Below the pieces are notes generated by a model. It worked only from the letters and a program-made list of their open reading frames with translations. It did not search any database and had not been told where the DNA came from. From Caldilineaceae bacterium bin34 (lineage in GTDB: Bacteria; Chloroflexota; Anaerolineae; Caldilineales; Caldilineaceae): a stretch of DNA of 64,000 nucleotides. Made by a program: the position numbers and the translations under genes. Positions 1-64,000 of this stretch are shown here, one piece after another. The stretch's first letter is position 1; each line of letters opens with the position of its first letter. Where the stretch lies: positions 1 to 64,000 of the forward strand of contig MPMO01000006.1 of assembly GCA_002238555.1 (NCBI GenBank), given 5' to 3'.

Positions 1-80
1 TTCGGCGGGCCGATGCGCGTACGGCGGGTCCCATGGACGACCAACCCCCCCCTGACTTAGGCCAGTCCGATCGCATACGC

Positions 81-108
81 AAACGGCGCACCGGCAACGG
101 TGCCGTTT
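81..108. terminator. GNRA-capped hairpin upstream of glmU
   Basis: Bases 81-93 (AAACGGCGCACCG) and 98-108 (CGGTGCCGTTT) form an 11-bp stem with a 2-base bulge, closed by the tetraloop GCAA. It lies 22 bases before the glmU start. It could be the terminator of a gene to the left or a leader hairpin of glmU. There is only a short T run after it. Bases 1-60 hold an open frame ending in TAG at 58-60 that could be the tail of an upstream gene, but it is too short to name. Confidence 0.35.
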
Positions 109-130
109 GTGCGCGTCCGGAGATAGCGGC

Positions 131-1519
131 ATGTCCCCCGCCGTCGTGATTTTGGCGGCGGGTGCCGGTACACGCATGCAGTCGCGGCTGGCCAAGTCGC
201 TGCATCCGGTGTGCGGTCGCACGATGCTGGCCTGGGTGCTGGCGGCGGCCGAGCCGTTGTGCGAGGGCCGACCCGTTGTGGTTACGGCACCGGATGCCGA
301 TGATCTGCGGGCGGCTTGCGGCGATGCCGCCGACACCTGTGTCCAACCCGCGGCCCTGGGTACCGGCGATGCCGTGAGGCATGCCCGGGCGTTGGTGTCC
401 ACCGACACCGACACTACCCTGGTGCTGTGCGGCGACATGCCCCTGATCCGAAGCAGTCTGCTCCACAGGCTGGTGGATCGGCAACGCTCCGGTTCCGGCC
501 CCGGCTTGGCGTTCGCATCGGTGGATCGCGCCGAGTCCCAAGGCTTTGGCCGCATCCTCCGGGATGCCGCCGGAACCGTGCGGGAGGTGGTGGAGGAACG
601 GGACTGCACACCGGCCCAGCTCGAAGTCACAGAGTTGAACGCCGGTGTCTACGCGTTTCCCACGCCGTGGCTGTTCGCACGGGCGGACGATCTTCCGGTC
701 CAGGCCAACGGCGAGCGCTATCTGACGGACTTGGTGGGAACGGCGGTCAGGGACGGTCTGTCCGTGCAGGCGGTCTCGGTGGATCCGGACGATGTATGGG
801 GAGTCAACGATCGCGTACAGCTGGCCAGGGTGGCCCGCCTCATGCGGCAACGCATCAACCGCGGGCACATGTACAGGGGTGTCACACTCGTCGATCCGGA
901 CCACACCTACATAGATGCCGATGTTCGCATTGGCCGCGACACCCTGATTCTGCCGGGCACGTTGCTGACGGGCCACACCGACATCGGCGAGGGCTGCACG
1001 ATTGGTCCCCATACTGAACTGGACCACACCCGGGTGGGCGAGGGGTCGGAGGTGCGGCACTCGGTGGTGGAAGAGGCGGACATTGGCCGGGAGTGCATGA
1101 TTGGCCCCTTTGCCCGCATCCGCCGCGGTACGCGCACCGGTTCCCATTTGCACATGGGCAGTTTCGGCGAGATCAAGAACAGTTCGCTGGGTGCGGACAT
1201 CCACATGGGGCACTTCAGCTACGTCGGCGACAGCGATGTGGGCGACGGCGTCAATGTCGGCGCGGGAACCATCACCTGCAATTTCGATGGCCGGGCGAAA
1301 CACAGGACCGTGATTGAGGACGGCGTGTTTCTGGGCAGTGGCACCACGCTGGTGGCACCGGTGCGCGTATCCCGAGGGGCCATGACCGGTGCCGGTTCGG
1401 TTGTGACCAGGGATCTGCCGGCGGAGACCCTCGCGTACGGCGTGCCGGCGAAACCCCGGCGACCCGTGGGCGAGGGGCCTCGGCGGCAAGAACCCAACCG
1501 CGAGGATCCTCCGTCGTGA
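131..1519 (+). CDS. glmU: Bifunctional UDP-GlcNAc pyrophosphorylase / GlcN-1-P N-acetyltransferase
   Basis: Makes UDP-GlcNAc, the cytoplasmic precursor for peptidoglycan and other glycans: the C-terminal domain acetylates glucosamine-1-phosphate and the N-terminal domain transfers UMP. The N-terminus has the nucleotidyltransferase signature LAAGAGTRM with the following Lys (residues about 7-25). The C-terminal half is a left-handed beta-helix of hexapeptide repeats, with the typical NVGAGTITCNFDG stretch. The length, 462 residues, is normal for GlmU. I chose ATG 131 because GGAG lies 8 bases upstream; an in-frame TTG at 107 adds eight residues without homology. The stop overlaps the corC GTG (GTGA), so the two are probably co-translated. 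Confidence 0.96.
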   Translation: MSPAVVILAAGAGTRMQSRLAKSLHPVCGRTMLAWVLAAAEPLCEGRPVVVTAPDADDLRAACGDAADTCVQPAALGTGDAVRHARALVSTDTDTTLVLCGDMPLIRSSLLHRLVDRQRSGSGPGLAFASVDRAESQGFGRILRDAAGTVREVVEERDCTPAQLEVTELNAGVYAFPTPWLFARADDLPVQANGERYLTDLVGTAVRDGLSVQAVSVDPDDVWGVNDRVQLARVARLMRQRINRGHMYRGVTLVDPDHTYIDADVRIGRDTLILPGTLLTGHTDIGEGCTIGPHTELDHTRVGEGSEVRHSVVEEADIGRECMIGPFARIRRGTRTGSHLHMGSFGEIKNSSLGADIHMGHFSYVGDSDVGDGVNVGAGTITCNFDGRAKHRTVIEDGVFLGSGTTLVAPVRVSRGAMTGAGSVVTRDLPAETLAYGVPAKPRRPVGEGPRRQEPNREDPPS

Positions 1520-2841
1520 CCGCGCTGTTCTGGCTGTATCCGGCCGTTCTGGTTGCCGTTGGTCTGTTGGCGTTGCTGAGCGCGACGGAAGCGGCCCTGG
1601 CCACCGCCAACCGCAGGGAAGTTGAGGCGTTGGCCGGCGGGCCCGATTCGGCGGCGCATCGGCAGCTTGAAGCCCTGCTGGATACACCGGCCAGGTTTCT
1701 GTATGCATTTCTGCTGGCCAGGCTGGTGTTGGTGACGGGCATTGGCGCCGCACTGACCCTGGTCTGGTCCGGTTCCGGCCTGGATTTGATTTCCAAGTTG
1801 GCCTTGGGGATTGGCACGCTGCTGTTGTTGGCGATTACCCGGGTGGTTGGCAGGGCCTGGGCCATGCGCAATGCGGAAGCCCGGGCCTTGAGGCTGGCTT
1901 CGTTGGCGCGTTGGTTGACGGTGGTCATGGCACCGGTTTCGGTTTCCCTGGACTGGCTGTCCAACCTTATTGTGGGCCGTCGGCAGCAATCCTCCCAGGA
2001 GGAAACCTTGTCGCTGACCGAGGAGGGCCTGCGTTTTCTGATTGGCCTCAACGACGAACTGCAGGACATTGACGAGGCGGAGCAGCAGATGATGGCGCGG
2101 GTCATGAACCTGCGGACCACCAACGCCTCCGAAGTCATGGTTCCCCGCGTGGACATCAAGGCCGTATCGATGGAAGCAACACTGCAGGAGGCCCTGGACG
2201 TGGTGGTTGATACCGGACACAGTCGCGTGCCGGTCTTTGAAGGGTCGATCGACAAAGTGGTGGGCGTGTTCTACGCCAAGGACTTCATCGCCAAGTATCG
2301 GGAGGACAGGCTGGCTGATTCGCTGTCCTTCTATACGCGGCCCGCCTACCAGATTCCCCCCTCCAAGAAACTGCCTACCCTGCTGCGGGAGTTTCAGGAG
2401 CGGGAGATTCACCTGGCGATTGTGGTGGACGAGTACGGCGGCACCGCCGGCCTTGTCACGATCGAGGACCTGGTGGAGGAGATATTCGGCGAAATCCGAG
2501 ACGAGTTCGATGCAGGCGAGGCGCATCCCATCAGGGATCTGGAGGACGGAACCTTCGAGCTGCACGCGCGGTGTCCGCTGGACACGGCGGACGAACACCT
2601 GGATCTGGAGGTGCCGGATGATTCCGGCGTCAATTCGGTCGGAGGCCTGGTGTTCACCCGGCTGGGTCAAAACCCGGCGCGCGGGGACTGGATTGGGCAA
2701 GGTGCCTGGTGCCTGCAGATTGTGGAGATGGACGCCAACAACCGCATCACCAAAATCCTGGCGCGCAAGGCCTCGCCGATGGAATTGGAGGCCGGCACGA
2801 GCCGGCAACTGGATCAGGACGCAGTCCCCCGCACCGCCTAG
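1516..2841 (+). CDS. CorC/HlyC-type membrane protein with CBS pair
   Basis: 441 residues with the three parts of the hemolysin C/CorC (CNNM-like) family: an N-terminal DUF21 membrane domain with hydrophobic segments near residues 5-27, 55-80 and 90-112; a cytoplasmic CBS pair (about 205-330) that starts after VMVPRVDI and contains the [20 protein letters not shown] stretch; and a C-terminal CorC_HlyC domain. Such proteins are linked to magnesium or other divalent cation export or homeostasis; the substrate here is inferred only. It starts at GTG 1516 and overlaps the glmU stop by four bases. Without functional data, cation transport and a purely regulatory membrane role cannot be told apart. 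Confidence 0.88.
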
Positions 2842-2960
2842 TGCACCATCGCGTAGGTTCGTCGGAGGGGGCGGGGCCATCGTCCGGTTGAAGCCGTGTT
2901 GCCGCATCGCCTCCCGCTACGAGCAGACCCCGCCGGCTATCATCAGGACCGGTTATGTTT

Positions 2961-3010
2961 GCCCCCAGGCCACAGGGCCTGGTTTTCAGGGAGATGCAGG
3001 GCCTGGGGGC
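2961..3010. terminator. Inverted repeat between convergent corC and crp-like genes
   Basis: GCCCCCAGGCC (2961-2971) and GGCCTGGGGGC (3000-3010) are perfect 11-base complements around a 28-base loop. A second, mutually exclusive hairpin can form inside (CCAGGCC 2965-2971 with GGCCTGG 2976-2982). It lies in the 263-base gap between convergent genes, so a bidirectional terminator is the simplest reading. There is no T tract on either side. The rest of this gap shows no gene. Confidence 0.45.
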
Positions 3011-3104
3011 GGTGCTTCGTCGAAGAAAACCTGCGCCACCGACCGGATGGATTGTGTCGGCACCCAACTGGTTTGAGTACAGGAACCGCGGGGCGCAGAG
3101 AGAC

Positions 3105-3806
3105 TCAGGCCAAGTCTTCCAGGGTGTCCCAGTTCTCCGACAAGGCCATCAGGCCGTCGGTGCGCAACACCTCGATTTCCTTGTAGCGGGAGTGGATTAG
3201 GCCCATGGCCTTGAGGCTGGCCAACTGGTTTGACACAGTCTCCCGATAGGTGCCCAGACGCTGTGCAAGGTCCGAGTGGGTCGTCTCGATGGCGTCCCGG
3301 CCGTTGTCGGACAACCGCAGCAGCAGGCGTGCCAGCCGCGTCCGGATGGTGTCGTGGGATTCGAGCTGTTCCGTGTAGAGGTCCTGCTGGAAGCGGATTT
3401 GGCTGTCCAGAATTGCTTCCAGAACTTCGGGACACCGTTCGCTGATCAGGTTCAGGTTGGAGACCAGTTCACAGACCGTGACCCGTGTGGCCGCCCGCAA
3501 CCGGTAGTTGTCCCATCCCTCGAACAGGCCCGGACCGAGAACCGCACCGGGGGTGAATGGCAGGACAAACAATCGCTGGCGATCCTTGGCTCCGAATGCC
3601 CCGGGGGCATCGTTGGCTTCCGCATGCAGGGAGCCATCCAGGATTACGGTGTAGTTTTGCAACGGACGGGCCGAGTCGGCCACGACGGTACCGGCCTCCG
3701 CGGTCTGCAGGGAGGCGATCCGCGCAAAGTCACGGTCCATTTGCAGGCGTTCCCGGACATCGTCCAGAGTGAACTCAAAGGTGTTGTCGAAGGACGGGAT
3801 GAGCAT
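3105..3806 (-). CDS. Crp/Fnr-family transcriptional regulator
   Basis: 233 residues: an N-terminal cyclic-nucleotide-binding-like beta-roll (about 15-130, including a short ILDGSLH strand), a long dimerisation helix (about 130-165) and a C-terminal Crp-type winged helix-turn-helix at about 172-205 (DLAQRLGTYRETVSNQLASL). The recognition helix RETVSNQL is typical of the family. No Fnr-type N-terminal cysteine cluster is present, so it is unlikely to be an oxygen-sensing Fnr; the effector is unknown. ATG 3806 is preceded by AAAGGGG on the minus strand. A TACACT -10-like element lies at 3846-3851 (minus strand). It is transcribed alone. Confidence 0.88.
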   Translation of the reverse strand: MLIPSFDNTFEFTLDDVRERLQMDRDFARIASLQTAEAGTVVADSARPLQNYTVILDGSLHAEANDAPGAFGAKDRQRLFVLPFTPGAVLGPGLFEGWDNYRLRAATRVTVCELVSNLNLISERCPEVLEAILDSQIRFQQDLYTEQLESHDTIRTRLARLLLRLSDNGRDAIETTHSDLAQRLGTYRETVSNQLASLKAMGLIHSRYKEIEVLRTDGLMALSENWDTLEDLA

Positions 3807-4103
3807 GGCAGCCCCTTTCCCTCAGGGGGTTGTGATTGTGTGGACAGTGTAGACCGAAATCATCCCCGGTTGCATTAGGGATTGGTTAACCGTCATCCGG
3901 AGAATGCTGTAGGGGTCAACAGCCAAGTCGGCGGACAATGGAGGAATATGGAGCTTCCAGGTTCAGCCACCGGGAATGGGGCGCGGGTGTCCAGTCCGGA
4001 AGCCCGTACGGGTCACAGTCTTCACCTTTGTCGACATCCGCGCGAGGCAGGACCGCACTGGACCCTTTCGCAGGCTCGGCATGCACCCGTTGAAATTTTT
4101 GCG
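3807..4103. other. Intergenic region between the crp-like and polyprenyl-synthase-like genes
   Basis: About 300 bases without a credible gene. It holds the upstream region of the crp-like gene, including the possible -10 at 3846-3851 (minus strand) and GGTTAACC, a perfect 8-base palindrome at 3894-3901 region that could be part of a regulator site. Open frames here are frames shadowing the neighbouring minus-strand gene. No RNA gene was recognised. Confidence 0.4.
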
Positions 4104-4796
4104 CTACCGCACGGCTGTGGCGAACTGCCACCGTTCCCGTTGTTGGTCCGGCACGATGTCGTCCAAGGCGTGGGGACCAGCGCGCCTGCACGACTCCGAG
4201 TCCTTGGTCGCCAAGGTTGCCAGCCATGCTTCCGCAATGGCCAGGCCTTCAAGGTTCAGTTCCGGTCGCAGCCATGTGCCGCACAAAATGCCGTGATAGC
4301 CAAGCACGCGGGCGGTTTCGAACCCGGGGGCGCGGACCTCGGCCATGTGGGCCAGGTGCTGTTCGCTGGCCTGCTTGAGAACTTCGGCAAAGGCGTCGAG
4401 CAACTGCGGATTGCGCATTTGCGTTACGAGCTGGGCCGACCGTGCGAAGTAGTAGTCTCCTGTCAGGATGGCCGTCTGCTCCAGTGAATCCAGATCTGCC
4501 TCCGGATCAAGCAGCTGGTGATGGACTTCCAGGGCAATTCCGAGCAGTTCCAGGGCAACGGCGAGTTGGCAGCGGTCGACAAGGGCCCGGTGACAGTCCG
4601 GATGCGGCAGCCCGATGGCCAGAATGACCGGAGCGCAGACCAGTTTGCCACGAAGCCGCAAGGGTTTCGGCAGCAGATAGTGAAGACCGGCGTCGATCGA
4701 CACCAACTCGCGATCCAGACCGGCACGCACGAATTCCAGTTCCTGCTCGATGGTGTGGCCATGGGCCGACGCGGACTTGGATCGGCCGTTGGGCAT
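4104..4796 (-). CDS. Short polyprenyl-synthetase-like protein lacking the DDxxD motif
   Basis: 230 residues from ATG 4796 (a TTG at 4814 adds six). It resembles the first two thirds of trans-isoprenyl diphosphate synthases: the stretch around GKLVCAPVILAIG matches the family's R-P-x-L-x-L helix, and LTGDYYFARSAQL matches the GDYLLARA helix. The first aspartate-rich motif, normally HDDxxD, reads HHQLLD, and no second DDxxD is visible before the end. Active family members run 290-350 residues. It may be a non-catalytic partner subunit, as in heterodimeric hepta/geranyl diphosphate synthases, or a relic. The frame is clean, which speaks against a recent pseudogene. It stands alone on the minus strand after the Gfo/Idh gene. 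Confidence 0.65.
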   Translation of the reverse strand: MPNGRSKSASAHGHTIEQELEFVRAGLDRELVSIDAGLHYLLPKPLRLRGKLVCAPVILAIGLPHPDCHRALVDRCQLAVALELLGIALEVHHQLLDPEADLDSLEQTAILTGDYYFARSAQLVTQMRNPQLLDAFAEVLKQASEQHLAHMAEVRAPGFETARVLGYHGILCGTWLRPELNLEGLAIAEAWLATLATKDSESCRRAGPHALDDIVPDQQRERWQFATAVR

Positions 4797-4951
4797 GATG
4801 GTTCGGAGGGCCAAGGGATGCGGGACCCAAGCACGGATTGGATCGCCTATTGTAGTTTGTTTGGAACCGGGGTACCTGCCCGTGAAGCGCGAAAGGCCTT
4901 GGAATTCCGTGACTCGGCGCGGACGAATGGACGCGGGTCTGTGGGATCCGT

Positions 4952-6118
4952 TCAGGCGGTTGGTGCGAAGAATTCGGCGATGTCCCGGTCCACGTCCGGC
5001 ACATCGACGGGCAAGCCTCCGTGTCTCAGGGAATCGGTTGCACAGCAGCCGGCGGCTACGCTGTGGCGGGCTTCCACGGGAGATGTTCGCGGGACCGACT
5101 CACCGCGGACGAAGCCCAGGAATTCGTCAACAATGCGCGGATCGGCTCCGCCGTGTCCGCCGGACAGCGGTTGCAGGGGGATCTCGATGTCGCCGGCGGC
5201 ATCGTATCCGTTCCGTCTCCGGTTCCAAACCTTGATCACGGTACCCTCTTCGCCGTTGCCGAAGTTCTCCATGCGGCCTTCGGTTCCGATCACCGTGTAG
5301 TTCCGCCAGTAGTCGGGCGTGAAGTGGCACTGCTGGTAACAGGCCAGGACTCCGTTGTCCAGCTCCATCTGCATCATGCTGATGTCTTCGATGTCCACGA
5401 TTGGATGCAGTCCGGTCTGGGCCAGTGGTGGCCAGTTGTCCAGGCTGTGCCGGGGCCGCGGCCCCGGTTCCGACAGCCGGTTGCCGACCCGGCCGTAGAC
5501 TGCCAACGAACCCATCGCATGCACGCGGCGGCTGTAGCCGGAGCACAGCCAGTGCAGAACGTCGATGTCGTGGGTGGCTTTTTGCAGCAACATGCCCGTG
5601 GACAACCGCCGATCCGCGTGCCAGTCCTTGAAGTAGAAATCGCCGCCGTGTCCGACGAAGTGGCGGCACCAGGCTGTCTGTACCTCACCGATGGCGCCAT
5701 CGGTGATCAGTTTCTTCATTGTGGCCACGAAGTCCATGTGTCGCATGTTGTGGCCCAGGTACAGTTTCGTCTGTCCGTGTGCCGCCAGCCGGAGGATTTC
5801 GTCGCACTCGGCAATGGTGATGCCCATGGGCTTTTCCAGGTAGACCGCCACGCCCGCCTCCAGCGCGGCTCCGGCATGGCTGCGGTGCAGGTAGTCCGGC
5901 GAGCACACGAACACGGCATCCAGGTCCTGTTCCCACAGGGCGTTGGGACTGTCCGTGGTCAGAATGTCCTCTCCGTATGCGGTCCGACATTCCTGCAGAA
6001 CCTCGGTGCGGATGTCGCATACGGCCGCGATGCGCGCTCCTTGGCCCGGTTTGTGGGCGTGGGCCGCCAGGCTGCCTCGGCCACCGGCTCCAATCACACC
6101 GATTCTCAGATCTGTCAT
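4952..6118 (-). CDS. Gfo/Idh/MocA-family NAD(P)-dependent oxidoreductase
   Basis: 388 residues. The N-terminal Rossmann fold begins with RIGVIGAGGRG (about 5-15), followed by the family's VFVCSPDYLHRSHA strand-loop and the catalytic-site motif YLEKPMG (about 93-99). The C-terminal half is the alpha/beta substrate domain, with H-D-I-D in the ATHDIDVLHW segment as the likely catalytic histidine region. Family members oxidise or reduce sugars, inositols or related polyols; the substrate cannot be read from sequence. ATG 6118 is preceded by GGAGGGCGACATC on the minus strand, a good ribosome binding site. It is divergent from the guaB-like gene and has no sugar-transport genes beside it. Confidence 0.88.
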   Translation of the reverse strand: MTDLRIGVIGAGGRGSLAAHAHKPGQGARIAAVCDIRTEVLQECRTAYGEDILTTDSPNALWEQDLDAVFVCSPDYLHRSHAGAALEAGVAVYLEKPMGITIAECDEILRLAAHGQTKLYLGHNMRHMDFVATMKKLITDGAIGEVQTAWCRHFVGHGGDFYFKDWHADRRLSTGMLLQKATHDIDVLHWLCSGYSRRVHAMGSLAVYGRVGNRLSEPGPRPRHSLDNWPPLAQTGLHPIVDIEDISMMQMELDNGVLACYQQCHFTPDYWRNYTVIGTEGRMENFGNGEEGTVIKVWNRRRNGYDAAGDIEIPLQPLSGGHGGADPRIVDEFLGFVRGESVPRTSPVEARHSVAAGCCATDSLRHGGLPVDVPDVDRDIAEFFAPTA

Positions 6119-6264
6119 GATGTCGCCCTCCGTTGGCGTCCGACACGATACGAATCAAGGTGCTGCGGCGGGCGTCGGTGTGGTGGGTACCAGGCCGTTG
6201 CCCCGTGGTGTGGGCCGCGATGATCCTGTCGGCGGTATCTGCGGCCCTGCCAGAACAGTTCCCT

Positions 6265-6270
6265 TATAAT
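6265..6270 (+). promoter_or_regulatory. Candidate -10 element (TATAAT) for the guaB-like gene
   Basis: A consensus TATAAT followed by G sits 52 bases before the ATG at 6323. No good -35 is found 16-18 bases upstream. The same TATAATG form occurs upstream of tRNA-Sec, the ABC ATPase and alaS. Confidence 0.5.
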
Positions 6271-6322
6271 GGCAGGTTGCGCTGTCGCATCCAACAGGAG
6301 CTCCGGATACCGGGGCCGTGCC

Positions 6323-7387
6323 ATGAACCTTGAGCTCATTCCCTTCGGCCTGACCTACGACGACGTTCTGCTGATCCCGCGCCGGTCGCGCATACGCTCC
6401 CGGCTGGACGTGGATCTCGGCACCCGTTTGACCCGGAACCGGGACATAAGGTTGCCGTTGGTGGCCGCCAACATGGACACTGTCTGTGAAAGCGCCATGG
6501 CGCGCGCCATGGCGGAGATGGGAGGGATTGGCATCATCCACCGCTTCATGACCTCCAAACATCAGGCCGATGAAATTGCCCGGGTCAAGGATTCCGGTCC
6601 GGACCTGCTGGTCGGCGCCGCGATCGGAACCGATCGGGACATGCTGGCGCGCATGGAGGCCTGTGTGCAGGCCGGCACCGATGTGATTGTGCTCGACATC
6701 GCGCACGGTCATTCGGAACATGCCATCGCGGGCGTGCAACAGTGCAAGGATCGCTTTCCCGAAGTGGATCTGATTGCCGGCAACGTGGCCACGGCCGAGG
6801 GAGCCCTGGACTTGGCCGATGCCGGCGCCGATGCCGTCAAGGTAGGGGTTGGACCCGGCGGTGTCTGCATCACCCGTCAGGTCACGGGTGTCGGCGTACC
6901 CCAGCTGACCGCCCTGCACAACGTCTTCCAAAGCGGCATCGACGTGCCCATCATCGCCGACGGCGGCATCCGGACTGCCGGCGACATTGCCAAGGCGCTG
7001 GCCACCGGGGCCGACACCGTGATGCTGGGCAGCCTGTTGGCCGGCACCAAGGAAAGTCCGGGCGAGGTGGAACAGTCCAGCCACGGTCTGGTCAAGCGCA
7101 TCCGCGGCATGGCGTCCCGGGAAGCGGTGGAGGAGAGGGCGGAGCGGCTGCGCGAGCAGCTGGATGCGGAGTACTTCGAAATGCGTTCGCCCGAGGGTGT
7201 TGAGAGCACCGTGCCCTACAAGGGCCTGGTGGGCAAAATCATCGGCAATCTGATGGGCGGTGTGAAGAGTTCCTTCAGCTACCTGAATGCCGAAAACATC
7301 CGGGAGTTTCAGGAAAACGCGGCGTTCATTCGGGTATCGCCGGCCGGACTGCGGGAAGGCGAACCGCATATCGACGCCGTCTTCTAG
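6323..7387 (+). CDS. IMP dehydrogenase/GMP reductase family enzyme without CBS domains
   Basis: 354 residues forming a single TIM barrel. It has [10 protein letters not shown] at the N-terminus, the phosphate-binding IIADGGIR, and the catalytic loop GPGGVCITR with the active-site Cys. The CBS pair inserted in ordinary IMP dehydrogenases is absent, so the length is close to GMP reductase (about 347). The flap segment is mixed: the C-terminal part ([12 protein letters not shown], then [14 protein letters not shown]) looks like IMP dehydrogenase, but the IMPDH catalytic Arg-Tyr pair reads Glu-Tyr, as in GMP reductases (AEY). It could make XMP from IMP, or recycle GMP to IMP. ATG 6323 was chosen by homology; the in-frame ATG at 6269 overlaps the -10 element. 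Convergent with parB, 13 bases apart. Confidence 0.8.
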
Positions 7388-7400
7388 CCCGGCCGGGTCG

Positions 7401-8330
7401 TCAGAATTCGTCGCTGCCGAGCAGTGACAGCAGGTGATTGAGGTCCGCATCGCTGTAGAAGCTGAAGGTGAGGCGGCCCCGGCCCGTGGGCGAGCGCTTG
7501 ATGGCAACCCGGGTGCCGAAGCGTTCCTGGAGCCCGCGCTCAAGGCGGCGAACTTCCGCAAGGACCTCCTTGTCCTGCTCGGGCTCAACATCCTGGGGTT
7601 CCTCGGCGGACGGTGCATCCGGTTGGGTTAAGGCTCGGCACAGGTTTTCCGTCTCGCGTACGGTGAGATCGTCATCCATCACCTGTTGGAGCGCGCGGAT
7701 GCATGCTTCTTCGTCGGTCACCATCAGCAGAGCCCGGCCGTGGCCGGCGGAAATCGCTCCTGTCTCGAGTGCTTCCCGCACAGGCTGCGGCAGGTTCAGC
7801 AGCCGCAGGGTGTTGGTCACGTGCGTGCGGTGGAAGCCGATGCGCTCGGCGATGTCGGCATGGGAGAGCCCGTGTTTGTCGGCCAGCAGCTTGAACCCGG
7901 CGGCCTGTTCCAGGGGCGACAGGTCCTCCCGGTGCAGGTTTTCGATGAGGGCCAGCAATATCCCTTCGTCGCGGTCGGCCGTGCGAATCAACACCGTGGC
8001 CGTCTTCAGGTCCGCCTGTTGCAACGCCCGCCACCGACGTTCGCCGGATATGAGCAGGTAGCAACCCCAGCGGTCCGGATCCGTGCGCACCACCAGGGGC
8101 TGCAACAGGCCATGGGTGCGGATGGAGTTCGCCAGGACACTCAGTTCCGCCTGGTCGAAGCGGACGCGCGGCTGCTCGGGATTGGGACGAATGCGGGTTA
8201 CCGGCACGTCCAGTTGAATGGACACATCGTCGGGGGCCGCGTCGTCACGGTCGCCCGTGCGGTTGAAAAGGGCATCCAGGCCGCGGCCAAGGCCGGCCCC
8301 GGTACTGCGGAAACGTTGGCTCTCGGTCAT
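7401..8330 (-). CDS. parB: Chromosome-partitioning protein ParB
   Basis: 309 residues. The N-terminal ParB/Srx domain contains the CTP-binding motif GERRWRA (96-102) and ENLHREDLSPLEQA; a helix-turn-helix follows (LSHADIAERIGFHRTHVTNTLRLL, about 155-180), and the C-terminal dimerisation domain ends the protein. It loads on parS sites as a CTP-dependent clamp and works with ParA to segregate the chromosome origin. Its ATG overlaps the parA stop by four bases, so it is the last gene of the rpmH-to-parB operon. No perfect parS was spotted in the window by eye. Confidence 0.95.
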   Translation of the reverse strand: MTESQRFRSTGAGLGRGLDALFNRTGDRDDAAPDDVSIQLDVPVTRIRPNPEQPRVRFDQAELSVLANSIRTHGLLQPLVVRTDPDRWGCYLLISGERRWRALQQADLKTATVLIRTADRDEGILLALIENLHREDLSPLEQAAGFKLLADKHGLSHADIAERIGFHRTHVTNTLRLLNLPQPVREALETGAISAGHGRALLMVTDEEACIRALQQVMDDDLTVRETENLCRALTQPDAPSAEEPQDVEPEQDKEVLAEVRRLERGLQERFGTRVAIKRSPTGRGRLTFSFYSDADLNHLLSLLGSDEF

Positions 8331-9139
8331 GGGTGCACCGGTGCTGGCGGCGGGTTGGCGGTGTTGGCACCACGCTCAATGCGCGCCCGGAACTCCGCTG
8401 TCCATAGCTGGTAGGCCAGCGTGCCGCTGCTGACCGGGTCGTAGAGGACCGCGGGCAGGCCGTGGCTTGGCGCTTCGGCCAGGCGGACGGCGCGGGGAAT
8501 TACGGTTTCGTAGGTGTCCTCGGGGAAATGCCGGCGCATCTCCTCCACCACTTCGCGGCTCAGGCGGGTCCGGGCATCAAAAAGTGTAAGCAGGAACCCG
8601 GCCAGCGCCAAGTCGGGATTCAGGGATTGACGCACTCTGCGCACGGAGTCGAGGATGGCCGCGACCCCCTCCAGGGCCAGGTACTCGCACTGGACCGGCA
8701 CGACCAGCAGGTCGGCGGCCACCATGCCGCTGATGGCAAGCAGTCCCAGACTGGGGGGATTGTCAATCACGATGTAGTTGTAGCGTGCCTGGCAATCGGC
8801 CAGTTCCCGTGCCAGTCGCAGTTCCGCGTCGGCATCATGGCGGAGTTCGAACTCCAGGGCGGCCAGATTGGGGCTGGACGGCAACAGGTCCAGGTTGGGA
8901 ATCATCGTGGGCCGGCAGGCCGACACGGCGTCGGTGCGGCCCGTCAGGACCTGGTAAAGGTCGTCGGCATCGTCCTTGGCCGAGGTGCCCAGGCTGCTGG
9001 TGGCGTTGCTCTGGGGATCGTTGTCCACCAGCAACACGGCGAGATTCTGCCGGGCCAGGAAACTGCCGAGGTTGACGGCCGTGGTGGTTTTGCCGACGCC
9101 GCCCTTTTGGTTGGTGATGCACACCCGATGCCTGATCAT
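8327..9139 (-). CDS. parA: Chromosome-partitioning ATPase ParA (Soj)
   Basis: 270 residues. A deviant Walker A, KGGVGKTTT, lies at residues 12-20; the Walker A' region is VLLVDNDPQSNATSSLG and Walker B is YIVIDNPPSLGLL. It is a short, Soj-type ParA without the N-terminal HTH of plasmid ParAs, as expected for a chromosomal system. I chose ATG 9139, which overlaps the pfkB stop (ATGA), over longer in-frame extensions that run into pfkB. The aspartate usually found in DCPP/DTPP of Walker B is here D-N-P-P. Confidence 0.95.
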   Translation of the reverse strand: MIRHRVCITNQKGGVGKTTTAVNLGSFLARQNLAVLLVDNDPQSNATSSLGTSAKDDADDLYQVLTGRTDAVSACRPTMIPNLDLLPSSPNLAALEFELRHDADAELRLARELADCQARYNYIVIDNPPSLGLLAISGMVAADLLVVPVQCEYLALEGVAAILDSVRRVRQSLNPDLALAGFLLTLFDARTRLSREVVEEMRRHFPEDTYETVIPRAVRLAEAPSHGLPAVLYDPVSSGTLAYQLWTAEFRARIERGANTANPPPAPVHP

Positions 9140-10041
9140 CGTTCGGGTTCCGTTGCGGGATTGGCCTCCAGCCAGGCCAGCACGGTCCGGCGGTCCGGAA
9201 TGCGACTGGCGCCCACGCCTTCCACCCCCATGGACGCCGCGGCGTTGGCAAACCGCGCCGAACTCCACAAGGCGCCGGTTTCCGCGTAGCGGATCAGGAA
9301 GGCGGTGGCGAAGATGTCTCCGGCCCCGGTCGGGTCCATCTCGCGGGCGGGTCGCGGCGGCACGTGGCGGCACACAACCCGTCCCTGGCGGCGGATGAAC
9401 AGATCGCTGCCTTGCCGGTGGTTGGACAGGAGGACGACGGGTACGCGGGCCAACAGGGGATCAAGGCGCGACAGGTCGTGATCCAGATCCTCGCGCGAGA
9501 GGATGAGAATGTCGAGATGGGAGAGGCTGTCATCCGCCTCGGGCCAGACACAGGCCTCGACGCGCCCGTCCGGCGCGATGTGGCGCAGCCAACCCTGGGC
9601 TCCGCCGGCCTTCAGGGTGCCGGCGGCAAACGAAGCCGGCAAGTCGCTGGCAATCTCCTGCATGATCGGACACAGAAACACGGCCTTGGCCCTGAGCTGA
9701 CGGGGAGACAAATCCCGGCCGCCAATGGGTGCCGCCGGTTCAAAGCACAACTGGGTGCGCACCTCGCCGCGGTAATGGTTGACGAAGGTGGTCGTCGTGT
9801 TCGACGGCAGCACGGTCCAGTGTGCCAGGTCCGTCAAGTCCGACAGGTCCTCGTCGTGTGCCACCCTGGTCACGGCTTCCGCGGCCACCCCCAGGGCGTG
9901 GCTGGTATGGGCGGCATAGGTGACGGAACCGCCGTGAATGAAACGGCTTCGATCGGATTCGTCGAGATCGCGGGTGACATTCCCCACGAGCAACAGGCGC
10001 GGCGGCGCCTGCCTGTCCGGGGGCATGGCCGGCCGACTCAT
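9136..10041 (-). CDS. PfkB-family carbohydrate/nucleoside kinase
   Basis: 301 residues of the ribokinase/PfkB fold. The C-terminal signature DPTGAGDIFATAF (236-248) carries the catalytic Asp and the anion hole. Near the N-terminus, LLVGNVTRDL and FIHGGSVTYAA match the substrate-binding region. The substrate (sugar, nucleoside or other alcohol) is not predictable. It sits between jag (32-base gap) and parA (4-base overlap), an odd place for a sugar kinase in an origin-type operon. The start may be ATG 10041 or ATG 10026; both precede the first beta strand. Confidence 0.85.
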   Translation of the reverse strand: MSRPAMPPDRQAPPRLLLVGNVTRDLDESDRSRFIHGGSVTYAAHTSHALGVAAEAVTRVAHDEDLSDLTDLAHWTVLPSNTTTTFVNHYRGEVRTQLCFEPAAPIGGRDLSPRQLRAKAVFLCPIMQEIASDLPASFAAGTLKAGGAQGWLRHIAPDGRVEACVWPEADDSLSHLDILILSREDLDHDLSRLDPLLARVPVVLLSNHRQGSDLFIRRQGRVVCRHVPPRPAREMDPTGAGDIFATAFLIRYAETGALWSSARFANAAASMGVEGVGASRIPDRRTVLAWLEANPATEPER

Positions 10042-10073
10042 CGAACGCTGTGTCCGGCGGGACCGATCGGCGC

Positions 10074-11078
10074 CTACTTGAGCAGGACGACAACCCGGCG
10101 ATCCGGCCCGGTGCCCTCGCTTTCGGTGTAGACGTCCGGGTGGTCCTTGAGGGCTACATGCACGACCCAGCGCTGGCGCTTGGTCATCGGTTCCATTTCC
10201 CAGGGCCGGCTCCGATCCACGACGTCGGCGGCGGTTTTGAGGGCTCGTTCCTGAAGCGCGGCATCCTGCTTGAGCTGGTAGCTGTCGATGTCCAGGTCCA
10301 GTTTCGGACAATCGCGCGCCAGCCTACGCATCATGGAAACCAGGGTCCAGTGCATGCTTTGCAACGTGGCGCCGCGGCGGCCGATCAGCCGTCCGAGGTG
10401 CCGGCCTTCGACGAACAGGGTCAACCGGTCGGCGCTCTCGCGGGCATCGGTGGTCCAGGTTCGTTTCACCTGGAAGTCCTCCACCCCCATGTACTCAAGC
10501 ATGCGGGTGAGGGTCTCGACGGCAATGCGCTCGTTGTCCTCCTGGTCGGCCGGTGTCGGCACGGACTCGTCGTAGGCGTCGGTGCGCACTATTTCGCGGG
10601 CGTTGCGCTGGCTCCGGGTTTCCGGGTCCAGGGTCCGCCGGCCGCGATCGTTCCCGGAATCGCGCGGTGCCCGGTGTTCCTGGGACTGTTGTCGCCCCTT
10701 GCCGCGCCGGTTGCGTCTGCGCCGCGGGCGGCGGTCGGATCGGGTGCCGGTGTCCTGTTCCGTTGCAATAGGCGCCGCCTGCGGTTCGCGCAGCGGTGGT
10801 TCGTCCTCATCGTCCTCGGTGTCCCAGTCGTCCCATTCCTCGTCCGCCGCGGGTTCGGGCTGGCCGGCGACTTCCTGCTGGTCCTCGAAGTCCAGTTCTC
10901 CGGCCAAGTCGTCCAGGCGGCTAACCCGGACCAACGCTTCGACGCGTCCCAGGAACTTGCGCCTCGGATGTTGCAACACCTCGATGTCCGCTTCGGCGCG
11001 GGTTAGGCCCAGTACGTGCAGACCCTCGGCGATGGCGTCGTCAATGGTGCGTCCGCTGAACTCTCCGCTGTCACTCAT
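10074..11078 (-). CDS. jag: Jag/KhpB RNA-binding protein
   Basis: 334 residues in three parts: an N-terminal Jag_N domain (1-50, with the KFLGR stretch), a long low-complexity linker that is first acidic (about 70-95) and then Arg-rich (about 110-150), and C-terminal KH (with LIGRRGATLQSMHW) and R3H (about 270-334) domains. KhpB proteins bind RNA and influence cell division and envelope growth. The position directly after yidC (6-base gap) is the classic jag location. The charged linker is longer than in Bacillus. Confidence 0.93.
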   Translation of the reverse strand: MSDSGEFSGRTIDDAIAEGLHVLGLTRAEADIEVLQHPRRKFLGRVEALVRVSRLDDLAGELDFEDQQEVAGQPEPAADEEWDDWDTEDDEDEPPLREPQAAPIATEQDTGTRSDRRPRRRRNRRGKGRQQSQEHRAPRDSGNDRGRRTLDPETRSQRNAREIVRTDAYDESVPTPADQEDNERIAVETLTRMLEYMGVEDFQVKRTWTTDARESADRLTLFVEGRHLGRLIGRRGATLQSMHWTLVSMMRRLARDCPKLDLDIDSYQLKQDAALQERALKTAADVVDRSRPWEMEPMTKRQRWVVHVALKDHPDVYTESEGTGPDRRVVVLLK

Positions 11079-11084
11079 CGCTGT

Positions 11085-12119
11085 TTATCCCCTCTTCTTT
11101 CTGCGCTTCTTGCGTCGTTTGCGTGTCAGGTTCCCGTTGGCATCGGCAGGAGCGGAAGCGGACTCTTCGGCCACGGGCGGATAGGCTTCCCGGTGGGAGT
11201 GGTTGCGGGACGCGGAGGCAGGGCGCGCCGCGGTTGCAGCCTGTCCGGAACCCGTGTTGACGGCTGGTGCGTCCGTCTTGGCTTGCATCTTCGCCATGAC
11301 GTATTGCTGGACCAGCTGGATGATGTTGCCGGTGACCCAGTACAGGGAAAGACCGGCCGGTACCTGCAGTGAGAAAAAGCCAAACATGACCGTCATGATT
11401 GTACCCATGGATTTCATGGTGCCGGCCTGGGGGCTTGCGCTGCCGCCCATGGCCGGATTGGTCATCTTGCTCATGACGAACTGCGTGATCACCAGGAAGG
11501 CCGGCAGCGACATGTAGGCCAGCAGCTGCACGTAGTCGCCCTGCGAAAAGGCGGTCGTGATCCAGCCCAGGCCGCCCGTGAAGGCGGGGAAGCCCAGGTC
11601 GGGGATCCAATAGAAGGACGCATTGTCGAGCTCCGGTCCCAGGACCACCAGTGCCGAATAGAGGCCGAACAGGATGGGCATTTGCACGACCAGCAGCAGG
11701 ATGGGCAGGCAGCCGCTCAGGGGGTTGATGCCTTCCTCCTCGTACAGCCGCCGCTGTTCCCGCATCAGGCGGTCGCGGTCCTTGCCGTATTTCTTCTGGA
11801 GTTCCTGCAGCTTGGGCTGTACGTCCTTCTGGCCTTGCATGCCCTTGATCTGCACGTAGGTCAAGGGCAGCAGCACCACCCGAATGCCGATCGTGAAGAG
11901 GATGATGGCGTAGCCCCACGGGTACTCGGACTGGTTGTCCCTGAGCCAGTCCGACAGGTTGATCAGAACCCGCGCCAGGGGCCAGACCACCGCGGTTTGC
12001 CAGAATCCGTCCGGCTCCACGACACGCACGTCCACACCCTCGCGGGCGACGCCGCAGCCGGCAACCAGGAACGCGGCCAGCACCAGCAGGGCGAGCAGCG
12101 GAATGTGTTTTCTGTTCAT
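11085..12119 (-). CDS. yidC: Membrane protein insertase YidC/Oxa1, lipoprotein form
   Basis: 344 residues from ATG 12119 (longer in-frame starts run into yidD). It opens with a lipoprotein signal (hydrophobic segment, then LVAGC with Cys22), as in Gram-positive and Chloroflexota YidC/SpoIIIJ; the large periplasmic P1 domain of proteobacterial YidC is missing. The 60KD_IMP core follows: a first helix containing the conserved Arg (TIGIRVVLLPLTYVQIK), a cytoplasmic coiled hairpin (about 95-130), and further helices ending in SLYWVTGNIIQLVQQYV. The last 55 residues are a basic tail (RKRRKKRRKKR), likely to contact ribosomes. It inserts membrane proteins with SecYEG or alone. Confidence 0.95.
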   Translation of the reverse strand: MNRKHIPLLALLVLAAFLVAGCGVAREGVDVRVVEPDGFWQTAVVWPLARVLINLSDWLRDNQSEYPWGYAIILFTIGIRVVLLPLTYVQIKGMQGQKDVQPKLQELQKKYGKDRDRLMREQRRLYEEEGINPLSGCLPILLLVVQMPILFGLYSALVVLGPELDNASFYWIPDLGFPAFTGGLGWITTAFSQGDYVQLLAYMSLPAFLVITQFVMSKMTNPAMGGSASPQAGTMKSMGTIMTVMFGFFSLQVPAGLSLYWVTGNIIQLVQQYVMAKMQAKTDAPAVNTGSGQAATAARPASASRNHSHREAYPPVAEESASAPADANGNLTRKRRKKRRKKRG

Positions 12120-12139
12120 GGTGTTTCGAACCGTATCGA

Positions 12140-12349
12140 TCAGGGTACCGGATCCTCGCCACCCTTGTTGAAGGGATGGCACCGCAGGATACGCCCCAAT
12201 CCCATCCAGCCGCCGCGCCAAAGGCCGTGACGCTGGATTGCCTCGATCATGTAGTGGGAGCAAGTGGGGGAAAACCGGCAGGTGGGGCCCAGCAGCGGGG
12301 ACACGAAGCGTTGGTACAAGCGAACCGAGAAGATGGCGAACCTGGCCAT
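12140..12349 (-). CDS. yidD: Membrane protein insertion efficiency factor YidD
   Basis: 69 residues with the family's hallmark [19 protein letters not shown] and the ending [14 protein letters not shown]. The N-terminal amphipathic helix attaches it to the inner face of the membrane. It lies between rnpA and yidC, as in most bacteria, with gaps of 12 and 20 bases. Confidence 0.95.
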
Positions 12350-12361
12350 ACCCGTCGGGGG

Positions 12362-12736
12362 TCAGCCGCTGTCCGAGGCGGCACTTGGCGCAGGGGTGTC
12401 GGCGAGTTGCAGGTGCAGGCGCCGGACCAGTTGCAGCGCGGCCTGTTCCAAATCCCAATAGCCGGCCCGTGCGGCTTGGGCGCGGCAGATCACCACGATG
12501 TCATAGCCTGCGTGCAGTCGGTTCAGGTTGAGACGGAAAATGGCTCGCAGCCGCCGCTTGAGGCGGTTGCGCACTACGGCGTTGCCCACGCGTTTGCTGA
12601 CCACGAAGCCAAATCGGTTGTGGGGCAGGTGATTGGCCAGACAGCACAGAACCAGCAGCCGATTGCGGCGGCTGCGTCCCGCTCTGCGGACGCGCGCAAA
12701 GGACCGTTGGTCCCGCAGGCTGTACTTGCGTTTCAT
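12362..12736 (-). CDS. rnpA: Ribonuclease P protein component
   Basis: 124 residues from ATG 12736. It begins MKRKYSLRDQRSFARVRRAG and contains the RNR signature (VVRNRLKRRLRAIFR) and FGFVVSKRVGNAV. It binds the RNase P RNA and aids tRNA 5' maturation. The gene lies 35 bases after rpmH. The reading frame stays open upstream to a GTG at 12982, covering all of rpmH in another frame, so a longer N-terminally extended form is possible; see findings. Confidence 0.94.
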   Translation of the reverse strand: MKRKYSLRDQRSFARVRRAGRSRRNRLLVLCCLANHLPHNRFGFVVSKRVGNAVVRNRLKRRLRAIFRLNLNRLHAGYDIVVICRAQAARAGYWDLEQAALQLVRRLHLQLADTPAPSAASDSG

Positions 12737-12771
12737 GGGGGTGCGAACTCCCGTAGAGGGGCGCGCACCGG

Positions 12772-12936
12772 CTAATGAATGGACTTGCGGTGGGTCAGCT
12801 GAACGGCCAGCCGCTTGCGGCCGCGCAGACGTCGCCGCTTGAGTATATTGCGTCCTCCCGGCGACATCATGCGCTTGCGGAAGCCATGTGTGCGCAGGCG
12901 CTTGCGTACTTTGGGTTGCCAGGTTCTTTTGGGCAT
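12772..12936 (-). CDS. rpmH: 50S ribosomal protein L34
   Basis: 54 residues, very basic, starting [19 protein letters not shown] and containing [21 protein letters not shown], which is diagnostic for L34. ATG 12936 was chosen by homology; an upstream in-frame extension to 12999 is not coding. It is the first gene of the minus-strand operon that continues through rnpA, yidD, yidC, jag, pfkB, parA and parB. The TTGACC/TATACT promoter lies about 70 bases upstream. Confidence 0.96.
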
Positions 12937-13005
12937 GGCGAAGGGGTCGCGGAGTGGGCGGAAGGACCGTCGACACGGCCACTGTTTCCGAACAGACAAA
13001 CCGAA

Positions 13006-13034
13006 AGTATAGGCCCGTACACGACCTCGGTCAA
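13006..13034 (-). promoter_or_regulatory. Promoter of the rpmH-parB operon
   Basis: On the minus strand, TTGACC (13029-13034) and TATACT (13006-13011) are separated by exactly 17 bases, a near-consensus sigma-70 type promoter. Transcription would begin near 12999, giving a leader of about 60 bases before rpmH. Confidence 0.7.
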
Positions 13035-13111
13035 ATCCAAACGGCCCCAGGACGGTGCACTGCGGTCCGGTGCGGTTGCATTGCGAGGCCCAATCTATAT
13101 TCCGGCTCCGG

Positions 13112-13120
13112 TGCTAGACT
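13112..13120 (+). promoter_or_regulatory. Possible extended -10 promoter for priA
   Basis: TGCTAGACT fits an extended -10 (TGn followed by TAGACT) about 110 bases before the priA start. No -35 is recognisable. A second candidate, TATATT at 13096-13101, is just upstream. The gap 12937-13231 holds nothing else that I can recognise; only one near-match to a DnaA box (TTGTCCACC, 13135-13143) is present. Confidence 0.3.
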
Positions 13121-13231
13121 GGCTGCCAACGGCCTTGTCCACCGGCGAACGGGGACAGATCGGACGGCGCAGCCGGGCACGGGGCTGGCGAACGGCACGG
13201 AACCATCAGCCGGACGCGGCAAGTCACAGTT

Positions 13232-15799
13232 ATGGCTTCATCGAATGGGGCGTCGTGGGACGGCCAGGGACGTTTCGCGGAAGTAGCGGTCTTCGTGCCG
13301 GTCCGGCCGCACTGGCATCAAGGCGAGGCGGGGGCGCGCTCGGATGAACAGCCCCTTGCGGAGCGCTTGCAGCTGTTTCACTACGGCATCCCGGACGATT
13401 TGCGGTCGCGGCTGGCACCGGGCCATGTGGTGCGGGTTCCGTTTGGCCGCAGGACGGTCAAGGGGATGGTCATGCGGCGCACCGCAACCAGCCCGGTGGC
13501 CACGCGTCTCATCCTGGATCTGGTTCAGGACAAACCCGTGCTTGGCCAGCGCCAACTGGAGCTGGCCGGGTGGATGGTTGCCTTTTACGGAGCCCCACTC
13601 TCCTCCTGCCTGTCGCTGTTTGTGCCGCCGGGCCTGTTGGGCCGGAACCAGGACCGCAAGCCCATGGGACCTCGCATGGATTGGTACCTCCAGCTGGCCG
13701 TCGAGGACGAGGACCTCGTTCCGAGCCTGCTCCAAGCCGGACGGGCCACGCGCCTGGTTCGGCTGTTGGAGACGTTGGACAGCCTACGACAGGCAATCGG
13801 ACGTACGGAACTGTCCCGTGCCGAACTGCTAGAGGCGGCCGGCAAGGGCTACGGTTCGGCGCTGAAGGTCCTTGCGGACAAGGGGCTGGTTGGCGTGGTT
13901 GACGGGACCGTGCACTTCACGCTGGATTCGGCTGCCGTCGTGCAGGCCCGGCTTGCCCTGCGCGGTTCGGGCCGCTGGCTGCCGTTCCTGCAGGCCTTGT
14001 CCGATATGGGCGGGGGGGCCTGGAAGTCCGATCTGCCCGGCGAATTCCGCGACCTCGAAACCTGGCGGCGCCTGCAGGGATACGGCCTGGTGTTCCTGGA
14101 CTGCCGGCGCCGACCGCGGGATCCGTTGGCCGGGGCTGCCTATCCGCGGACGCGGGCCGTTCCGCTGACCGGCGAACAGGAAGCCGCGCTGCAGGCGGTA
14201 CTGGCAGGCGGCAATGACGCGTCGCACCGTGCCTGGATGCTCCAGGGCGTGACCGGCAGCGGCAAGACCGAGGTGTATCTCCAAGTGCTCGAGGCGTGCC
14301 TTGACCGGGGGCGGCAGGCGATTGTCCTGGTGCCCGAGATTGCCCTGACCCCCCAGACCGTGAGCAGGTTTGCCGGACGGTTTCCGGGCCGGGTGTCCGT
14401 CATGCATTCGGGGTTGACGTCCGGACAGCGGTTCGATGTCTGGAACGATGTGCTGGACGGCAGGGTGGACATCCTGGTGGGCGCGCGCAGCGCCCTGTTT
14501 GCCCCGATGCCCAACCTGGGTCTGATCGTGGTGGACGAGGAGCATGACGACTCCTACAAGCAGAACGCCGAACTGTGGGGGGGCGCCACGGTGTTCTATG
14601 ACGCCCGGCGGGTGGCCCTGCGGATGAGCGAGGCCCTCCCGGTCCGCCTGCTCATGGGATCCGCCACGCCGTCGCTGCAAACGCTGCACCGGGTGGCGCA
14701 GGGCACTGTCCGGCGGCTGCGGCTGCCGCACCGCATTCATGCCGCCGGCCGCGGCGTGGTCCGGGCCGAACTGCCGCCCATCGAACTGGTGGACATGCGC
14801 CAGGAACTGATGGCGGGCAACCTGTCGGTGTTCTCGCGTCTGCTGCAAGGCCAGTTGGCGGAGGCCCTGGCACGGCGCGAGCAGGCCATCCTGTTTATTA
14901 ATCGGCGGGGCACGCGGACCTTTGTCATGTGCCGCATGTGCGGACATGTGATGGAGTGCACCGCCTGCACAAACGTCCTGACCTGGCACAGCGACATCGA
15001 GCGGTTGCAGTGCCACACCTGCGGCCGCGAGTTCCCCAACCCGTCGGCGTGTCCGGCCTGTGGCGACGGGCGCATTCGGTACTTCGGCAGTGGGACCCAG
15101 CGCATTGCAGCCGAACTGAGCAACCGGTTCCCGGGGGTGCGCGTCCTGCGCTGGGATGCGGACAGTGCCGGCGGGCAGGGCGGCCACACCCGCATCATGG
15201 AGAGTTTCCAGGCCCATGAGGCGGATGTTCTGGTCGGCACGCAGATGATTGCCAAGGGACTGGACCTGCCCAGGGTCACCGTGGTGGGGGCCGTGGCGGC
15301 CGACGTGGGGGTCAACCTGCCGGACTTCCGCGCGGCGGAACGGGCGTGCCAGCTGCTCATCCAGGTGGCCGGTCGTGCCGGGCGCAGCGAGCGGGGCGGC
15401 CGGGTCGTCATACAGACGTACAACCCGGATCATTACGCGATTCGGGCGGCCGCGCGCCATGACTACGATGCCTTCTGCCGGGCCGAACTGGCGTTCCGCC
15501 AACAAGTGAGGTACCCGCCCTACAGGCGCCTGGCCCGTCTGATTGTCTGGGACCGCAAACAGGAGCAGGCCCGCAGGCACGCCGCGACGATGATGACGGC
15601 GCTCGAGGACGCCCGGATGTCCCTGGATGCGGGGGAAGCGATTGAACTGATCGGTCCCGCACCTCCGTTCCATCCGCAACTGCAGTCCTGGTGGCGGATG
15701 CAGATTCTGGTGCTGGCGGAGGATCCGGTCCGGCTGATCGAGCGCGTGCCCGTGGGGCCGGCCTGGCGGGTGGACGTCGATCCGGTCTCGACGCTGTGA
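13232..15799 (+). CDS. priA: Primosomal protein N' (replication restart helicase PriA)
   Basis: 855 residues. After the N-terminal DNA-binding domain (EVAVFVPV ... LFHYGIPDDL) comes a helicase core with Walker A GVTGSGKTEVY (about 344-354), the DEEH Walker B in IVVDEEHDDSYKQ, and motif VI near QVAGRAGRSERGG. The zinc-binding insertion has its eight cysteines in the usual pairs (CRMCGHVMECTAC and, downstream, CHTCG and CPACG). It recognises stalled forks and reloads the replisome. It is transcribed away from the rpmH operon. ATG 13232 has no clear Shine-Dalgarno, so a slightly later start is possible. Confidence 0.95.
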   Translation: MASSNGASWDGQGRFAEVAVFVPVRPHWHQGEAGARSDEQPLAERLQLFHYGIPDDLRSRLAPGHVVRVPFGRRTVKGMVMRRTATSPVATRLILDLVQDKPVLGQRQLELAGWMVAFYGAPLSSCLSLFVPPGLLGRNQDRKPMGPRMDWYLQLAVEDEDLVPSLLQAGRATRLVRLLETLDSLRQAIGRTELSRAELLEAAGKGYGSALKVLADKGLVGVVDGTVHFTLDSAAVVQARLALRGSGRWLPFLQALSDMGGGAWKSDLPGEFRDLETWRRLQGYGLVFLDCRRRPRDPLAGAAYPRTRAVPLTGEQEAALQAVLAGGNDASHRAWMLQGVTGSGKTEVYLQVLEACLDRGRQAIVLVPEIALTPQTVSRFAGRFPGRVSVMHSGLTSGQRFDVWNDVLDGRVDILVGARSALFAPMPNLGLIVVDEEHDDSYKQNAELWGGATVFYDARRVALRMSEALPVRLLMGSATPSLQTLHRVAQGTVRRLRLPHRIHAAGRGVVRAELPPIELVDMRQELMAGNLSVFSRLLQGQLAEALARREQAILFINRRGTRTFVMCRMCGHVMECTACTNVLTWHSDIERLQCHTCGREFPNPSACPACGDGRIRYFGSGTQRIAAELSNRFPGVRVLRWDADSAGGQGGHTRIMESFQAHEADVLVGTQMIAKGLDLPRVTVVGAVAADVGVNLPDFRAAERACQLLIQVAGRAGRSERGGRVVIQTYNPDHYAIRAAARHDYDAFCRAELAFRQQVRYPPYRRLARLIVWDRKQEQARRHAATMMTALEDARMSLDAGEAIELIGPAPPFHPQLQSWWRMQILVLAEDPVRLIERVPVGPAWRVDVDPVSTL

Positions 15800-15873
15800 C
15801 GCTCCCGCCCGAGGGGGAGGTCGAAACCATGGGTCGGACCCGGCTGCAGAGGCGTAGGGGCACTGCGCCCGTT

Positions 15874-15903
15874 TTGGTCAAGCCGAAGTCGGTATCCTAG
15901 AAT
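15874..15903 (+). promoter_or_regulatory. Candidate promoter of the pyrophosphatase gene
   Basis: TTGGTC (15874-15879) and TAGAAT (15898-15903) are 18 bases apart, 78 bases before the ATG. Confidence 0.5.
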
Positions 15904-15980
15904 CAGGGGTTTGAATTGCGGCGATGAGGCCGGATTAGGCCGCCCCAAGCCGTGTCCGCGAACGGAGAAGTAGCCGGCAG

Positions 15981-18011
15981 ATGGAACTCAACGACTTCAG
16001 TCTGATTTGGGCCGCGCTGGGCATCGGCGTCCTCGGAATCATCTTTGTGCTGTTGAAGATGCGCCAGGTGTTGGCCTTTGACGCCGGCAATGCGACGATG
16101 CGCGAAATCGCTTCCGCGATCCAGGCCGGGGCCGCCGGGTTCCTCAGGGACGAGTATCGCATCCTGGCCATTTTCGTGGCCGTCGTGGCCGTTGCCATGT
16201 TCCTGCTGATACAGTGGCAGTCCGCGGCCAGTTTTGTGTTGGGCGCGGTGACCTCCGCCGGGGCCGGCTACCTGGGCATGTACGTGGCCGTGCGCGCCAA
16301 CGTGCGTACCGCGGCTGCCAGCAGCCGGTCGCTCAACGCCGGCTTGCGCGTGGCCTTCGGCAGCGGTTCCATCATGGGCATGTCGGTGGTCAGCTTCAGC
16401 ATTGTGGGCCTGACCCTTCTTTATATCCTGTTCGACGGCCAGATCGCCTATGTGACCAGCTTCGGCTTCGGCGCCAGCAGCATCGCCCTGTTCGCCAGGG
16501 TGGGCGGCGGCATCTTCACCAAGGCGGCCGATGTCGGGGCCGACCTGGTTGGCAAGGTGGAACAGGGCATCCCAGAGGACGATCCCCGCAATCCGGCGGT
16601 GATTGCCGACAACGTCGGCGACAACGTCGGCGATGTCGCCGGCATGGGTGCCGACCTGTTCGAAAGCTTCAGTGGTTCCATCATCGCCGCCACCACGCTG
16701 GGTTTGGTGGCCGTCAACCCCGAAACGGCCATCCTGCCCTTCATCGTGGCGGGCCTCGGCATCGTCGCCGCGTTCCTGGGCTCGCTGCTGGTGCGGACGC
16801 GGGAGGACGCGGACCAGGAGGCCCTGCTGGCCACACTGTCCCGGGCCATCTACGCCTCGTCCGGTCTGGTGGCCCTCTTTGTAGCCGGGGCGATCGTGGT
16901 CCTGAACGGCGTCATGGGCTGGGATATCGCCTGGCGGTACTGGTGGGTGGTGGTCATCGGCCTGGTGGCCGGGAACCTGATTGGCTGGTTCACCGAGTAC
17001 TACACCAGCTATACCCGCAGGCCGACCCAGGGTATCGCCGAGGCCGGCAGCACGACCGCCACCCTGATTATCGAGGGATTGGCCGTGGGCATGAACAGTG
17101 CCGTGCTGCCGGTGGTGACGGTGGCGGTCGCCATCGTGGCCAGCCTCACCGTGGGCGGTCCGGAAGCGGGCATGTTCTCGGTGGCCCTGGCCGGGGTCGG
17201 CATGCTGAGCACGCTGGGCATTACGCTGGCGACCGATGCCTACGGACCCGTGGCCGACAACGCAGGCGGCATCGCGGAGATGAGCGGCCTGCCCGGCGAG
17301 GTGCGGGACCGAACCGACGCGCTCGACAGCCTGGGCAACACCACGGCCGCCACCGGCAAGGGCTTTGCCATTGGTTCGGCCGTTCTGACCGCACTGGCCC
17401 TGATGGCGGCCTACGTCAGTGAAACCGGCATCACCGAGTGGGACCTGCTCTCGCCGGTCCTGCTGCCGGGCCTGCTTGTGGGCGGCATGCTGCCGTTCTT
17501 CTTTGCCGCCCGCACCATGACCGCGGTGGGACGTTCGGCCCAGAGCATCGTTGAGGAAGTGCGTCGCCAGTTCCGGGAGATCCCCGGCATCATGGAGCGG
17601 GAGCAGAAGCCCGACTACAAGGCCTGTGTTGCCATCAGCACGCGCAGCTCCCTGCGCGAAATGATCCTGCCGTCCCTGATCGCCATTGCCGCCCCGCTGG
17701 TGGTGGGGTTCGTCATGGGGCCGGAGGCCTTGGCCGGCCTGCTGATGGGCGCGATCGTGTCCGGCTTCCTGCTGGCCGTGATGATGGCCAACGCGGGCGG
17801 TGCCTGGGACAACGCCAAGAAGTGGATTGAGACGGGGGAGTACGGCGGCAAGGGCTCCGACTACCACAAGGCGGCCGTGGTCGGCGACACCGTGGGGGAT
17901 CCGTTCAAGGACACGAGCGGTCCCTCCCTCAACATCCTGATCAAGCTGATGACGATTGTCAGCCTGGTGTTTGCCGGCGCCATGGGCAGCGGACTGCTCA
18001 ACCTCGGCTGA
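15981..18011 (+). CDS. hppA: Membrane-bound ion-translocating pyrophosphatase
   Basis: 676 residues, almost all transmembrane, with about 15-16 hydrophobic segments. It hydrolyses cytoplasmic pyrophosphate and pumps H+ or Na+ outward. The substrate-binding signatures are clear: [15 protein letters not shown], then [20 protein letters not shown], and near the C-terminus [17 protein letters not shown]. The residue pattern [16 protein letters not shown] has Ala where the K+-independent type has Lys, so this should be the K+-dependent class, which contains both Na+ and H+ pumps. RBS-like GGAGAAG lies upstream of ATG 15981. The gene is monocistronic and could draw on pyrophosphate from purine and tRNA-charging reactions. 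Confidence 0.95.
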
Positions 18012-18051
18012 TTGGTCGGACAACCCCACCGATTGCAGACCGTCCGAGGGT

Positions 18052-18067
18052 GCTCCCGGCCGGGAGC
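18052..18067. terminator. Perfect palindrome between convergent genes
   Basis: GCTCCCGGCCGGGAGC is a perfect 16-base palindrome in the 106-base gap between the convergent pyrophosphatase and helical-repeat genes. It may act as a transcription stop in both directions, though no T tract follows. Confidence 0.4.
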
Positions 18068-18117
18068 CGGCTGCGGATGGAAAGACGCCCCTGCCATGGA
18101 TGCGCCAACGGCCCGGC

Positions 18118-20052
18118 CTACAGGGTTTCGATGAGTTCCTGAACCGCGGCGTCCACGGTGCCGCCCCAGGTTTGTTCCCGGTTGGCGTGGAGCGCGAAGC
18201 GCCCGATGTCCAGGACCGCTCGGGCTCCCGCCAGGGCCTGAACCAGCGCGAGACAGCCGGCGACGCTGTAGACCGCCTGCCAAATGCCGGCCTGCGCCGC
18301 GGTTTGCCACAGTTCCACTGTCCAAGATTGGAAGGCCTCGGCCAAGGCTTGGCGCTCCGGTTGCGGGGCCCGGGCAAGCGCCGCGGCCAAGTGCATGGCA
18401 AAGTCCCGCGTGCGCACGGCATGCTTCTGGCCCTTGATGCGCGACAGGGCCTTGGCGATGCCCGGAAGCATGTCAATCAACGCACTGTACTGACCGGCGG
18501 CCACCAGGTGCGGCATCATGCGCAGTTGGAAGATTGCGAGTGCCTCGCCTTCCAGCAACATGGGCGCGCGTACGGCCAGACTGCGGGCCCGGGCCCGGGC
18601 CTCGCCGGTGTTGCTCTGGTCCGATTCGGCAAGAAGGCACAGCAGCCGCACCCAATCCTCGCTGAGCAGCCACTCTTCGGGATCGCGGCGCTTTCGGGGC
18701 CAGAGGCGCTGCCAGAAACCGGGCCGATGGCGTTCCGCCAGAAGTATCCGTGCCTTGTCGGGATGTCCGGCGCGGGCGTACAGCTCGGCCAGGCGGCGCA
18801 CGGTCAGCCGTTGCAGGTGTTCGTCTTTCAGGTTGGAGATCCAGGACCAGGCTTCCCGTACCTGTGCCGCGGCCTGTTCGCTCCTGCCGGCCGCCAGACA
18901 TCCGTCGACGAGTTCGCAGACTGCATCGCTGCGGGCAATGTCGTCCGCGGGGATGCCGGCCACCACGTGTGCGGCTGCGTCCGTCTGGCCGATGTCCGTG
19001 AGGGCCGCGGTGGCGCTGGCAGCAGTCCACCCGTCGCTGTGCCGCGCCAGATCCACCAGGCGCTGTGCCAGATGCGCCACGTCGGGATGGCTGTGCAGTT
19101 CGGATGGCAGGGCCCGCAGTGCTTCCTGGAGCGTGAACACCTGGAAGTCCACATCCGTGTTGGCGCCGCTGCGCACCACATGTCTGAGGATGTTGTCGTC
19201 GGCGTCCCGGTGCGGCAGCCGCGTTTCGCTTTGGGCTTCCATCACGGCGGCCAGGGTGTCGATGGTTTCGGCCACCGTGCGGATGTCGCCGCCGCGTGCC
19301 AGAACAGCTGCAATGTAGCGCCGGGCCCCAAGATCCACCGCGATCGGGCCGCGCACGGCCTCAAGGCACAATTCCAGCATGCGCGCGTGGCCTGCCGGGC
19401 GCCCTTCGCCGGTGTCCAGCCGGTCGGCCACCTCCTTCAGAAACCGCGCACCATCCGATTGATCGTGCCAGACCAGGCCGCCCAGCACCAAGTTGCGCGT
19501 CAACGGGTGCACCGGCAGAGCCGCCACTGTTTGGGCCAGTAGCGGACGCAAGTCGGTGTCCTGCAGCAGGCGGCTCCACGTGCCGGACGTTTGATCCAGC
19601 TTCTCCAGGCAGGTGTAGGCCAGATTGGGCAGATGCAGCGTCGTGGCGGCCACCGCCGACATGATCAGGTTGCGGTCCATCCGTTCGCGAGCCCCGTCTT
19701 CGGTCATCAGTGTGACTGCGAGGTGCTGGTTCAGCCGTTCCCGCAGAAACTGGACGGTTTCGGCCCGCAGGTTCGGGACCCGCGCCAGGGCCAGAAACGT
19801 TTCGGCCACGGCCAGCGGCTGGCGCGGCGTCACCAACGATGCCAGAACCAGGGCGCTGTCGGCCTGGCCGGTCTCCGCCAGCGTCCGCCAGCATTGTTCC
19901 ACCAGCCAGGAGTCGGGTTGCCGGATGCTTCGCTCTTCCTTGAGCAGCGCCTCCATCCCGCCCGGACTGGCCAGGGCATGGGTCAGGGTGCGCACGGCCA
20001 GGGCGGTCAGGGCCTCCTGGCTTGCCGTTGGAGCCGAGTCTGTGTCGTTCAT
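18118..20052 (-). CDS. Large all-helical repeat protein of unknown function
   Basis: 644 residues from ATG 20052 (GGAGG lies upstream on the minus strand; an in-frame ATG at 20115 adds 21 residues). The sequence is a series of amphipathic helical hairpins of about 35-40 residues rich in Ala and Leu, resembling TPR/HEAT-type solenoids, for example the segment [22 protein letters not shown]. No signal peptide, membrane segment or enzymatic motif is seen, so it is probably a cytoplasmic scaffold. I do not recognise the family. It is convergent with the pyrophosphatase gene and followed on its strand by nothing obviously linked. Confidence 0.75.
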
Positions 20053-20143
20053 GTGCGGGCCAGCCTCCAGGGACTGGAGGCATTCGGGAATGATGTTGTG
20101 GACAGTTGGGGTCAACCGTCCGCGATCTTAACCAAATCGGCGC

Positions 20144-21754
20144 TCAGGATTTGGGTTCGGACGGTTCCGGGGGCATGCCCCAACCGCCGCCCCCCGGGGT
20201 GGCGATGCGCAGTACATCGCCGGGCCGGCAGCGCACCGAGAATTTCCCCGGGAGGCGGACGGTTTGTCCGTCCGCCCGTTGCAGTTCGTTGCGGCCGGTG
20301 GCACCGGGATGTCCGCCTCCGAGGCCCCAGGGCGGTCGCGCGCGTCGTTCACTGAGCATGGTGGCCGTGCATTCCCGCAGCAGGCGATAGGCCCGCACAA
20401 TGCCGTTCCCACCCGCAAAGCGACCGGATCCTCCGGAACCGCGCCGCACGGCGCAGGTTTCAACCTGTACGGGCCAGGTAAGCTCGATGGCCTCCACCGG
20501 CGTGTTGCGGGTGTTGGTCATGTGAACGTGCACGGCGTCCAGTCCGGGCCGATCCGGACCGCCTCCCATGCCGCCGGCCATGGTCTCGTAATAGCTCCAG
20601 GGCGTGCCGTCCGCCAGCAAGCCGCCCACAGTCAGGTTGTTCATGGTGCCCTGGCTGGCCGCCGGCAGCCGGTCGGGCATGGCCTGCGCAAACGCGCCCA
20701 GAACCAGGTCGGCAATCCGCTGCGATGTTTCGACATTGCCGCCGGCCACGGCGGAGGGCGACAGGGCATTGACCACCGTGCCGGGCGGGGCCGTGAAGCG
20801 GAACGGGCGGAAACAGCCGGAGTTGACGGCCGTGCCCTCCTCCAACAGGCACAGGACTGCGTAGTAGCTGGCGGACATTGTGATGGCGATGACTGCGTTG
20901 AGTGATCCCGCAAAGGTCGGCGCCGTGCCGCTGAAGTCCAGGTGCAGGTTGTCTTCCCGGACCTCAAGGGCCACCCTGAGCTTGATCAGATCGGTCTCCC
21001 CGCGTTCGTTGTCGGCGCCGTTCCACTCCAGGACGTCCTCGAACGTCCACCGTCCGTCGGGCCAACTCCGGATGGCGGCGCGCACGGCCGCCTCGCTGCG
21101 GTCCATCAGCAGGCCGGCACTGTGGCGGACCTGCTCCAGGCCGTGCCTGTCGCACAGGGCAATCAGCCTGCGCGTACCTACCCTGTGGGCAGCTGCCTGG
21201 GCATTGATGTCGCCCCTGCGCTCCTCCGGCGTCCGCACATTGCGCAGCACCAGATCCTGCAGATCGCGGTTCAGGTGGCCCTGTCGGTACAGGCGCACGG
21301 GGGGAATGATGATCCCTTCCTGGTGAATTTCCGTGGACAGCGGCATCGACCCGGGGGACATGCCGCCCACGTCGGCATGGTGGGCGCGGCTGGCGACGAA
21401 GAAGTCGGGCCGGTCGGCAGGACCGGTGCACACGGGGGATACCATGGTGATGTCCGGCAGGTGGTTGCCGCCCTTGAAAGGGTCGTTGACCATGACCAGG
21501 TCCCCGTCCCTCCAATCATTGAACAGGGGCAGGACCGTTTGGACGCTGGCCGGCATCGCGCCGAGATGGGCCGGGATGTGGGCGGCCTGGGCCACCATCT
21601 CTCCCTCCGGATTGAACACGGCGCAGGAATAGTCCAGCCGTTCCTTGATGTTGGGGGAGAACCCGGTGCGGCGCAGGGTTTCGCCCATTTCCTCGGCCAC
21701 CCCCGACAGGCGGTGGCGCCACACATCGAGGTGCAGGTCGTCGATTGGATTCAT
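20144..21754 (-). CDS. Hydantoinase B/oxoprolinase family subunit
   Basis: 536 residues from ATG 21754. It matches the HyuB family: the N-terminal stretch RLDYSCAVFNPEGEMVAQAAHIPAHLGAM, the metal/substrate-region motif NDPFKGGNHLPDITMVSPV, and the C-terminal GGGGWG. With HyuA it forms an ATP-dependent enzyme that opens cyclic amides such as hydantoins or 5-oxoproline, or carboxylates ketones (acetone/acetophenone carboxylase type). It overlaps hyuA by four bases (ATGA), so the subunits are made together. The true substrate is unknown. Confidence 0.9.
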   Translation of the reverse strand: MNPIDDLHLDVWRHRLSGVAEEMGETLRRTGFSPNIKERLDYSCAVFNPEGEMVAQAAHIPAHLGAMPASVQTVLPLFNDWRDGDLVMVNDPFKGGNHLPDITMVSPVCTGPADRPDFFVASRAHHADVGGMSPGSMPLSTEIHQEGIIIPPVRLYRQGHLNRDLQDLVLRNVRTPEERRGDINAQAAAHRVGTRRLIALCDRHGLEQVRHSAGLLMDRSEAAVRAAIRSWPDGRWTFEDVLEWNGADNERGETDLIKLRVALEVREDNLHLDFSGTAPTFAGSLNAVIAITMSASYYAVLCLLEEGTAVNSGCFRPFRFTAPPGTVVNALSPSAVAGGNVETSQRIADLVLGAFAQAMPDRLPAASQGTMNNLTVGGLLADGTPWSYYETMAGGMGGGPDRPGLDAVHVHMTNTRNTPVEAIELTWPVQVETCAVRRGSGGSGRFAGGNGIVRAYRLLRECTATMLSERRARPPWGLGGGHPGATGRNELQRADGQTVRLPGKFSVRCRPGDVLRIATPGGGGWGMPPEPSEPKS

Positions 21755-23856
21755 GGCGTTGTCAAGGGTGCCATTTGCAGGTTGAGCCAGGAGTCCACCA
21801 GGGCCTGCCATCCCGGCCCCACCAGCGTGGTGCAGTCCGGTTGCAGGATCAGGGCGGGTCCGAGGATCCGGTGCCCCGGCGCCAGGGAGGTGCGCGCGTA
21901 CCAGGGGACTGGTGTGGCGGCTTCCGGGGAGAACCAGGCAAGGGTCGTCCCGGTCGATTCCGGACCGGGAGTCTCCGCGGGGGCGGCGGTGGCTTGGACG
22001 GGGGATGGCGGCGGCGGGCAGGTGGCCATGACGCGCAGGTTCACGATTTCCACCCCGTTCTGGCGATCGGCAAAGCCAAATCGTTTCTCGTGGGCCAGGT
22101 GGAAGTTCTCCAGGGTTTGTTCGATCGTGTCCGGGGTGATCGGTGTCGGACAGGGAACCTGCAGCTCGTGGCTTTGGCCGCGGTAGCGCACATCGGCCGA
22201 GACCGCCACTGCAAAGTCGGTTTGGCCGTCCTCCTCCAGCAGGCGGCGAGCCTCCCCGGTCAGTTCCCGTACGGCCCGGGCCACGACGGCGGGGGCGTGC
22301 CTGGCCTCTTCGTCGGTCATCAGCACCGAACGGGAGGCAATGCGGGTGGTTTCCGCCAGCAGCAGGCCCTGGGCGCTGAGCACGCCCGGTGTTTCCGGTA
22401 CCAGGATGCGACGCATGTCCAGACCCTGGGCCAGGTCGCAGGCGTGCAGGGCTCCGGCGCCCCCGAATGGCAACAGCGTGAATTCCGCCGGATTGTGTCC
22501 GGTCTCCACGGAGACCACACGCAGTGCCCGTTCCATGGCTGCATTGGCAATGTCCACAATGGCCAAGGCGGTTTCCACCGTGCCGCGTCCGCCCAGCGCG
22601 GCACCCAGGCGGGCCACGGCCTCCTCCGCCAGTTCCGGCTTCAGTGATACGCCGTCGGTCCCCCCGAGTGGCCAGTCGGGCAGGAGTCGCCCCAGTACCA
22701 GGTTCGCGTCGGTGACCGTGGCCTGGCGGCCCCCGCGCCCGTAACAGGCCGGACCGGGTTCGGCACCGGCGCTGCCGGGACCGACGCGCAGCGTTCCGGC
22801 ACTGTCCACGCGGGCCAGGCTGCCGCCGCCCGCACCGACCGTGTGGATGTCGATCAGCGGCACGCGGATGGGCAGGCCGCCGATTTCCGATTCGGTGGTG
22901 ATTGGTGTGCCGCCCTGGCACAGGGCCACGTCCGTGCTGGTGCCTCCCATGTCCAGCGTCATGATCTGCGGCGTGGCGGTGGCCATGGCGATGCGGGCCG
23001 TGTTCAAGGCGCCGACCACCCCTCCCGCCGGGCCGCTGACCAGCAGGTGCACCGGCAGTCGGCTGGCGCCCCGCAGCCCGGTGGTGCCGCCGTTGGACTG
23101 CATTACATCGAAGGAGCGGTGCGGCAGACCCCGGGCCAGGCGGGCCAGGTAGCGGCCCACGCCGGGCTGCAGCCAGGCATTGGTGGCCGTCGTGATCGTG
23201 CGTTCGAATTCCCGGTACTCCGGCAGAACGTCGACGCTCAGCGAGACGGGTATGTCCGGCAGTCGTTCGGCCAGTCGGCGGCCGACGGCCTGTTCATGTT
23301 CCGGGTACAGGAATGAAAACAGGAACACGACGCAGACGGCTTCTACGTCCATGGCCTTGATCCGGTCGATGACCCGATCGACATCCTCCAAGTCCAGCGG
23401 GGTCTGGACTTCCCCCGTCGCCGTTACCCGTTCCCGAACCTCAAAGCGCAGTTCGTCGGGAACCAGCAGGGCCGGACGGCTCTGGGACAAGGCGTACAGG
23501 GAAGGCCGGTTCTGCCGGCCCAGCACTAGCAGGTCCCGAAAGCCGGCGGTGGCAATCAGGGCGGTACGGGCGCCCTTGCGCTGCAGCACGGCATTGGTGG
23601 CGATCGTGGTGCCGTGCCGAATACGCGGGGCCTGTTCCGTCCGTCGACGGGCGGGATGTTGTGCCATCCAGGCGTCCACCCCCGACCGGACGGCCACGCC
23701 GGGATCGGGCACCGATGTGGGACGCTTCAGGACTTCCAGGCCGGTGTCCGTTTGGAAGACAAAATCGGTGAACGTGCCGCCTACGTCGACTCCGATCAGC
23801 GCCGGGGCATCCGTTTTGGGGCCCGTCACCGGCGGAACGTGATGGTCCTGACCCAT
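21751..23856 (-). CDS. Hydantoinase A/oxoprolinase family subunit
   Basis: 701 residues with the ASKHA (sugar-kinase/actin-like) ATPase fold of HyuA. The phosphate-1 loop is GVDVGGTFTDF (about 22-32), phosphate-2 is TLDMGGTSTDVAL, and a C-terminal domain begins near ETGHNPAEFTLLPFGGAGALH. It provides ATP-driven activation of the substrate for its HyuB partner. The 5' end overlaps the preceding molybdopterin-oxidoreductase-like gene by 31 bases, so all three genes look like one minus-strand transcript. Confidence 0.9.
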   Translation of the reverse strand: MGQDHHVPPVTGPKTDAPALIGVDVGGTFTDFVFQTDTGLEVLKRPTSVPDPGVAVRSGVDAWMAQHPARRRTEQAPRIRHGTTIATNAVLQRKGARTALIATAGFRDLLVLGRQNRPSLYALSQSRPALLVPDELRFEVRERVTATGEVQTPLDLEDVDRVIDRIKAMDVEAVCVVFLFSFLYPEHEQAVGRRLAERLPDIPVSLSVDVLPEYREFERTITTATNAWLQPGVGRYLARLARGLPHRSFDVMQSNGGTTGLRGASRLPVHLLVSGPAGGVVGALNTARIAMATATPQIMTLDMGGTSTDVALCQGGTPITTESEIGGLPIRVPLIDIHTVGAGGGSLARVDSAGTLRVGPGSAGAEPGPACYGRGGRQATVTDANLVLGRLLPDWPLGGTDGVSLKPELAEEAVARLGAALGGRGTVETALAIVDIANAAMERALRVVSVETGHNPAEFTLLPFGGAGALHACDLAQGLDMRRILVPETPGVLSAQGLLLAETTRIASRSVLMTDEEARHAPAVVARAVRELTGEARRLLEEDGQTDFAVAVSADVRYRGQSHELQVPCPTPITPDTIEQTLENFHLAHEKRFGFADRQNGVEIVNLRVMATCPPPPSPVQATAAPAETPGPESTGTTLAWFSPEAATPVPWYARTSLAPGHRILGPALILQPDCTTLVGPGWQALVDSWLNLQMAPLTTP

Positions 23857-24317
23857 TTGACCTGCTTGAGGGCGTTCTCTGTTTCGTAGGGAACAATCAG
23901 CCGCACGAAGCCCTGGGAGCGCGTCAACGGTTGGCAGTCGCGTTCAAGGGCCAGCAGCACCGGTTCGTTTCCGGCGGCCGCCTCCACTTCCGGACGCTTC
24001 AACAACGCGCCGAACCCGTCGCCGGCCGCCACGCGCACACGCGTCCAGTCCCGGACACCGCACAGCCGCGCCAGTTCCAGCAGGGCCGGTCCCCGGAACT
24101 CGAAGGGCCCGGACCGCCCGTGCCCCGTGCTGGTGATGTGGCATCCCGTTGTGGCAACCGCAGGCAGTGCCTGCAACTGTGCCGGGGTCAACGTGACTTC
24201 GGTTGCGTCGGCGCCCGACACCGTGATCGCGGCGTCGCCCGCCGGAGGGTCGGGGTTGGGCTCGTGGCTGTGAATCTCTTCGTCGTGATCGCGGCTGCGA
24301 TGGTTGTCGGGGGACAT
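23826..24317 (-). CDS. Small molybdopterin-dependent oxidoreductase-fold protein
   Basis: 163 residues. From about residue 30 it matches the oxidoreductase molybdopterin-binding (sulfite-oxidase-like) fold in its short form: a Cys in TTGCHITSTG, then FRGPALLELARLCGV, GDGFGALL, and the ending FVRLIVPYETENALKQVKWV. The first 30 residues are His/Asp/Pro-rich and probably disordered. No signal peptide is present. Whether it binds cofactor is uncertain, because short members often miss part of the pocket; the single Cys is in roughly the place of the Mo ligand. It is the first gene of the hyuA-hyuB operon, so it may act on the same substrate. Confidence 0.65.
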   Translation of the reverse strand: MSPDNHRSRDHDEEIHSHEPNPDPPAGDAAITVSGADATEVTLTPAQLQALPAVATTGCHITSTGHGRSGPFEFRGPALLELARLCGVRDWTRVRVAAGDGFGALLKRPEVEAAAGNEPVLLALERDCQPLTRSQGFVRLIVPYETENALKQVKWVRTITFRR

Positions 24318-24426
24318 GGTTGGGAGCTGCGGATTGGCTTCCGGGTTTCACGCTGGCCGGAGCGGGGGTCGGACAGTTGGATCATACCGGCATTCCCTGC
24401 CGGGATGGGACGTGGATTCGGGATGT

Positions 24427-24455
24427 TTGAGTGCCGGACCGGCATCGCCTATAAT
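24427..24455 (+). promoter_or_regulatory. Promoter of the ABC ATPase gene
   Basis: TTGAGT (24427-24432) and TATAAT (24450-24455) are exactly 17 bases apart, and G follows the -10. The start would be near 24462, leaving a leader of about 145 bases before the GTG. The leader carries no gene that I recognise. Confidence 0.7.
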
Positions 24456-24607
24456 GCCTGCGAATCGCTTGATTCAATCAAAAACGCCCTGTTGAGCCGG
24501 ACGGTTTCGGCTTTGCCCTTGCGCCTGCTTCCTGGGTTGCTCACTGCAGCCGCAAGACCGAAGAGTTCTGCCGGTGCATCCGGGTTCGTCACACAAGGAG
24601 CAATGCT

Positions 24608-25714
<1,107 letters not shown>

Positions 25715-25734
25715 GCAGGCCGACCACAAAAGGC

Positions 25735-25760
25735 AAGGCCGGGCTGTACAGCCCGGCCTT
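25735..25760 (+). terminator. Strong hairpin terminator after the ABC ATPase gene
   Basis: AAGGCCGGGCT (25735-25745), loop GTAC, then AGCCCGGCCTT (25750-25760) gives an 11-bp perfect stem, followed by CTTGATT. It lies 21 bases after the stop codon. Confidence 0.8.
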
Positions 25761-25850
25761 CTTGATTCGGGGGCTCCCGGCGTTCGGGATCGGGCACTGA
25801 TTCCCAACGGCCCGGTCCGATGTCGGGATCGAGGCCGGCTGCCGCGGACC

Positions 25851-25856
25851 TATACT
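25851..25856 (+). promoter_or_regulatory. Candidate -10 element (TATACT) for apgM
   Basis: TATACT followed by G, about 100 bases before the apgM start and after the preceding terminator. No -35 is evident. Confidence 0.4.
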
Positions 25857-25952
25857 GCCTCGCGGGTCCGTGCCGGCAGGAGTGGCAACCGTCGGTTGCT
25901 GCACTTTACCGTCCGCATGGAGCACCTTTGTTCAGTCGAGGGATTCAAGATC

Positions 25953-27173
25953 GTGGATGCACGCAATCTCTATGCCGCCTTGGCCCAGCCGGGCGGCCGC
26001 ATCGTGTTGCTGGTCATGGACGGCCTGGGAGGACTGCCTTCCCCGGACCATGGCGGGACCGAACTCGAATGTGCCGCGACTCCGAACATGGACCGGCTGG
26101 CCGCGGAGGGCATGACGGGCTTGAGCATTCCCGTCAGGGTTGGAGTCGAACCGGGCAGTGGACCGGCCCACCTGGCGCTCTTTGGCGTGGACCCGGTCGC
26201 GCATGAGATTGGCCGCGGCGTGTTGGAGGCGCTGGGGATCGACTTTCCCCTGAGTCCCCAGGATGTGGCGGCCCGGGGCAACTTCGCCACCGCGGCGCCC
26301 GACGGCACGATTCTCGATCGCAGGGCCGGTCGCATCCCGACATCCGAGTGCGAACGGTGTGTCGCGCTGTTGCAGGAGGCAACGCAGGATTGTTTGCCGG
26401 GCGTTGAGGTGTTCGTGCGGCCGGTCAAGGACTACCGCTTTGTGTTGGTTCTGCGCGGCCAGGGCTTGGGCGGCGAACTGACGGAGACTGATCCGGGCGT
26501 TGTTGGAAGGCCGCCGTTGCCGGTCGTCGATGCCGGTGGGACGGACACCGGGCAATACACGGCGGATCTGTTTAATCGCTGGCTGGCCGTGGCCCGGGAG
26601 ACATTGCGCGGCGAGCCGGCCGCCAACAGTCTCAATTTACGGGGCCTGGCCAAGGATCCGGGTGTTCCGTCGCTGGCGGAGTCCTGGGGCCTGGAGGCGG
26701 GCGCGGTGGCGGTCTACCCCATGTATCGCGGGGTGGCGCGTCTGGTCGGCATGGAGCCCATCGAGTTCGAGGGCGAAGAACCGGCCGACGAAATCAGGGC
26801 CGTGGCCGACCACTGGGACCGCAAGGATTTCTTCTTCGTGCATGTCAAGAAGACGGACAGCCATGGCGAGGACGGCAATTTCGACGGCAAGGTGTCCGTG
26901 ATTGAGGCCGTGGACGCCGCCATTCCGGACCTGATGGCACTGGAACCCGCCGCCGTGGCCATCACGGGGGATCACAGCACCCCGGCGGTCCTGCGCAGCC
27001 ACAGCTGGCATCCGGTGCCAACCCTGCTGTGGGCCCGGAATGTCCGGCCCGACTCGGTGCGGGCGTTTGGCGAACAGGGATGCGCGGCGGGAAGCATGGG
27101 CCTGTTCCCGGCCACGGACCTGCTTCCACAGTTGATGGCGCATGCCGGCCGCCTGAAACGATTCGGTGCCTGA
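25953..27173 (+). CDS. 2,3-bisphosphoglycerate-independent phosphoglycerate mutase, archaeal type (ApgM)
   Basis: 406 residues of the alkaline-phosphatase superfamily in the ApgM form, which interconverts 3- and 2-phosphoglycerate with bound metals. The metal/nucleophile signature is IVLLVMDGLGG, followed by ATPNMDRLAAEG, and the metal-binding C-terminal motifs VHVKKTDSHGEDGN and ITGDHSTP are all present. I chose GTG 25953 because GAGGG lies about 10 bases upstream and the encoded N-terminus lines up with remembered relatives; ATG 25917 adds 12 residues with no ribosome site. The sirtuin gene follows closely and could be cotranscribed. Confidence 0.88.
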   Translation: MDARNLYAALAQPGGRIVLLVMDGLGGLPSPDHGGTELECAATPNMDRLAAEGMTGLSIPVRVGVEPGSGPAHLALFGVDPVAHEIGRGVLEALGIDFPLSPQDVAARGNFATAAPDGTILDRRAGRIPTSECERCVALLQEATQDCLPGVEVFVRPVKDYRFVLVLRGQGLGGELTETDPGVVGRPPLPVVDAGGTDTGQYTADLFNRWLAVARETLRGEPAANSLNLRGLAKDPGVPSLAESWGLEAGAVAVYPMYRGVARLVGMEPIEFEGEEPADEIRAVADHWDRKDFFFVHVKKTDSHGEDGNFDGKVSVIEAVDAAIPDLMALEPAAVAITGDHSTPAVLRSHSWHPVPTLLWARNVRPDSVRAFGEQGCAAGSMGLFPATDLLPQLMAHAGRLKRFGA

Positions 27174-27228
27174 CGGCGGCAACGGGCACTCCGGGTCCAT
27201 GCATCCGGCCGGACCGGAAGGTGCCCTG

Positions 27229-27966
27229 ATGGTCATCGCCCGCCGACTGGCGCGCGCCGACGCATCCGTTTGCCTGACGGGAGCCGGAGTCAGTGCGGAA
27301 TCGGGGATCCCCACATTCAGGGATGCGGCGAAGGGTCTGTGGTCCCGCTTCGATCCGGAACAACTGGCATCGGCCGATGGGTTTCGGAACAACCCGGATC
27401 TGGTCTGGCGCTGGTACCGCGATCGGGTCAAGGCCGTCCAGGATGCACAGCCCAATCCGGGTCACGTGGCCCTTGCGCGCCTGGCGCGGAGCCTGGACGG
27501 GTTCACGACCATCACGCAAAACGTGGATGATCTGCACGAGCGCGCCGGATCGGCGGATGTTGTTCATCTACACGGACGGCTGACGGCTTATCGCTGCCTT
27601 GAGTGTGGAACACCGGTCCAATTGGACCTGGCGCAGCGGCTGGCGGCCGAACCTTCGGTGTGCGCGGCCTGTGCCGGGTTGATCAGGCCGGGGGTGGTCT
27701 GGTTCGGGGAACTGTTGGACGGAGGTCTCTGGCAACGAGCCTGCGCGGCCTGCCAACAGGCCCAAGTCATGCTGGTGGTCGGAACCAGCGGCCTGGTCTG
27801 GCCGGCGGCGGAGCTGCCGCTGCTGGCCCGCCGAGCCGGGGCGCACGTTGTGGAAGTCAATCCGGAGGATACCGAGTTGACCGGTTGGGCCGATACGTGT
27901 GTACGCGGGCGATCGGGGGAGGTTCTCCCGGTGCTGGCCGACCAGGTTGAGCGGATGGTGTCCTGA
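27229..27966 (+). CDS. cobB: Class III sirtuin, NAD-dependent protein deacylase
   Basis: 245 residues from ATG 27229 (GGAAGG 7 bases upstream); an in-frame GTG at 27166 overlaps the apgM end. The NAD site shows GAGVSAESGIPTFRD (18-32), TQNVDDLHERAG and the catalytic HGR, and the zinc ribbon has its four cysteines as CLEC and CAAC. The tyrosine/arginine pair of the SIRT5/CobB type (Tyr, then Arg three residues later, in WYRDRVK) is present, so removal of succinyl/malonyl groups from lysines is likely besides deacetylation. The pairing with a glycolytic mutase may be coincidental. Confidence 0.88.
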   Translation: MVIARRLARADASVCLTGAGVSAESGIPTFRDAAKGLWSRFDPEQLASADGFRNNPDLVWRWYRDRVKAVQDAQPNPGHVALARLARSLDGFTTITQNVDDLHERAGSADVVHLHGRLTAYRCLECGTPVQLDLAQRLAAEPSVCAACAGLIRPGVVWFGELLDGGLWQRACAACQQAQVMLVVGTSGLVWPAAELPLLARRAGAHVVEVNPEDTELTGWADTCVRGRSGEVLPVLADQVERMVS

Positions 27967-28001
27967 GGCGCAACGTGTCCAAGGCGGTGTCAACCGGCCC
28001 C

Positions 28002-28007
28002 TATAAT
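28002..28007 (+). promoter_or_regulatory. -10 element (TATAAT) directly upstream of tRNA-Sec
   Basis: The hexamer ends seven bases before G1 of the tRNA, so transcription could begin at or very near the mature 5' end. No -35 is recognisable. Confidence 0.6.
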
Positions 28008-28013
28008 GTCGGC

Positions 28014-28109
28014 GGGTTGGCATGTGTCCCGGTGGGCACCCTGGTCTTCAACACCAGTGGCAGGCAGTGCTGAGCTGGCTGCGGTGGGTTCGACTCCCAT
28101 GCCAACTCG
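28014..28109 (+). tRNA. selC: Selenocysteine tRNA, anticodon UCA
   Basis: The 96-base segment folds as bacterial tRNA-Sec. Acceptor stem 8 bp: GGGTTGGC (28014-28021) with GCCAACTC (28101-28108), one G-U pair; discriminator G at 28109; CCA is not encoded. D arm: 6 bp, GTGTCC (28024-28029) with GGGCAC (28034-28039), 4-base loop CGGT. Anticodon stem CTGGT/ACCAG with loop CTTCAAC; the anticodon TCA is 28048-28050. The long variable arm pairs GCAG and CAG with CTG and CTGC around a G-G mismatch (28060-28082). T arm 5 bp with loop TTCGACT. The 8+5 stack, the 6-bp D stem and G73 are all tRNA-Sec hallmarks. The host therefore decodes UGA as selenocysteine; selA, selB and selD are not in this window. 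Confidence 0.95.
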
Positions 28110-28157
28110 TGGTTTGACGACCGTGCCGCGACACTGGTATTGACGGTTTCCCGTTCG

Positions 28158-28670
28158 CTACCTGTGCCAGCCGGGCTGCCAGCGCGTCAGCCGTGTTCCG
28201 CCTGCCAACCGCAGGGGATGCCGCGGTTGGCCAAGAGCTGTTTGGCCCAGCGACAGCCAACCACCCGCGGGGATGGCCAGGGTTGTAACCCAGTGTCGGT
28301 CCAGGAACAGGCCTGCCGTGTTGCCCCAGGCTGCCACGACCGGTTCCGGTACCTCAAGCGCCGCCTTTACGAAATCCTGGTTGATGGCATCGTCCGAGCC
28401 GCCTGCCCGAAGCTGTAGCCTTGCCGCGAGTTCCCTTGAGTCGGGTTCAATCCAGCTGAACAGGTTGACGATCCGACAGCCACCGTAACCGTGGCGCTGC
28501 GAAAAACCGACGACACGGAGGATGGTCGGGTCGTTTCGCACGACATCGGCCCGGGAGGGGTTCAGCATCAGCCAGGTGATAGCGGGCCGCGACACGTCCC
28601 AGATGCGCAGCAGACGATATCGGCGCAGGCGATCGTTGCTGAAAGTTGCGGAGCTGTGAACGAATTCCAT
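28158..28670 (-). CDS. DUF1643 family protein
   Basis: 170 residues matching DUF1643: RYRLLRIWDVSRPAITWLMLNPSRAD, then a DPTI segment, GYGGCRIVNLFSW, and a VAAWG strand near the middle. The family's function is not established; members are often found near mobile or defence genes but also alone. It is soluble, without signal or membrane segment. It lies on the minus strand just after tRNA-Sec, convergent with it, and divergent from the sialidase-like cluster. Confidence 0.8.
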   Translation of the reverse strand: MEFVHSSATFSNDRLRRYRLLRIWDVSRPAITWLMLNPSRADVVRNDPTILRVVGFSQRHGYGGCRIVNLFSWIEPDSRELAARLQLRAGGSDDAINQDFVKAALEVPEPVVAAWGNTAGLFLDRHWVTTLAIPAGGWLSLGQTALGQPRHPLRLAGGTRLTRWQPGWHR

Positions 28671-28720
28671 GGTCCGTTTCTCGTTCCCTGCTGCTCAAAA
28701 TGCCAACATGGAACCTCGCC

Positions 28721-28745
28721 TACAATGGGCCAATGCCGATTGGCC
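28721..28745 (+). promoter_or_regulatory. Promoter and operator-like inverted repeat of the 28.9-33.5 kb cluster
   Basis: TACAAT (28721-28726), followed by G, is a likely -10. Immediately after it, GGCCAAT (28728-28734) and ATTGGCC (28739-28745) form a perfect inverted repeat around GCCG, covering the expected transcription start. A repressor bound there would block initiation. About 130 bases of leader remain before the ATG at 28876. Confidence 0.5.
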
Positions 28746-28875
28746 ATGGCCTCCAGCCGGCGTTCCGGCAGTGATTCGGCCGCTGGTGGGTCAACCGCTT
28801 CCGAAGGGCTGGACCATCGGTGCAGGTCCGGCCGATCGCTGTCTCAGATCGTCAAGTTTAAGGAACCTCCTTGTC

Positions 28876-30045
28876 ATGCCCCGGTTGCTGGCGCCCGAGT
28901 TCACGGTGGTCGCAGAGTCGCCCGATCACCGCCACCATTACACCGGATCCCCCTGCCTCATCGCGGACGGTCCGGAGCGCCTGCTGTGCAGTTGGGAGTG
29001 GTTCCAGCCGCCACCGGTCACCGAGACCATTCCCAATCAGCTGCACATCGCGGCCAGCGAGGACCACGGCCGGACTTGGCGTGTGCTGTCCCGGCAGGAC
29101 ATGACCTGGCCTTCCCTGTTCAAGGTGGAGGATGCAGTCTACTTGCTGGGCAGCCGCCGCATGACCCGGGAAATCGTCATCCAGCGGTCACTTGACGGAG
29201 GGGCTTCCTGGACACCGGAATCGGTGTTGTTCGAGGGCCGCTATCACGGTGCCGCCACCAACATCCTGTATTACAACGGTCACGTGTACCGGGCCTACGA
29301 AACCTGTCCTCTGGAGCAATCCGGCGGCCGGGGCCGCAGCGACTGGCATTCGCTGGTGGTGGTCGGAGACATCGGCGGGGATCTCCTGTCCCCCGGCAGT
29401 TGGCGCATGTCCAACCATCTGCCGTTCCCTGGCGTGCCTGATGTTCTGCATGGACGGCACCGGGAACCCGACTACCCCAGGCGGGTCATGGAAGACTGCT
29501 GGATTGAGGGCAACATCGTGTGCGTCAACGGCGAGCTCCGCAACATTCTGCGAACCTGCATCGACGGCTACTCGACCGGCAGCATCGCCGCTGTCAACCG
29601 GGTGCACGACACCGGCACCACGCTGGTCTGCGAATTCATGCAGTACTCGGCCATGCCGGGTGCCCAGTGCAAATTCCAAATTGTCCACGACCCGCCCAGC
29701 AACCTGTTGTGGACCGCGGCCAACCTGCAAACCTGTTCGTGGCAGGACTGGAACACGTTCCAAGCGAGGACACAGGCCGGTCCGCCTGGCAACGAGCGTC
29801 GCATTCTGGCGTTGCTGTACAGCCTGGACGCCGTCAACTGGCTGCAGGCCGGGGTGGTGACCATGAGCCGCAAGCCGCTGGAGGCGTTCAGCTATGCCTC
29901 CATCCTCCCGCACGGGTCGGATCTGCTGATTCTGTCGCGCACGTCCTTGGGCGGCATCAACCAGCACGACACCAACCTGGTGACCCTGCACCGGGTGCCG
30001 CGTTTCCGGGAACTGGCGCTCGACCTCACCATGGACTTGACATAA
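28876..30045 (+). CDS. BNR/Asp-box sialidase-like beta-propeller protein
   Basis: 389 residues without signal peptide. Two Asp-box motifs, SEDHGRTW (61-68) and SLDGGASW (105-112), mark a six-bladed sialidase-type propeller, and the protein is rich in Trp/Asp-containing turns. The full catalytic set of sialidases (the Arg triad, Tyr/Glu pair) cannot be assigned, so a hydrolase or lyase acting on an uronic or other acidic sugar is possible, but not proved. Cytoplasmic location suggests it acts on an imported small substrate. A ThDP enzyme and a protein of unknown family follow in the same direction (gaps 27 and 40 bases). ATG 28876 has AAGGA upstream. Confidence 0.7.
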   Translation: MPRLLAPEFTVVAESPDHRHHYTGSPCLIADGPERLLCSWEWFQPPPVTETIPNQLHIAASEDHGRTWRVLSRQDMTWPSLFKVEDAVYLLGSRRMTREIVIQRSLDGGASWTPESVLFEGRYHGAATNILYYNGHVYRAYETCPLEQSGGRGRSDWHSLVVVGDIGGDLLSPGSWRMSNHLPFPGVPDVLHGRHREPDYPRRVMEDCWIEGNIVCVNGELRNILRTCIDGYSTGSIAAVNRVHDTGTTLVCEFMQYSAMPGAQCKFQIVHDPPSNLLWTAANLQTCSWQDWNTFQARTQAGPPGNERRILALLYSLDAVNWLQAGVVTMSRKPLEAFSYASILPHGSDLLILSRTSLGGINQHDTNLVTLHRVPRFRELALDLTMDLT

Positions 30046-30072
30046 ATCTTCATTGTCCCAAGGAACGAAGAC

Positions 30073-31653
30073 ATGCCCAGACTCAACGGCGGACAAGCCC
30101 TCATTCAGTCCCTGGCGGCACTGGGTGCCGACATGGTCTTCGGCGTGCCCGGCTGGGGCCAATACGAAGCGGTGGATGCCCTCTGGAAGCACCCCGCGAT
30201 CCGGTATGTATCGGTGCGGAACGAATTGGACACCACATTCCTGGCGGATGCCTATGCCCAGGTGTCGAACAAACCGGCGGTGGCCCTGGTGGTCCCGGGA
30301 CCCGGCCTGCTCTATGCCGGCGCCGGCCTGGCGTCGGCCTTTGCCAATTCGTCGCCGGTGCTGGTGGTGACCAGCGCCAACACCCATCCCGTGCTGAACC
30401 GCCGGCAACTGGAACTGACCACGCTGCGCACCATGACCAAGTGGACGGGCATGGCCCAGGCCGTGGCCGACATCCCCGAACTGGTCGCGGAAGCCTGGTG
30501 CCAGTTGACGACCGGCCGGCCGCGGCCGGTCGGACTGGTGGTGCCCCACGAAGTGCTGGCCGGCCGCGGCGAAGTGGCGTTGCCGGCCGCCCCGCCGGAG
30601 TCGGCGCGTCCCGTTGCGCGCGGGGTGGCCACGGCCGCCGCACGCATCGCGGAGGCCCGTCGCCCCCTGCTGTGGGCCGGTTCGGGTGTTCGCCGGTCGG
30701 GGGCCGAGGAGATCCTGCGGACATTCGCCGAACGGTTGTGCATTCCGGTTACGACCACCCGCCGCGGCAAGGGACTGGTGGACGAGGCAGGGCCGTTGGG
30801 TCTCGGATACCCGGAGTTGCGCTACCGTCCCTTGAAGGAGTGGATCGACCAGCGGGATTTGGTGATTGCGGTCGGCGTTGGCCAGGACCTAAGCCATCTT
30901 TCGGTGCCTGTTGTGCAGCTCGATATCGACGATCTCAATCCGGACCGGTCTGCCGCCGATACCCTGTTCCTGCATGGGGACGCCAAGGCCACGCTGGAGG
31001 CCCTGGATACGCATACGCCCGGACTTGCGGACCGCTCCGACGACGCGGCCGCACGCGATCTCGAGGCGATACGCCAACTGAAGGCGGAGCGGTTCAAGCC
31101 GGACCGGCAGCTGGAACCCCAGCACTCGCTGATGCAGGCCATCCGGCGCGGAGCGCCGAACGAAGCCGTCATTATCCAGGGCATGACCCAGATGGGCTAT
31201 TACAGCCGCAACTACCTGTCGGTGCCGGTTGAAGGGCAGTACTTGACCTCCTCGTCCCAAATCACGCTGGGAGCCGCCTATCTCTACTCCCTGGGCGCCA
31301 AGCTGGCCGCACCGGAACGCCCGGTGGTGGCTGTGTCCGGTGACGGAGGTTTTTTGTACGGCGCCCATGCCATGGCCACGGCCGTGCAGGAAGGCATTCA
31401 CTCGGTGGTGCTGGTGTTCAACGACAACGCCTACGGCAACGTCCTGCGCGCCCAGCGGGAGGAGTTCGACGAGCGGGTGATCGGAACCCGCCTGCACAAT
31501 CCGGACTTCCCGGCCATGGCCCGCAGCTTCGGTGCCCGGGGCCTGCGCGCCGAATCCCCGGAACAGCTGGAGCAGCTGCTGCGGGAGGCGGTTCAAACGG
31601 AAGCCCACACGGTGATCGAGATTCCGGTCGGTGAAATGGAAAGGGCCTACTGA
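30073..31653 (+). CDS. Thiamine-diphosphate-dependent enzyme, acetolactate synthase-like
   Basis: 526 residues with the three domains of the ThDP decarboxylase/acetolactate-synthase family. The N-terminal Pyr domain carries the activating Glu51 in the RNEL segment, the middle domain is Rossmann-like, and the C-terminal PP domain has the ThDP motif that begins with GDGG (about 422) and ends at NDNAYGN about 27 residues later. It could cleave or join a 2-keto acid; the exact reaction is not readable. No small regulatory subunit or ilv gene is near, so branched-chain amino-acid synthesis is unlikely. It is probably part of a catabolic set with its two neighbours. Confidence 0.85.
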   Translation: MPRLNGGQALIQSLAALGADMVFGVPGWGQYEAVDALWKHPAIRYVSVRNELDTTFLADAYAQVSNKPAVALVVPGPGLLYAGAGLASAFANSSPVLVVTSANTHPVLNRRQLELTTLRTMTKWTGMAQAVADIPELVAEAWCQLTTGRPRPVGLVVPHEVLAGRGEVALPAAPPESARPVARGVATAAARIAEARRPLLWAGSGVRRSGAEEILRTFAERLCIPVTTTRRGKGLVDEAGPLGLGYPELRYRPLKEWIDQRDLVIAVGVGQDLSHLSVPVVQLDIDDLNPDRSAADTLFLHGDAKATLEALDTHTPGLADRSDDAAARDLEAIRQLKAERFKPDRQLEPQHSLMQAIRRGAPNEAVIIQGMTQMGYYSRNYLSVPVEGQYLTSSSQITLGAAYLYSLGAKLAAPERPVVAVSGDGGFLYGAHAMATAVQEGIHSVVLVFNDNAYGNVLRAQREEFDERVIGTRLHNPDFPAMARSFGARGLRAESPEQLEQLLREAVQTEAHTVIEIPVGEMERAY

Positions 31654-31693
31654 CCGATTTCTGTTGCTCCCCATTGTTTTCGGAGAGAATTTC

Positions 31694-33487
31694 ATGCCCG
31701 TTGTCCTTGCGAGTCCCGTTTCACCTCCGACTTGGGCGCTGCTCCAGCGACAACTGTTGCGGGAGGCCAGTGAAGCATGCCGCGCGTTCCATGCCAAGTA
31801 CTTCGACCAACGGGGATTCCTCGAGTGCGTGCCCCGTTGGGGCGGGGACGACGGACCGGACGATGCCGCCGAGAATCTGCTCAATTGGACGATGCTGCAT
31901 GCCCTGGGCGCCCCGGACTGGCTCCTGGGACTGTACCGCCACGGCTGGGAAGGGCATTTGCGGCAGTACACGGAAGCGAGGACTTCCGAAGTTCCGTTTG
32001 CGCGCGACGGGATGTACTACAAGGAATTCCCGGTCATGTTCGACTGGTTCCACAACGGGGAGGGATACAGCGCGTTCTTTCTGGAAGGCCTCTGTGATCC
32101 CGACAATCGGGAGTTCAGGCGGCGGACCCGCCGTTTCGCCGGCTTCTACCTGGGGGACGAACCGGGCGCGGACAACTTCGATCCCGAACTGTGCCTGGTG
32201 CGCAGCATGTTCAACGGCAGCCGGGGGCCCCTGCTGCGCAAGGCCACGGCGTTGGACTGGGCCGGCGATCCCACTGAGATAGAGGGCAGGTTTCGGCCCG
32301 GCCACGGCGAAGCCAGCTATGCTCAGATGCTGGAGCACTTTGCCGAGTACAACGACGTTGACGGCGACAGTCCCCTCAATTTTGGGATTACGACGCCGAT
32401 GCTGAACGCGTTCATGCTGGATGGGGAACCGCGCTACCGCGATTGGATCACCGCCTACATGGACAAGTGGGTCGAGCGCACGGACGCCAACGGCGGCATC
32501 ATTCCCACGATTGTGGGCCCCGACGGCGTGGTGGGCTCCCCCTGTGGCGACCGCTGGTACGGGGGCGTCTACGGCTGGGGCTTTACGGTATCGGTCCCGG
32601 GAAGCGGCAGCAAGGCCCACCGACCGTTTTTCAGTCACCGTGCCCCGTACGGTTTCGGCAACGCCCTGTTGCTGACCGGCGACCGCCGCTACGTGGAAAC
32701 CTGGCGCGGCGTCATCCAGGCGGTCAACGCCAACAGTCGACAGGGTTCGGACGGAGTCGAGTATCCGCGGATGTTCGGCGACGACGGGTGGTACGAGTAC
32801 CGGGCCGACCCGTTTCAGGACGGGGCGGAGGAGATTCTTTACTGGTCCCACGACGCAACCGGATTGCCCGCGGCGACACGGTCCGAGTGGCATCGATTCC
32901 TGGCCGGGGACAATCCGGGCTGGCCCGAGGAGGCATTGCGGCGGGATCTGGATGAGGTTCGCAGCCGCATGGAGGGTGTGCGGGCGGATCCTTCAACCCC
33001 GGACACGCGTCTGTCCGACGACATGAACCATCTCAATCCGGCCTGCACCGAGGCTTTGACCCGCACCATGCTGGGCGGTCTGCCCACCGGACGCGTCGGG
33101 TATCCGCTGCACTGCCAGTTGCGCTACTTCGATCCGGAGGCGCGTCGGGCCGGCCTGCCGCCCGATGTGGGTTCGCTGGTGCACGCGATGGATGCCGAAG
33201 GGATCGAAGTGGAACTTGTGAACCTGAATGTTCGGGAATCCCGTACTGTCCAGGTGCAGCTGGGTGCCTATGGTGAACATGCCGTTGCGGACCTGCGGCT
33301 TGTGGACGGCAGGCAGGTTGATCGGGACACGCTGGGCGAACGGGACTCGGTGTTCGAAGTGGTGCTGGAACCGGGATGCGGAGGCCGACTGGCCCTGGGC
33401 TTGTCGCGGTACTGCCGGTGGCCCACATTGGCGTTTCCCTGGCGGCGGCACGGGTCGCGCGAGCGAACCGGGTCCCTTGCATGCTGA
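31694..33487 (+). CDS. 597-residue protein of unknown family, probably alpha/alpha-toroid
   Basis: I do not recognise a named family. The protein is soluble, with no signal peptide. The first 450 residues are rich in aromatic residues and acidic turns arranged in helical hairpins (for example the segments around PVMFDWFHNGEGYSAFFLE and DWITAYMDKWVERTD), like the (alpha/alpha)6 toroids of glycan-degrading enzymes. The last 100 residues look beta-rich (VELVNLNVRESRTVQVQLG), as in such proteins' C-terminal sandwich domains. ATG 31694 follows GGAGAG. The position after a sialidase-like protein and a ThDP enzyme supports a sugar-related role, but this is inference. Confidence 0.6.
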   Translation: MPVVLASPVSPPTWALLQRQLLREASEACRAFHAKYFDQRGFLECVPRWGGDDGPDDAAENLLNWTMLHALGAPDWLLGLYRHGWEGHLRQYTEARTSEVPFARDGMYYKEFPVMFDWFHNGEGYSAFFLEGLCDPDNREFRRRTRRFAGFYLGDEPGADNFDPELCLVRSMFNGSRGPLLRKATALDWAGDPTEIEGRFRPGHGEASYAQMLEHFAEYNDVDGDSPLNFGITTPMLNAFMLDGEPRYRDWITAYMDKWVERTDANGGIIPTIVGPDGVVGSPCGDRWYGGVYGWGFTVSVPGSGSKAHRPFFSHRAPYGFGNALLLTGDRRYVETWRGVIQAVNANSRQGSDGVEYPRMFGDDGWYEYRADPFQDGAEEILYWSHDATGLPAATRSEWHRFLAGDNPGWPEEALRRDLDEVRSRMEGVRADPSTPDTRLSDDMNHLNPACTEALTRTMLGGLPTGRVGYPLHCQLRYFDPEARRAGLPPDVGSLVHAMDAEGIEVELVNLNVRESRTVQVQLGAYGEHAVADLRLVDGRQVDRDTLGERDSVFEVVLEPGCGGRLALGLSRYCRWPTLAFPWRRHGSRERTGSLAC

Positions 33488-33561
33488 GCCGGAGGTGGCG
33501 TGCATGCGACACTCCGAACCGGCAAACATGGCTCGAACGTCATTGACGGAGCAGGACAACC

Positions 33562-35520
33562 GTGTCAATCACATCCTCACAACCATCCGACCTGAACACC
33601 GCGGGCCGCGGATGGGATTCCGACTTCAGGGCCTTTGAACAGGCTTCGCCGGCCAGGGTGGTGCACCGCATCCAGGATTTCGTCGGCATCCACTCCCCAT
33701 CGGAATACCGGTCGTGGACTTCAACCGTGCCGCACCTGCAGCGCGAAGTTGGCGAGGTGGTGCGCTACGACGGTGCGGCCGGTGGTTACACGGCCGTGCT
33801 CGAATACCAGTTGCCGCTGGAGGCGCGCCGCATCGACGCAGTCTTCCTGTTGCACGACGGAGTGGCGGTCATTGAGCTCAAGGGCAAGGCGGCGGCCACG
33901 GCGGCGGATATCGACCAGGCCCATGCCTATGCTCGGGACCTGGCCAACTATCACAGGGACTGCCATCAACGCCGGGTTGTTCCCATTCTGGTGCCGACGG
34001 ACATGCAAGGCCCTGTCCAACGCACCGGGCATGTCCACGTCTGCCCACCGCACAGGCTGGACGAATTGCTGGCCGCGGTGGATTCGAAATCCCGGCCGGA
34101 CCGGATGGATCCCGAGCGCTTTCTGTCCGGGGACGCCTATCGCCCCCTACCGAGCCTGATTCAGGCGGCCCGGACTCTGTTTCACAGTCGCCGGATACCG
34201 AGGTTGTGGCGTTCCCTGGCCGATACGGACGCAGCCGTTGACGGCATCCACGACATCGTCCGGCAAGCGGCAGCCACGCGGACTCGCAGGTTGGTTCTGG
34301 TCACGGGTGTGCCCGGAGCCGGCAAGACGCTGGTGGGCCTGCGCATGGCCCATTCCGAGGAACCGGATCGGCTGGCCAGTCGGGATGCCCCGTCCTCGGC
34401 CATTTTTCTTTCCGGCAACGGTCCGCTGGTGCAGGTCTTGCAGTACCAACTGAAGAGCGCAGGTGGTGGTGGACGCGCGTTTGTCCGCAGTGTCAAGGAC
34501 TACGTCAGGACCTATGGCCGCGCCGGCGGCAGCGTACCTGATCACCATGTGATCGTGTTTGACGAAGCGCAGCGTGCGTTTGACGCCCCCAAGGTGGCTG
34601 ACACCCACAAACTACCTCTGGCGCAGGCGAAGTCCGAACCCCAGGCATTCGTCGCCATCGCGGAGCGGCTGCCCGATTGGTGTGTGGTGATTGGCCTGAT
34701 TGGGTCGGGCCAGGAAATCCATGTCGGCGAGGAGGCGGGCATCGGACAGTGGGCGGATGCCGTCCGCGGGACCGGCGACGCGGGCTTATGGACGGTGCAC
34801 GGACCGCCCGGAATCCAGTCCGAGTTCTCCGACCTGCAGTTCCGGGCCGATCAGAACCTTTCCCTGGACACTGCGCTGCGGGCGCACCTGGCCGCTGATC
34901 TTGACCTCTTCGTGGACGGTTTGGTCAACGCCGAAGAGCCTAAGGACGCGGCGCGGTTGTCACAGTTGGCCGGGAGACTGGAACAGAACGGGCATCATCT
35001 GCGCCTATGCCGCGATCTGCGTGTCGGCAAGGCCTATCTGCGGGACCGATATGCCGACCAACCGGACAAGCAGTTTGGCCTGATGACTTCCAGCCGGGAC
35101 AAGGCCCTGAGCCGATCGGTGCCGGAGCATCAACGATTTGACGCCGACTTTCGGTGGCGGTCGCAGGCTCGGCTGTTGGCTCCGTGGTATGTCGAAGCCG
35201 AGGAACATCCCGGCTCCTGCCGGCATCTGCACCGCAGTATTACGGAATTCGAGGCTCAAGGCCTGGAACTGGACGGTGTGCTGCTGGGTTGGGGAACGGA
35301 CTTTGTCAGGTCGGATGGAGCCTGGGACATGTCGCGCATGACGCGCTACCAGAAGGGCAGAGGGCAGGCCCGGGTTCGCCATCCCGGCCAACTCCGGGCC
35401 AATGCCTATCGGGTGTTGCTGACGCGCGCCCGCGACGTGACGGTGGTGTACGTGCCCGACCTGCCGGAGTCGGAGGCTACGGCGGCATTTCTTGAGCGAG
35501 TCGGTTTTCAGTCCCTGTAA
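33562..35520 (+). CDS. PD-(D/E)XK nuclease-like domain fused to SF1 helicase (DUF2075-like)
   Basis: 652 residues from GTG 33562. Near residues 90-110, RIDAVFLL followed by VAVIELKGK fits the Asp and Glu-x-Lys core of a PD-(D/E)XK nuclease. From about residue 245 a helicase-like ATPase follows: Walker A GVPGAGKTLVGL (about 249-260), Walker B VIVFDEAQRAFD (about 331), a late EAQGLELDGVLLGWGTD motif (about 563) and motif VI RVLLTRARDVTVVYV (about 616), the pattern of the DUF2075/Schlafen-helicase group. Nuclease-helicase fusions often act in phage defence or DNA repair. It has no methylase or other known defence gene beside it. It precedes the GCS2 operon by 166 bases. Confidence 0.7.
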   Translation: MSITSSQPSDLNTAGRGWDSDFRAFEQASPARVVHRIQDFVGIHSPSEYRSWTSTVPHLQREVGEVVRYDGAAGGYTAVLEYQLPLEARRIDAVFLLHDGVAVIELKGKAAATAADIDQAHAYARDLANYHRDCHQRRVVPILVPTDMQGPVQRTGHVHVCPPHRLDELLAAVDSKSRPDRMDPERFLSGDAYRPLPSLIQAARTLFHSRRIPRLWRSLADTDAAVDGIHDIVRQAAATRTRRLVLVTGVPGAGKTLVGLRMAHSEEPDRLASRDAPSSAIFLSGNGPLVQVLQYQLKSAGGGGRAFVRSVKDYVRTYGRAGGSVPDHHVIVFDEAQRAFDAPKVADTHKLPLAQAKSEPQAFVAIAERLPDWCVVIGLIGSGQEIHVGEEAGIGQWADAVRGTGDAGLWTVHGPPGIQSEFSDLQFRADQNLSLDTALRAHLAADLDLFVDGLVNAEEPKDAARLSQLAGRLEQNGHHLRLCRDLRVGKAYLRDRYADQPDKQFGLMTSSRDKALSRSVPEHQRFDADFRWRSQARLLAPWYVEAEEHPGSCRHLHRSITEFEAQGLELDGVLLGWGTDFVRSDGAWDMSRMTRYQKGRGQARVRHPGQLRANAYRVLLTRARDVTVVYVPDLPESEATAAFLERVGFQSL

Positions 35521-35686
35521 CGGTGGCGGTGGCCACACCAATCCCTGCGGCATACGGGCCCAAGGGACTACCAACCGATGGCGCGGGCGTACGGATGTCG
35601 GTACCCTTCGGAGCGGGCCGGGCCGCGGGGGCTGGTAAACTTCACGGGTTGCGATACCGCTGTGCGCAAAACCCGGAGGGCGGCCG

Positions 35687-36088
35687 TTGAGTACGATTTC
35701 GCTCGTCCAGCCGGACGAACCGTTGCGGATTCAGAAGATCCTGATTTTCCCCTACCCGGATTTGAAGCGGCTTTGGTTCCGCATGCAGTTGCAGGCACAG
35801 CCCGACCACAAGGCCAACATCGACATTGATGTCGCCGCGGTCGATGGACCGACCGGCAACAGTTTGGCGTTCGTGGCCTACGACGACACCTACCTGGATG
35901 CCACCATCCACCTGAGGGAGCCGCAGCCCGGCCGCCTTTATCAGTGCGTGGTCGACCTCTCCCTGGGGCTGCCGCCCGACATTGAGCATGTAGAGCAGGT
36001 CAGGTTCGAGTTTCCGCTGGAGTTTCGGGACGCCGAAGCCGGAGCCGACGGCTTCGGCTATGATTGCCCCGACTCGACCCCGGCCTAG
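35687..36088 (+). CDS. Small beta-rich protein of unknown function
   Basis: 133 residues, not recognised. It starts at TTG 35687, supported by GGAGGG six bases upstream. The sequence alternates hydrophobic and polar residues in short strands (RIQKILIFPY, LWFRMQLQAQ, IDIDVAAVD, CVVDLSLGL), suggesting a beta sandwich; it has no signal peptide, membrane segment or catalytic motif. It ends 22 bases before the degenerate GCS2 gene, so the three genes 35687-38344 are probably one operon. It may be a partner of the ligase pair. Confidence 0.65.
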   Translation: MSTISLVQPDEPLRIQKILIFPYPDLKRLWFRMQLQAQPDHKANIDIDVAAVDGPTGNSLAFVAYDDTYLDATIHLREPQPGRLYQCVVDLSLGLPPDIEHVEQVRFEFPLEFRDAEAGADGFGYDCPDSTPA

Positions 36089-36110
36089 TTGCAATTTTGC
36101 AGGACACGAG

Positions 36111-37232
36111 ATGCCGCCAGTCAAACCTTCCTTGCAGCTCGCCGTTGCCGAAGAGTACCCGATTGTCGACGCCGAATCGCGGCAGCTGCAGGGGTACATC
36201 AACCAGTTTCCGGACCGGGATCCGATCGTGATCTACGAGGAGGAGACGGAGCGGGTCCTGAAGCCGGAACTGGCGGGTATTGCGACCCTGTTGGACATGG
36301 ACTTCCACCCCGACGTGGAAAGCCTGGGGCAGGCGCTGGCCCGGCAACGGGCGGAAGTGGCCGACCTCCTCGACAAGGTCGGCTGCCGGATGGCCATCGC
36401 CGGCACCCACCCGGACAGCATGCCCCAAACCCGTACCCGGGTCTTCACCTGGTACAGCGAACTGGTCGGGGATGTCGCCGTCGTGGCCCGTCGCCTGCAG
36501 ATATACGCCACCACCTTCCACATCACGATTGGGAATCCGGATCTGACCATCGGCGTGATGAACGGGATGCGCTACTTGATGCCGCATGTGCTCTGCCTGA
36601 GCACGAGTTCCCCGCTTTGGTCCGGCGAACTGACCGGTCTCAAGGGGTATCGACAGGTCCTCCGGGACTCGCTGCAGCGCACCAATTTCCCGCCCACGTT
36701 CGAGAGCCGGAATGCCTACCAGGAATTCCTGGATACGCTCATCCAGTCCAACAGCATCGGCTCGTCGGAGGCCATCCGCTGGGACGTGCGGGTGAACCGG
36801 GACTGCAGCTGCCTCGTCGTCAGCGTGTGCGATGCCGTAACCAAGCTGGATGACCTGTTGACCATCGGTGCCCTGCTCCAGGGCATTGCCGCGTTCATGG
36901 CATCACTGATTATGAACAACCAGCAGTTCCGAACCTACGACCGCATCCTGCTGATGGAGAACAAGTGGCGGGCCATGCGCTACGGCACCGAGGGCCGGCT
37001 CATCGATTTCGGCAAGGAGGCCGAAGTCCCGTTGAACCGGCTGATGTGGGAGCTTGGGGAGCTGGTCCTGCCGTTCGCCGAAACCCTCAACGGTACAAGG
37101 TACGTTGAGAAGGTGCACGCCTTGGTTGAGGGAGGCTCGTCCGCGGACCGGCAGATTGCGGTGTGGCAGTCCAGCGGGGAATCGATGAAGGCCGTAGTCG
37201 ATCACATCGTCTCTGAATCCACGGATTTGTAG
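36111..37232 (+). CDS. Degenerate GCS2-family carboxylate-amine ligase paralogue
   Basis: 373 residues from ATG 36111 (AGGACACGAG upstream). It aligns along its length with the following gene, yet key family motifs are altered: the first Glu of the VEEEY motif is Ala (VAEEY), the ELHQ segment reads VLKP, GMHVHVG reads ATTFHITIG, and the catalytic RPHHTYPTLEYR segment (226-240 here) is RVNRDCSCLVV. The C-terminal ENKWRAMR is kept. The frame is intact and the length normal, so it looks like a maintained pseudoenzyme or an enzyme of changed chemistry, not a decaying gene. Two bases separate it from the intact paralogue. Confidence 0.8.
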   Translation: MPPVKPSLQLAVAEEYPIVDAESRQLQGYINQFPDRDPIVIYEEETERVLKPELAGIATLLDMDFHPDVESLGQALARQRAEVADLLDKVGCRMAIAGTHPDSMPQTRTRVFTWYSELVGDVAVVARRLQIYATTFHITIGNPDLTIGVMNGMRYLMPHVLCLSTSSPLWSGELTGLKGYRQVLRDSLQRTNFPPTFESRNAYQEFLDTLIQSNSIGSSEAIRWDVRVNRDCSCLVVSVCDAVTKLDDLLTIGALLQGIAAFMASLIMNNQQFRTYDRILLMENKWRAMRYGTEGRLIDFGKEAEVPLNRLMWELGELVLPFAETLNGTRYVEKVHALVEGGSSADRQIAVWQSSGESMKAVVDHIVSESTDL

Positions 37233-37234
37233 CC

Positions 37235-38344
37235 ATGAAGCGACCTGAGCTGACCCTGGGGGTGGAGGAGGAATATCAGGTTGTGGATCCCGAGTCCCGG
37301 GAACTGCAGTCGGTAATCTCCCACTTCACCAACCGGAACGAAGCCACCATTTACCACCGCACCATTAGTTCCGAACTGCACCAGTCCATGGTGGAGTTGG
37401 GCACCGGTGTCTGCCGCACCCCGGACGAGGTGATGCAGGAGCTCAAGTCCCAGCGGGAATACATCCGGGATCTGGCGGCCGAGCGGGGCCTGCGGATTGT
37501 GGCCGGCAGCACACACCCGGTCAGCCGCTGGGAAGAACAGGAGATTTCCCCCTACGACCGGTATCAGTCGCTGACCTCGGAATACCAGATCGTGGCCCGC
37601 CGCATGCTGGTCTGGGGCATGCACGTCCATGTCGGCATCAGCGACAAGGCCTTCCTGATGGACGTGATGAACATTACCCGCTACTACCTGCCGCATGTGC
37701 TGGCCCTGACGGCCAGCAGTCCGTTTTGGGGCGGCCTCGATACCGGCATGAAGAGCTACCGGGCCTTCGTGGCCGACGATTTTCCCCGGAGCGGCATGCC
37801 GGATGTGTTCGGCAGCTGGCAGGAATACGAAGCCCTGGCCAATACGCTGATCAACACCAACTGCCTCGACGACACGTCCAAGATCTGGTGGAATGTGCGG
37901 CCTCACCATACCTATCCGACGCTGGAGTACCGGATCATGGACATCTGCCCGCGCATGGAGGACGGCGTGGCCATCGCCGCCCTGCTGCAGGCACTGGCTC
38001 TGTGGGTCTGGAAGCTGCGTTCCAAAAACCTGACGTTCCGGCTGTTCAGCAAGGACCTGATCGACGAAAACAAGTGGCGCGCCGCCCGCGAGGGCCTGGA
38101 CTGCAAGCTGATCAATCTGGGTACCCGAGAGGAGATGCCGGCACGGACCGCCATTCGGGAACTGCTGAGCATGCTGTCCGAAGAGGTGACCGAACTTCAG
38201 ATCGGCAGCCAAGTCGAAACCCTCCACCGCATCCTCGAGACCGGCTCCAGCGCGGACAAGCAGCGGGCCATCTACAGGGACACGGGCGACCTGTCCCAGG
38301 TGGTGGATTTCCTGATGGAGGAAACCCTGGTCGGCCTGGACTGA
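37235..38344 (+). CDS. GCS2-family carboxylate-amine ligase (YbdK-like)
   Basis: 369 residues of the glutamate-cysteine ligase type 2 (COG2170) family, which joins a carboxylate to an amine with ATP. All signatures are intact: VEEEYQVVD (10-18), ELHQSMVE (47-54), GMHVHVG (128-134), RPHHTYPTLEYR (222-233) and ENKWRAAR (278-285). The substrate pair is unknown; YbdK has weak glutamate-cysteine ligase activity, and other relatives work on hercynine or peptides. It starts two bases after the stop of its degenerate paralogue, so a heteromer is plausible. It is convergent with the PurM-fold gene (9 bases apart). Confidence 0.9.
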   Translation: MKRPELTLGVEEEYQVVDPESRELQSVISHFTNRNEATIYHRTISSELHQSMVELGTGVCRTPDEVMQELKSQREYIRDLAAERGLRIVAGSTHPVSRWEEQEISPYDRYQSLTSEYQIVARRMLVWGMHVHVGISDKAFLMDVMNITRYYLPHVLALTASSPFWGGLDTGMKSYRAFVADDFPRSGMPDVFGSWQEYEALANTLINTNCLDDTSKIWWNVRPHHTYPTLEYRIMDICPRMEDGVAIAALLQALALWVWKLRSKNLTFRLFSKDLIDENKWRAAREGLDCKLINLGTREEMPARTAIRELLSMLSEEVTELQIGSQVETLHRILETGSSADKQRAIYRDTGDLSQVVDFLMEETLVGLD

Positions 38345-38353
38345 CTGCGGCCT

Positions 38354-39400
38354 TCAGGCGGCCGGCAGCCGGGTCAGTTCATCCGCCGCGAATTCGGGCA
38401 GCGGCACGTCCCTGCCCCGGTGTCGGGCCGCGAGTCCCGTCTCCGGGGGGGTGACGCGGCCGACTTGCACCGATGGCCAGCCCAGGTCGCGCCAAGCATC
38501 CCTCAACGCGTTGGCGTCGCCGGGTTGACAGGTGCACAACAGGCTTCCGGACGCGATGCAGCCAAGCGGATCAAGGCCACAGTCGCGGCAGATGCGCGCT
38601 GCGAAGGCCGGCACCGGAATGCGGTCCAGGTCCACCTCCAGCCCCGTGTTTGAGGCCGCGGCCAGTTCGCGCATGGCAGTGGCCACGCCGCCTTCCGTGG
38701 GGTCGTGCATGGCGGTGGCCAGTCCGCTGCGGGCAGCCGCCAGGGCCGGTTCCCGGATGCTGATGCCCGGCTCGTAAAGGCATTGCGAAGCGTCATTGAG
38801 TTCGGCCGGCGTCCAACCTTGGGCCAAGAGCGGCCTGCGCATGGCGCGTGCCAGGATGCTGACGGCCTCCACGGGGCACCAGCCTGCCAGGAGCAGAACG
38901 TCACCGGGTTGCGCGCCGGCAGTGGCAACCAGGTGACATCGGTCCACCGTGCCGAGCATGGTTCCGCTGACGACGGGGCGGCGGACTGCGTCAGTGACCT
39001 CGGTGTGGCCTCCGACAACCGAGATCCCGGCCGCGGTGCATGCCTCTCCCAACCGCTGGAACAGGTGTTCCGTTGCGGGTACGGTGGCCTGGCCGACCGG
39101 CAGGAGGACCACCGGCAGGAACCAGCGGGGTTCCGCCCCGCACACCGCCAGATCGTTCATGCCCACGGTGAGGGCGTACAACCCGATGTCATCGGTTGTA
39201 AACGTAATGGGGTCGCTGGTGGCAACCAGCAATTCGGAGCCGCGGTCCGGCCAGGCCAGGACCGCGGCATCCTCGCCCTGACCCGGTCCGACGAGCAGGG
39301 TTTGATCCCGGGTCGGCAGCAGGTTCAGGACGCGGGCGAGCCGCTCCGGTGCCAGTTTGCCGGACGGCAGGAGGGTGGGGCTTGCGGCATCCACGGACAA
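38354..39400 (-). CDS. AIR-synthase-fold (PurM/HypE/ThiL-like) protein
   Basis: 348 residues. The N-terminal half has the superfamily's ATP/phosphate-binding layout: GQGEDAAVL, DDIGLYALTVGMNDLAVCGAEP, and later GGHTEVTDAV; the C-terminal half has HDPTEGG and GCIASGS. It resembles HypE most, but it lacks the C-terminal PRIC-type Cys that HypE carbamoylates, and no hydrogenase genes are near. It is not SelD: the catalytic Cys/Sec-Lys is missing. It may be an ATP-dependent activating enzyme of unknown substrate. It is preceded on its strand by a 24-residue membrane peptide, 16 bases upstream. Confidence 0.75.
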   Translation of the reverse strand: MSVDAASPTLLPSGKLAPERLARVLNLLPTRDQTLLVGPGQGEDAAVLAWPDRGSELLVATSDPITFTTDDIGLYALTVGMNDLAVCGAEPRWFLPVVLLPVGQATVPATEHLFQRLGEACTAAGISVVGGHTEVTDAVRRPVVSGTMLGTVDRCHLVATAGAQPGDVLLLAGWCPVEAVSILARAMRRPLLAQGWTPAELNDASQCLYEPGISIREPALAAARSGLATAMHDPTEGGVATAMRELAAASNTGLEVDLDRIPVPAFAARICRDCGLDPLGCIASGSLLCTCQPGDANALRDAWRDLGWPSVQVGRVTPPETGLAARHRGRDVPLPEFAADELTRLPAA

Positions 39401-39416
39401 ACCGGAGCCAATGCCT

Positions 39417-39491
39417 TCAACGGGTTGTAAAAACCAGGTAGATCATCACCCCGGAGAGAAGGATCACACTCAAAATTTGGGCTTCGGTCAT
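39417..39491 (-). CDS. 24-residue single-span membrane peptide
   Basis: An open frame MTEAQILSVILLSGV then MIYLVFTTR, almost entirely one membrane helix with polar ends. A GGAAGCG purine-rich site lies close upstream, a TATACT -10 element about 40 bases before it, and the PurM-fold gene begins 16 bases after it, all on the minus strand. The arrangement suggests a real small protein rather than chance, but it is too short for firm homology. Confidence 0.5.
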   Translation of the reverse strand: MTEAQILSVILLSGVMIYLVFTTR

Positions 39492-39531
39492 GGCGCTTCC
39501 GGCTCCTGCCTGCCGCGACGTGCAGGCGCAG

Positions 39532-39537
39532 AGTATA
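39532..39537 (-). promoter_or_regulatory. Candidate -10 element (TATACT) for the small peptide and PurM-fold gene
   Basis: TATACT on the minus strand, 40 bases before the small-peptide ATG, within the 120-base gap after thyX. No good -35 is seen. Confidence 0.4.
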
Positions 39538-39613
39538 GGCAGTCGGCCGCGGCGTATCCTGACCGAATTCGGACCGCTTCCGGCTTGGCTGCCAACAGGT
39601 CCGGTCGGCAATG

Positions 39614-40666
39614 TCAGTTCTGCATCGTCTCGAACACGTCCATGTGGTCCTGGAATACCTTGGGGGCCACGGCGTGCAGCATGCGCAGGACTTCCTGGCC
39701 CATGGCCCGGATTTCCCACTGGGCCGCCTTGTCCACGGCCCGCAGCCACAGGAAGTGCGACCAGGCTGCAAAGTTCATTGTGGTCACGATGCGGGTCTCG
39801 GTGGCGTTGGGCAGCAGGAACCGCGCGTCCTCCTTGCGGATGCCCAGGCTGCGCAGGGCGCGGTAGGTCTCCTGCAGGCCATCCCACGACCGGTCGAGCA
39901 GTGCCCGGGCCTCTTCATTGTGTGCCACGCGCGGGGGAATGACGGCGTTCCAGCCGCCTTTGTTCAAGTCGACATAACGCTGCGATTCCTGGCTGAAACT
40001 GGCCAGGCGGTGCCGCACGAGCTGATGGGTGCAGGCCCGCGAGATGCCTTCGAACAGGAAGCAGGCGGATCCGTGGTCCAGCAGTACGGCCGGGTCGTCC
40101 AGGACCGGCTGCGTGTAACCCAGCAGCGTGACGCGCTGAGGGGGGGTGTGCACCGGTTGCAGGGCCGTCAGCAGCGCGTCCGTGGGAACCGGGCCGGTTG
40201 TCGGCCGATCAGCCGGGGGCTCCGGTTCACAGTCGAATTCGTCATAGACCTCGGGCACCAGGGCTTTGAGCAGCGGTACCGCTTCCAAGGCGCGGCCTTC
40301 GCGGAAGAAGTGGAGCCAGACCCTTGTGTTCCCCGACACGATCCATGTCCGGGGCGCAACGCGGCTTATCTCGCAGTGGCGGCTGGCCTCCCGCCACGCA
40401 GCCGGCTCGTCCGTGTCCGTCCAACGCAGCGTGACCACGACATGTTCGATGACATCCTCGTGACCCTCCCGCACCCGGGCCGAGATGAAGTTGGGGGACG
40501 TACCCATGCGGTGGGTGCTTCGGTAGCAGAGTCGGGCCGCGTACTCGATTAGATTGGCCGCGAACGTGCTTTGGCCCTGCCATATGGAAGCCACGTCGCT
40601 GGCATCCGCGCGGGCGGTGCCGTGCAACGCCGGGTTGGGTTGGGTACAGGCGAGCAGTTCGACCAT
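39614..40666 (-). CDS. thyX: FAD-dependent thymidylate synthase ThyX, long form
   Basis: 350 residues from ATG 40666 (a TTG at 40684 adds six). ThyX makes dTMP from dUMP with FAD and methylene-tetrahydrofolate. The C-terminal half has the diagnostic motif [14 protein letters not shown] (RHRx7S family motif), preceded by [15 protein letters not shown]. ThyX proteins are usually 210-260 residues; here an N-terminal half carries another family-like stretch, [15 protein letters not shown], followed by [12 protein letters not shown], which looks like a diverged copy of the same strand-helix unit. So the protein may hold one degenerate and one active ThyX module. No thyA was seen in the window. Confidence 0.9.
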
Positions 40667-40856
40667 GGAGAGCTGCCGGGGCAAGGAATTCCGATTGGGG
40701 GATTACAAGATTATGGCCGATTCCGGTGTTGGGAAGGGCACCGCAGGGGCCGGCCAAGGCAGTCAGGATGACTGGCGGAAGAATCACGGAGGGATTCTTC
40801 GGGAGGGGGCGTTGCCAAACCGGATGGCGATGGTGTCAACAACCTATCCCATGCAG

Positions 40857-41306
40857 TTATTCCGATACCAGGTAGGAAAGAACCGAGTCAAGGTCCACTG
40901 CCTCCGGGGGTGGCACTGCCTGATCGTCAAACACATGCCACCACGCCTGTAGCAGGTTTGTGAAGAACTGGGGCAGGTACCTCTGGAGCATACCGACTTC
41001 CAGCAACTCGTTCGGTTCCCGCCTGCGCCCCGTCTTTTCGTTGACAACATCCACACCAAAGGCGGATGCCAAACGCATGAACCCCTCAACACACGGCCGG
41101 CGTTCCTTGTTGCTCAGGTGGCCGTAGGCACCCATGAGAACCGTCACACTGCCTTCCAGGCGCGTTTGAGTCACCTCGTACGTGACCTGGGTGAACTTGT
41201 GCCACTTGGCGGCAGCGCGGCACGAGGTTGCTACATGATCCAGCATGTATAGCCACATCTCAACCGCCCTGGATTCCTTGCGGGGCCGTCCTTGGTATCG
41301 ACTCAT
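40857..41306 (-). CDS. Hypothetical helical protein
   Basis: 149 residues from ATG 41306. Not recognised. It is mostly helical and basic at the N-terminus (SRYQGRPRKESRAVEMWLYM), has several Trp, and lacks membrane segments or known motifs. The DNA is less G+C-biased than its neighbours by eye, and gaps of 190 and 400 bases isolate it, so it may be an acquired gene. The frame stays open upstream, but that part has low-complexity composition and I do not take it as coding. A TACACT -10-like element lies at 41392-41397 (minus strand). Confidence 0.5.
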   Translation of the reverse strand: MSRYQGRPRKESRAVEMWLYMLDHVATSCRAAAKWHKFTQVTYEVTQTRLEGSVTVLMGAYGHLSNKERRPCVEGFMRLASAFGVDVVNEKTGRRREPNELLEVGMLQRYLPQFFTNLLQAWWHVFDDQAVPPPEAVDLDSVLSYLVSE

Positions 41307-41712
41307 GGACTGTTCTCGGCTGGACTTTGTACAACGCGATCCCATCCGCCCAGGCGAGCGGCAGACTGGGGCTACAGTGATGTTCAGGCAGTGTAGCAGA
41401 GGAAGTCCCACAGGCGTTCCGGGGACAGCGGTGGTGGTTTTGTCGTGTCGGGGGCGGCTCAGCGGGGCTGCAGACGTCGTCCCTACGGCATCATGTGCGC
41501 GGTCACGGTGATCCAGTGTGAGATGGCTGTGGCTACGTGGGGCTTGCGCCACCGCAGGCCACCGTTTGCAGGCGAGGGCAAAGTCGGATGTCCGACGCAC
41601 AGGTTCCTCAACTTGCTGTGCTGGGGTGTCAAGTTTCTTAATGGCAGGCAGGGTCGCGCACAATCAGGTCGGCAGTTTTGCATGCCTGCCACCCACAACC
41701 AGGAGACGAGAC
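41307..41712. other. Intergenic region, 400 bases, no gene recognised
   Basis: Between the hypothetical protein and the aldo/keto reductase. It holds a possible minus-strand -10 at 41392-41397 and a weak plus-strand -35/-10 pair (TTGCTG near 41613, CTTAAT about 18 bases later) upstream of the reductase. No tRNA, repeat or small gene was recognised. Confidence 0.4.
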
Positions 41713-42684
41713 ATGGAATACACGACACTCGGGCGGACAGGGGTTCAGGTGTCCCGGCTGTGCTTTGGGACGATGAGTTTCGGCGACATTGCGGATGCCG
41801 ACATGTCGGGCCGGATGTTCGACCGCTGTCGGGACATCGGCATCAACTTCTTCGACTGTGCCAACACGTATGCCGGCGGCCGCTCCGAGGAGATTCTGGG
41901 GGCGCTCATCAAGCCGGTGCGCGACGAGATTGTCCTGACGACCAAGGTCTGCTCGCCCGTATCCGATGGGCCCAACGACAAGGGATTGTCCCGTCGCCAC
42001 ATCCTCATGCAGGTGGAGAATTCCCTGCGGCGGCTGGACACGGACCGCATCGACCTCTACTTCGTTCACCACTTCGACCCGTTCACGCCGATTCACGAAG
42101 TTCTGCGCTCGCTGGACCTGCTCGTGCAACAGGGAAAGATTCGCTATGCCGGCGTGAGCAACTGGGCTGCCTGGCAGATTGCCCTTTCCCTGGGGGAGAG
42201 TGCCCGGCTGGACCTGACGCGCTTCGAGTGCATCCAGCCCATGTACAGCCTGCTCAAGCGGCAGGCCGAAGTCGAAATCCTGCCGTTGGCACAGGATCAG
42301 GGTCTGGGAGTCATCCCCTACAGTCCCATGGCCGGCGGCATTCTTTCGGGCAAGTACCGGTGGGACGAGCGGCCCGCCGAATCGCGTCTGGCGGTCAACA
42401 CGATGTACCAAGCCCGGTACGGCGAGGAGCACTACTTCGACACCGCCACCCAGTTTGTGGCCCTGGCCGGGGAACTGGGCGTGTCGGCGCCGGCGCTGGC
42501 GGTGGCCTGGGTCGGCCACCATTCCGGCGTGACCGCACCCATCATCGGCGCCCGCAACCTGGAGCAGCTCAATTCATCCCTGGAAGCACTTGAGATCGAG
42601 ATGACGGACGAGATATGGCAACGGGTTGCTGTGTTGGTGCCCGTGCCCCCAATGGCCACCGATCGGGAGGACGACCGCGTCTAA
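41713..42684 (+). CDS. Aldo/keto reductase
   Basis: 323 residues from ATG 41713, with AGGAG seven bases upstream. The AKR TIM barrel starts MEYTTLGRTGVQVSRLCFGTM; the catalytic tetrad is visible as Asp/Tyr in FFDCANTYAGG, Lys in VLTTKV and His in LYFVHHFDP; the NADPH loop near the C-terminus reads TAPIIGARNLEQL. It reduces an aldehyde or ketone using NADPH; the substrate is unknown. The glycosyltransferase gene lies convergent, 38 bases away. Confidence 0.9.
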   Translation: MEYTTLGRTGVQVSRLCFGTMSFGDIADADMSGRMFDRCRDIGINFFDCANTYAGGRSEEILGALIKPVRDEIVLTTKVCSPVSDGPNDKGLSRRHILMQVENSLRRLDTDRIDLYFVHHFDPFTPIHEVLRSLDLLVQQGKIRYAGVSNWAAWQIALSLGESARLDLTRFECIQPMYSLLKRQAEVEILPLAQDQGLGVIPYSPMAGGILSGKYRWDERPAESRLAVNTMYQARYGEEHYFDTATQFVALAGELGVSAPALAVAWVGHHSGVTAPIIGARNLEQLNSSLEALEIEMTDEIWQRVAVLVPVPPMATDREDDRV

Positions 42685-42722
42685 AACCCGGACCACAGGT
42701 CGGCCCATGGTCGGCCTGTGGC

Positions 42723-43835
42723 CTAACCTGCCGCGGCCGTGCGGAAGGCCTCTTCATACATGGGCCCTACGACATCCCAACTGTATTGATCCTGCACCAG
42801 ATCGCGGCCCGCCCGGCCCTGGGTCCGTCGGTGGGTAGTGGTTTGGACATCCAGATGCCGGACGGCTTCTTCGGGGGCGGCCGCGTCATTGGGCGGGATT
42901 AGCTGTCCGGTTTGGTGGGTGGCCAGCAGCCGGTTGGCCCCTGCGTCTGTTGCCACCAGCGGCAGACAGTGCCACATCGCCTCCAGGAGGGCGGTTGGCA
43001 TGCCTTCGTGGAGCGACGGGTACACGAAGGCGCCTGCCTGTCTGTATTCCCGAGCCAGGTCGGCCCCGAAGCGCGGGCCGGCCAGTTCCACGTTTTCCAG
43101 GTTGGCACTCCGGACCGCATCGGCCATGGGGCCGTCTCCCACCAGGCGCACGCGAACATTCAGGTCCGGCAGGCGGCGCATGGCATCCATCAGGATGTGG
43201 ATTCCCTTGCGGTAACTGATGGTCCCCACGTAGAGAAGGCGGCTTGGATCGCCGGCGGGTGTCGGCTCCGCATCCAGTGCCGGCGCACGCACGTCCACGG
43301 CGTTGGGCAGGTTCAGGATGCGTTCGGGGGCCAGGTTGCACTGTTGCAACAGGTTCTCGTCAAGCAGTCCGCCCATGCTGACCGCATAATCCGAGTTCCG
43401 GGCCAGATGGCGGCGCGCCCACAGGCGCGGTCTGAACAGGGCGAGATCGATCAGGGCCTTTCGAGGCTCGTGGCGCAGGAATCCCCGAAAGTACTGTGGC
43501 TGGAACTCCCGCCAGGTATGGTCGTTCACGATGCACGGGAACCGGCGGCGGCGCAGGTAGCGCACAAGTGGCAGACCGTCGCTGTATCCCGCATCCCAAG
43601 TCCGGGAACCGGTCCAGCGGTCCACGTGCCGGGCAAATTCGAGCACGTGACGGCCCTTGGGGAGCGTGTGTTCCGTCACGGAAGGCAGGTCCGGGAAGTG
43701 GCGGGTTGGATACGGATGAAGCACGTCCAGCTCGTGCCCGGCCCCGGCCAGGTGCCGGATCAGGTGCACGGAATGGAGGCCGGATCCGCCGACTACGTCG
43801 GGGAACAGGTGGGGTGTGGCAAACAGGATGCGCAT
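42723..43835 (-). CDS. GT4-family glycosyltransferase
   Basis: 370 residues from ATG 43835. The N-terminal Rossmann domain opens MRILFATPHLFPDVVGGSGLH, a donor-independent GT-B start; the C-terminal domain has LYVGTISYRKGIHILMDAM, VRLVGDGPM and the Ex7E motif EGMPTALLE that binds the nucleotide-sugar phosphate. It transfers a sugar from a nucleotide donor to lipid or polysaccharide; acceptor unknown. It is alone on the minus strand, without other cell-surface genes beside it. Frames extending upstream are not supported. Confidence 0.88.
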   Translation of the reverse strand: MRILFATPHLFPDVVGGSGLHSVHLIRHLAGAGHELDVLHPYPTRHFPDLPSVTEHTLPKGRHVLEFARHVDRWTGSRTWDAGYSDGLPLVRYLRRRRFPCIVNDHTWREFQPQYFRGFLRHEPRKALIDLALFRPRLWARRHLARNSDYAVSMGGLLDENLLQQCNLAPERILNLPNAVDVRAPALDAEPTPAGDPSRLLYVGTISYRKGIHILMDAMRRLPDLNVRVRLVGDGPMADAVRSANLENVELAGPRFGADLAREYRQAGAFVYPSLHEGMPTALLEAMWHCLPLVATDAGANRLLATHQTGQLIPPNDAAAPEEAVRHLDVQTTTHRRTQGRAGRDLVQDQYSWDVVGPMYEEAFRTAAAG

Positions 43836-44074
43836 GCCGGATAGTGTAGCCACGGACTTCGCTGCGACCCGGATTGGCCGTTTGGTCGCGGGCATGCGTT
43901 CCGGATGGTTAAGCCTTGTCCCTTCCCCGGATCTTGGCATCGGGGAGGGTGTGGAATCGACGCGCGGAGGGAGCAGGATTTCCCGATCTTCACCGATTGG
44001 TGCACGATCAATTGGGAACGGCTGAGGGAGCGCAACTATCAGGACGTGACGGCACACTCCTTTCGGCGGCATTG

Positions 44075-44095
44075 GCCGACGCACATTGTGTCGGC
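44075..44095 (+). promoter_or_regulatory. Hairpin abutting the purL start codon
   Basis: GCCGAC (44075-44080) and GTCGGC (44090-44095) can pair around a 9-base loop, and the ATG begins at 44096. No Shine-Dalgarno is visible in the usual place. The hairpin may affect translation, or the true start may lie elsewhere. Another partial inverted repeat (CCCTTCCCCG / CGGGGAGGG, about 43919-43949) lies in the same leader. No known riboswitch fold was recognised. Confidence 0.35.
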
Positions 44096-46969
44096 ATGGC
44101 GTCAAGCATCAGCTACTGGACGGCCTCGACCGTGATTCGACTGGAGATTCGGGGCGGTTTGGGGCACCGCGCACGCGCCGTCACTGCCCAATTGCCTTTT
44201 TTGGGCCTGGCGGCCATCGGTGCCTGCGAGGCAACCGCGGTTTACTTCCTGGACGCGGACCTTGACGACGACGCGTTGGAATTTCTCTGTGCACGGCTGC
44301 TCAGGGACCCCGTAACCGAAACGGCTGCGTGGATGCGCGATCCCCGGGACAATGCAGGCAGCCCGGCAGCCGTGGAGGTCGCGCGCAAGCGCGGGGTGAC
44401 GGATACAGAGACCCGCGTCCTTGAGAACGCATTGGTTCGCTTGGGACTTCCCCCTGCCCGCGCGGCACGCGCAACGCGCTATGAATTTGCGGGAGCGCCC
44501 GGTGACGAGGACCTGCATCGGATCGCCCGTAATCTGTTGTGCAACGCCACCACGGAACGGTATGCGGTGGGATGGTTGCAGCCCGAGTTCGAGGAGGGGG
44601 CCGGGCATTCAAGCCGATGCGAGACCATACCGGTGCGCGATCTCACGGACGTGCGGTTGGCGGCCCTGAGCCGGGATCGGGGTCTGGCCCTGAGCCTCGA
44701 CGAGATGCAGGTCATCCGCCAGGCGTTTCGGGACTTCGGGCGCGATCCCACGGACGTGGAACTGGAGACGCTGGCCCAGACCTGGTCCGAGCACTGTCAG
44801 CACAAGACCTTCAAGGCCCGCATCCGTTTCCGTCATGAGGATCCGCAGGGCCGGACCATTGGCACCGAGACCATTGACGGCATTTTCGACACCTGCATCC
44901 GCGCGGTGAACTGTGAGGTGGCGAAGACGTGGCTCGTCTCGGTTTTCGAGGATGATGCAGGGGTGATTCGATTCACCGACGACCTGGATCTGGCGTTCAA
45001 GGTGGAGACGCACAATCATCCCTCCGCCCTGGATCCCTTCGGCGGCGCACACACCGGTGTCGGTGGTGTCGTGCGCGATGTCCTTGGCGTTTCGGCCCGG
45101 CCCATCGCCGCCACCGACGTCCTCTGCTTTGGTCCGCCGGACCTGCCCGACGCGGAGGTTCCCGCGGGAACCCTCCACCCGCGTCGAATTCGGGCGGGGG
45201 TTGTGCGGGGGATCGGCGACTACGGGAACAAACTGGGACTGCCCACGTTGAGTGGCGCCATCGTCTACGACCGCGGCTACGTGAGCAATCCTCTGGTCTA
45301 CTGCGGTTGTATCGGTATCGCGCCGCATGGTGCTCACCCGACGGCAGCGGAGGTCGGCGATTTGGTGGTGGCACTCGGCGGTCGGACAGGGCTGGACGGC
45401 CTGCACGGCGCAACCTTTTCCTCCGCCGATCTTGCCGAGGACACCCGGGAGACGCAGGGCAGCGCCGTGCAGATTGGCGATCCCATTCTCGAAAAGGGAC
45501 TGATGGAGCTGCTGGGCCAGGCCCGCGACGAACAGCTCTATACGGCGGTCACGGACTGCGGTGCCGGCGGGTTCTCGTCTGCCATCGGCGAGATGGGCGA
45601 GGAGCTCGGGGTGGAAGTTCACCTTGACCGCATCCGTGTCAAGTATCCGGATCTTGCGCCTTGGGAACTGTGGTTGTCCGAAGCCCAGGAGCGGATGGTG
45701 GTGGCCGTGCCGCCCGCGCGGCTGGCGCGGCTGCAGGCGTTGGCGGATCACTGGGAGGTCGAACTGAGTGTCTTGGGCAAGTTCACCGGGGACCGTGAAC
45801 TGCATATTCGGCACGAGGGGCGGACGGTCGGACGGCTGCCGATGGACTTCGTGCATCACGGCTGGCCGCGGCCGGAACTCAACGCGTTCCACCGCGAGCC
45901 TTCAACGTGCGACCCGGCCGGAACTCCGTGGACCGATGGCGATCAAGCCCTGAAGACTCTCTTGACGCATCCGTCGGTCGCCAGCAAGGAGGCGGTGATT
46001 CGCACGTTCGACCACGAAGTGCGGGGCGGTACGCTGGTACGGCCCCTGACCGGTCCCTGCCAGGACGGGCCGGCCGACGGCGTGGTCTTCGAACCGCTGG
46101 AGGCGGCGGGTTCCGGCCGGGCCGTGGCGGTGGCCCAGGGGATCAACCCGATGCTCGGCCTGCACGACCCGTACGCCATGGGCGGTTCCGCCGTTGACGA
46201 GGCTATTCGCAACCTGGTCTGCGCCGGTGCCGATCCCGACCACATTGCCCTGCTTGACAACTTCTGCTGGGGCAATCCAACGCTTCCCGATCGGCTGGGG
46301 GCGTTGGTGCGGGCCGCGCAGGGATGCCGGGACGCGGCGCTCGCGCTGCAGGCCCCCTTCATCTCCGGCAAGGACAGCCTCTACAACGAGTACGCCGGCG
46401 AGCCCATTCCGGGTACGCTCCTCATCTCCGGCATTGGCATCGTGCCCGATGTCGACCGTTGCATGACGGCGCACGCCAAGCACTCCGGATCCCTTCTCTT
46501 TGTACTGGGCGATACCCGCGCGGAACTGGGAGGCAGCCTCCTCCACTGCCTGTATGGCTTGTCGGGAGGTGTGTCGCCCGTAACGGAGGCGGCATTCGGG
46601 AATCGCTACCGCGCGCTGCACGGGCTGATCCGGTCCGGAAGCGTGCTTTCCGCCCACGACGCCAGCGAGGGCGGTCTCGCGCTGGCGGCGGTCGAGATGG
46701 CCCTCGCCGGTCGCGTGGGGATGGACTTGGACTTGACCGCGGTCCATGCGGATCCGTGGCACGCCCTGTTCAGCGAGAGCAACGGCCGGATCCTGATCGA
46801 GGTCGATCCGGAGGCCGTTGGGGTAGTGACGGATGCCTGTCGCGATCTGCCGTTGCTGCGCTTGGGGCGACTGGGCGGAGAGCGGGTGCTGATGCGACAC
46901 GAAGGGACGGTGCATGTGGATGCCGCCGTGGAGGCGCTGGCAGCGTGTTGGCGGGGAGCGGAGATGTGA
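44096..46969 (+). CDS. purL: Phosphoribosylformylglycinamidine synthase, long PurL without glutaminase domain
   Basis: 957 residues. It forms FGAM from FGAR using ATP and ammonia supplied by PurQ. The first 200 residues make two PurS-like units, the second ending in a DEDLHRIARNLLCNATTERYAV segment; then come the PurL linker (LAQTWSEHCQHKTF), ETHNHPSALDPFGGAHTG, and the ATP-site segments. Classical three-protein systems have PurL near 740 residues plus a separate PurS, and large PurL of about 1300 has a fused glutaminase; here the N-terminal part is fused but the glutaminase is separate, as in Desulfovibrio. ATG 44096 was chosen because the frame above it lacks homology. Confidence 0.93.
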   Translation: MASSISYWTASTVIRLEIRGGLGHRARAVTAQLPFLGLAAIGACEATAVYFLDADLDDDALEFLCARLLRDPVTETAAWMRDPRDNAGSPAAVEVARKRGVTDTETRVLENALVRLGLPPARAARATRYEFAGAPGDEDLHRIARNLLCNATTERYAVGWLQPEFEEGAGHSSRCETIPVRDLTDVRLAALSRDRGLALSLDEMQVIRQAFRDFGRDPTDVELETLAQTWSEHCQHKTFKARIRFRHEDPQGRTIGTETIDGIFDTCIRAVNCEVAKTWLVSVFEDDAGVIRFTDDLDLAFKVETHNHPSALDPFGGAHTGVGGVVRDVLGVSARPIAATDVLCFGPPDLPDAEVPAGTLHPRRIRAGVVRGIGDYGNKLGLPTLSGAIVYDRGYVSNPLVYCGCIGIAPHGAHPTAAEVGDLVVALGGRTGLDGLHGATFSSADLAEDTRETQGSAVQIGDPILEKGLMELLGQARDEQLYTAVTDCGAGGFSSAIGEMGEELGVEVHLDRIRVKYPDLAPWELWLSEAQERMVVAVPPARLARLQALADHWEVELSVLGKFTGDRELHIRHEGRTVGRLPMDFVHHGWPRPELNAFHREPSTCDPAGTPWTDGDQALKTLLTHPSVASKEAVIRTFDHEVRGGTLVRPLTGPCQDGPADGVVFEPLEAAGSGRAVAVAQGINPMLGLHDPYAMGGSAVDEAIRNLVCAGADPDHIALLDNFCWGNPTLPDRLGALVRAAQGCRDAALALQAPFISGKDSLYNEYAGEPIPGTLLISGIGIVPDVDRCMTAHAKHSGSLLFVLGDTRAELGGSLLHCLYGLSGGVSPVTEAAFGNRYRALHGLIRSGSVLSAHDASEGGLALAAVEMALAGRVGMDLDLTAVHADPWHALFSESNGRILIEVDPEAVGVVTDACRDLPLLRLGRLGGERVLMRHEGTVHVDAAVEALAACWRGAEM

Positions 46970-46970
46970 G

Positions 46971-47750
46971 ATGACTCGCCCCCGTGTTCTGATCCTCCAC
47001 TCGCCGGGCACGAACCGGGACGCCGAAACCCTGCGCGCCCTGGAACTGGCTGGGGCCGAGGTGGAGATTGCCCATGTGCGGGATGTGCGCGCGGGCTCTG
47101 TCTCCCTGGTTGGCTGTCGGGCGGTTGTCCTGCCCGGCGGCTTCGGATACGGCGACGCATTGGGTGCCGGTGTCTTGCAGGCGCTTGACCTGACGACTTG
47201 GCTGCAGGACGCGGTCGGAACCTTTGTGGGCCGGGGAGGACGAGTGCTCGGCATCTGCAACGGTTTCCAGACGCTTGTCAAGTCGGGCTTGCTGGACGAT
47301 GGGTGCGAGCCCGCCAAGCCGGGGAACCGCGCCGTCACCCTGACTCACAACGAGCGCGGGCATTTCGAATGCCGTTGGGTGCATATGGCGCCGGCAGCCG
47401 ATTGTGCAGCCGACTGGCTGCGGGGACTGTCGATGCCGATTTTCTGCCCCGTGGCGCATGGCGAGGGCCGCTTCCTAACGCGAGGTTCGGACACGCTGAA
47501 CCATCTCGCGGCGCAAGGCCGGATTGCGCTGCGCTACGTGCAGGCCGACGGCGGGGCCGCCGCAGGCAGCTATCCGCACAACCCGAACGGATCGGCCGGC
47601 GACGTGGCGGGGATTTGCAGCCCGGACGGCCTGGTTGTGGGGTTCATGCCCCATCCGGAGGACCATCTCCTGTCCCGGCACAGTCCGGTCCCGGTGCCTG
47701 TGGATGCGATGGGATTTCGTCTCTTTGAAGCCTTTGTGGAGGCTCTGTGA
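46971..47750 (+). CDS. purQ: FGAM synthase glutaminase subunit PurQ
   Basis: 259 residues, a class I glutamine amidotransferase. The nucleophile Cys lies in GICNGFQ, the catalytic His-x-Glu in MPHPED near residue 225, and the N-terminal strand VLILHSPGTNRDAET precedes the GGFGYGD oxyanion loop. It passes ammonia to PurL. It starts one base after the purL stop, with GGAGATGTGAG upstream, and overlaps purC by four bases. Confidence 0.94.
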   Translation: MTRPRVLILHSPGTNRDAETLRALELAGAEVEIAHVRDVRAGSVSLVGCRAVVLPGGFGYGDALGAGVLQALDLTTWLQDAVGTFVGRGGRVLGICNGFQTLVKSGLLDDGCEPAKPGNRAVTLTHNERGHFECRWVHMAPAADCAADWLRGLSMPIFCPVAHGEGRFLTRGSDTLNHLAAQGRIALRYVQADGGAAAGSYPHNPNGSAGDVAGICSPDGLVVGFMPHPEDHLLSRHSPVPVPVDAMGFRLFEAFVEAL

Positions 47751-48718
47751 CACTGAATCGAGACCTCTTTGCGGAGGCCTGGCGCAATCCCTTCACCGGG
47801 TTGCCGCCGGTGGGGAGACATCTCTCGCCCGTCCATTCCGGGAAGGTGCGTGAGCTCTTCGCCCTGGGCCCGCGGCTGGTGCTGGTGACCACCGATCGCA
47901 TCTCCGCCTTTGATCGGGTACTGGGCGGGATACCTTTCAGGGGCCAGGTTCTCAACCAGTTGACGGCCTTTTGGGCGGAAGTCCTGGCCGACATCGCGCC
48001 CACGGCGGTCATCGCCGCGCCGGATCCAAACATCATGGTGGCGCAGCGTCTCGAACCCGTACGGGTCGAGGTGGTCGTGCGCGGATACATTACGGGTGTG
48101 ACGCAGACCTCGCTCTGGACCCGCTATGCTCGGGGAGAGCGCGTCCTCTATGGCCACTGTCTGCCCGACGGTCTGCAAAAGGACGATTCGTTGCCGGCAC
48201 CGCTGGTTACGCCCACCACCAAGGCGTTGGAAGGCCACGACGAGCCCCTCGCGTCCGAGGAGGTGGTTGCGCGCGGCCTGCTGGATGGTTCGGCCTGGAC
48301 ACAGGTGCAGGAACTGGCGCTGGGCCTCTTTGCGCGCGGGCGGGAAGTCGCGGCCGAGGCGGGACTTGTGCTGGTGGATACGAAGTACGAGTTCGGAGTC
48401 GATGGGGAGGGCCGCATCCTGTTGATGGATGAATTCCACACCCCCGACAGCAGCCGGTACTGGCAAGTCGACGATCCGACGCGTGCCAACTGGGACAAGG
48501 AGTACGTGCGCAAGTGGCTGACGACGCACGGCTTCGCGGGCGAGGGCGGGAGGCCGCCGGAGCTCCCGGAGGAGTTTGCGTACCAGGCGGCAAGCCGATA
48601 CGTCGAGGTGCTGGAACGGTTGACGGGTCGGCCCTTTGAACCGGGCTCCTACCCGGCGGCCGAGCGGGTCGTCGGCTGTCTGGAATCGCTGCGCGTGGAC
48701 GGCATTGGTGGATCGTGA
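47747..48718 (+). CDS. purC: SAICAR synthetase
   Basis: 323 residues, ATP-dependent ligation of aspartate to CAIR. Family motifs: [26 protein letters not shown] near the N-terminus, VVRGYITG, and [29 protein letters not shown] (about 212-240). The length, above the 235-240 of short bacterial forms, matches the long PurC type. It begins at GTG 47747 overlapping the purQ stop, and its stop overlaps purEK. Confidence 0.95.
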
Positions 48719-50559
48719 AGACGGAGGCGGAAGCCGTGACGGTGGCACCACCCTTGGTTGGGGTGATCATGGGCAGTACATCGGACTGGGAGGGGTGCAT
48801 GCGGCACGCAGCCGAGACGCTCCGTGGCTTGGCCATCCCCTACGAGGCGCGTGTCGTGTCGGCGCATCGCACGCCGAATCTCATGTGCGAGTATGCGGAA
48901 GCCGCAGAGGGTCGAGGCCTGCAGGTCATTGTCGCGGGTGCCGGCGGCGCCGCCCATCTGCCCGGCATGACAGCCGGCCACACGCGGTTGCCGGTAATCG
49001 GCGTGCCCGTCCGGAGTCGTGCGCTGCAGGGGCTCGATTCGCTGCTCTCCATCGTGCAAATGCCCCGCGGGGTGCCGGTGGCGACCATGGCCATTGGCGC
49101 GGCGGGAGCCATGAATGCCGCGTTGCTGGCGGCGCGTATTCTGGCCCTGCGCGACGAGGCGCTGCGCGAACGTCTCGAAACCTACGCGGCCCGACAGACG
49201 GCCGACGTGCTGGCGGCCGAACTGCCACCCCCGCCGCAACCCAAGGCTGGGGAGGGCGCCAGGGGGCGGGGGGCCGGGCGGCCTGGCGGCCAAACGGCCC
49301 CCCCTGCCGCAACCAGAGGCTGGGTAGGCCGCATGGGGCTGGATGCCGTGCTGCCGCCGGGAGCCTGCATTGGGATCCTGGGCAGCGGCCAACTGGGCCG
49401 CATGCTCTGCCACGCGGCGCGGGAACTGGGGTACCGCACTGCGGTGTTCAGCGAGGAGTCCGGTTCACCGGCGGGCCAAGTGGCGGACCGAGAGTACGTT
49501 GGGCGGTTCGAATCGCCGGCGGACATGGGCGATTTCGCCGGCGGAGTCCAGGTCGTCACCTACGAATTCGAAAACATCCCGGTTGCAGCCCTGCGGGTCT
49601 GCCTTGACCACGGGGTGCCCGTCCGTCCGGGCCCGTTCGTCCTGGGTACCGTGCAGGATCGGATCCGGGAGAAGACACACCTGCAGCGGCACGGGGTACC
49701 GGTCAGCCCTTTCGTGGCCCTGCGCGCGGGTGCATCACTGCCCACGGCACCGGATTTGCCCTTTCCCTGCCTTCTGAAGACGGCGCGGTTCGGCTACGAC
49801 GGCAAGGGCCAAGTGCATGTGGCGTCCCCTGACGAACTGCCGCGTGCCTGGCACGAACTGGGGGGCCAGGACGCGATCCTGGAGAGTGTGGTCGACTTCA
49901 CCCACGAACTCTCCGTTGTCATGGCCCGTTCCTCCTCGGGCGCAGAGGCGATCTATCCGGTCGTTCTCAATCACCACCGCAACTTGATTCTGGACATCTC
50001 GGTCGCACCGGCGCCGATCCCCGACGCCAGTGCGCGGCGCGCCCGGGAACTGACCCGCGAGATCGCCGGCTCATTCGATCTGGAGGGGCTCTTCTGCGTG
50101 GAGTACTTTCTGCTCGCAACCGGGGAGTTGCTGGTCAATGAGATTGCGCCGCGCACGCACAATTCGGGGCACTGGACCATCGAGGGTTGCGCAACCAGCC
50201 AGTTCGCGCAGCAGGTACGCGCCGTCTGTGGTCTGCCGCTTGCATCCGTGGCGATGCGGGGTGGCAGTGCGATGGCCAATCTGCTCGGCGATCTGTGGCC
50301 GGACGGCGGAGATCTGCCTACAAGGCAGGTGGCATGGGGGGACGATGCCTTCCTGCATCTGTATGGCAAAGGGGAAGCCAAGCCCGGGCGCAAGATGGGG
50401 CACGTGACCGCCACGGCGATGTCCGCGCGGGCCGCCGCACAACGGGTGGACGGAGTCCGTCGGGCGTTGGGCGGATGGTCCGCGGCACCCGCATTCCTGG
50501 CGGTCCTGAACGGACCGCACCGCACATCCGCGGGGTCCGCGGTGGAGAAACAATGGTGA
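48715..50559 (+). CDS. purEK: PurE-PurK fusion, N5-CAIR mutase/synthetase
   Basis: 614 residues. Residues 15-165 are PurE ([33 protein letters not shown]), which moves the carboxylate of N5-CAIR to give CAIR; residues about 212-590 are PurK, an ATP-grasp enzyme ([44 protein letters not shown]) making N5-CAIR from AIR and bicarbonate. The join is a Pro/Gly/Arg-rich linker (166-210) that also holds a near-repeat. In plants and yeast the order is PurK then PurE; this is the reverse. The fusion channels an unstable intermediate. Start GTG 48715 overlaps purC; the stop overlaps purF. Confidence 0.92.
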
Positions 50560-51992
50560 CCGACGACTTGCCTATGGATTCGCCCCGCGAGGCCTGCGGG
50601 GTTTTCGGCATTGCCGCGGCCGATATGGACGTGGCCAAGGCAACCTTCTACGCCCTTTATGCGCTGCAGCATCGAGGACAGGAATCGGCCGGGATCGCGG
50701 TGTCGGACGGTCGACAGCTGGCCGTGCACAAGGGCATGGGGCTGGTCTCGCAAATCTTTGACGAGGAAAACCTGCAAGGGTTGACCGGCACCTTGGCGAT
50801 AGGCCACAACCGGTACTCGACCAAGGGCACCTCGAGCCTTCCCAACACGCAGCCGTTCACCCTTGAAACCTTTGCCGGTCCGCTGGCCATCGGGCACAAC
50901 GGCAACCTGATCAATGCCGGGGTGCTGCGCACCGCACTCCTGGAGGAAGGGGCGGGATTCAACACGGCCACGGACAGCGAGGTCATCCTCATGTCCCTGG
51001 CCCGCCGGGCGCGACTGCCGTGGATGGAGAACTTCCGGCTGCTGATGGAGGAGGCCGAAGGCGCCTACACGCTGGTGGTCCTCACGCAGGATGGAATCTT
51101 CGGCGTCCGCGATCCATGGGGATTGCGGCCCCTGGCTCTGGGGCGACGGGGCGATTCCTACATGCTGGCCTCCGAGAGCTGCGCGTTTGCCACGGTGGGA
51201 GCCTCCCTGGTTTGCGAGATAGAACCCGGCCAAGTGGTGCGGATTCGTCCCGGCGGCTATGAGATCGAACAGGTGGCGCCGCCGCGGCGCAGGGCTTTCT
51301 GCACCTTCGAGGAAATCTACTTCGCCCGTCCGGACAGCGTTTTCGCGGACCGACTGGTGCACCAGTCCCGCCAGGCACTGGGTCGGCAACTGGCCCTGGA
51401 GGCTCCGGCGGACGCGGACTGGGTGATGAGCGTGCCCGATTCCGGGACCCCGCATGCCATTGGCTACGCGCGGGAGAGCGGCATTCCCTACACGGAGGGG
51501 TTGACCAAGTCGCGCTACATCGGCCGGACCTTCATCCAGCCTAGTGACGAGCTGCGCCGTACCGGGATCGCGATGAAGTTCAATCCGCTCGGCGACAACC
51601 TGACGGGCCAACGCGTGGTGCTGGTCGACGATTCGATCGTACGCGGCAACACGGCAGGGCCGCTGGTGGCCCTGCTCCGGAACGCGGGGGCCATCGAGGT
51701 GCACCTGCGCGTCGCCTGTCCGCCCATTCTGCATCCCTGTTTCATGGGCGTGGACATGGCGAGCCGCGAGGAGTTGATCGCAGCCCGGCACGATTTGGAG
51801 GGAATCCGCAGGCAGGTGGGTGCCGACTCGCTTGCGTACATTTCCCTAGAGGGCATGCGCACGGCACTATCCGGCACCGCCGACCACGAGTACTGCGATG
51901 CCTGCTTCACCGGCGCGTATCCATTCGAGTCCGTAACGGCCGAATCGATCGAAGGCGAGATCAAGTTGGAACTGGCGTCGGTATTCGCGTAG
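50553..51992 (+). CDS. purF: Amidophosphoribosyltransferase
   Basis: 479 residues. It makes phosphoribosylamine from PRPP and glutamine, the committed step. The N-terminal nucleophile is Cys15 in EACGVFGI, exposed after cleavage of a short propeptide; the PRPP loop reads [14 protein letters not shown]. Cysteines in [20 protein letters not shown] and EYCDAC match the four ligands of the [4Fe-4S] cluster of the Bacillus-type enzyme, so it is probably oxygen-sensitive. ATG 50553 has GGAG seven bases upstream and overlaps the purEK stop. The feedback sites for AMP/GMP are of the usual type. Confidence 0.94.
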
Positions 51993-52151
51993 GGTGCTGT
52001 GAACGCGGTTGCCCTGTCACGCCCATAAGGTCCCCTGTTCCGGGTGTCAGTCCGTGTTAGAGTACCCGCCGCGCACGCTGGACGACGAGGATGTTCAGGT
52101 CGCCGCTGACCGGCAGCCGATGACATGCGCCCAAGCTCCGAGATTGATGAC

Positions 52152-53423
52152 GTGAAGGTACTGATAGTCGGTTCCGGTGCCCGCGAACACGCGCTGGCTT
52201 GGTCCCTCTCCCAGAGCCGTGATGTCTCCTCCATCCTGATCGCACCCGGCAACGGCGGTGCCCGTTACCTGCCCCTTGCGCACAGGGTGCCTATTGAGGT
52301 AACCGATGTAACAGGGATGGTGGCCTGTGCGCGACAGGAAGCTGTGGACCTGGTGGTGGTCGGGCCGGAATCCGCGTTGGAAGCGGGCCTGGTCGACGCT
52401 CTGGCCGCCGAGGGGTTTCCGGTCTTCGGCCCGAACCGGCTGGCTGCGCGCCTTGAGACCTCCAAGGTGTTTGCCAAGGACTTCATGCGGCGCCACGGCA
52501 TCCCGACCGCGGCGTACCAACAGCACATTGACTTCGAACTCGCGCTCTCCTACTGCGAGCGCCTCCGCCACAACGTCGCGCTCAAGGCGGATGGGTTGGC
52601 TGCCGGCAAGGGGGTAATCCTGCCTCGCACGGAAGCAGAAACCTTCGGTGCCTTGGAACGGCTTCGGGGCTCCGGTCTCTGGCAGGTGGACCAACCGCTG
52701 GTGATCGAGGAAAGGTTGAACGGGTGGGAGACGTCCGTGTTTGCCCTGGCCGACGGCAGGGACTACCGCATCTTCGCCCATGCCCAGGACTACAAACGGG
52801 CCTACGACGGGGACGAGGGCCCCAATACCGGTGGCATGGGTGCCGTATCCCCGTCACCGCTGACCGGGGCCGAGTTGGCCGTTGTCGAGGAACAGGTGGT
52901 GGCACCCACGTTTGCAGGGCTGGCCCGCGACGGCATGTCCTACGTCGGGATTCTCTTCTTCGGCCTGATGATGACCCGCAGGGGCCCCATGCTGCTGGAG
53001 TACAACGCACGGTTCGGGGATCCCGAGACACAAGTGATTCTGCCCCGCCTGCGAGGCGGCATCGCCGAAGCCGTGCGCGCCTGCGCCGCGGGACGGCTGC
53101 AGGAGGTCGAGTTCGATTGGGATCCGCGCCCCGCGGTCGGTGTTGTCATGGCATCGGGCGGCTATCCAAAGCAGTACGGGATCGGGCATCGGATCAAGGG
53201 TTTGGATGCTGAGGGGAACGTCGACTCCTTCGTCTTCCTGGCTGGCGCCGAAGAGACACCGGATGGGGATGTGGTGACTGAAGGAGGGCGTGTACTGACC
53301 GCGGTGGGCTTGGGGCCGGATCTGGCCTCGGCGCGGGTTGCCGCTTACGGTCGCGTGAAGACACTGGGATTCGAGAGTGCCGAGTACCGGTCCGACATCG
53401 GCCTGGAGGCCGCACGGCGGTGA
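52152..53423 (+). CDS. purD: Phosphoribosylamine-glycine ligase
   Basis: 423 residues, ATP-grasp ligase making GAR from phosphoribosylamine and glycine. GTG 52152 gives an N-terminus (VKVLIVGSGAREHALAW) that fits the family; ATG 52125 would add nine residues. ATP-grasp motifs: NVALKADGLAAGKGV, EGPNTGGMGAVSPSP, and the metal ligands in LLEYNARFGDPETQ. It follows purF after a 159-base gap and overlaps purM by four bases, so purD-purM-purN may have its own promoter. Confidence 0.95.
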   Translation: MKVLIVGSGAREHALAWSLSQSRDVSSILIAPGNGGARYLPLAHRVPIEVTDVTGMVACARQEAVDLVVVGPESALEAGLVDALAAEGFPVFGPNRLAARLETSKVFAKDFMRRHGIPTAAYQQHIDFELALSYCERLRHNVALKADGLAAGKGVILPRTEAETFGALERLRGSGLWQVDQPLVIEERLNGWETSVFALADGRDYRIFAHAQDYKRAYDGDEGPNTGGMGAVSPSPLTGAELAVVEEQVVAPTFAGLARDGMSYVGILFFGLMMTRRGPMLLEYNARFGDPETQVILPRLRGGIAEAVRACAAGRLQEVEFDWDPRPAVGVVMASGGYPKQYGIGHRIKGLDAEGNVDSFVFLAGAEETPDGDVVTEGGRVLTAVGLGPDLASARVAAYGRVKTLGFESAEYRSDIGLEAARR

Positions 53424-54406
53424 CCGGCGCCCGGTACAGAAAAGCGGGGGTGGACATCGAGGCCGGCGAGGCTGCGGTTGGTCTGCTGCGCACCGGATCG
53501 GGGCTTGACACAAGCACCTTCGCCCAGGGCGTAGCCGTGGATGATGCCGATTCGTCGGTACGTATACTGGCGACCACCGACGGGGTGGGAACCAAGACCC
53601 TGCTGGCCGCGTCCCTGGGCAGGCTGGATGGCCTGGGCGCGGACTTGGTCAACCACTGCGTCAACGACCTCCTGGCCGCCGGCGGCCGGCCTCGCATGTT
53701 TCTCGACTACATCGGCATGCACCGGACAGATCCGGGAATGGTGGCACTGTTGGTTGATGGCATGCGGCGGGCTTGTGCGGAGAGTGGCTGCGAACTGGTG
53801 GGTGGCGAGACCGCGGAGATGCCCGATGTCTACCGTCCCGGCACTTTCGAACTCGTGGGCACGCTGATTGGGACCGTCCGCGCCGCCGAAGCCCTGCCCA
53901 GACGCGACCGGATGAAGTCCGGGAACCTCCTGGTGGGGCTGACGAGCAGCGGCCCACACACGAACGGTTACACCCTGATCCGATCGGTCATGGAGGATCG
54001 GGACCTGAACCTGCCGGTGGAACCGGGCGGTGCAAGCTGGGCGGACGCCTTGCTGGCTCCGCACCGCGCCTATGCCGCGGATGTGGCTGCGCTCCGGGCC
54101 GGGGGGGTGGTGCCGGCCGGCATCGCCCATATTACGGGCGGCGGTTTCCAGGGCAACGTCGGACGCCTGTTGCCCGACGGTTTGGGTGCCGTGGTCGACA
54201 CGGCCGCCTGGCGCCCTCCGTCCGTTTTCCGTCAACTGGTCGAGTGGAGCGGAATGTTGCGCGCCGAGGCATACCGCGTGTTCAACATGGGCATCGGCCT
54301 GGTGCTGTCGCTGCCGCCGGACCAGGCCCGGTCAGCCGTGGACTTGCTGGACGATGCCTGCATTATGGGACGGGTCGAACCGGGTTCGGGAGTCCGATTG
54401 GAATGA
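53420..54406 (+). CDS. purM: Phosphoribosylformylglycinamidine cyclo-ligase (AIR synthetase)
   Basis: 328 residues. The ATP-dependent ring closure of FGAM to AIR. Signatures: YRKAGVDIEAGE, TTDGVGTKTLL, GGETAEMPDVY, LTSSGPHTNGYTL and AHITGGGFQGN. It begins at GTG 53420 and ends five bases before purN. Confidence 0.95.
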   Translation: MTGARYRKAGVDIEAGEAAVGLLRTGSGLDTSTFAQGVAVDDADSSVRILATTDGVGTKTLLAASLGRLDGLGADLVNHCVNDLLAAGGRPRMFLDYIGMHRTDPGMVALLVDGMRRACAESGCELVGGETAEMPDVYRPGTFELVGTLIGTVRAAEALPRRDRMKSGNLLVGLTSSGPHTNGYTLIRSVMEDRDLNLPVEPGGASWADALLAPHRAYAADVAALRAGGVVPAGIAHITGGGFQGNVGRLLPDGLGAVVDTAAWRPPSVFRQLVEWSGMLRAEAYRVFNMGIGLVLSLPPDQARSAVDLLDDACIMGRVEPGSGVRLE

Positions 54407-54410
54407 GCGT

Positions 54411-55061
54411 GTGTCCAAGGTCAAACGGTTAACGATTCTGATTTCGGGAAACGGCTCCAATCTGGAGGCGCTGATCGAGGCGTGTGGCACCCATCGGCTG
54501 CAGGCGGAAGTGGGCCTTGTTATTTCCAGCAAAGCAGCGGTTTTCGGCCTGGAACGCGCCCGTCGGCATGGGATCCCCGCCAAGGTCCTGTCCTGGTCGG
54601 AACACCGGGCCTGCGGTGGGTCGCGGTCCACCTATGACCAACAACTGGCGCGCTGTGTGGCGGCTTCGCAGCCCGACCTGATTGTGCTTGCGGGATGGCT
54701 GCGGATTCTGACCCGTTTCTTTCTGGATCGGTTTCCCGGGAAGGTGGTCAACCTCCACCCTGCACTCCCCGGGGCATTTCCAGGGCTGCACGCCATTGAA
54801 CGGGCCTACACGGCCTGGCGGGAGGGGACGATCCGGGAAACTGGTGCGATGGTGCACTGGGTGCCGGACGAGGGGGTGGACACCGGTCCCGTCCTCCGCG
54901 TTGTCCGGGTGCCGTTCCGCGAAGGCGAAACCCTGGAGGGCTTGACGGAACGGATGCACGCCGCCGAACACGGACTGCTGGTGCCGGCGATTGCCGCCGC
55001 GTTGGCGGGTGAGGCCGGATCACTCGGCCCATCCGCTGCCGAAGCCCGCGCGGCGCACTGA
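54411..55061 (+). CDS. purN: Phosphoribosylglycinamide formyltransferase
   Basis: 216 residues from GTG 54411. It formylates GAR with 10-formyltetrahydrofolate. Motifs: ILISGNGSNLEALI (phosphate loop), the catalytic triad in NLHPALPGAFPGLHA (Asn, His) and the Asp in GVDTGPV. The last 20 residues are an Ala-rich extra tail. This completes the pur genes in the window; mltG is convergent. Confidence 0.94.
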   Translation: MSKVKRLTILISGNGSNLEALIEACGTHRLQAEVGLVISSKAAVFGLERARRHGIPAKVLSWSEHRACGGSRSTYDQQLARCVAASQPDLIVLAGWLRILTRFFLDRFPGKVVNLHPALPGAFPGLHAIERAYTAWREGTIRETGAMVHWVPDEGVDTGPVLRVVRVPFREGETLEGLTERMHAAEHGLLVPAIAAALAGEAGSLGPSAAEARAAH

Positions 55062-55173
55062 CCGAGTCCACCGGGAGGCGGGAATTCAGGCCTCTTGGCT
55101 TGTATGCCGACGGGCAAATCCGCGGCAGCCCCGCTGCCGGTTGTGGCATGGCAACGGCGTGCCCACCCCAAGG

Positions 55174-56475
55174 TCAGCGGCCATAGCGGATGGAGTTCTG
55201 CTGGTGCTCGGCATACGTGGCGGCAAACACGTGCGCGCCGTCGACCCCGGTGGTGTGGAAGAAGCAGTAGACGCTGTTGGCCGGGCTGCGGACCGCGTCC
55301 AGCGAGCTGAGGCCGGGGTTGGAAATGGGGGAGGGGGGCAGGCCCTGGTTTTGAAACGTGTTGTACGGGGACTGCACGCGATCGTAATCGTCCAGCGTGA
55401 TGGAAGGCCACCAGCCGTCGGCGGCGTTGCCGAGGGGATACTGGACTGTCGGATCCGATTCCAGGTAGGGGCCACGGACCTCGTCCCGGCAGAGTCCCGA
55501 GAGGCGGTTGAGATACACGCTGGCAATCAAGGGCCTTTCCTCGGCCACGACGGCTTCCCGTTCGACAATGCTGGCCAGGGTCACGACTTCCCGGGGTGTC
55601 AGGGCCGGTTCGGCGGTCAGGCCCCGCTCTCCCAGCCGGCGGTCGAAGTTGTCCAGGAACTTGGCCACGACCGTTTCCACGCGATCGGCGTTCACGGGGA
55701 AGCGGTAGGTGTCGGGAAACAGGTAGCCCTCGAGGGAGGCATCGGTCGGCAGATCGGCCAAGAAGTCGTAGTCGTCGAATATCTCCATGGACCTGGGGTC
55801 CCGCACGGCATCCAGGAATTCGCGGGCGGAGATGATGTAGTTGGCTTCCAGCACCTCGGCGAATTCCTCCATGCGCATGCCTTCCAGCAACGTCACCAGC
55901 TCCTCTTCGTAGCTGGGCACGTTGAGGGCCTCCGCCAGTTCGGGGATGGTCATGGTTTCCGACAGCATGTAGTTGCCGGCCTCCAGATAGCGGTCGAGGA
56001 ACTGGACCCGCAGGTAGAGATTGAACAGTTCGGCATCCGTCACAAACCCTTCGTTCTCCAGACGGTAGGCGATGTACAGGGCCGGCTCGCCCAGACCGAT
56101 TTCGAACGGACGCGGCCGCGGGTCGCCGCCGGGAGGAGCCAGCAGGCGATCCGCCTGCATCTCAAGACTGAGGGAAAGGGCCCAGTGTTCGATGTTGTCC
56201 GGGGTCAAGGCCGAGGCGGCCTGGTGGATGTCCAGCAGCGTTCGGCTTGGCAGGTCCGAGTCCGCCACCTGCCGATCCAGGTGGACCAGCGCCACGCCGC
56301 GGCTCCACAGAAGCAACACGCCCAGGCCCGCGAGCACCGCGGCCCTGAGCATCCATCGCCAGGTTTGAGTGGCGGGATGGAGGGAATCATTCCATCGCGA
56401 TGCCTTGCGGGCGCGCTCCGCGTATTGACGGTTGCGGGCGCGCATGTGCCGGCGTTGCCGGGTGGTGCCGAACAT
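55174..56475 (-). CDS. mltG: Endolytic murein transglycosylase MltG
   Basis: 433 residues, membrane-anchored by one helix (about 43-60) after a basic cytoplasmic tail. The YceG-like domain has the catalytic Glu in TLASIVEREA, and downstream YNTFQNQGLPPSPISNPG, the family's C-terminal hallmark. It cuts nascent peptidoglycan strands and may set strand length. The position after ruvX matches the common ruvX-mltG pairing. A LysM region is absent. Confidence 0.93.
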   Translation of the reverse strand: MFGTTRQRRHMRARNRQYAERARKASRWNDSLHPATQTWRWMLRAAVLAGLGVLLLWSRGVALVHLDRQVADSDLPSRTLLDIHQAASALTPDNIEHWALSLSLEMQADRLLAPPGGDPRPRPFEIGLGEPALYIAYRLENEGFVTDAELFNLYLRVQFLDRYLEAGNYMLSETMTIPELAEALNVPSYEEELVTLLEGMRMEEFAEVLEANYIISAREFLDAVRDPRSMEIFDDYDFLADLPTDASLEGYLFPDTYRFPVNADRVETVVAKFLDNFDRRLGERGLTAEPALTPREVVTLASIVEREAVVAEERPLIASVYLNRLSGLCRDEVRGPYLESDPTVQYPLGNAADGWWPSITLDDYDRVQSPYNTFQNQGLPPSPISNPGLSSLDAVRSPANSVYCFFHTTGVDGAHVFAATYAEHQQNSIRYGR

Positions 56476-56491
56476 CGGTTCCGGGTCCAGG

Positions 56492-56962
56492 CTAGGGATC
56501 GATGCGTCCCCACCCGCGCGGGTCGGACCGCTCCCGTGCCCGCATGTAGGCCTCGAGGATTAGGGCCGCCGCCACCGCGTCCTCCGGGCCGCGGCGGCCG
56601 GCCTCCCGCTGGGCGATTCTGGCTGCCGCGGGGGGCCAGCGCTCATCCCCGAAGACCACCGGGCGGGCCGGCGCGAGCCAGTGCCGCTGCGCCTGCATCC
56701 AGCGTCGCGCCCATTCCCTGACGTAGGCGGTCCGGTCGGTTTCGCCGTCACCGTGGTCGGAGACGGGCAGGCCGCAGATCACCGAAGCAACTTCGTGCCG
56801 ATCCAGCAGACGGCACAGGTGGGCGAAGTCCGCCTTCCGGCTGGTCCGGGTCATCACCTCCAGTGGCGTGGCCCCGAGCCACAGCGAATCGTTCAAGGCG
56901 ATGCCGATTTTGGTCAGGCCCACATCCACGGCCATCAGGCGCGGCTTCAGTTCCGGCACCAT
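56492..56962 (-). CDS. ruvX: Putative Holliday junction resolvase RuvX/YqgF
   Basis: 156 residues from ATG 56962, which overlaps the stop of the upstream baseplate-J-like gene (ATGA). Its RNase-H-like fold shows MAVDVGLTKIGIALND with the first catalytic Asp, ICGLPVSDHGDG, and FGDERWPP and PEDAVAAALIL containing the remaining acidic residues. It takes part in recombination junction processing and in 16S rRNA maturation. An in-frame extension to 56992 is less likely. Confidence 0.9.
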   Translation of the reverse strand: MVPELKPRLMAVDVGLTKIGIALNDSLWLGATPLEVMTRTSRKADFAHLCRLLDRHEVASVICGLPVSDHGDGETDRTAYVREWARRWMQAQRHWLAPARPVVFGDERWPPAAARIAQREAGRRGPEDAVAAALILEAYMRARERSDPRGWGRIDP

Positions 56963-58558
56963 CAACTGTCCGTGGCCGAGGAGGCCGGCCAACTGGTCTC
57001 CACCCGGATGCGGTGCGGCAGGGATGGCAGGAATGCGCGTTCGGGTGGGGAAATGCGAATTTGCCAGGGTTCCTCAATGTCCAGTTCTGCCATTTTGCGG
57101 TCGAGGTCCGTGAGCGGTGTGCCGGCCAGCGTGGTGCGCAGGACCTGCCGGTCGGGAGCCTGGAGGTATCGGGCCCGGGTCCTGACCGTGAAGGCAAGCT
57201 CGGTGCCCGCGTTGACGGTCCCGGATTCGAGGTGGAAGTCCAAGCTGTCCGGATCAATCAGGGCCCGCGGCGGAGTTTCGGCCTCCAGCCTGGCCAGGAC
57301 AAAGTCCACGAGGTCGCTGGTCTGGACGGCCAACCCGCTGACCAGCACCATCATTGTCAGGGTCAGTTCGTCGGCCACTTCCCCGTTGAACAGTTCGGTG
57401 TTGGTCCACTGAATTGAGACCGATACGGTTTCGCTGGGCAGCCAGGCGTTGGGCGGAACCTCGGGCGCCAAAATGGTCAGGGCCTTGCCGCGGACATCGG
57501 CCAGCAGCACATCGCGCAGGTAGTCCTGGTCGCGCTGGGACACGGCAAACCGCTCCTCGGACGTGCCGCCTTGCAGATCGCTGGGATTGGCAATGCGCAC
57601 GCGCTGGGCCCAGCTGCCGGTGATGGTGTTGATGCTGTTGGCCGGGACGTTGCCTTCCTCGCCGGCCTTGACGGCCTCGATTTCGACCAGCGTCTGCAGT
57701 CCGGTTCCGCCCGCCAGGATGGCATCGTTGAGGGTCACGAAGGGAATGGCGTCGCCGGTGCCGGTTTGCACCTGGGTTCCCGCCGGGATGGTGAACCCCT
57801 CCGTGCCCAGATTGGTGATGGCGAGGTAGCCCTGCGCCTTGTCCACGGGTTTCCAGGTGACCGCCGTGGTCTCCGTCGTACCCACCACCTCGTGCGAGAC
57901 GGAGATCCAGGTGGCCGGAACCAGACCGGTGTCGTTGTCCACGGCCTGGGCGTACAGGCTGGCGGACATGGGAACGTCCAGTTCCAGTACATGGGAGGAC
58001 GGAGCCACCGTCAATGTCGCGCTTGGCTGCACATGTGTCAGAAACAGCCAGAGCGACGATCCCGCAATGGCGCAGAACACCGCGATTCCGAACAGGTTGC
58101 GGACCCAGCCCCCGGAAGTTGGCAAGACGGCCGGGACGCGGCCCCCACCGGCACGGCGCTTGCCGGGGGAACCCCGGGGGATGGTTGCCCCGTTGCGGAC
58201 GGGGCTCGCTGCGCGCGCCGTGGCGAGCCAGCGCTCGGCCTCGGCAACCGATTGGAACCTCTTTCCGCGGACCCGGTGCGCGGTTGCCCCGGGCAGGTGA
58301 CCCGTCGCGACGTAGGCCAGGGGCAGACCGCGGACACGGGCTCGATGGGTCAGCGCCAGGCACCATTCCGCCAGGTCCGCACCCGGGGGCACGGAGTGAA
58401 TCTCCACCAGAAGCCCGGTTCCCGCGGCTTCTGAAACAGTCTGGAGCAAATCGGCCAGGCGGCTGGTTTCGCGGACAACAACGGTGGTGTGCACAGGCTG
58501 GAACGGTGACTGGGTTTCGTGTCTTGGCGGCGCGGATTGGGACAGGACCGGGGTCGGG

Positions 58559-61276
<2,718 letters not shown>

Positions 61277-61344
61277 TCCCAGAAGGCATTTGAAGGATTC
61301 AGCAAGGGGCGAACGGTAGGCGGCCCCTGTCGCCCAAGCGGCGC

Positions 61345-61350
61345 ATTATA
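61345..61350 (-). promoter_or_regulatory. -10 element (TATAAT) for alaS
   Basis: TATAAT followed by G on the minus strand, about 70 bases before the alaS start, in the 177-base divergent gap shared with mutL. No good -35 is visible. Confidence 0.5.
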
Positions 61351-61453
61351 TGATGGTTGTCCAGTCCCGGCATTGAAGATGGCCGGATTCATCCGTCCAG
61401 TCCGCCTCCGGGATTGTGATCTTCGCCTCCGTTTCGGGTCCGGAATTCCGCCC

Positions 61454-63223
61454 ATGGCCATACAGCCCCTGTCGGCCGCCACCGTGGCGCGCATTGCTGC
61501 CGGCGAGGTCATCGAACGCCCGGTCGACGCGGTGCGGGAACTGGTCGAAAACTCGCTGGATGCCCATGCCCGCCACGTGGACGTGGCTCTCAAGGGCGGA
61601 GGCCTGGACCTCATTCGCGTGGTGGACGACGGGGACGGCATTCCCGCCGACGAGCTGCAGCTGGCCTTCCAGCGCCACGCCACCAGCAAGCTGGCGGATG
61701 CGGAAGGGCTGGATCGCATTCAAACCCTGGGATTCAGGGGTGAGGCCCTGTTCAGCATCGGGGCCGTCAGCCACGTGACCGTGGTGTCCCGCCATCAACG
61801 AGATGCCACCGGCAGTCGCCTCCGGTTTGCCTGCGGCAAGGTTGAGGACCAGGCACCGGCGGGCGCCGTGCAGGGAACGACCCTGCAGGTTGAGCAGTTG
61901 TTTGTCAACGCACCGGTGCGACAGCGGTTCCTGAAGTCCGCGACGGCCGAGGCCGGGCGCGTGTCCCGGATGATGCAGCGGTATGCGCTGGCCTGGCCGG
62001 GGGTTGCATTTGCCTACAGCCACAACGACCGGGTGCTGATGCGGACCCACGGCCGCGGCGATGTGCGGGAGGTTCTGCTGGAGGTGCATGGCCGAGAGTT
62101 GGCACGTCAGGCCTTGTCCCTGGCGGGGCTGCGCCACGACATCAAGGTGGCGGGCTTTGTTTCGCCGCCGACGCTGCACTATCCCAACCGGGGCCACATC
62201 GATGTGTTTGTCAACGGCCGCTGGATTCAGGACCGGTCGGTGACGCAGGCGGTTGTGCAGGGATGTCACGGACGCCTGCCCGGCGGGCGGTTTCCCTTTG
62301 GCCTCATCTTCATTGAAATGGATCCGGTCCTGCTGGATGTCAATGTTCATCCCCGCAAGGCGGAAGTGCGGTGCCTGCGGGACAGGGCCTTGTTTGCGGC
62401 CGTGTTGCATGCCGTGGAGGACAGCCTGGCTGCGTACCAGCAGGTGCCGGAGGCCGCTCCGTTGGCGGTCATGCCGGTCCAGGAGGACGCTGAAGGGCAG
62501 TGGCGGGGTTCCGCATCCAAAGCCGAGGGTCTGGCCCTGGATTTGCCCCGGGTCGATCTTGACCTCCGGTCGCATGGTCGCCTGCCCGTTACCAACAAGG
62601 GCGATGCGCAGCCCAATCGCATGGAACCGGTCGTCGGGGACCTGCCTCCTCTCCATGTAATTGGACAGGTTGGACAGATGTACATCGTGGCGGAGACTTC
62701 GGCAGGCATGGTGCTGGTGGACCAGCATGCCGCCCACGAGCGGGTGTTGTACGAGGCTTGGCTTGACCAGGAACGGGTGGACGAGCACCTGCGCTCCCGA
62801 CAGGCCCTCCTGGTTCCGGAAACACTGGAGATTGGGACCGAAATCGCCGGTCTGCTTGACGCCCACCTGGAGCTGCTGTCGGCTTTGGGGTTCGACATCG
62901 CCGCCTTCGGCGGCTCGACCTACGTGGTGCGAGCCATGCCCGCGCTGCTCGCGGACCGTGCGCCGCGGGCCGTGTTGCGGGAGGTGCTGGACTGTCTGGC
63001 GGACAATCGGGACTTGGTGCACGAGGAACTGGAGCAACGGCTGGTCCGCGTGATCTGCAAGCGGAGTGCCATCAAGGCCGGTCAGCCGCTTGGCTTCGAC
63101 GAAATGGAGTCTCTGCTTACGCAGTTGGGCAACTGCAAAAATCCCCTGACCTGTCCACACGGCCGGCCCACCATCGTCCAGTTCTCCAGCAAGGCTTTGG
63201 CCAAGGCCTTCGGACGCGGTTAG
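61454..63223 (+). CDS. mutL: DNA mismatch repair protein MutL, endonuclease type
   Basis: 589 residues from ATG 61454. The GHKL ATPase domain has RIAAGEVIERPVDAVRELVENSLDA, DDGDGI and TLGFRGEAL. The C-terminal domain carries the endonuclease metal site DQHAAHERVLYE (423-434), CKRSAIKAG and CPHGRPT, so this MutL nicks DNA itself, as in bacteria without MutH. No mutS lies beside it. The long upstream frame over alaS is not coding. It is transcribed divergently from alaS. Confidence 0.96.
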   Translation: MAIQPLSAATVARIAAGEVIERPVDAVRELVENSLDAHARHVDVALKGGGLDLIRVVDDGDGIPADELQLAFQRHATSKLADAEGLDRIQTLGFRGEALFSIGAVSHVTVVSRHQRDATGSRLRFACGKVEDQAPAGAVQGTTLQVEQLFVNAPVRQRFLKSATAEAGRVSRMMQRYALAWPGVAFAYSHNDRVLMRTHGRGDVREVLLEVHGRELARQALSLAGLRHDIKVAGFVSPPTLHYPNRGHIDVFVNGRWIQDRSVTQAVVQGCHGRLPGGRFPFGLIFIEMDPVLLDVNVHPRKAEVRCLRDRALFAAVLHAVEDSLAAYQQVPEAAPLAVMPVQEDAEGQWRGSASKAEGLALDLPRVDLDLRSHGRLPVTNKGDAQPNRMEPVVGDLPPLHVIGQVGQMYIVAETSAGMVLVDQHAAHERVLYEAWLDQERVDEHLRSRQALLVPETLEIGTEIAGLLDAHLELLSALGFDIAAFGGSTYVVRAMPALLADRAPRAVLREVLDCLADNRDLVHEELEQRLVRVICKRSAIKAGQPLGFDEMESLLTQLGNCKNPLTCPHGRPTIVQFSSKALAKAFGRG

Positions 63224-63447
63224 GGGGTGTCGTCGGCAGACGCCGCCCATGCTGCCGGACGAAGACTGTAGATCGCTCGGGAGGTGGAGGGGGCCGGACC
63301 GTGTGTTTCAGGTTGCATCGGATGGCATGCGACTGTGGATGTGGTCACGGCCACGTTGCCCTCCGGACGTTTCGGCAACCAACGACACCGCATGCTCCCT
63401 GGGGCAACGGGCCTGCGGGCCGTGCGGTGAACGCGCCCCGCGGATTG

Positions 63448-63477
63448 TTGGAACACAGCCGGTCGGCTGTGTATGGT
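63448..63477 (+). promoter_or_regulatory. Promoter with operator-like palindrome before the HAD gene
   Basis: TTGGAA (63448-63453) and TATGGT (63472-63477, with TG two bases before) are 18 bases apart. The inverted repeat ACACAGCCG (63453-63461) / CGGCTGTGT (63464-63472) with a 2-base centre fills the spacer exactly, as expected of a repressor or MerR-type activator site. The remaining part of the 300-base gap (63224-63447) shows no gene. Confidence 0.5.
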
Positions 63478-63524
63478 CGGTTCGGATATCGAGATCGGAT
63501 TCCACCCCTTGGAGGTGCAGCACG

Positions 63525-64000
63525 ATGAGCACGGTGCCGAGCGTCGTCTTCGACCTGGATAGCACGTTGTTGGACAACAGCAGTTATCAGGCCACGCTGG
63601 TGGAGATTTGCCGCCAGGTCAGCGAATTGAATCCAGGCTTGGAGCCGGGGCAATTGCAACAGATCAACTCCGACATCTGGACCTCCAACAAAGACCGGTA
63701 CATGACGGAACTCTGGGAAGGCGCCAAGGACACGTTCAGTCTTGGAGAGGAAGTCTGGGAACTCACCCTTGCCCAGTGCGGGGTCCAGTCCCGAAGCATC
63801 GCCAGGGAGGCGGCCCGCATTCATGATGCAACCGAGGCCAGGCACTTCAGGCTTTACGCGGATGCCCGGTCCGCCGTCCGGACACTTCAACAGGCTGGGA
63901 TCCGGATGGTGCTGGTTACCAACGGACCTTCACAGCTGCAACGGCGCAAGATTGAAATCCTCGGGATTGTCCCTTGGTTCGAGGCGATCCTGGTTTCGGC
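63525..64000 (+). CDS. HAD-superfamily hydrolase, partial at window end
   Basis: The 158 residues seen run off the window edge. ATG 63525 has GGAGG nine bases upstream. The HAD motif I is VFDLDSTLLDN (nucleophile Asp and acid/base Asp); a helical cap domain follows; motif II is VLVTNGPS, then LQRRKIEILGI, as in 2-haloacid dehalogenase/phosphoglycolate-phosphatase-like (subfamily IA) enzymes. It is probably a phosphatase of a small metabolite. A palindromic promoter controls it. Confidence 0.85.
   Translation, partial: MSTVPSVVFDLDSTLLDNSSYQATLVEICRQVSELNPGLEPGQLQQINSDIWTSNKDRYMTELWEGAKDTFSLGEEVWELTLAQCGVQSRSIAREAARIHDATEARHFRLYADARSAVRTLQQAGIRMVLVTNGPSQLQRRKIEILGIVPWFEAILVS

Follow-up and report, generated by a model that had tools for sequence, protein, structure and literature searches.

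Tandem GCS2-type ligase genes in the Caldilineaceae place a predicted enzyme beside a degenerate paralogue held under selection

A compact unit of three genes, S, A and B, lies on the plus strand of the window, our name for the whole 64,000-nucleotide stretch of Caldilineaceae DNA that was analysed (Table 1). The TTG start of S follows a Shine-Dalgarno-like GGAGG. We took A to start at ATG 36111; the open reading frame list begins it at the in-frame ATG 36060. A and B are 2 bases apart, just as the preliminary description had it, and both score above the Pfam GCS2 cut-off. Downstream, an AIR-synthase-family (AIRS) gene faces the unit. An AIRS gene is also close to the A-B pair in several other Caldilineaceae genomes; it serves here as a rate control, and we make no claim that it belongs to the S-A-B system. 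A scan for promoters and terminators gave no signal exceeding that of shuffled sequences.

Other features of the window deserve mention in their own right. The gene upstream of S encodes a Schlafen group 3 helicase domain protein (PF09848, 167.7 bits), for which a defence role is possible, and a 618-aa open reading frame before it has no match in Pfam or NCBIfam at E 0.1. The sole tRNA detected in the window is a tRNA-Sec, so the organism may make selenoproteins.

Table 1. Features of the S-A-B locus and its surroundings (window coordinates).
Feature	Position	Strand	Description
tRNA-Sec gene	28014-28109		anticodon tca
618-aa ORF	31631-33487
Schlafen group 3 helicase domain gene	33562-35520		upstream of S
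Shine-Dalgarno-like GGAGG	35675-35679		before the S start
S	35687-36088	+	133 aa; TTG start; predicted Ig/FNIII-like beta sandwich; heads the S-A-B unit
A	36111-37232	+	degenerate GCS2-fold paralogue, predicted pseudoenzyme; PF04107 87.2 bits
B	37235-38344	+	GCS2/YbdK-type carboxylate-amine ligase, predicted catalytic; PF04107 206.5 bits; all scored motifs present
AIRS gene	38354-39400	-	AIR-synthase family (HypE/ThiL/SelD-like); converges on B

B is predicted from its sequence to be a catalytic carboxylate-amine ligase of the GCS2/YbdK type. It scores far above the curated PF04107 (GCS2) cut-off of 21 bits and also exceeds the NCBIfam cut-offs for the YbdK subfamily (TIGR02050, 304.6 against 176.4) and for PRK13515 (NF010039, 461.6 against 371). 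Among known structures it matches PDB 1r8g (E 7e-47). The available text of PMC2588565 gives the superfamily motifs as GhExE in strand 1, acidic residues in strands 2 and 3, [HD]x[NH] in strand 4, an Arg in strand 5 and Ex[RK]x2D in strand 6. B carries GhExE, [HD]x[NH], Ex[RK]x2D, the acidic strand residue and the strand-5 Arg; every motif that we scored is present, in line with the earlier statement that the second gene retains all signatures.

A is a paralogue of B from which much of this machinery is missing. The two align at 34% identity across 367 columns, and A, though above the GCS2 cut-off, falls below both NCBIfam cut-offs (TIGR02050, 149.5 against 176.4; NF010039, 293.9 against 371). 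From B to A, GVEEE becomes AVAEE, SMVELGTG becomes GIATLLDMD, GMHVHVG becomes ATTFHIT and PTLEYR becomes SCLVVS; ENKWR is conserved in both. In B numbering, with residues assigned to motifs by reading of the alignment, the window A carries E11A, E54L, H130T, E231V and R233S and retains E13, H132, R222 (the strand-5 Arg), D236, N279 and R282. The superfamily set of GhExE, [HD]x[NH], Ex[RK]x2D and acidic strand residue is thus no longer intact in A, with the strand-5 Arg retained. By glutamine synthetase numbering, E11, H130 and E231 would be the residues, three in all, that bind the ATP-side (n2) metal. The same losses occur in all four genomes of the window genus, which makes assembly error unlikely.

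The preliminary description of A proved right in outline and too strong in detail. It had A losing the VEEE Glu, the ELHQ segment, most of GMHVHVG and the catalytic segment, and E11, E54, H130, E231 and R233 are indeed gone. A nevertheless still has the second Glu of GhExE and the second His of HxH, along with the Asp of ExRxxD and the strand-5 Arg, and one Glu aligns with the Glu of ELHQ in a poorly aligned stretch. Its claim that A keeps ENKWR and the fold was sound. A structure model built on a 24-row alignment (mean pLDDT 83, pTM 0.87) has low confidence at residues 42-48 and 104-116. In the PDB it resembles 1tt4 and 1r8g most closely, and after them glutamate-cysteine ligases of plants and bacteria, PafA and Dop, so that the predicted fold is of YbdK type. 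Because the stretch around E47 and E54 is gappy and the model weak at 42-48 and 104-116, losses there are less sure than those of E11, H130 and E231.

Phylogeny separates the A copies from all other sequences. After exclusion of sequences shorter than 300 aa and of duplicate loci (L032-L045), we aligned 118 sequences; 79 entered the tree once near-copies and the truncated A of locus L077 had been dropped. In this tree 58 of 76 inner branches are starred. A branch with support 100/96 separates all 27 A rows (26 labelled A, plus the A copy of L055, which bears the label single only on account of its cut-off B) from B and single copies; the degenerate copy thus has a side of the tree to itself, in line with the separate clade that the preliminary description had named as a mark of support. 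Judged by eye, the A and B subtrees mirror each other. The delta-proteobacterial pair nests with two Caldilineaceae pairs in both, which suggests that the two genes were transferred together.

Catalytic residues are fixed in B and have been lost repeatedly in A. Thirteen motif sites are invariant in all 27 B rows and in all 25 single-copy relatives. We scored eight catalytic residues in A: of 27 rows, E11 is retained in 21, E13 in 27, E54 in 9, H130 in 16, H132 in 26, R222 in 20, E231 in 17 and R233 in 24, so that at least one is lost in 21 rows; D236, N279 and R282 are kept throughout. Parsimony places four changes at E11, five at E54, four at H130, one at H132, two at R222, three at E231 and one at R233, and these roughly 20 changes over seven sites point to repeated loss. 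In the remaining six A rows all eight residues are present; five of these six lack E47, a residue found in every B and single-copy row. Without thinning, the eight sites are intact in 10 of 41 A rows, in 40/40 B rows and in 37/37 single copies; two of the 41 A sequences, those of L077 and L082, have a truncated or shifted N-terminus. A was therefore probably an active ligase at first, and it cannot be called a pseudoenzyme in every lineage. In one group within the family (L070, L073, L079 and relatives) the A protein has an inserted stretch of about 23 residues, enriched in S, P, R and Q, that lies after the strand-5 Arg motif and before the ExR motif.

Within the window genus, A is under constraint equal to that on B. 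Six overlapping pairs among the four genomes give Nei-Gojobori dN/dS values of 0.053-0.139 (A), 0.067-0.142 (B) and 0.015-0.120 (S, where changes are few); the A frame is open in all four. None of the A values is near 1, the outcome that the preliminary description had named as speaking against it. Its proposal of selection on a pseudoenzyme stands on the low dN/dS and the open frame in this genus, but does not extend to the six A rows intact at all eight sites. A has diverged about twice as far as B, at silent and replacement sites alike.

Both genes evolved fast on the stem of the genus and are now tightly held. From the window genus to five other Caldilineaceae genomes, identity is 40% for A and 55% for B, against 70% and 79% among those five; the controls give 53% against 63% (AIRS) and 61% against 69% (ThyX). 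The corresponding ratio of differences is about 2.0 for A, about 2.1 for B and about 1.3 for each control, a comparison that rests on two control genes and five genomes from three genera. An aldo-keto-reductase query found many paralogues and so was left unused as a control. A fast stem followed by tight constraint points to a shifted function rather than to decay.

The A-B pair is widespread in the family and reaches a few other lineages. We searched 100 genomes including the window's own, 46 from Caldilineaceae and 54 others of the same class. A GCS2 match occurs in 55 of the 100, including 41 of the 46 Caldilineaceae, and is absent in the other five of that family. An adjacent pair is present in 39 of the 46, and in two more a lone GCS2 fragment sits at the edge of a contig. 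Of the 54 genomes from outside the family, two (G065 and G075) carry the pair. One of the 39, G026, has genes that look broken, the result of either decay or poor assembly: at C27:26305-30475, matches to a permuted ATP-grasp contain stops, those to A and B are fragmented with stops, and S is open. A pattern-based scan of a genome collection, which is no census, gave 72 loci. Tandem GCS2 genes, adjacent by map, occupy 40 of the 78 loci L046-L123 and share a strand in all 40. Beyond Chloroflexota, the pair occurs in one Desulfococcaceae genome and one Olavius-associated delta-proteobacterium; a search of 57 more genomes from around the Desulfococcaceae one gave no match. The worry that the degenerate copy might be confined to this genome is thereby removed. 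The expected conservation of gene order across lineages holds for A followed by B and does not tie S specifically to the pair.

Relatives carry the pair within a longer cluster of ligase genes. Loci L056 and L059 show the full order S, subtilase, esterase, RimK-like ATP-grasp, permuted ATP-grasp, A, B. The succession subtilase, esterase, RimK-like gene, permuted ATP-grasp, GCS2 gene recurs at twelve single-copy loci, at some of them with gaps, and four of five Acidobacteriota loci have esterase, RimK-like gene and GCS2 gene. In one large genus the common arrangement is S, permuted ATP-grasp, A and B without the middle genes. These ATP-grasp assignments are based on PF14403, which matches seven of eight permuted members with E no higher than 0.01 (the best at 5.2e-8; the first member falls short of the Pfam cut-off), and on TIGR00768 for the RimK-like gene (E 6.2e-8, under its cut-off).

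The window genus would represent a reduced form of this cluster. Neither ATP-grasp nor the esterase has a match in any of its four genomes, which are 94-98% complete, leaving S-A-B; the genus has presumably lost these genes rather than never having had them. A permuted ATP-grasp query yielded nothing from one of the two delta-proteobacterial pair genomes and a single partial match from the second. Upstream of their A-B pairs lies a 530-aa protein (L069:5701-7290 and L081:328-1920, 62% identical) that has no Pfam match and resembles the permuted ATP-grasp weakly (hhalign probability 33, BLAST E 0.21).

S is not tied to the A-B pair alone. Its model (pLDDT 85.3, pTM 0.78) has seven main strands and a short eighth, a predicted beta sandwich of Ig/FNIII-like type. 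S has no Pfam match, and a fold search returned generic Ig/FNIII-like matches, the best at E 0.0022 and none at E 0.001 or below. Matches to S occur in 41 of the 46 Caldilineaceae genomes and in 26 of the 54 others of the class, many of the 26 weak. Three of these Caldilineaceae genomes (G010, G017 and G019) have no GCS2 match, and in one of them S stands directly upstream of the RimK-like gene. Since S heads a longer cluster in relatives and occurs where GCS2 matches are missing, its candidacy as the exclusive partner of A-B is weakened; of the small beta-rich protein said to open the operon, the position and the beta-rich model hold, the specificity to the pair does not. The S profile, run with no positive control there, had no match in the two delta-proteobacterial pair genomes. 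We also considered S as a Pup-like tag. Pup, in the available text of PMC2588565, is a small bihelical tag ending in G[EQ] and encoded beside its ligase; we rejected the idea because S is an ordered beta sandwich in the model, with unconserved C-termini and no conserved C-terminal G[EQ].

We consider it rather probable, though far from assured, that A and B together form a heteromeric GCS2-type amide ligase in which A is the pseudoenzyme subunit. A keeps the fold without the metal and phosphate ligands and so should not do ligase chemistry, and it is retained by selection beside an active-looking copy. An invariant B next to constrained A copies that lose different residues in different lineages is what one expects of a non-catalytic subunit. 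B would bind Mg-ATP, phosphorylate a carboxylate (in this superfamily usually the glutamate gamma-carboxylate) and join it to an amine. A would replace a second B in the pairing and either stabilise B or shape or regulate its substrate site, with S as an Ig-like accessory that probably binds a partner or a substrate. The pair itself would descend from an old tandem duplication within a cluster of several peptide-type ligases. Contact between A and B, the reaction, the role of S and the direction of the cluster's history are points that we infer.

The main rival to a heteromer is a separate second function for A in the same pathway. The locus as a whole suggests that the A and B proteins work together, and adjacency and mirrored trees are equally expected for two separate steps in one pathway. 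A would then be a neofunctionalised protein, a binding protein or another enzyme on the GCS2 fold, and no subunit of B, which we hold to be unlikely but a serious contender. The fast stem and slow crown in the window genus suggest a new function, and the near-universal retention of E13, H132, D236, N279 and R282 would suit one. Precedent for this fold comes from PafA and Dop, homologues with different activities according to the available text of PMC7947786; yet Dop, by the same text, still starts its chemistry with ATP, and the window A has lost E11, H130 and E231. A single new activity would also predict one shared residue set, but A copies differ between lineages.

Other readings fare less well. 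It is improbable, in our judgement, that A is merely a former active ligase of a multi-step amide pathway whose chemistry became dispensable, now lingering structurally or departing. The six fully intact rows fit such a history, as does the most degenerate A sitting in a genus without ATP-grasp or esterase matches; against this, metal ligands are also lost in several lineages where a permuted ATP-grasp adjoins (for example L062, L065, L067, L068, L070 and L076), and in the window genus A and B are equally constrained. A bolder elaboration, a long shot in our estimation, makes S-A-B a reduced protein- or peptide-modifying ligase in which B makes the amide, A docks the substrate and S is adaptor or target, a small tagging system drawn from a larger amidoligase cluster. 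That A is a decaying pseudogene, as its lost catalytic residues might imply, we reject as next to inconceivable, given the low dN/dS, a reading frame that stays open in each of the four window-genus genomes, and the pair's presence in 39 of 46 Caldilineaceae genomes.

If A is indeed a pseudoenzyme subunit, these loci hold a glutamine-synthetase-fold ligase in which one paralogue repeatedly loses catalysis while the pair is kept. Copies ranging from intact to wholly degenerate would then form a natural series inside one bacterial family, making the transition from catalytic to structural or regulatory subunit directly testable. The pair would also be an entry point to an apparently uncharacterised Chloroflexota amidoligase cluster. 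The preliminary description knew of no comparable pair, and among the matches listed in the open literature (PubMed Central) we likewise found no GCS2 enzyme paired with a degenerate paralogue.

Known systems resemble this one in part. By score and motifs B is a full member of YbdK (1r8g, 1tt4), PRK13515 and Pfam GCS2, and A shares the predicted fold of YbdK-type ligases. The YbdK/PRK13515 family is known from catalytic members, whereas here a paralogue without catalytic residues is retained beside the active-looking copy. The order esterase, RimK-like gene, permuted ATP-grasp, GCS2 gene looks like the gene neighbourhoods with several amidoligases, of both the ATP-grasp and the glutamine-synthetase fold, that Iyer et al. 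2009 are said to have described. Human glutamate-cysteine ligase likewise combines a catalytic subunit (GCLC) with a modifier (GCLM) on a glutamate ligase; GCLM is not known to be a paralogue of GCLC, whereas A is a paralogue of B. Pupylation offers a further likeness, a small protein together with two homologues from this superfamily whose roles have diverged; for paired PafA paralogues, Iyer et al. 2008 suggested a heterodimer (PMC2588565, available text). PafA is a ligase and Dop a hydrolase, both catalytic (PMC7947786, available text), unlike the predicted-dead A, and S is in its model a beta sandwich rather than Pup-like.
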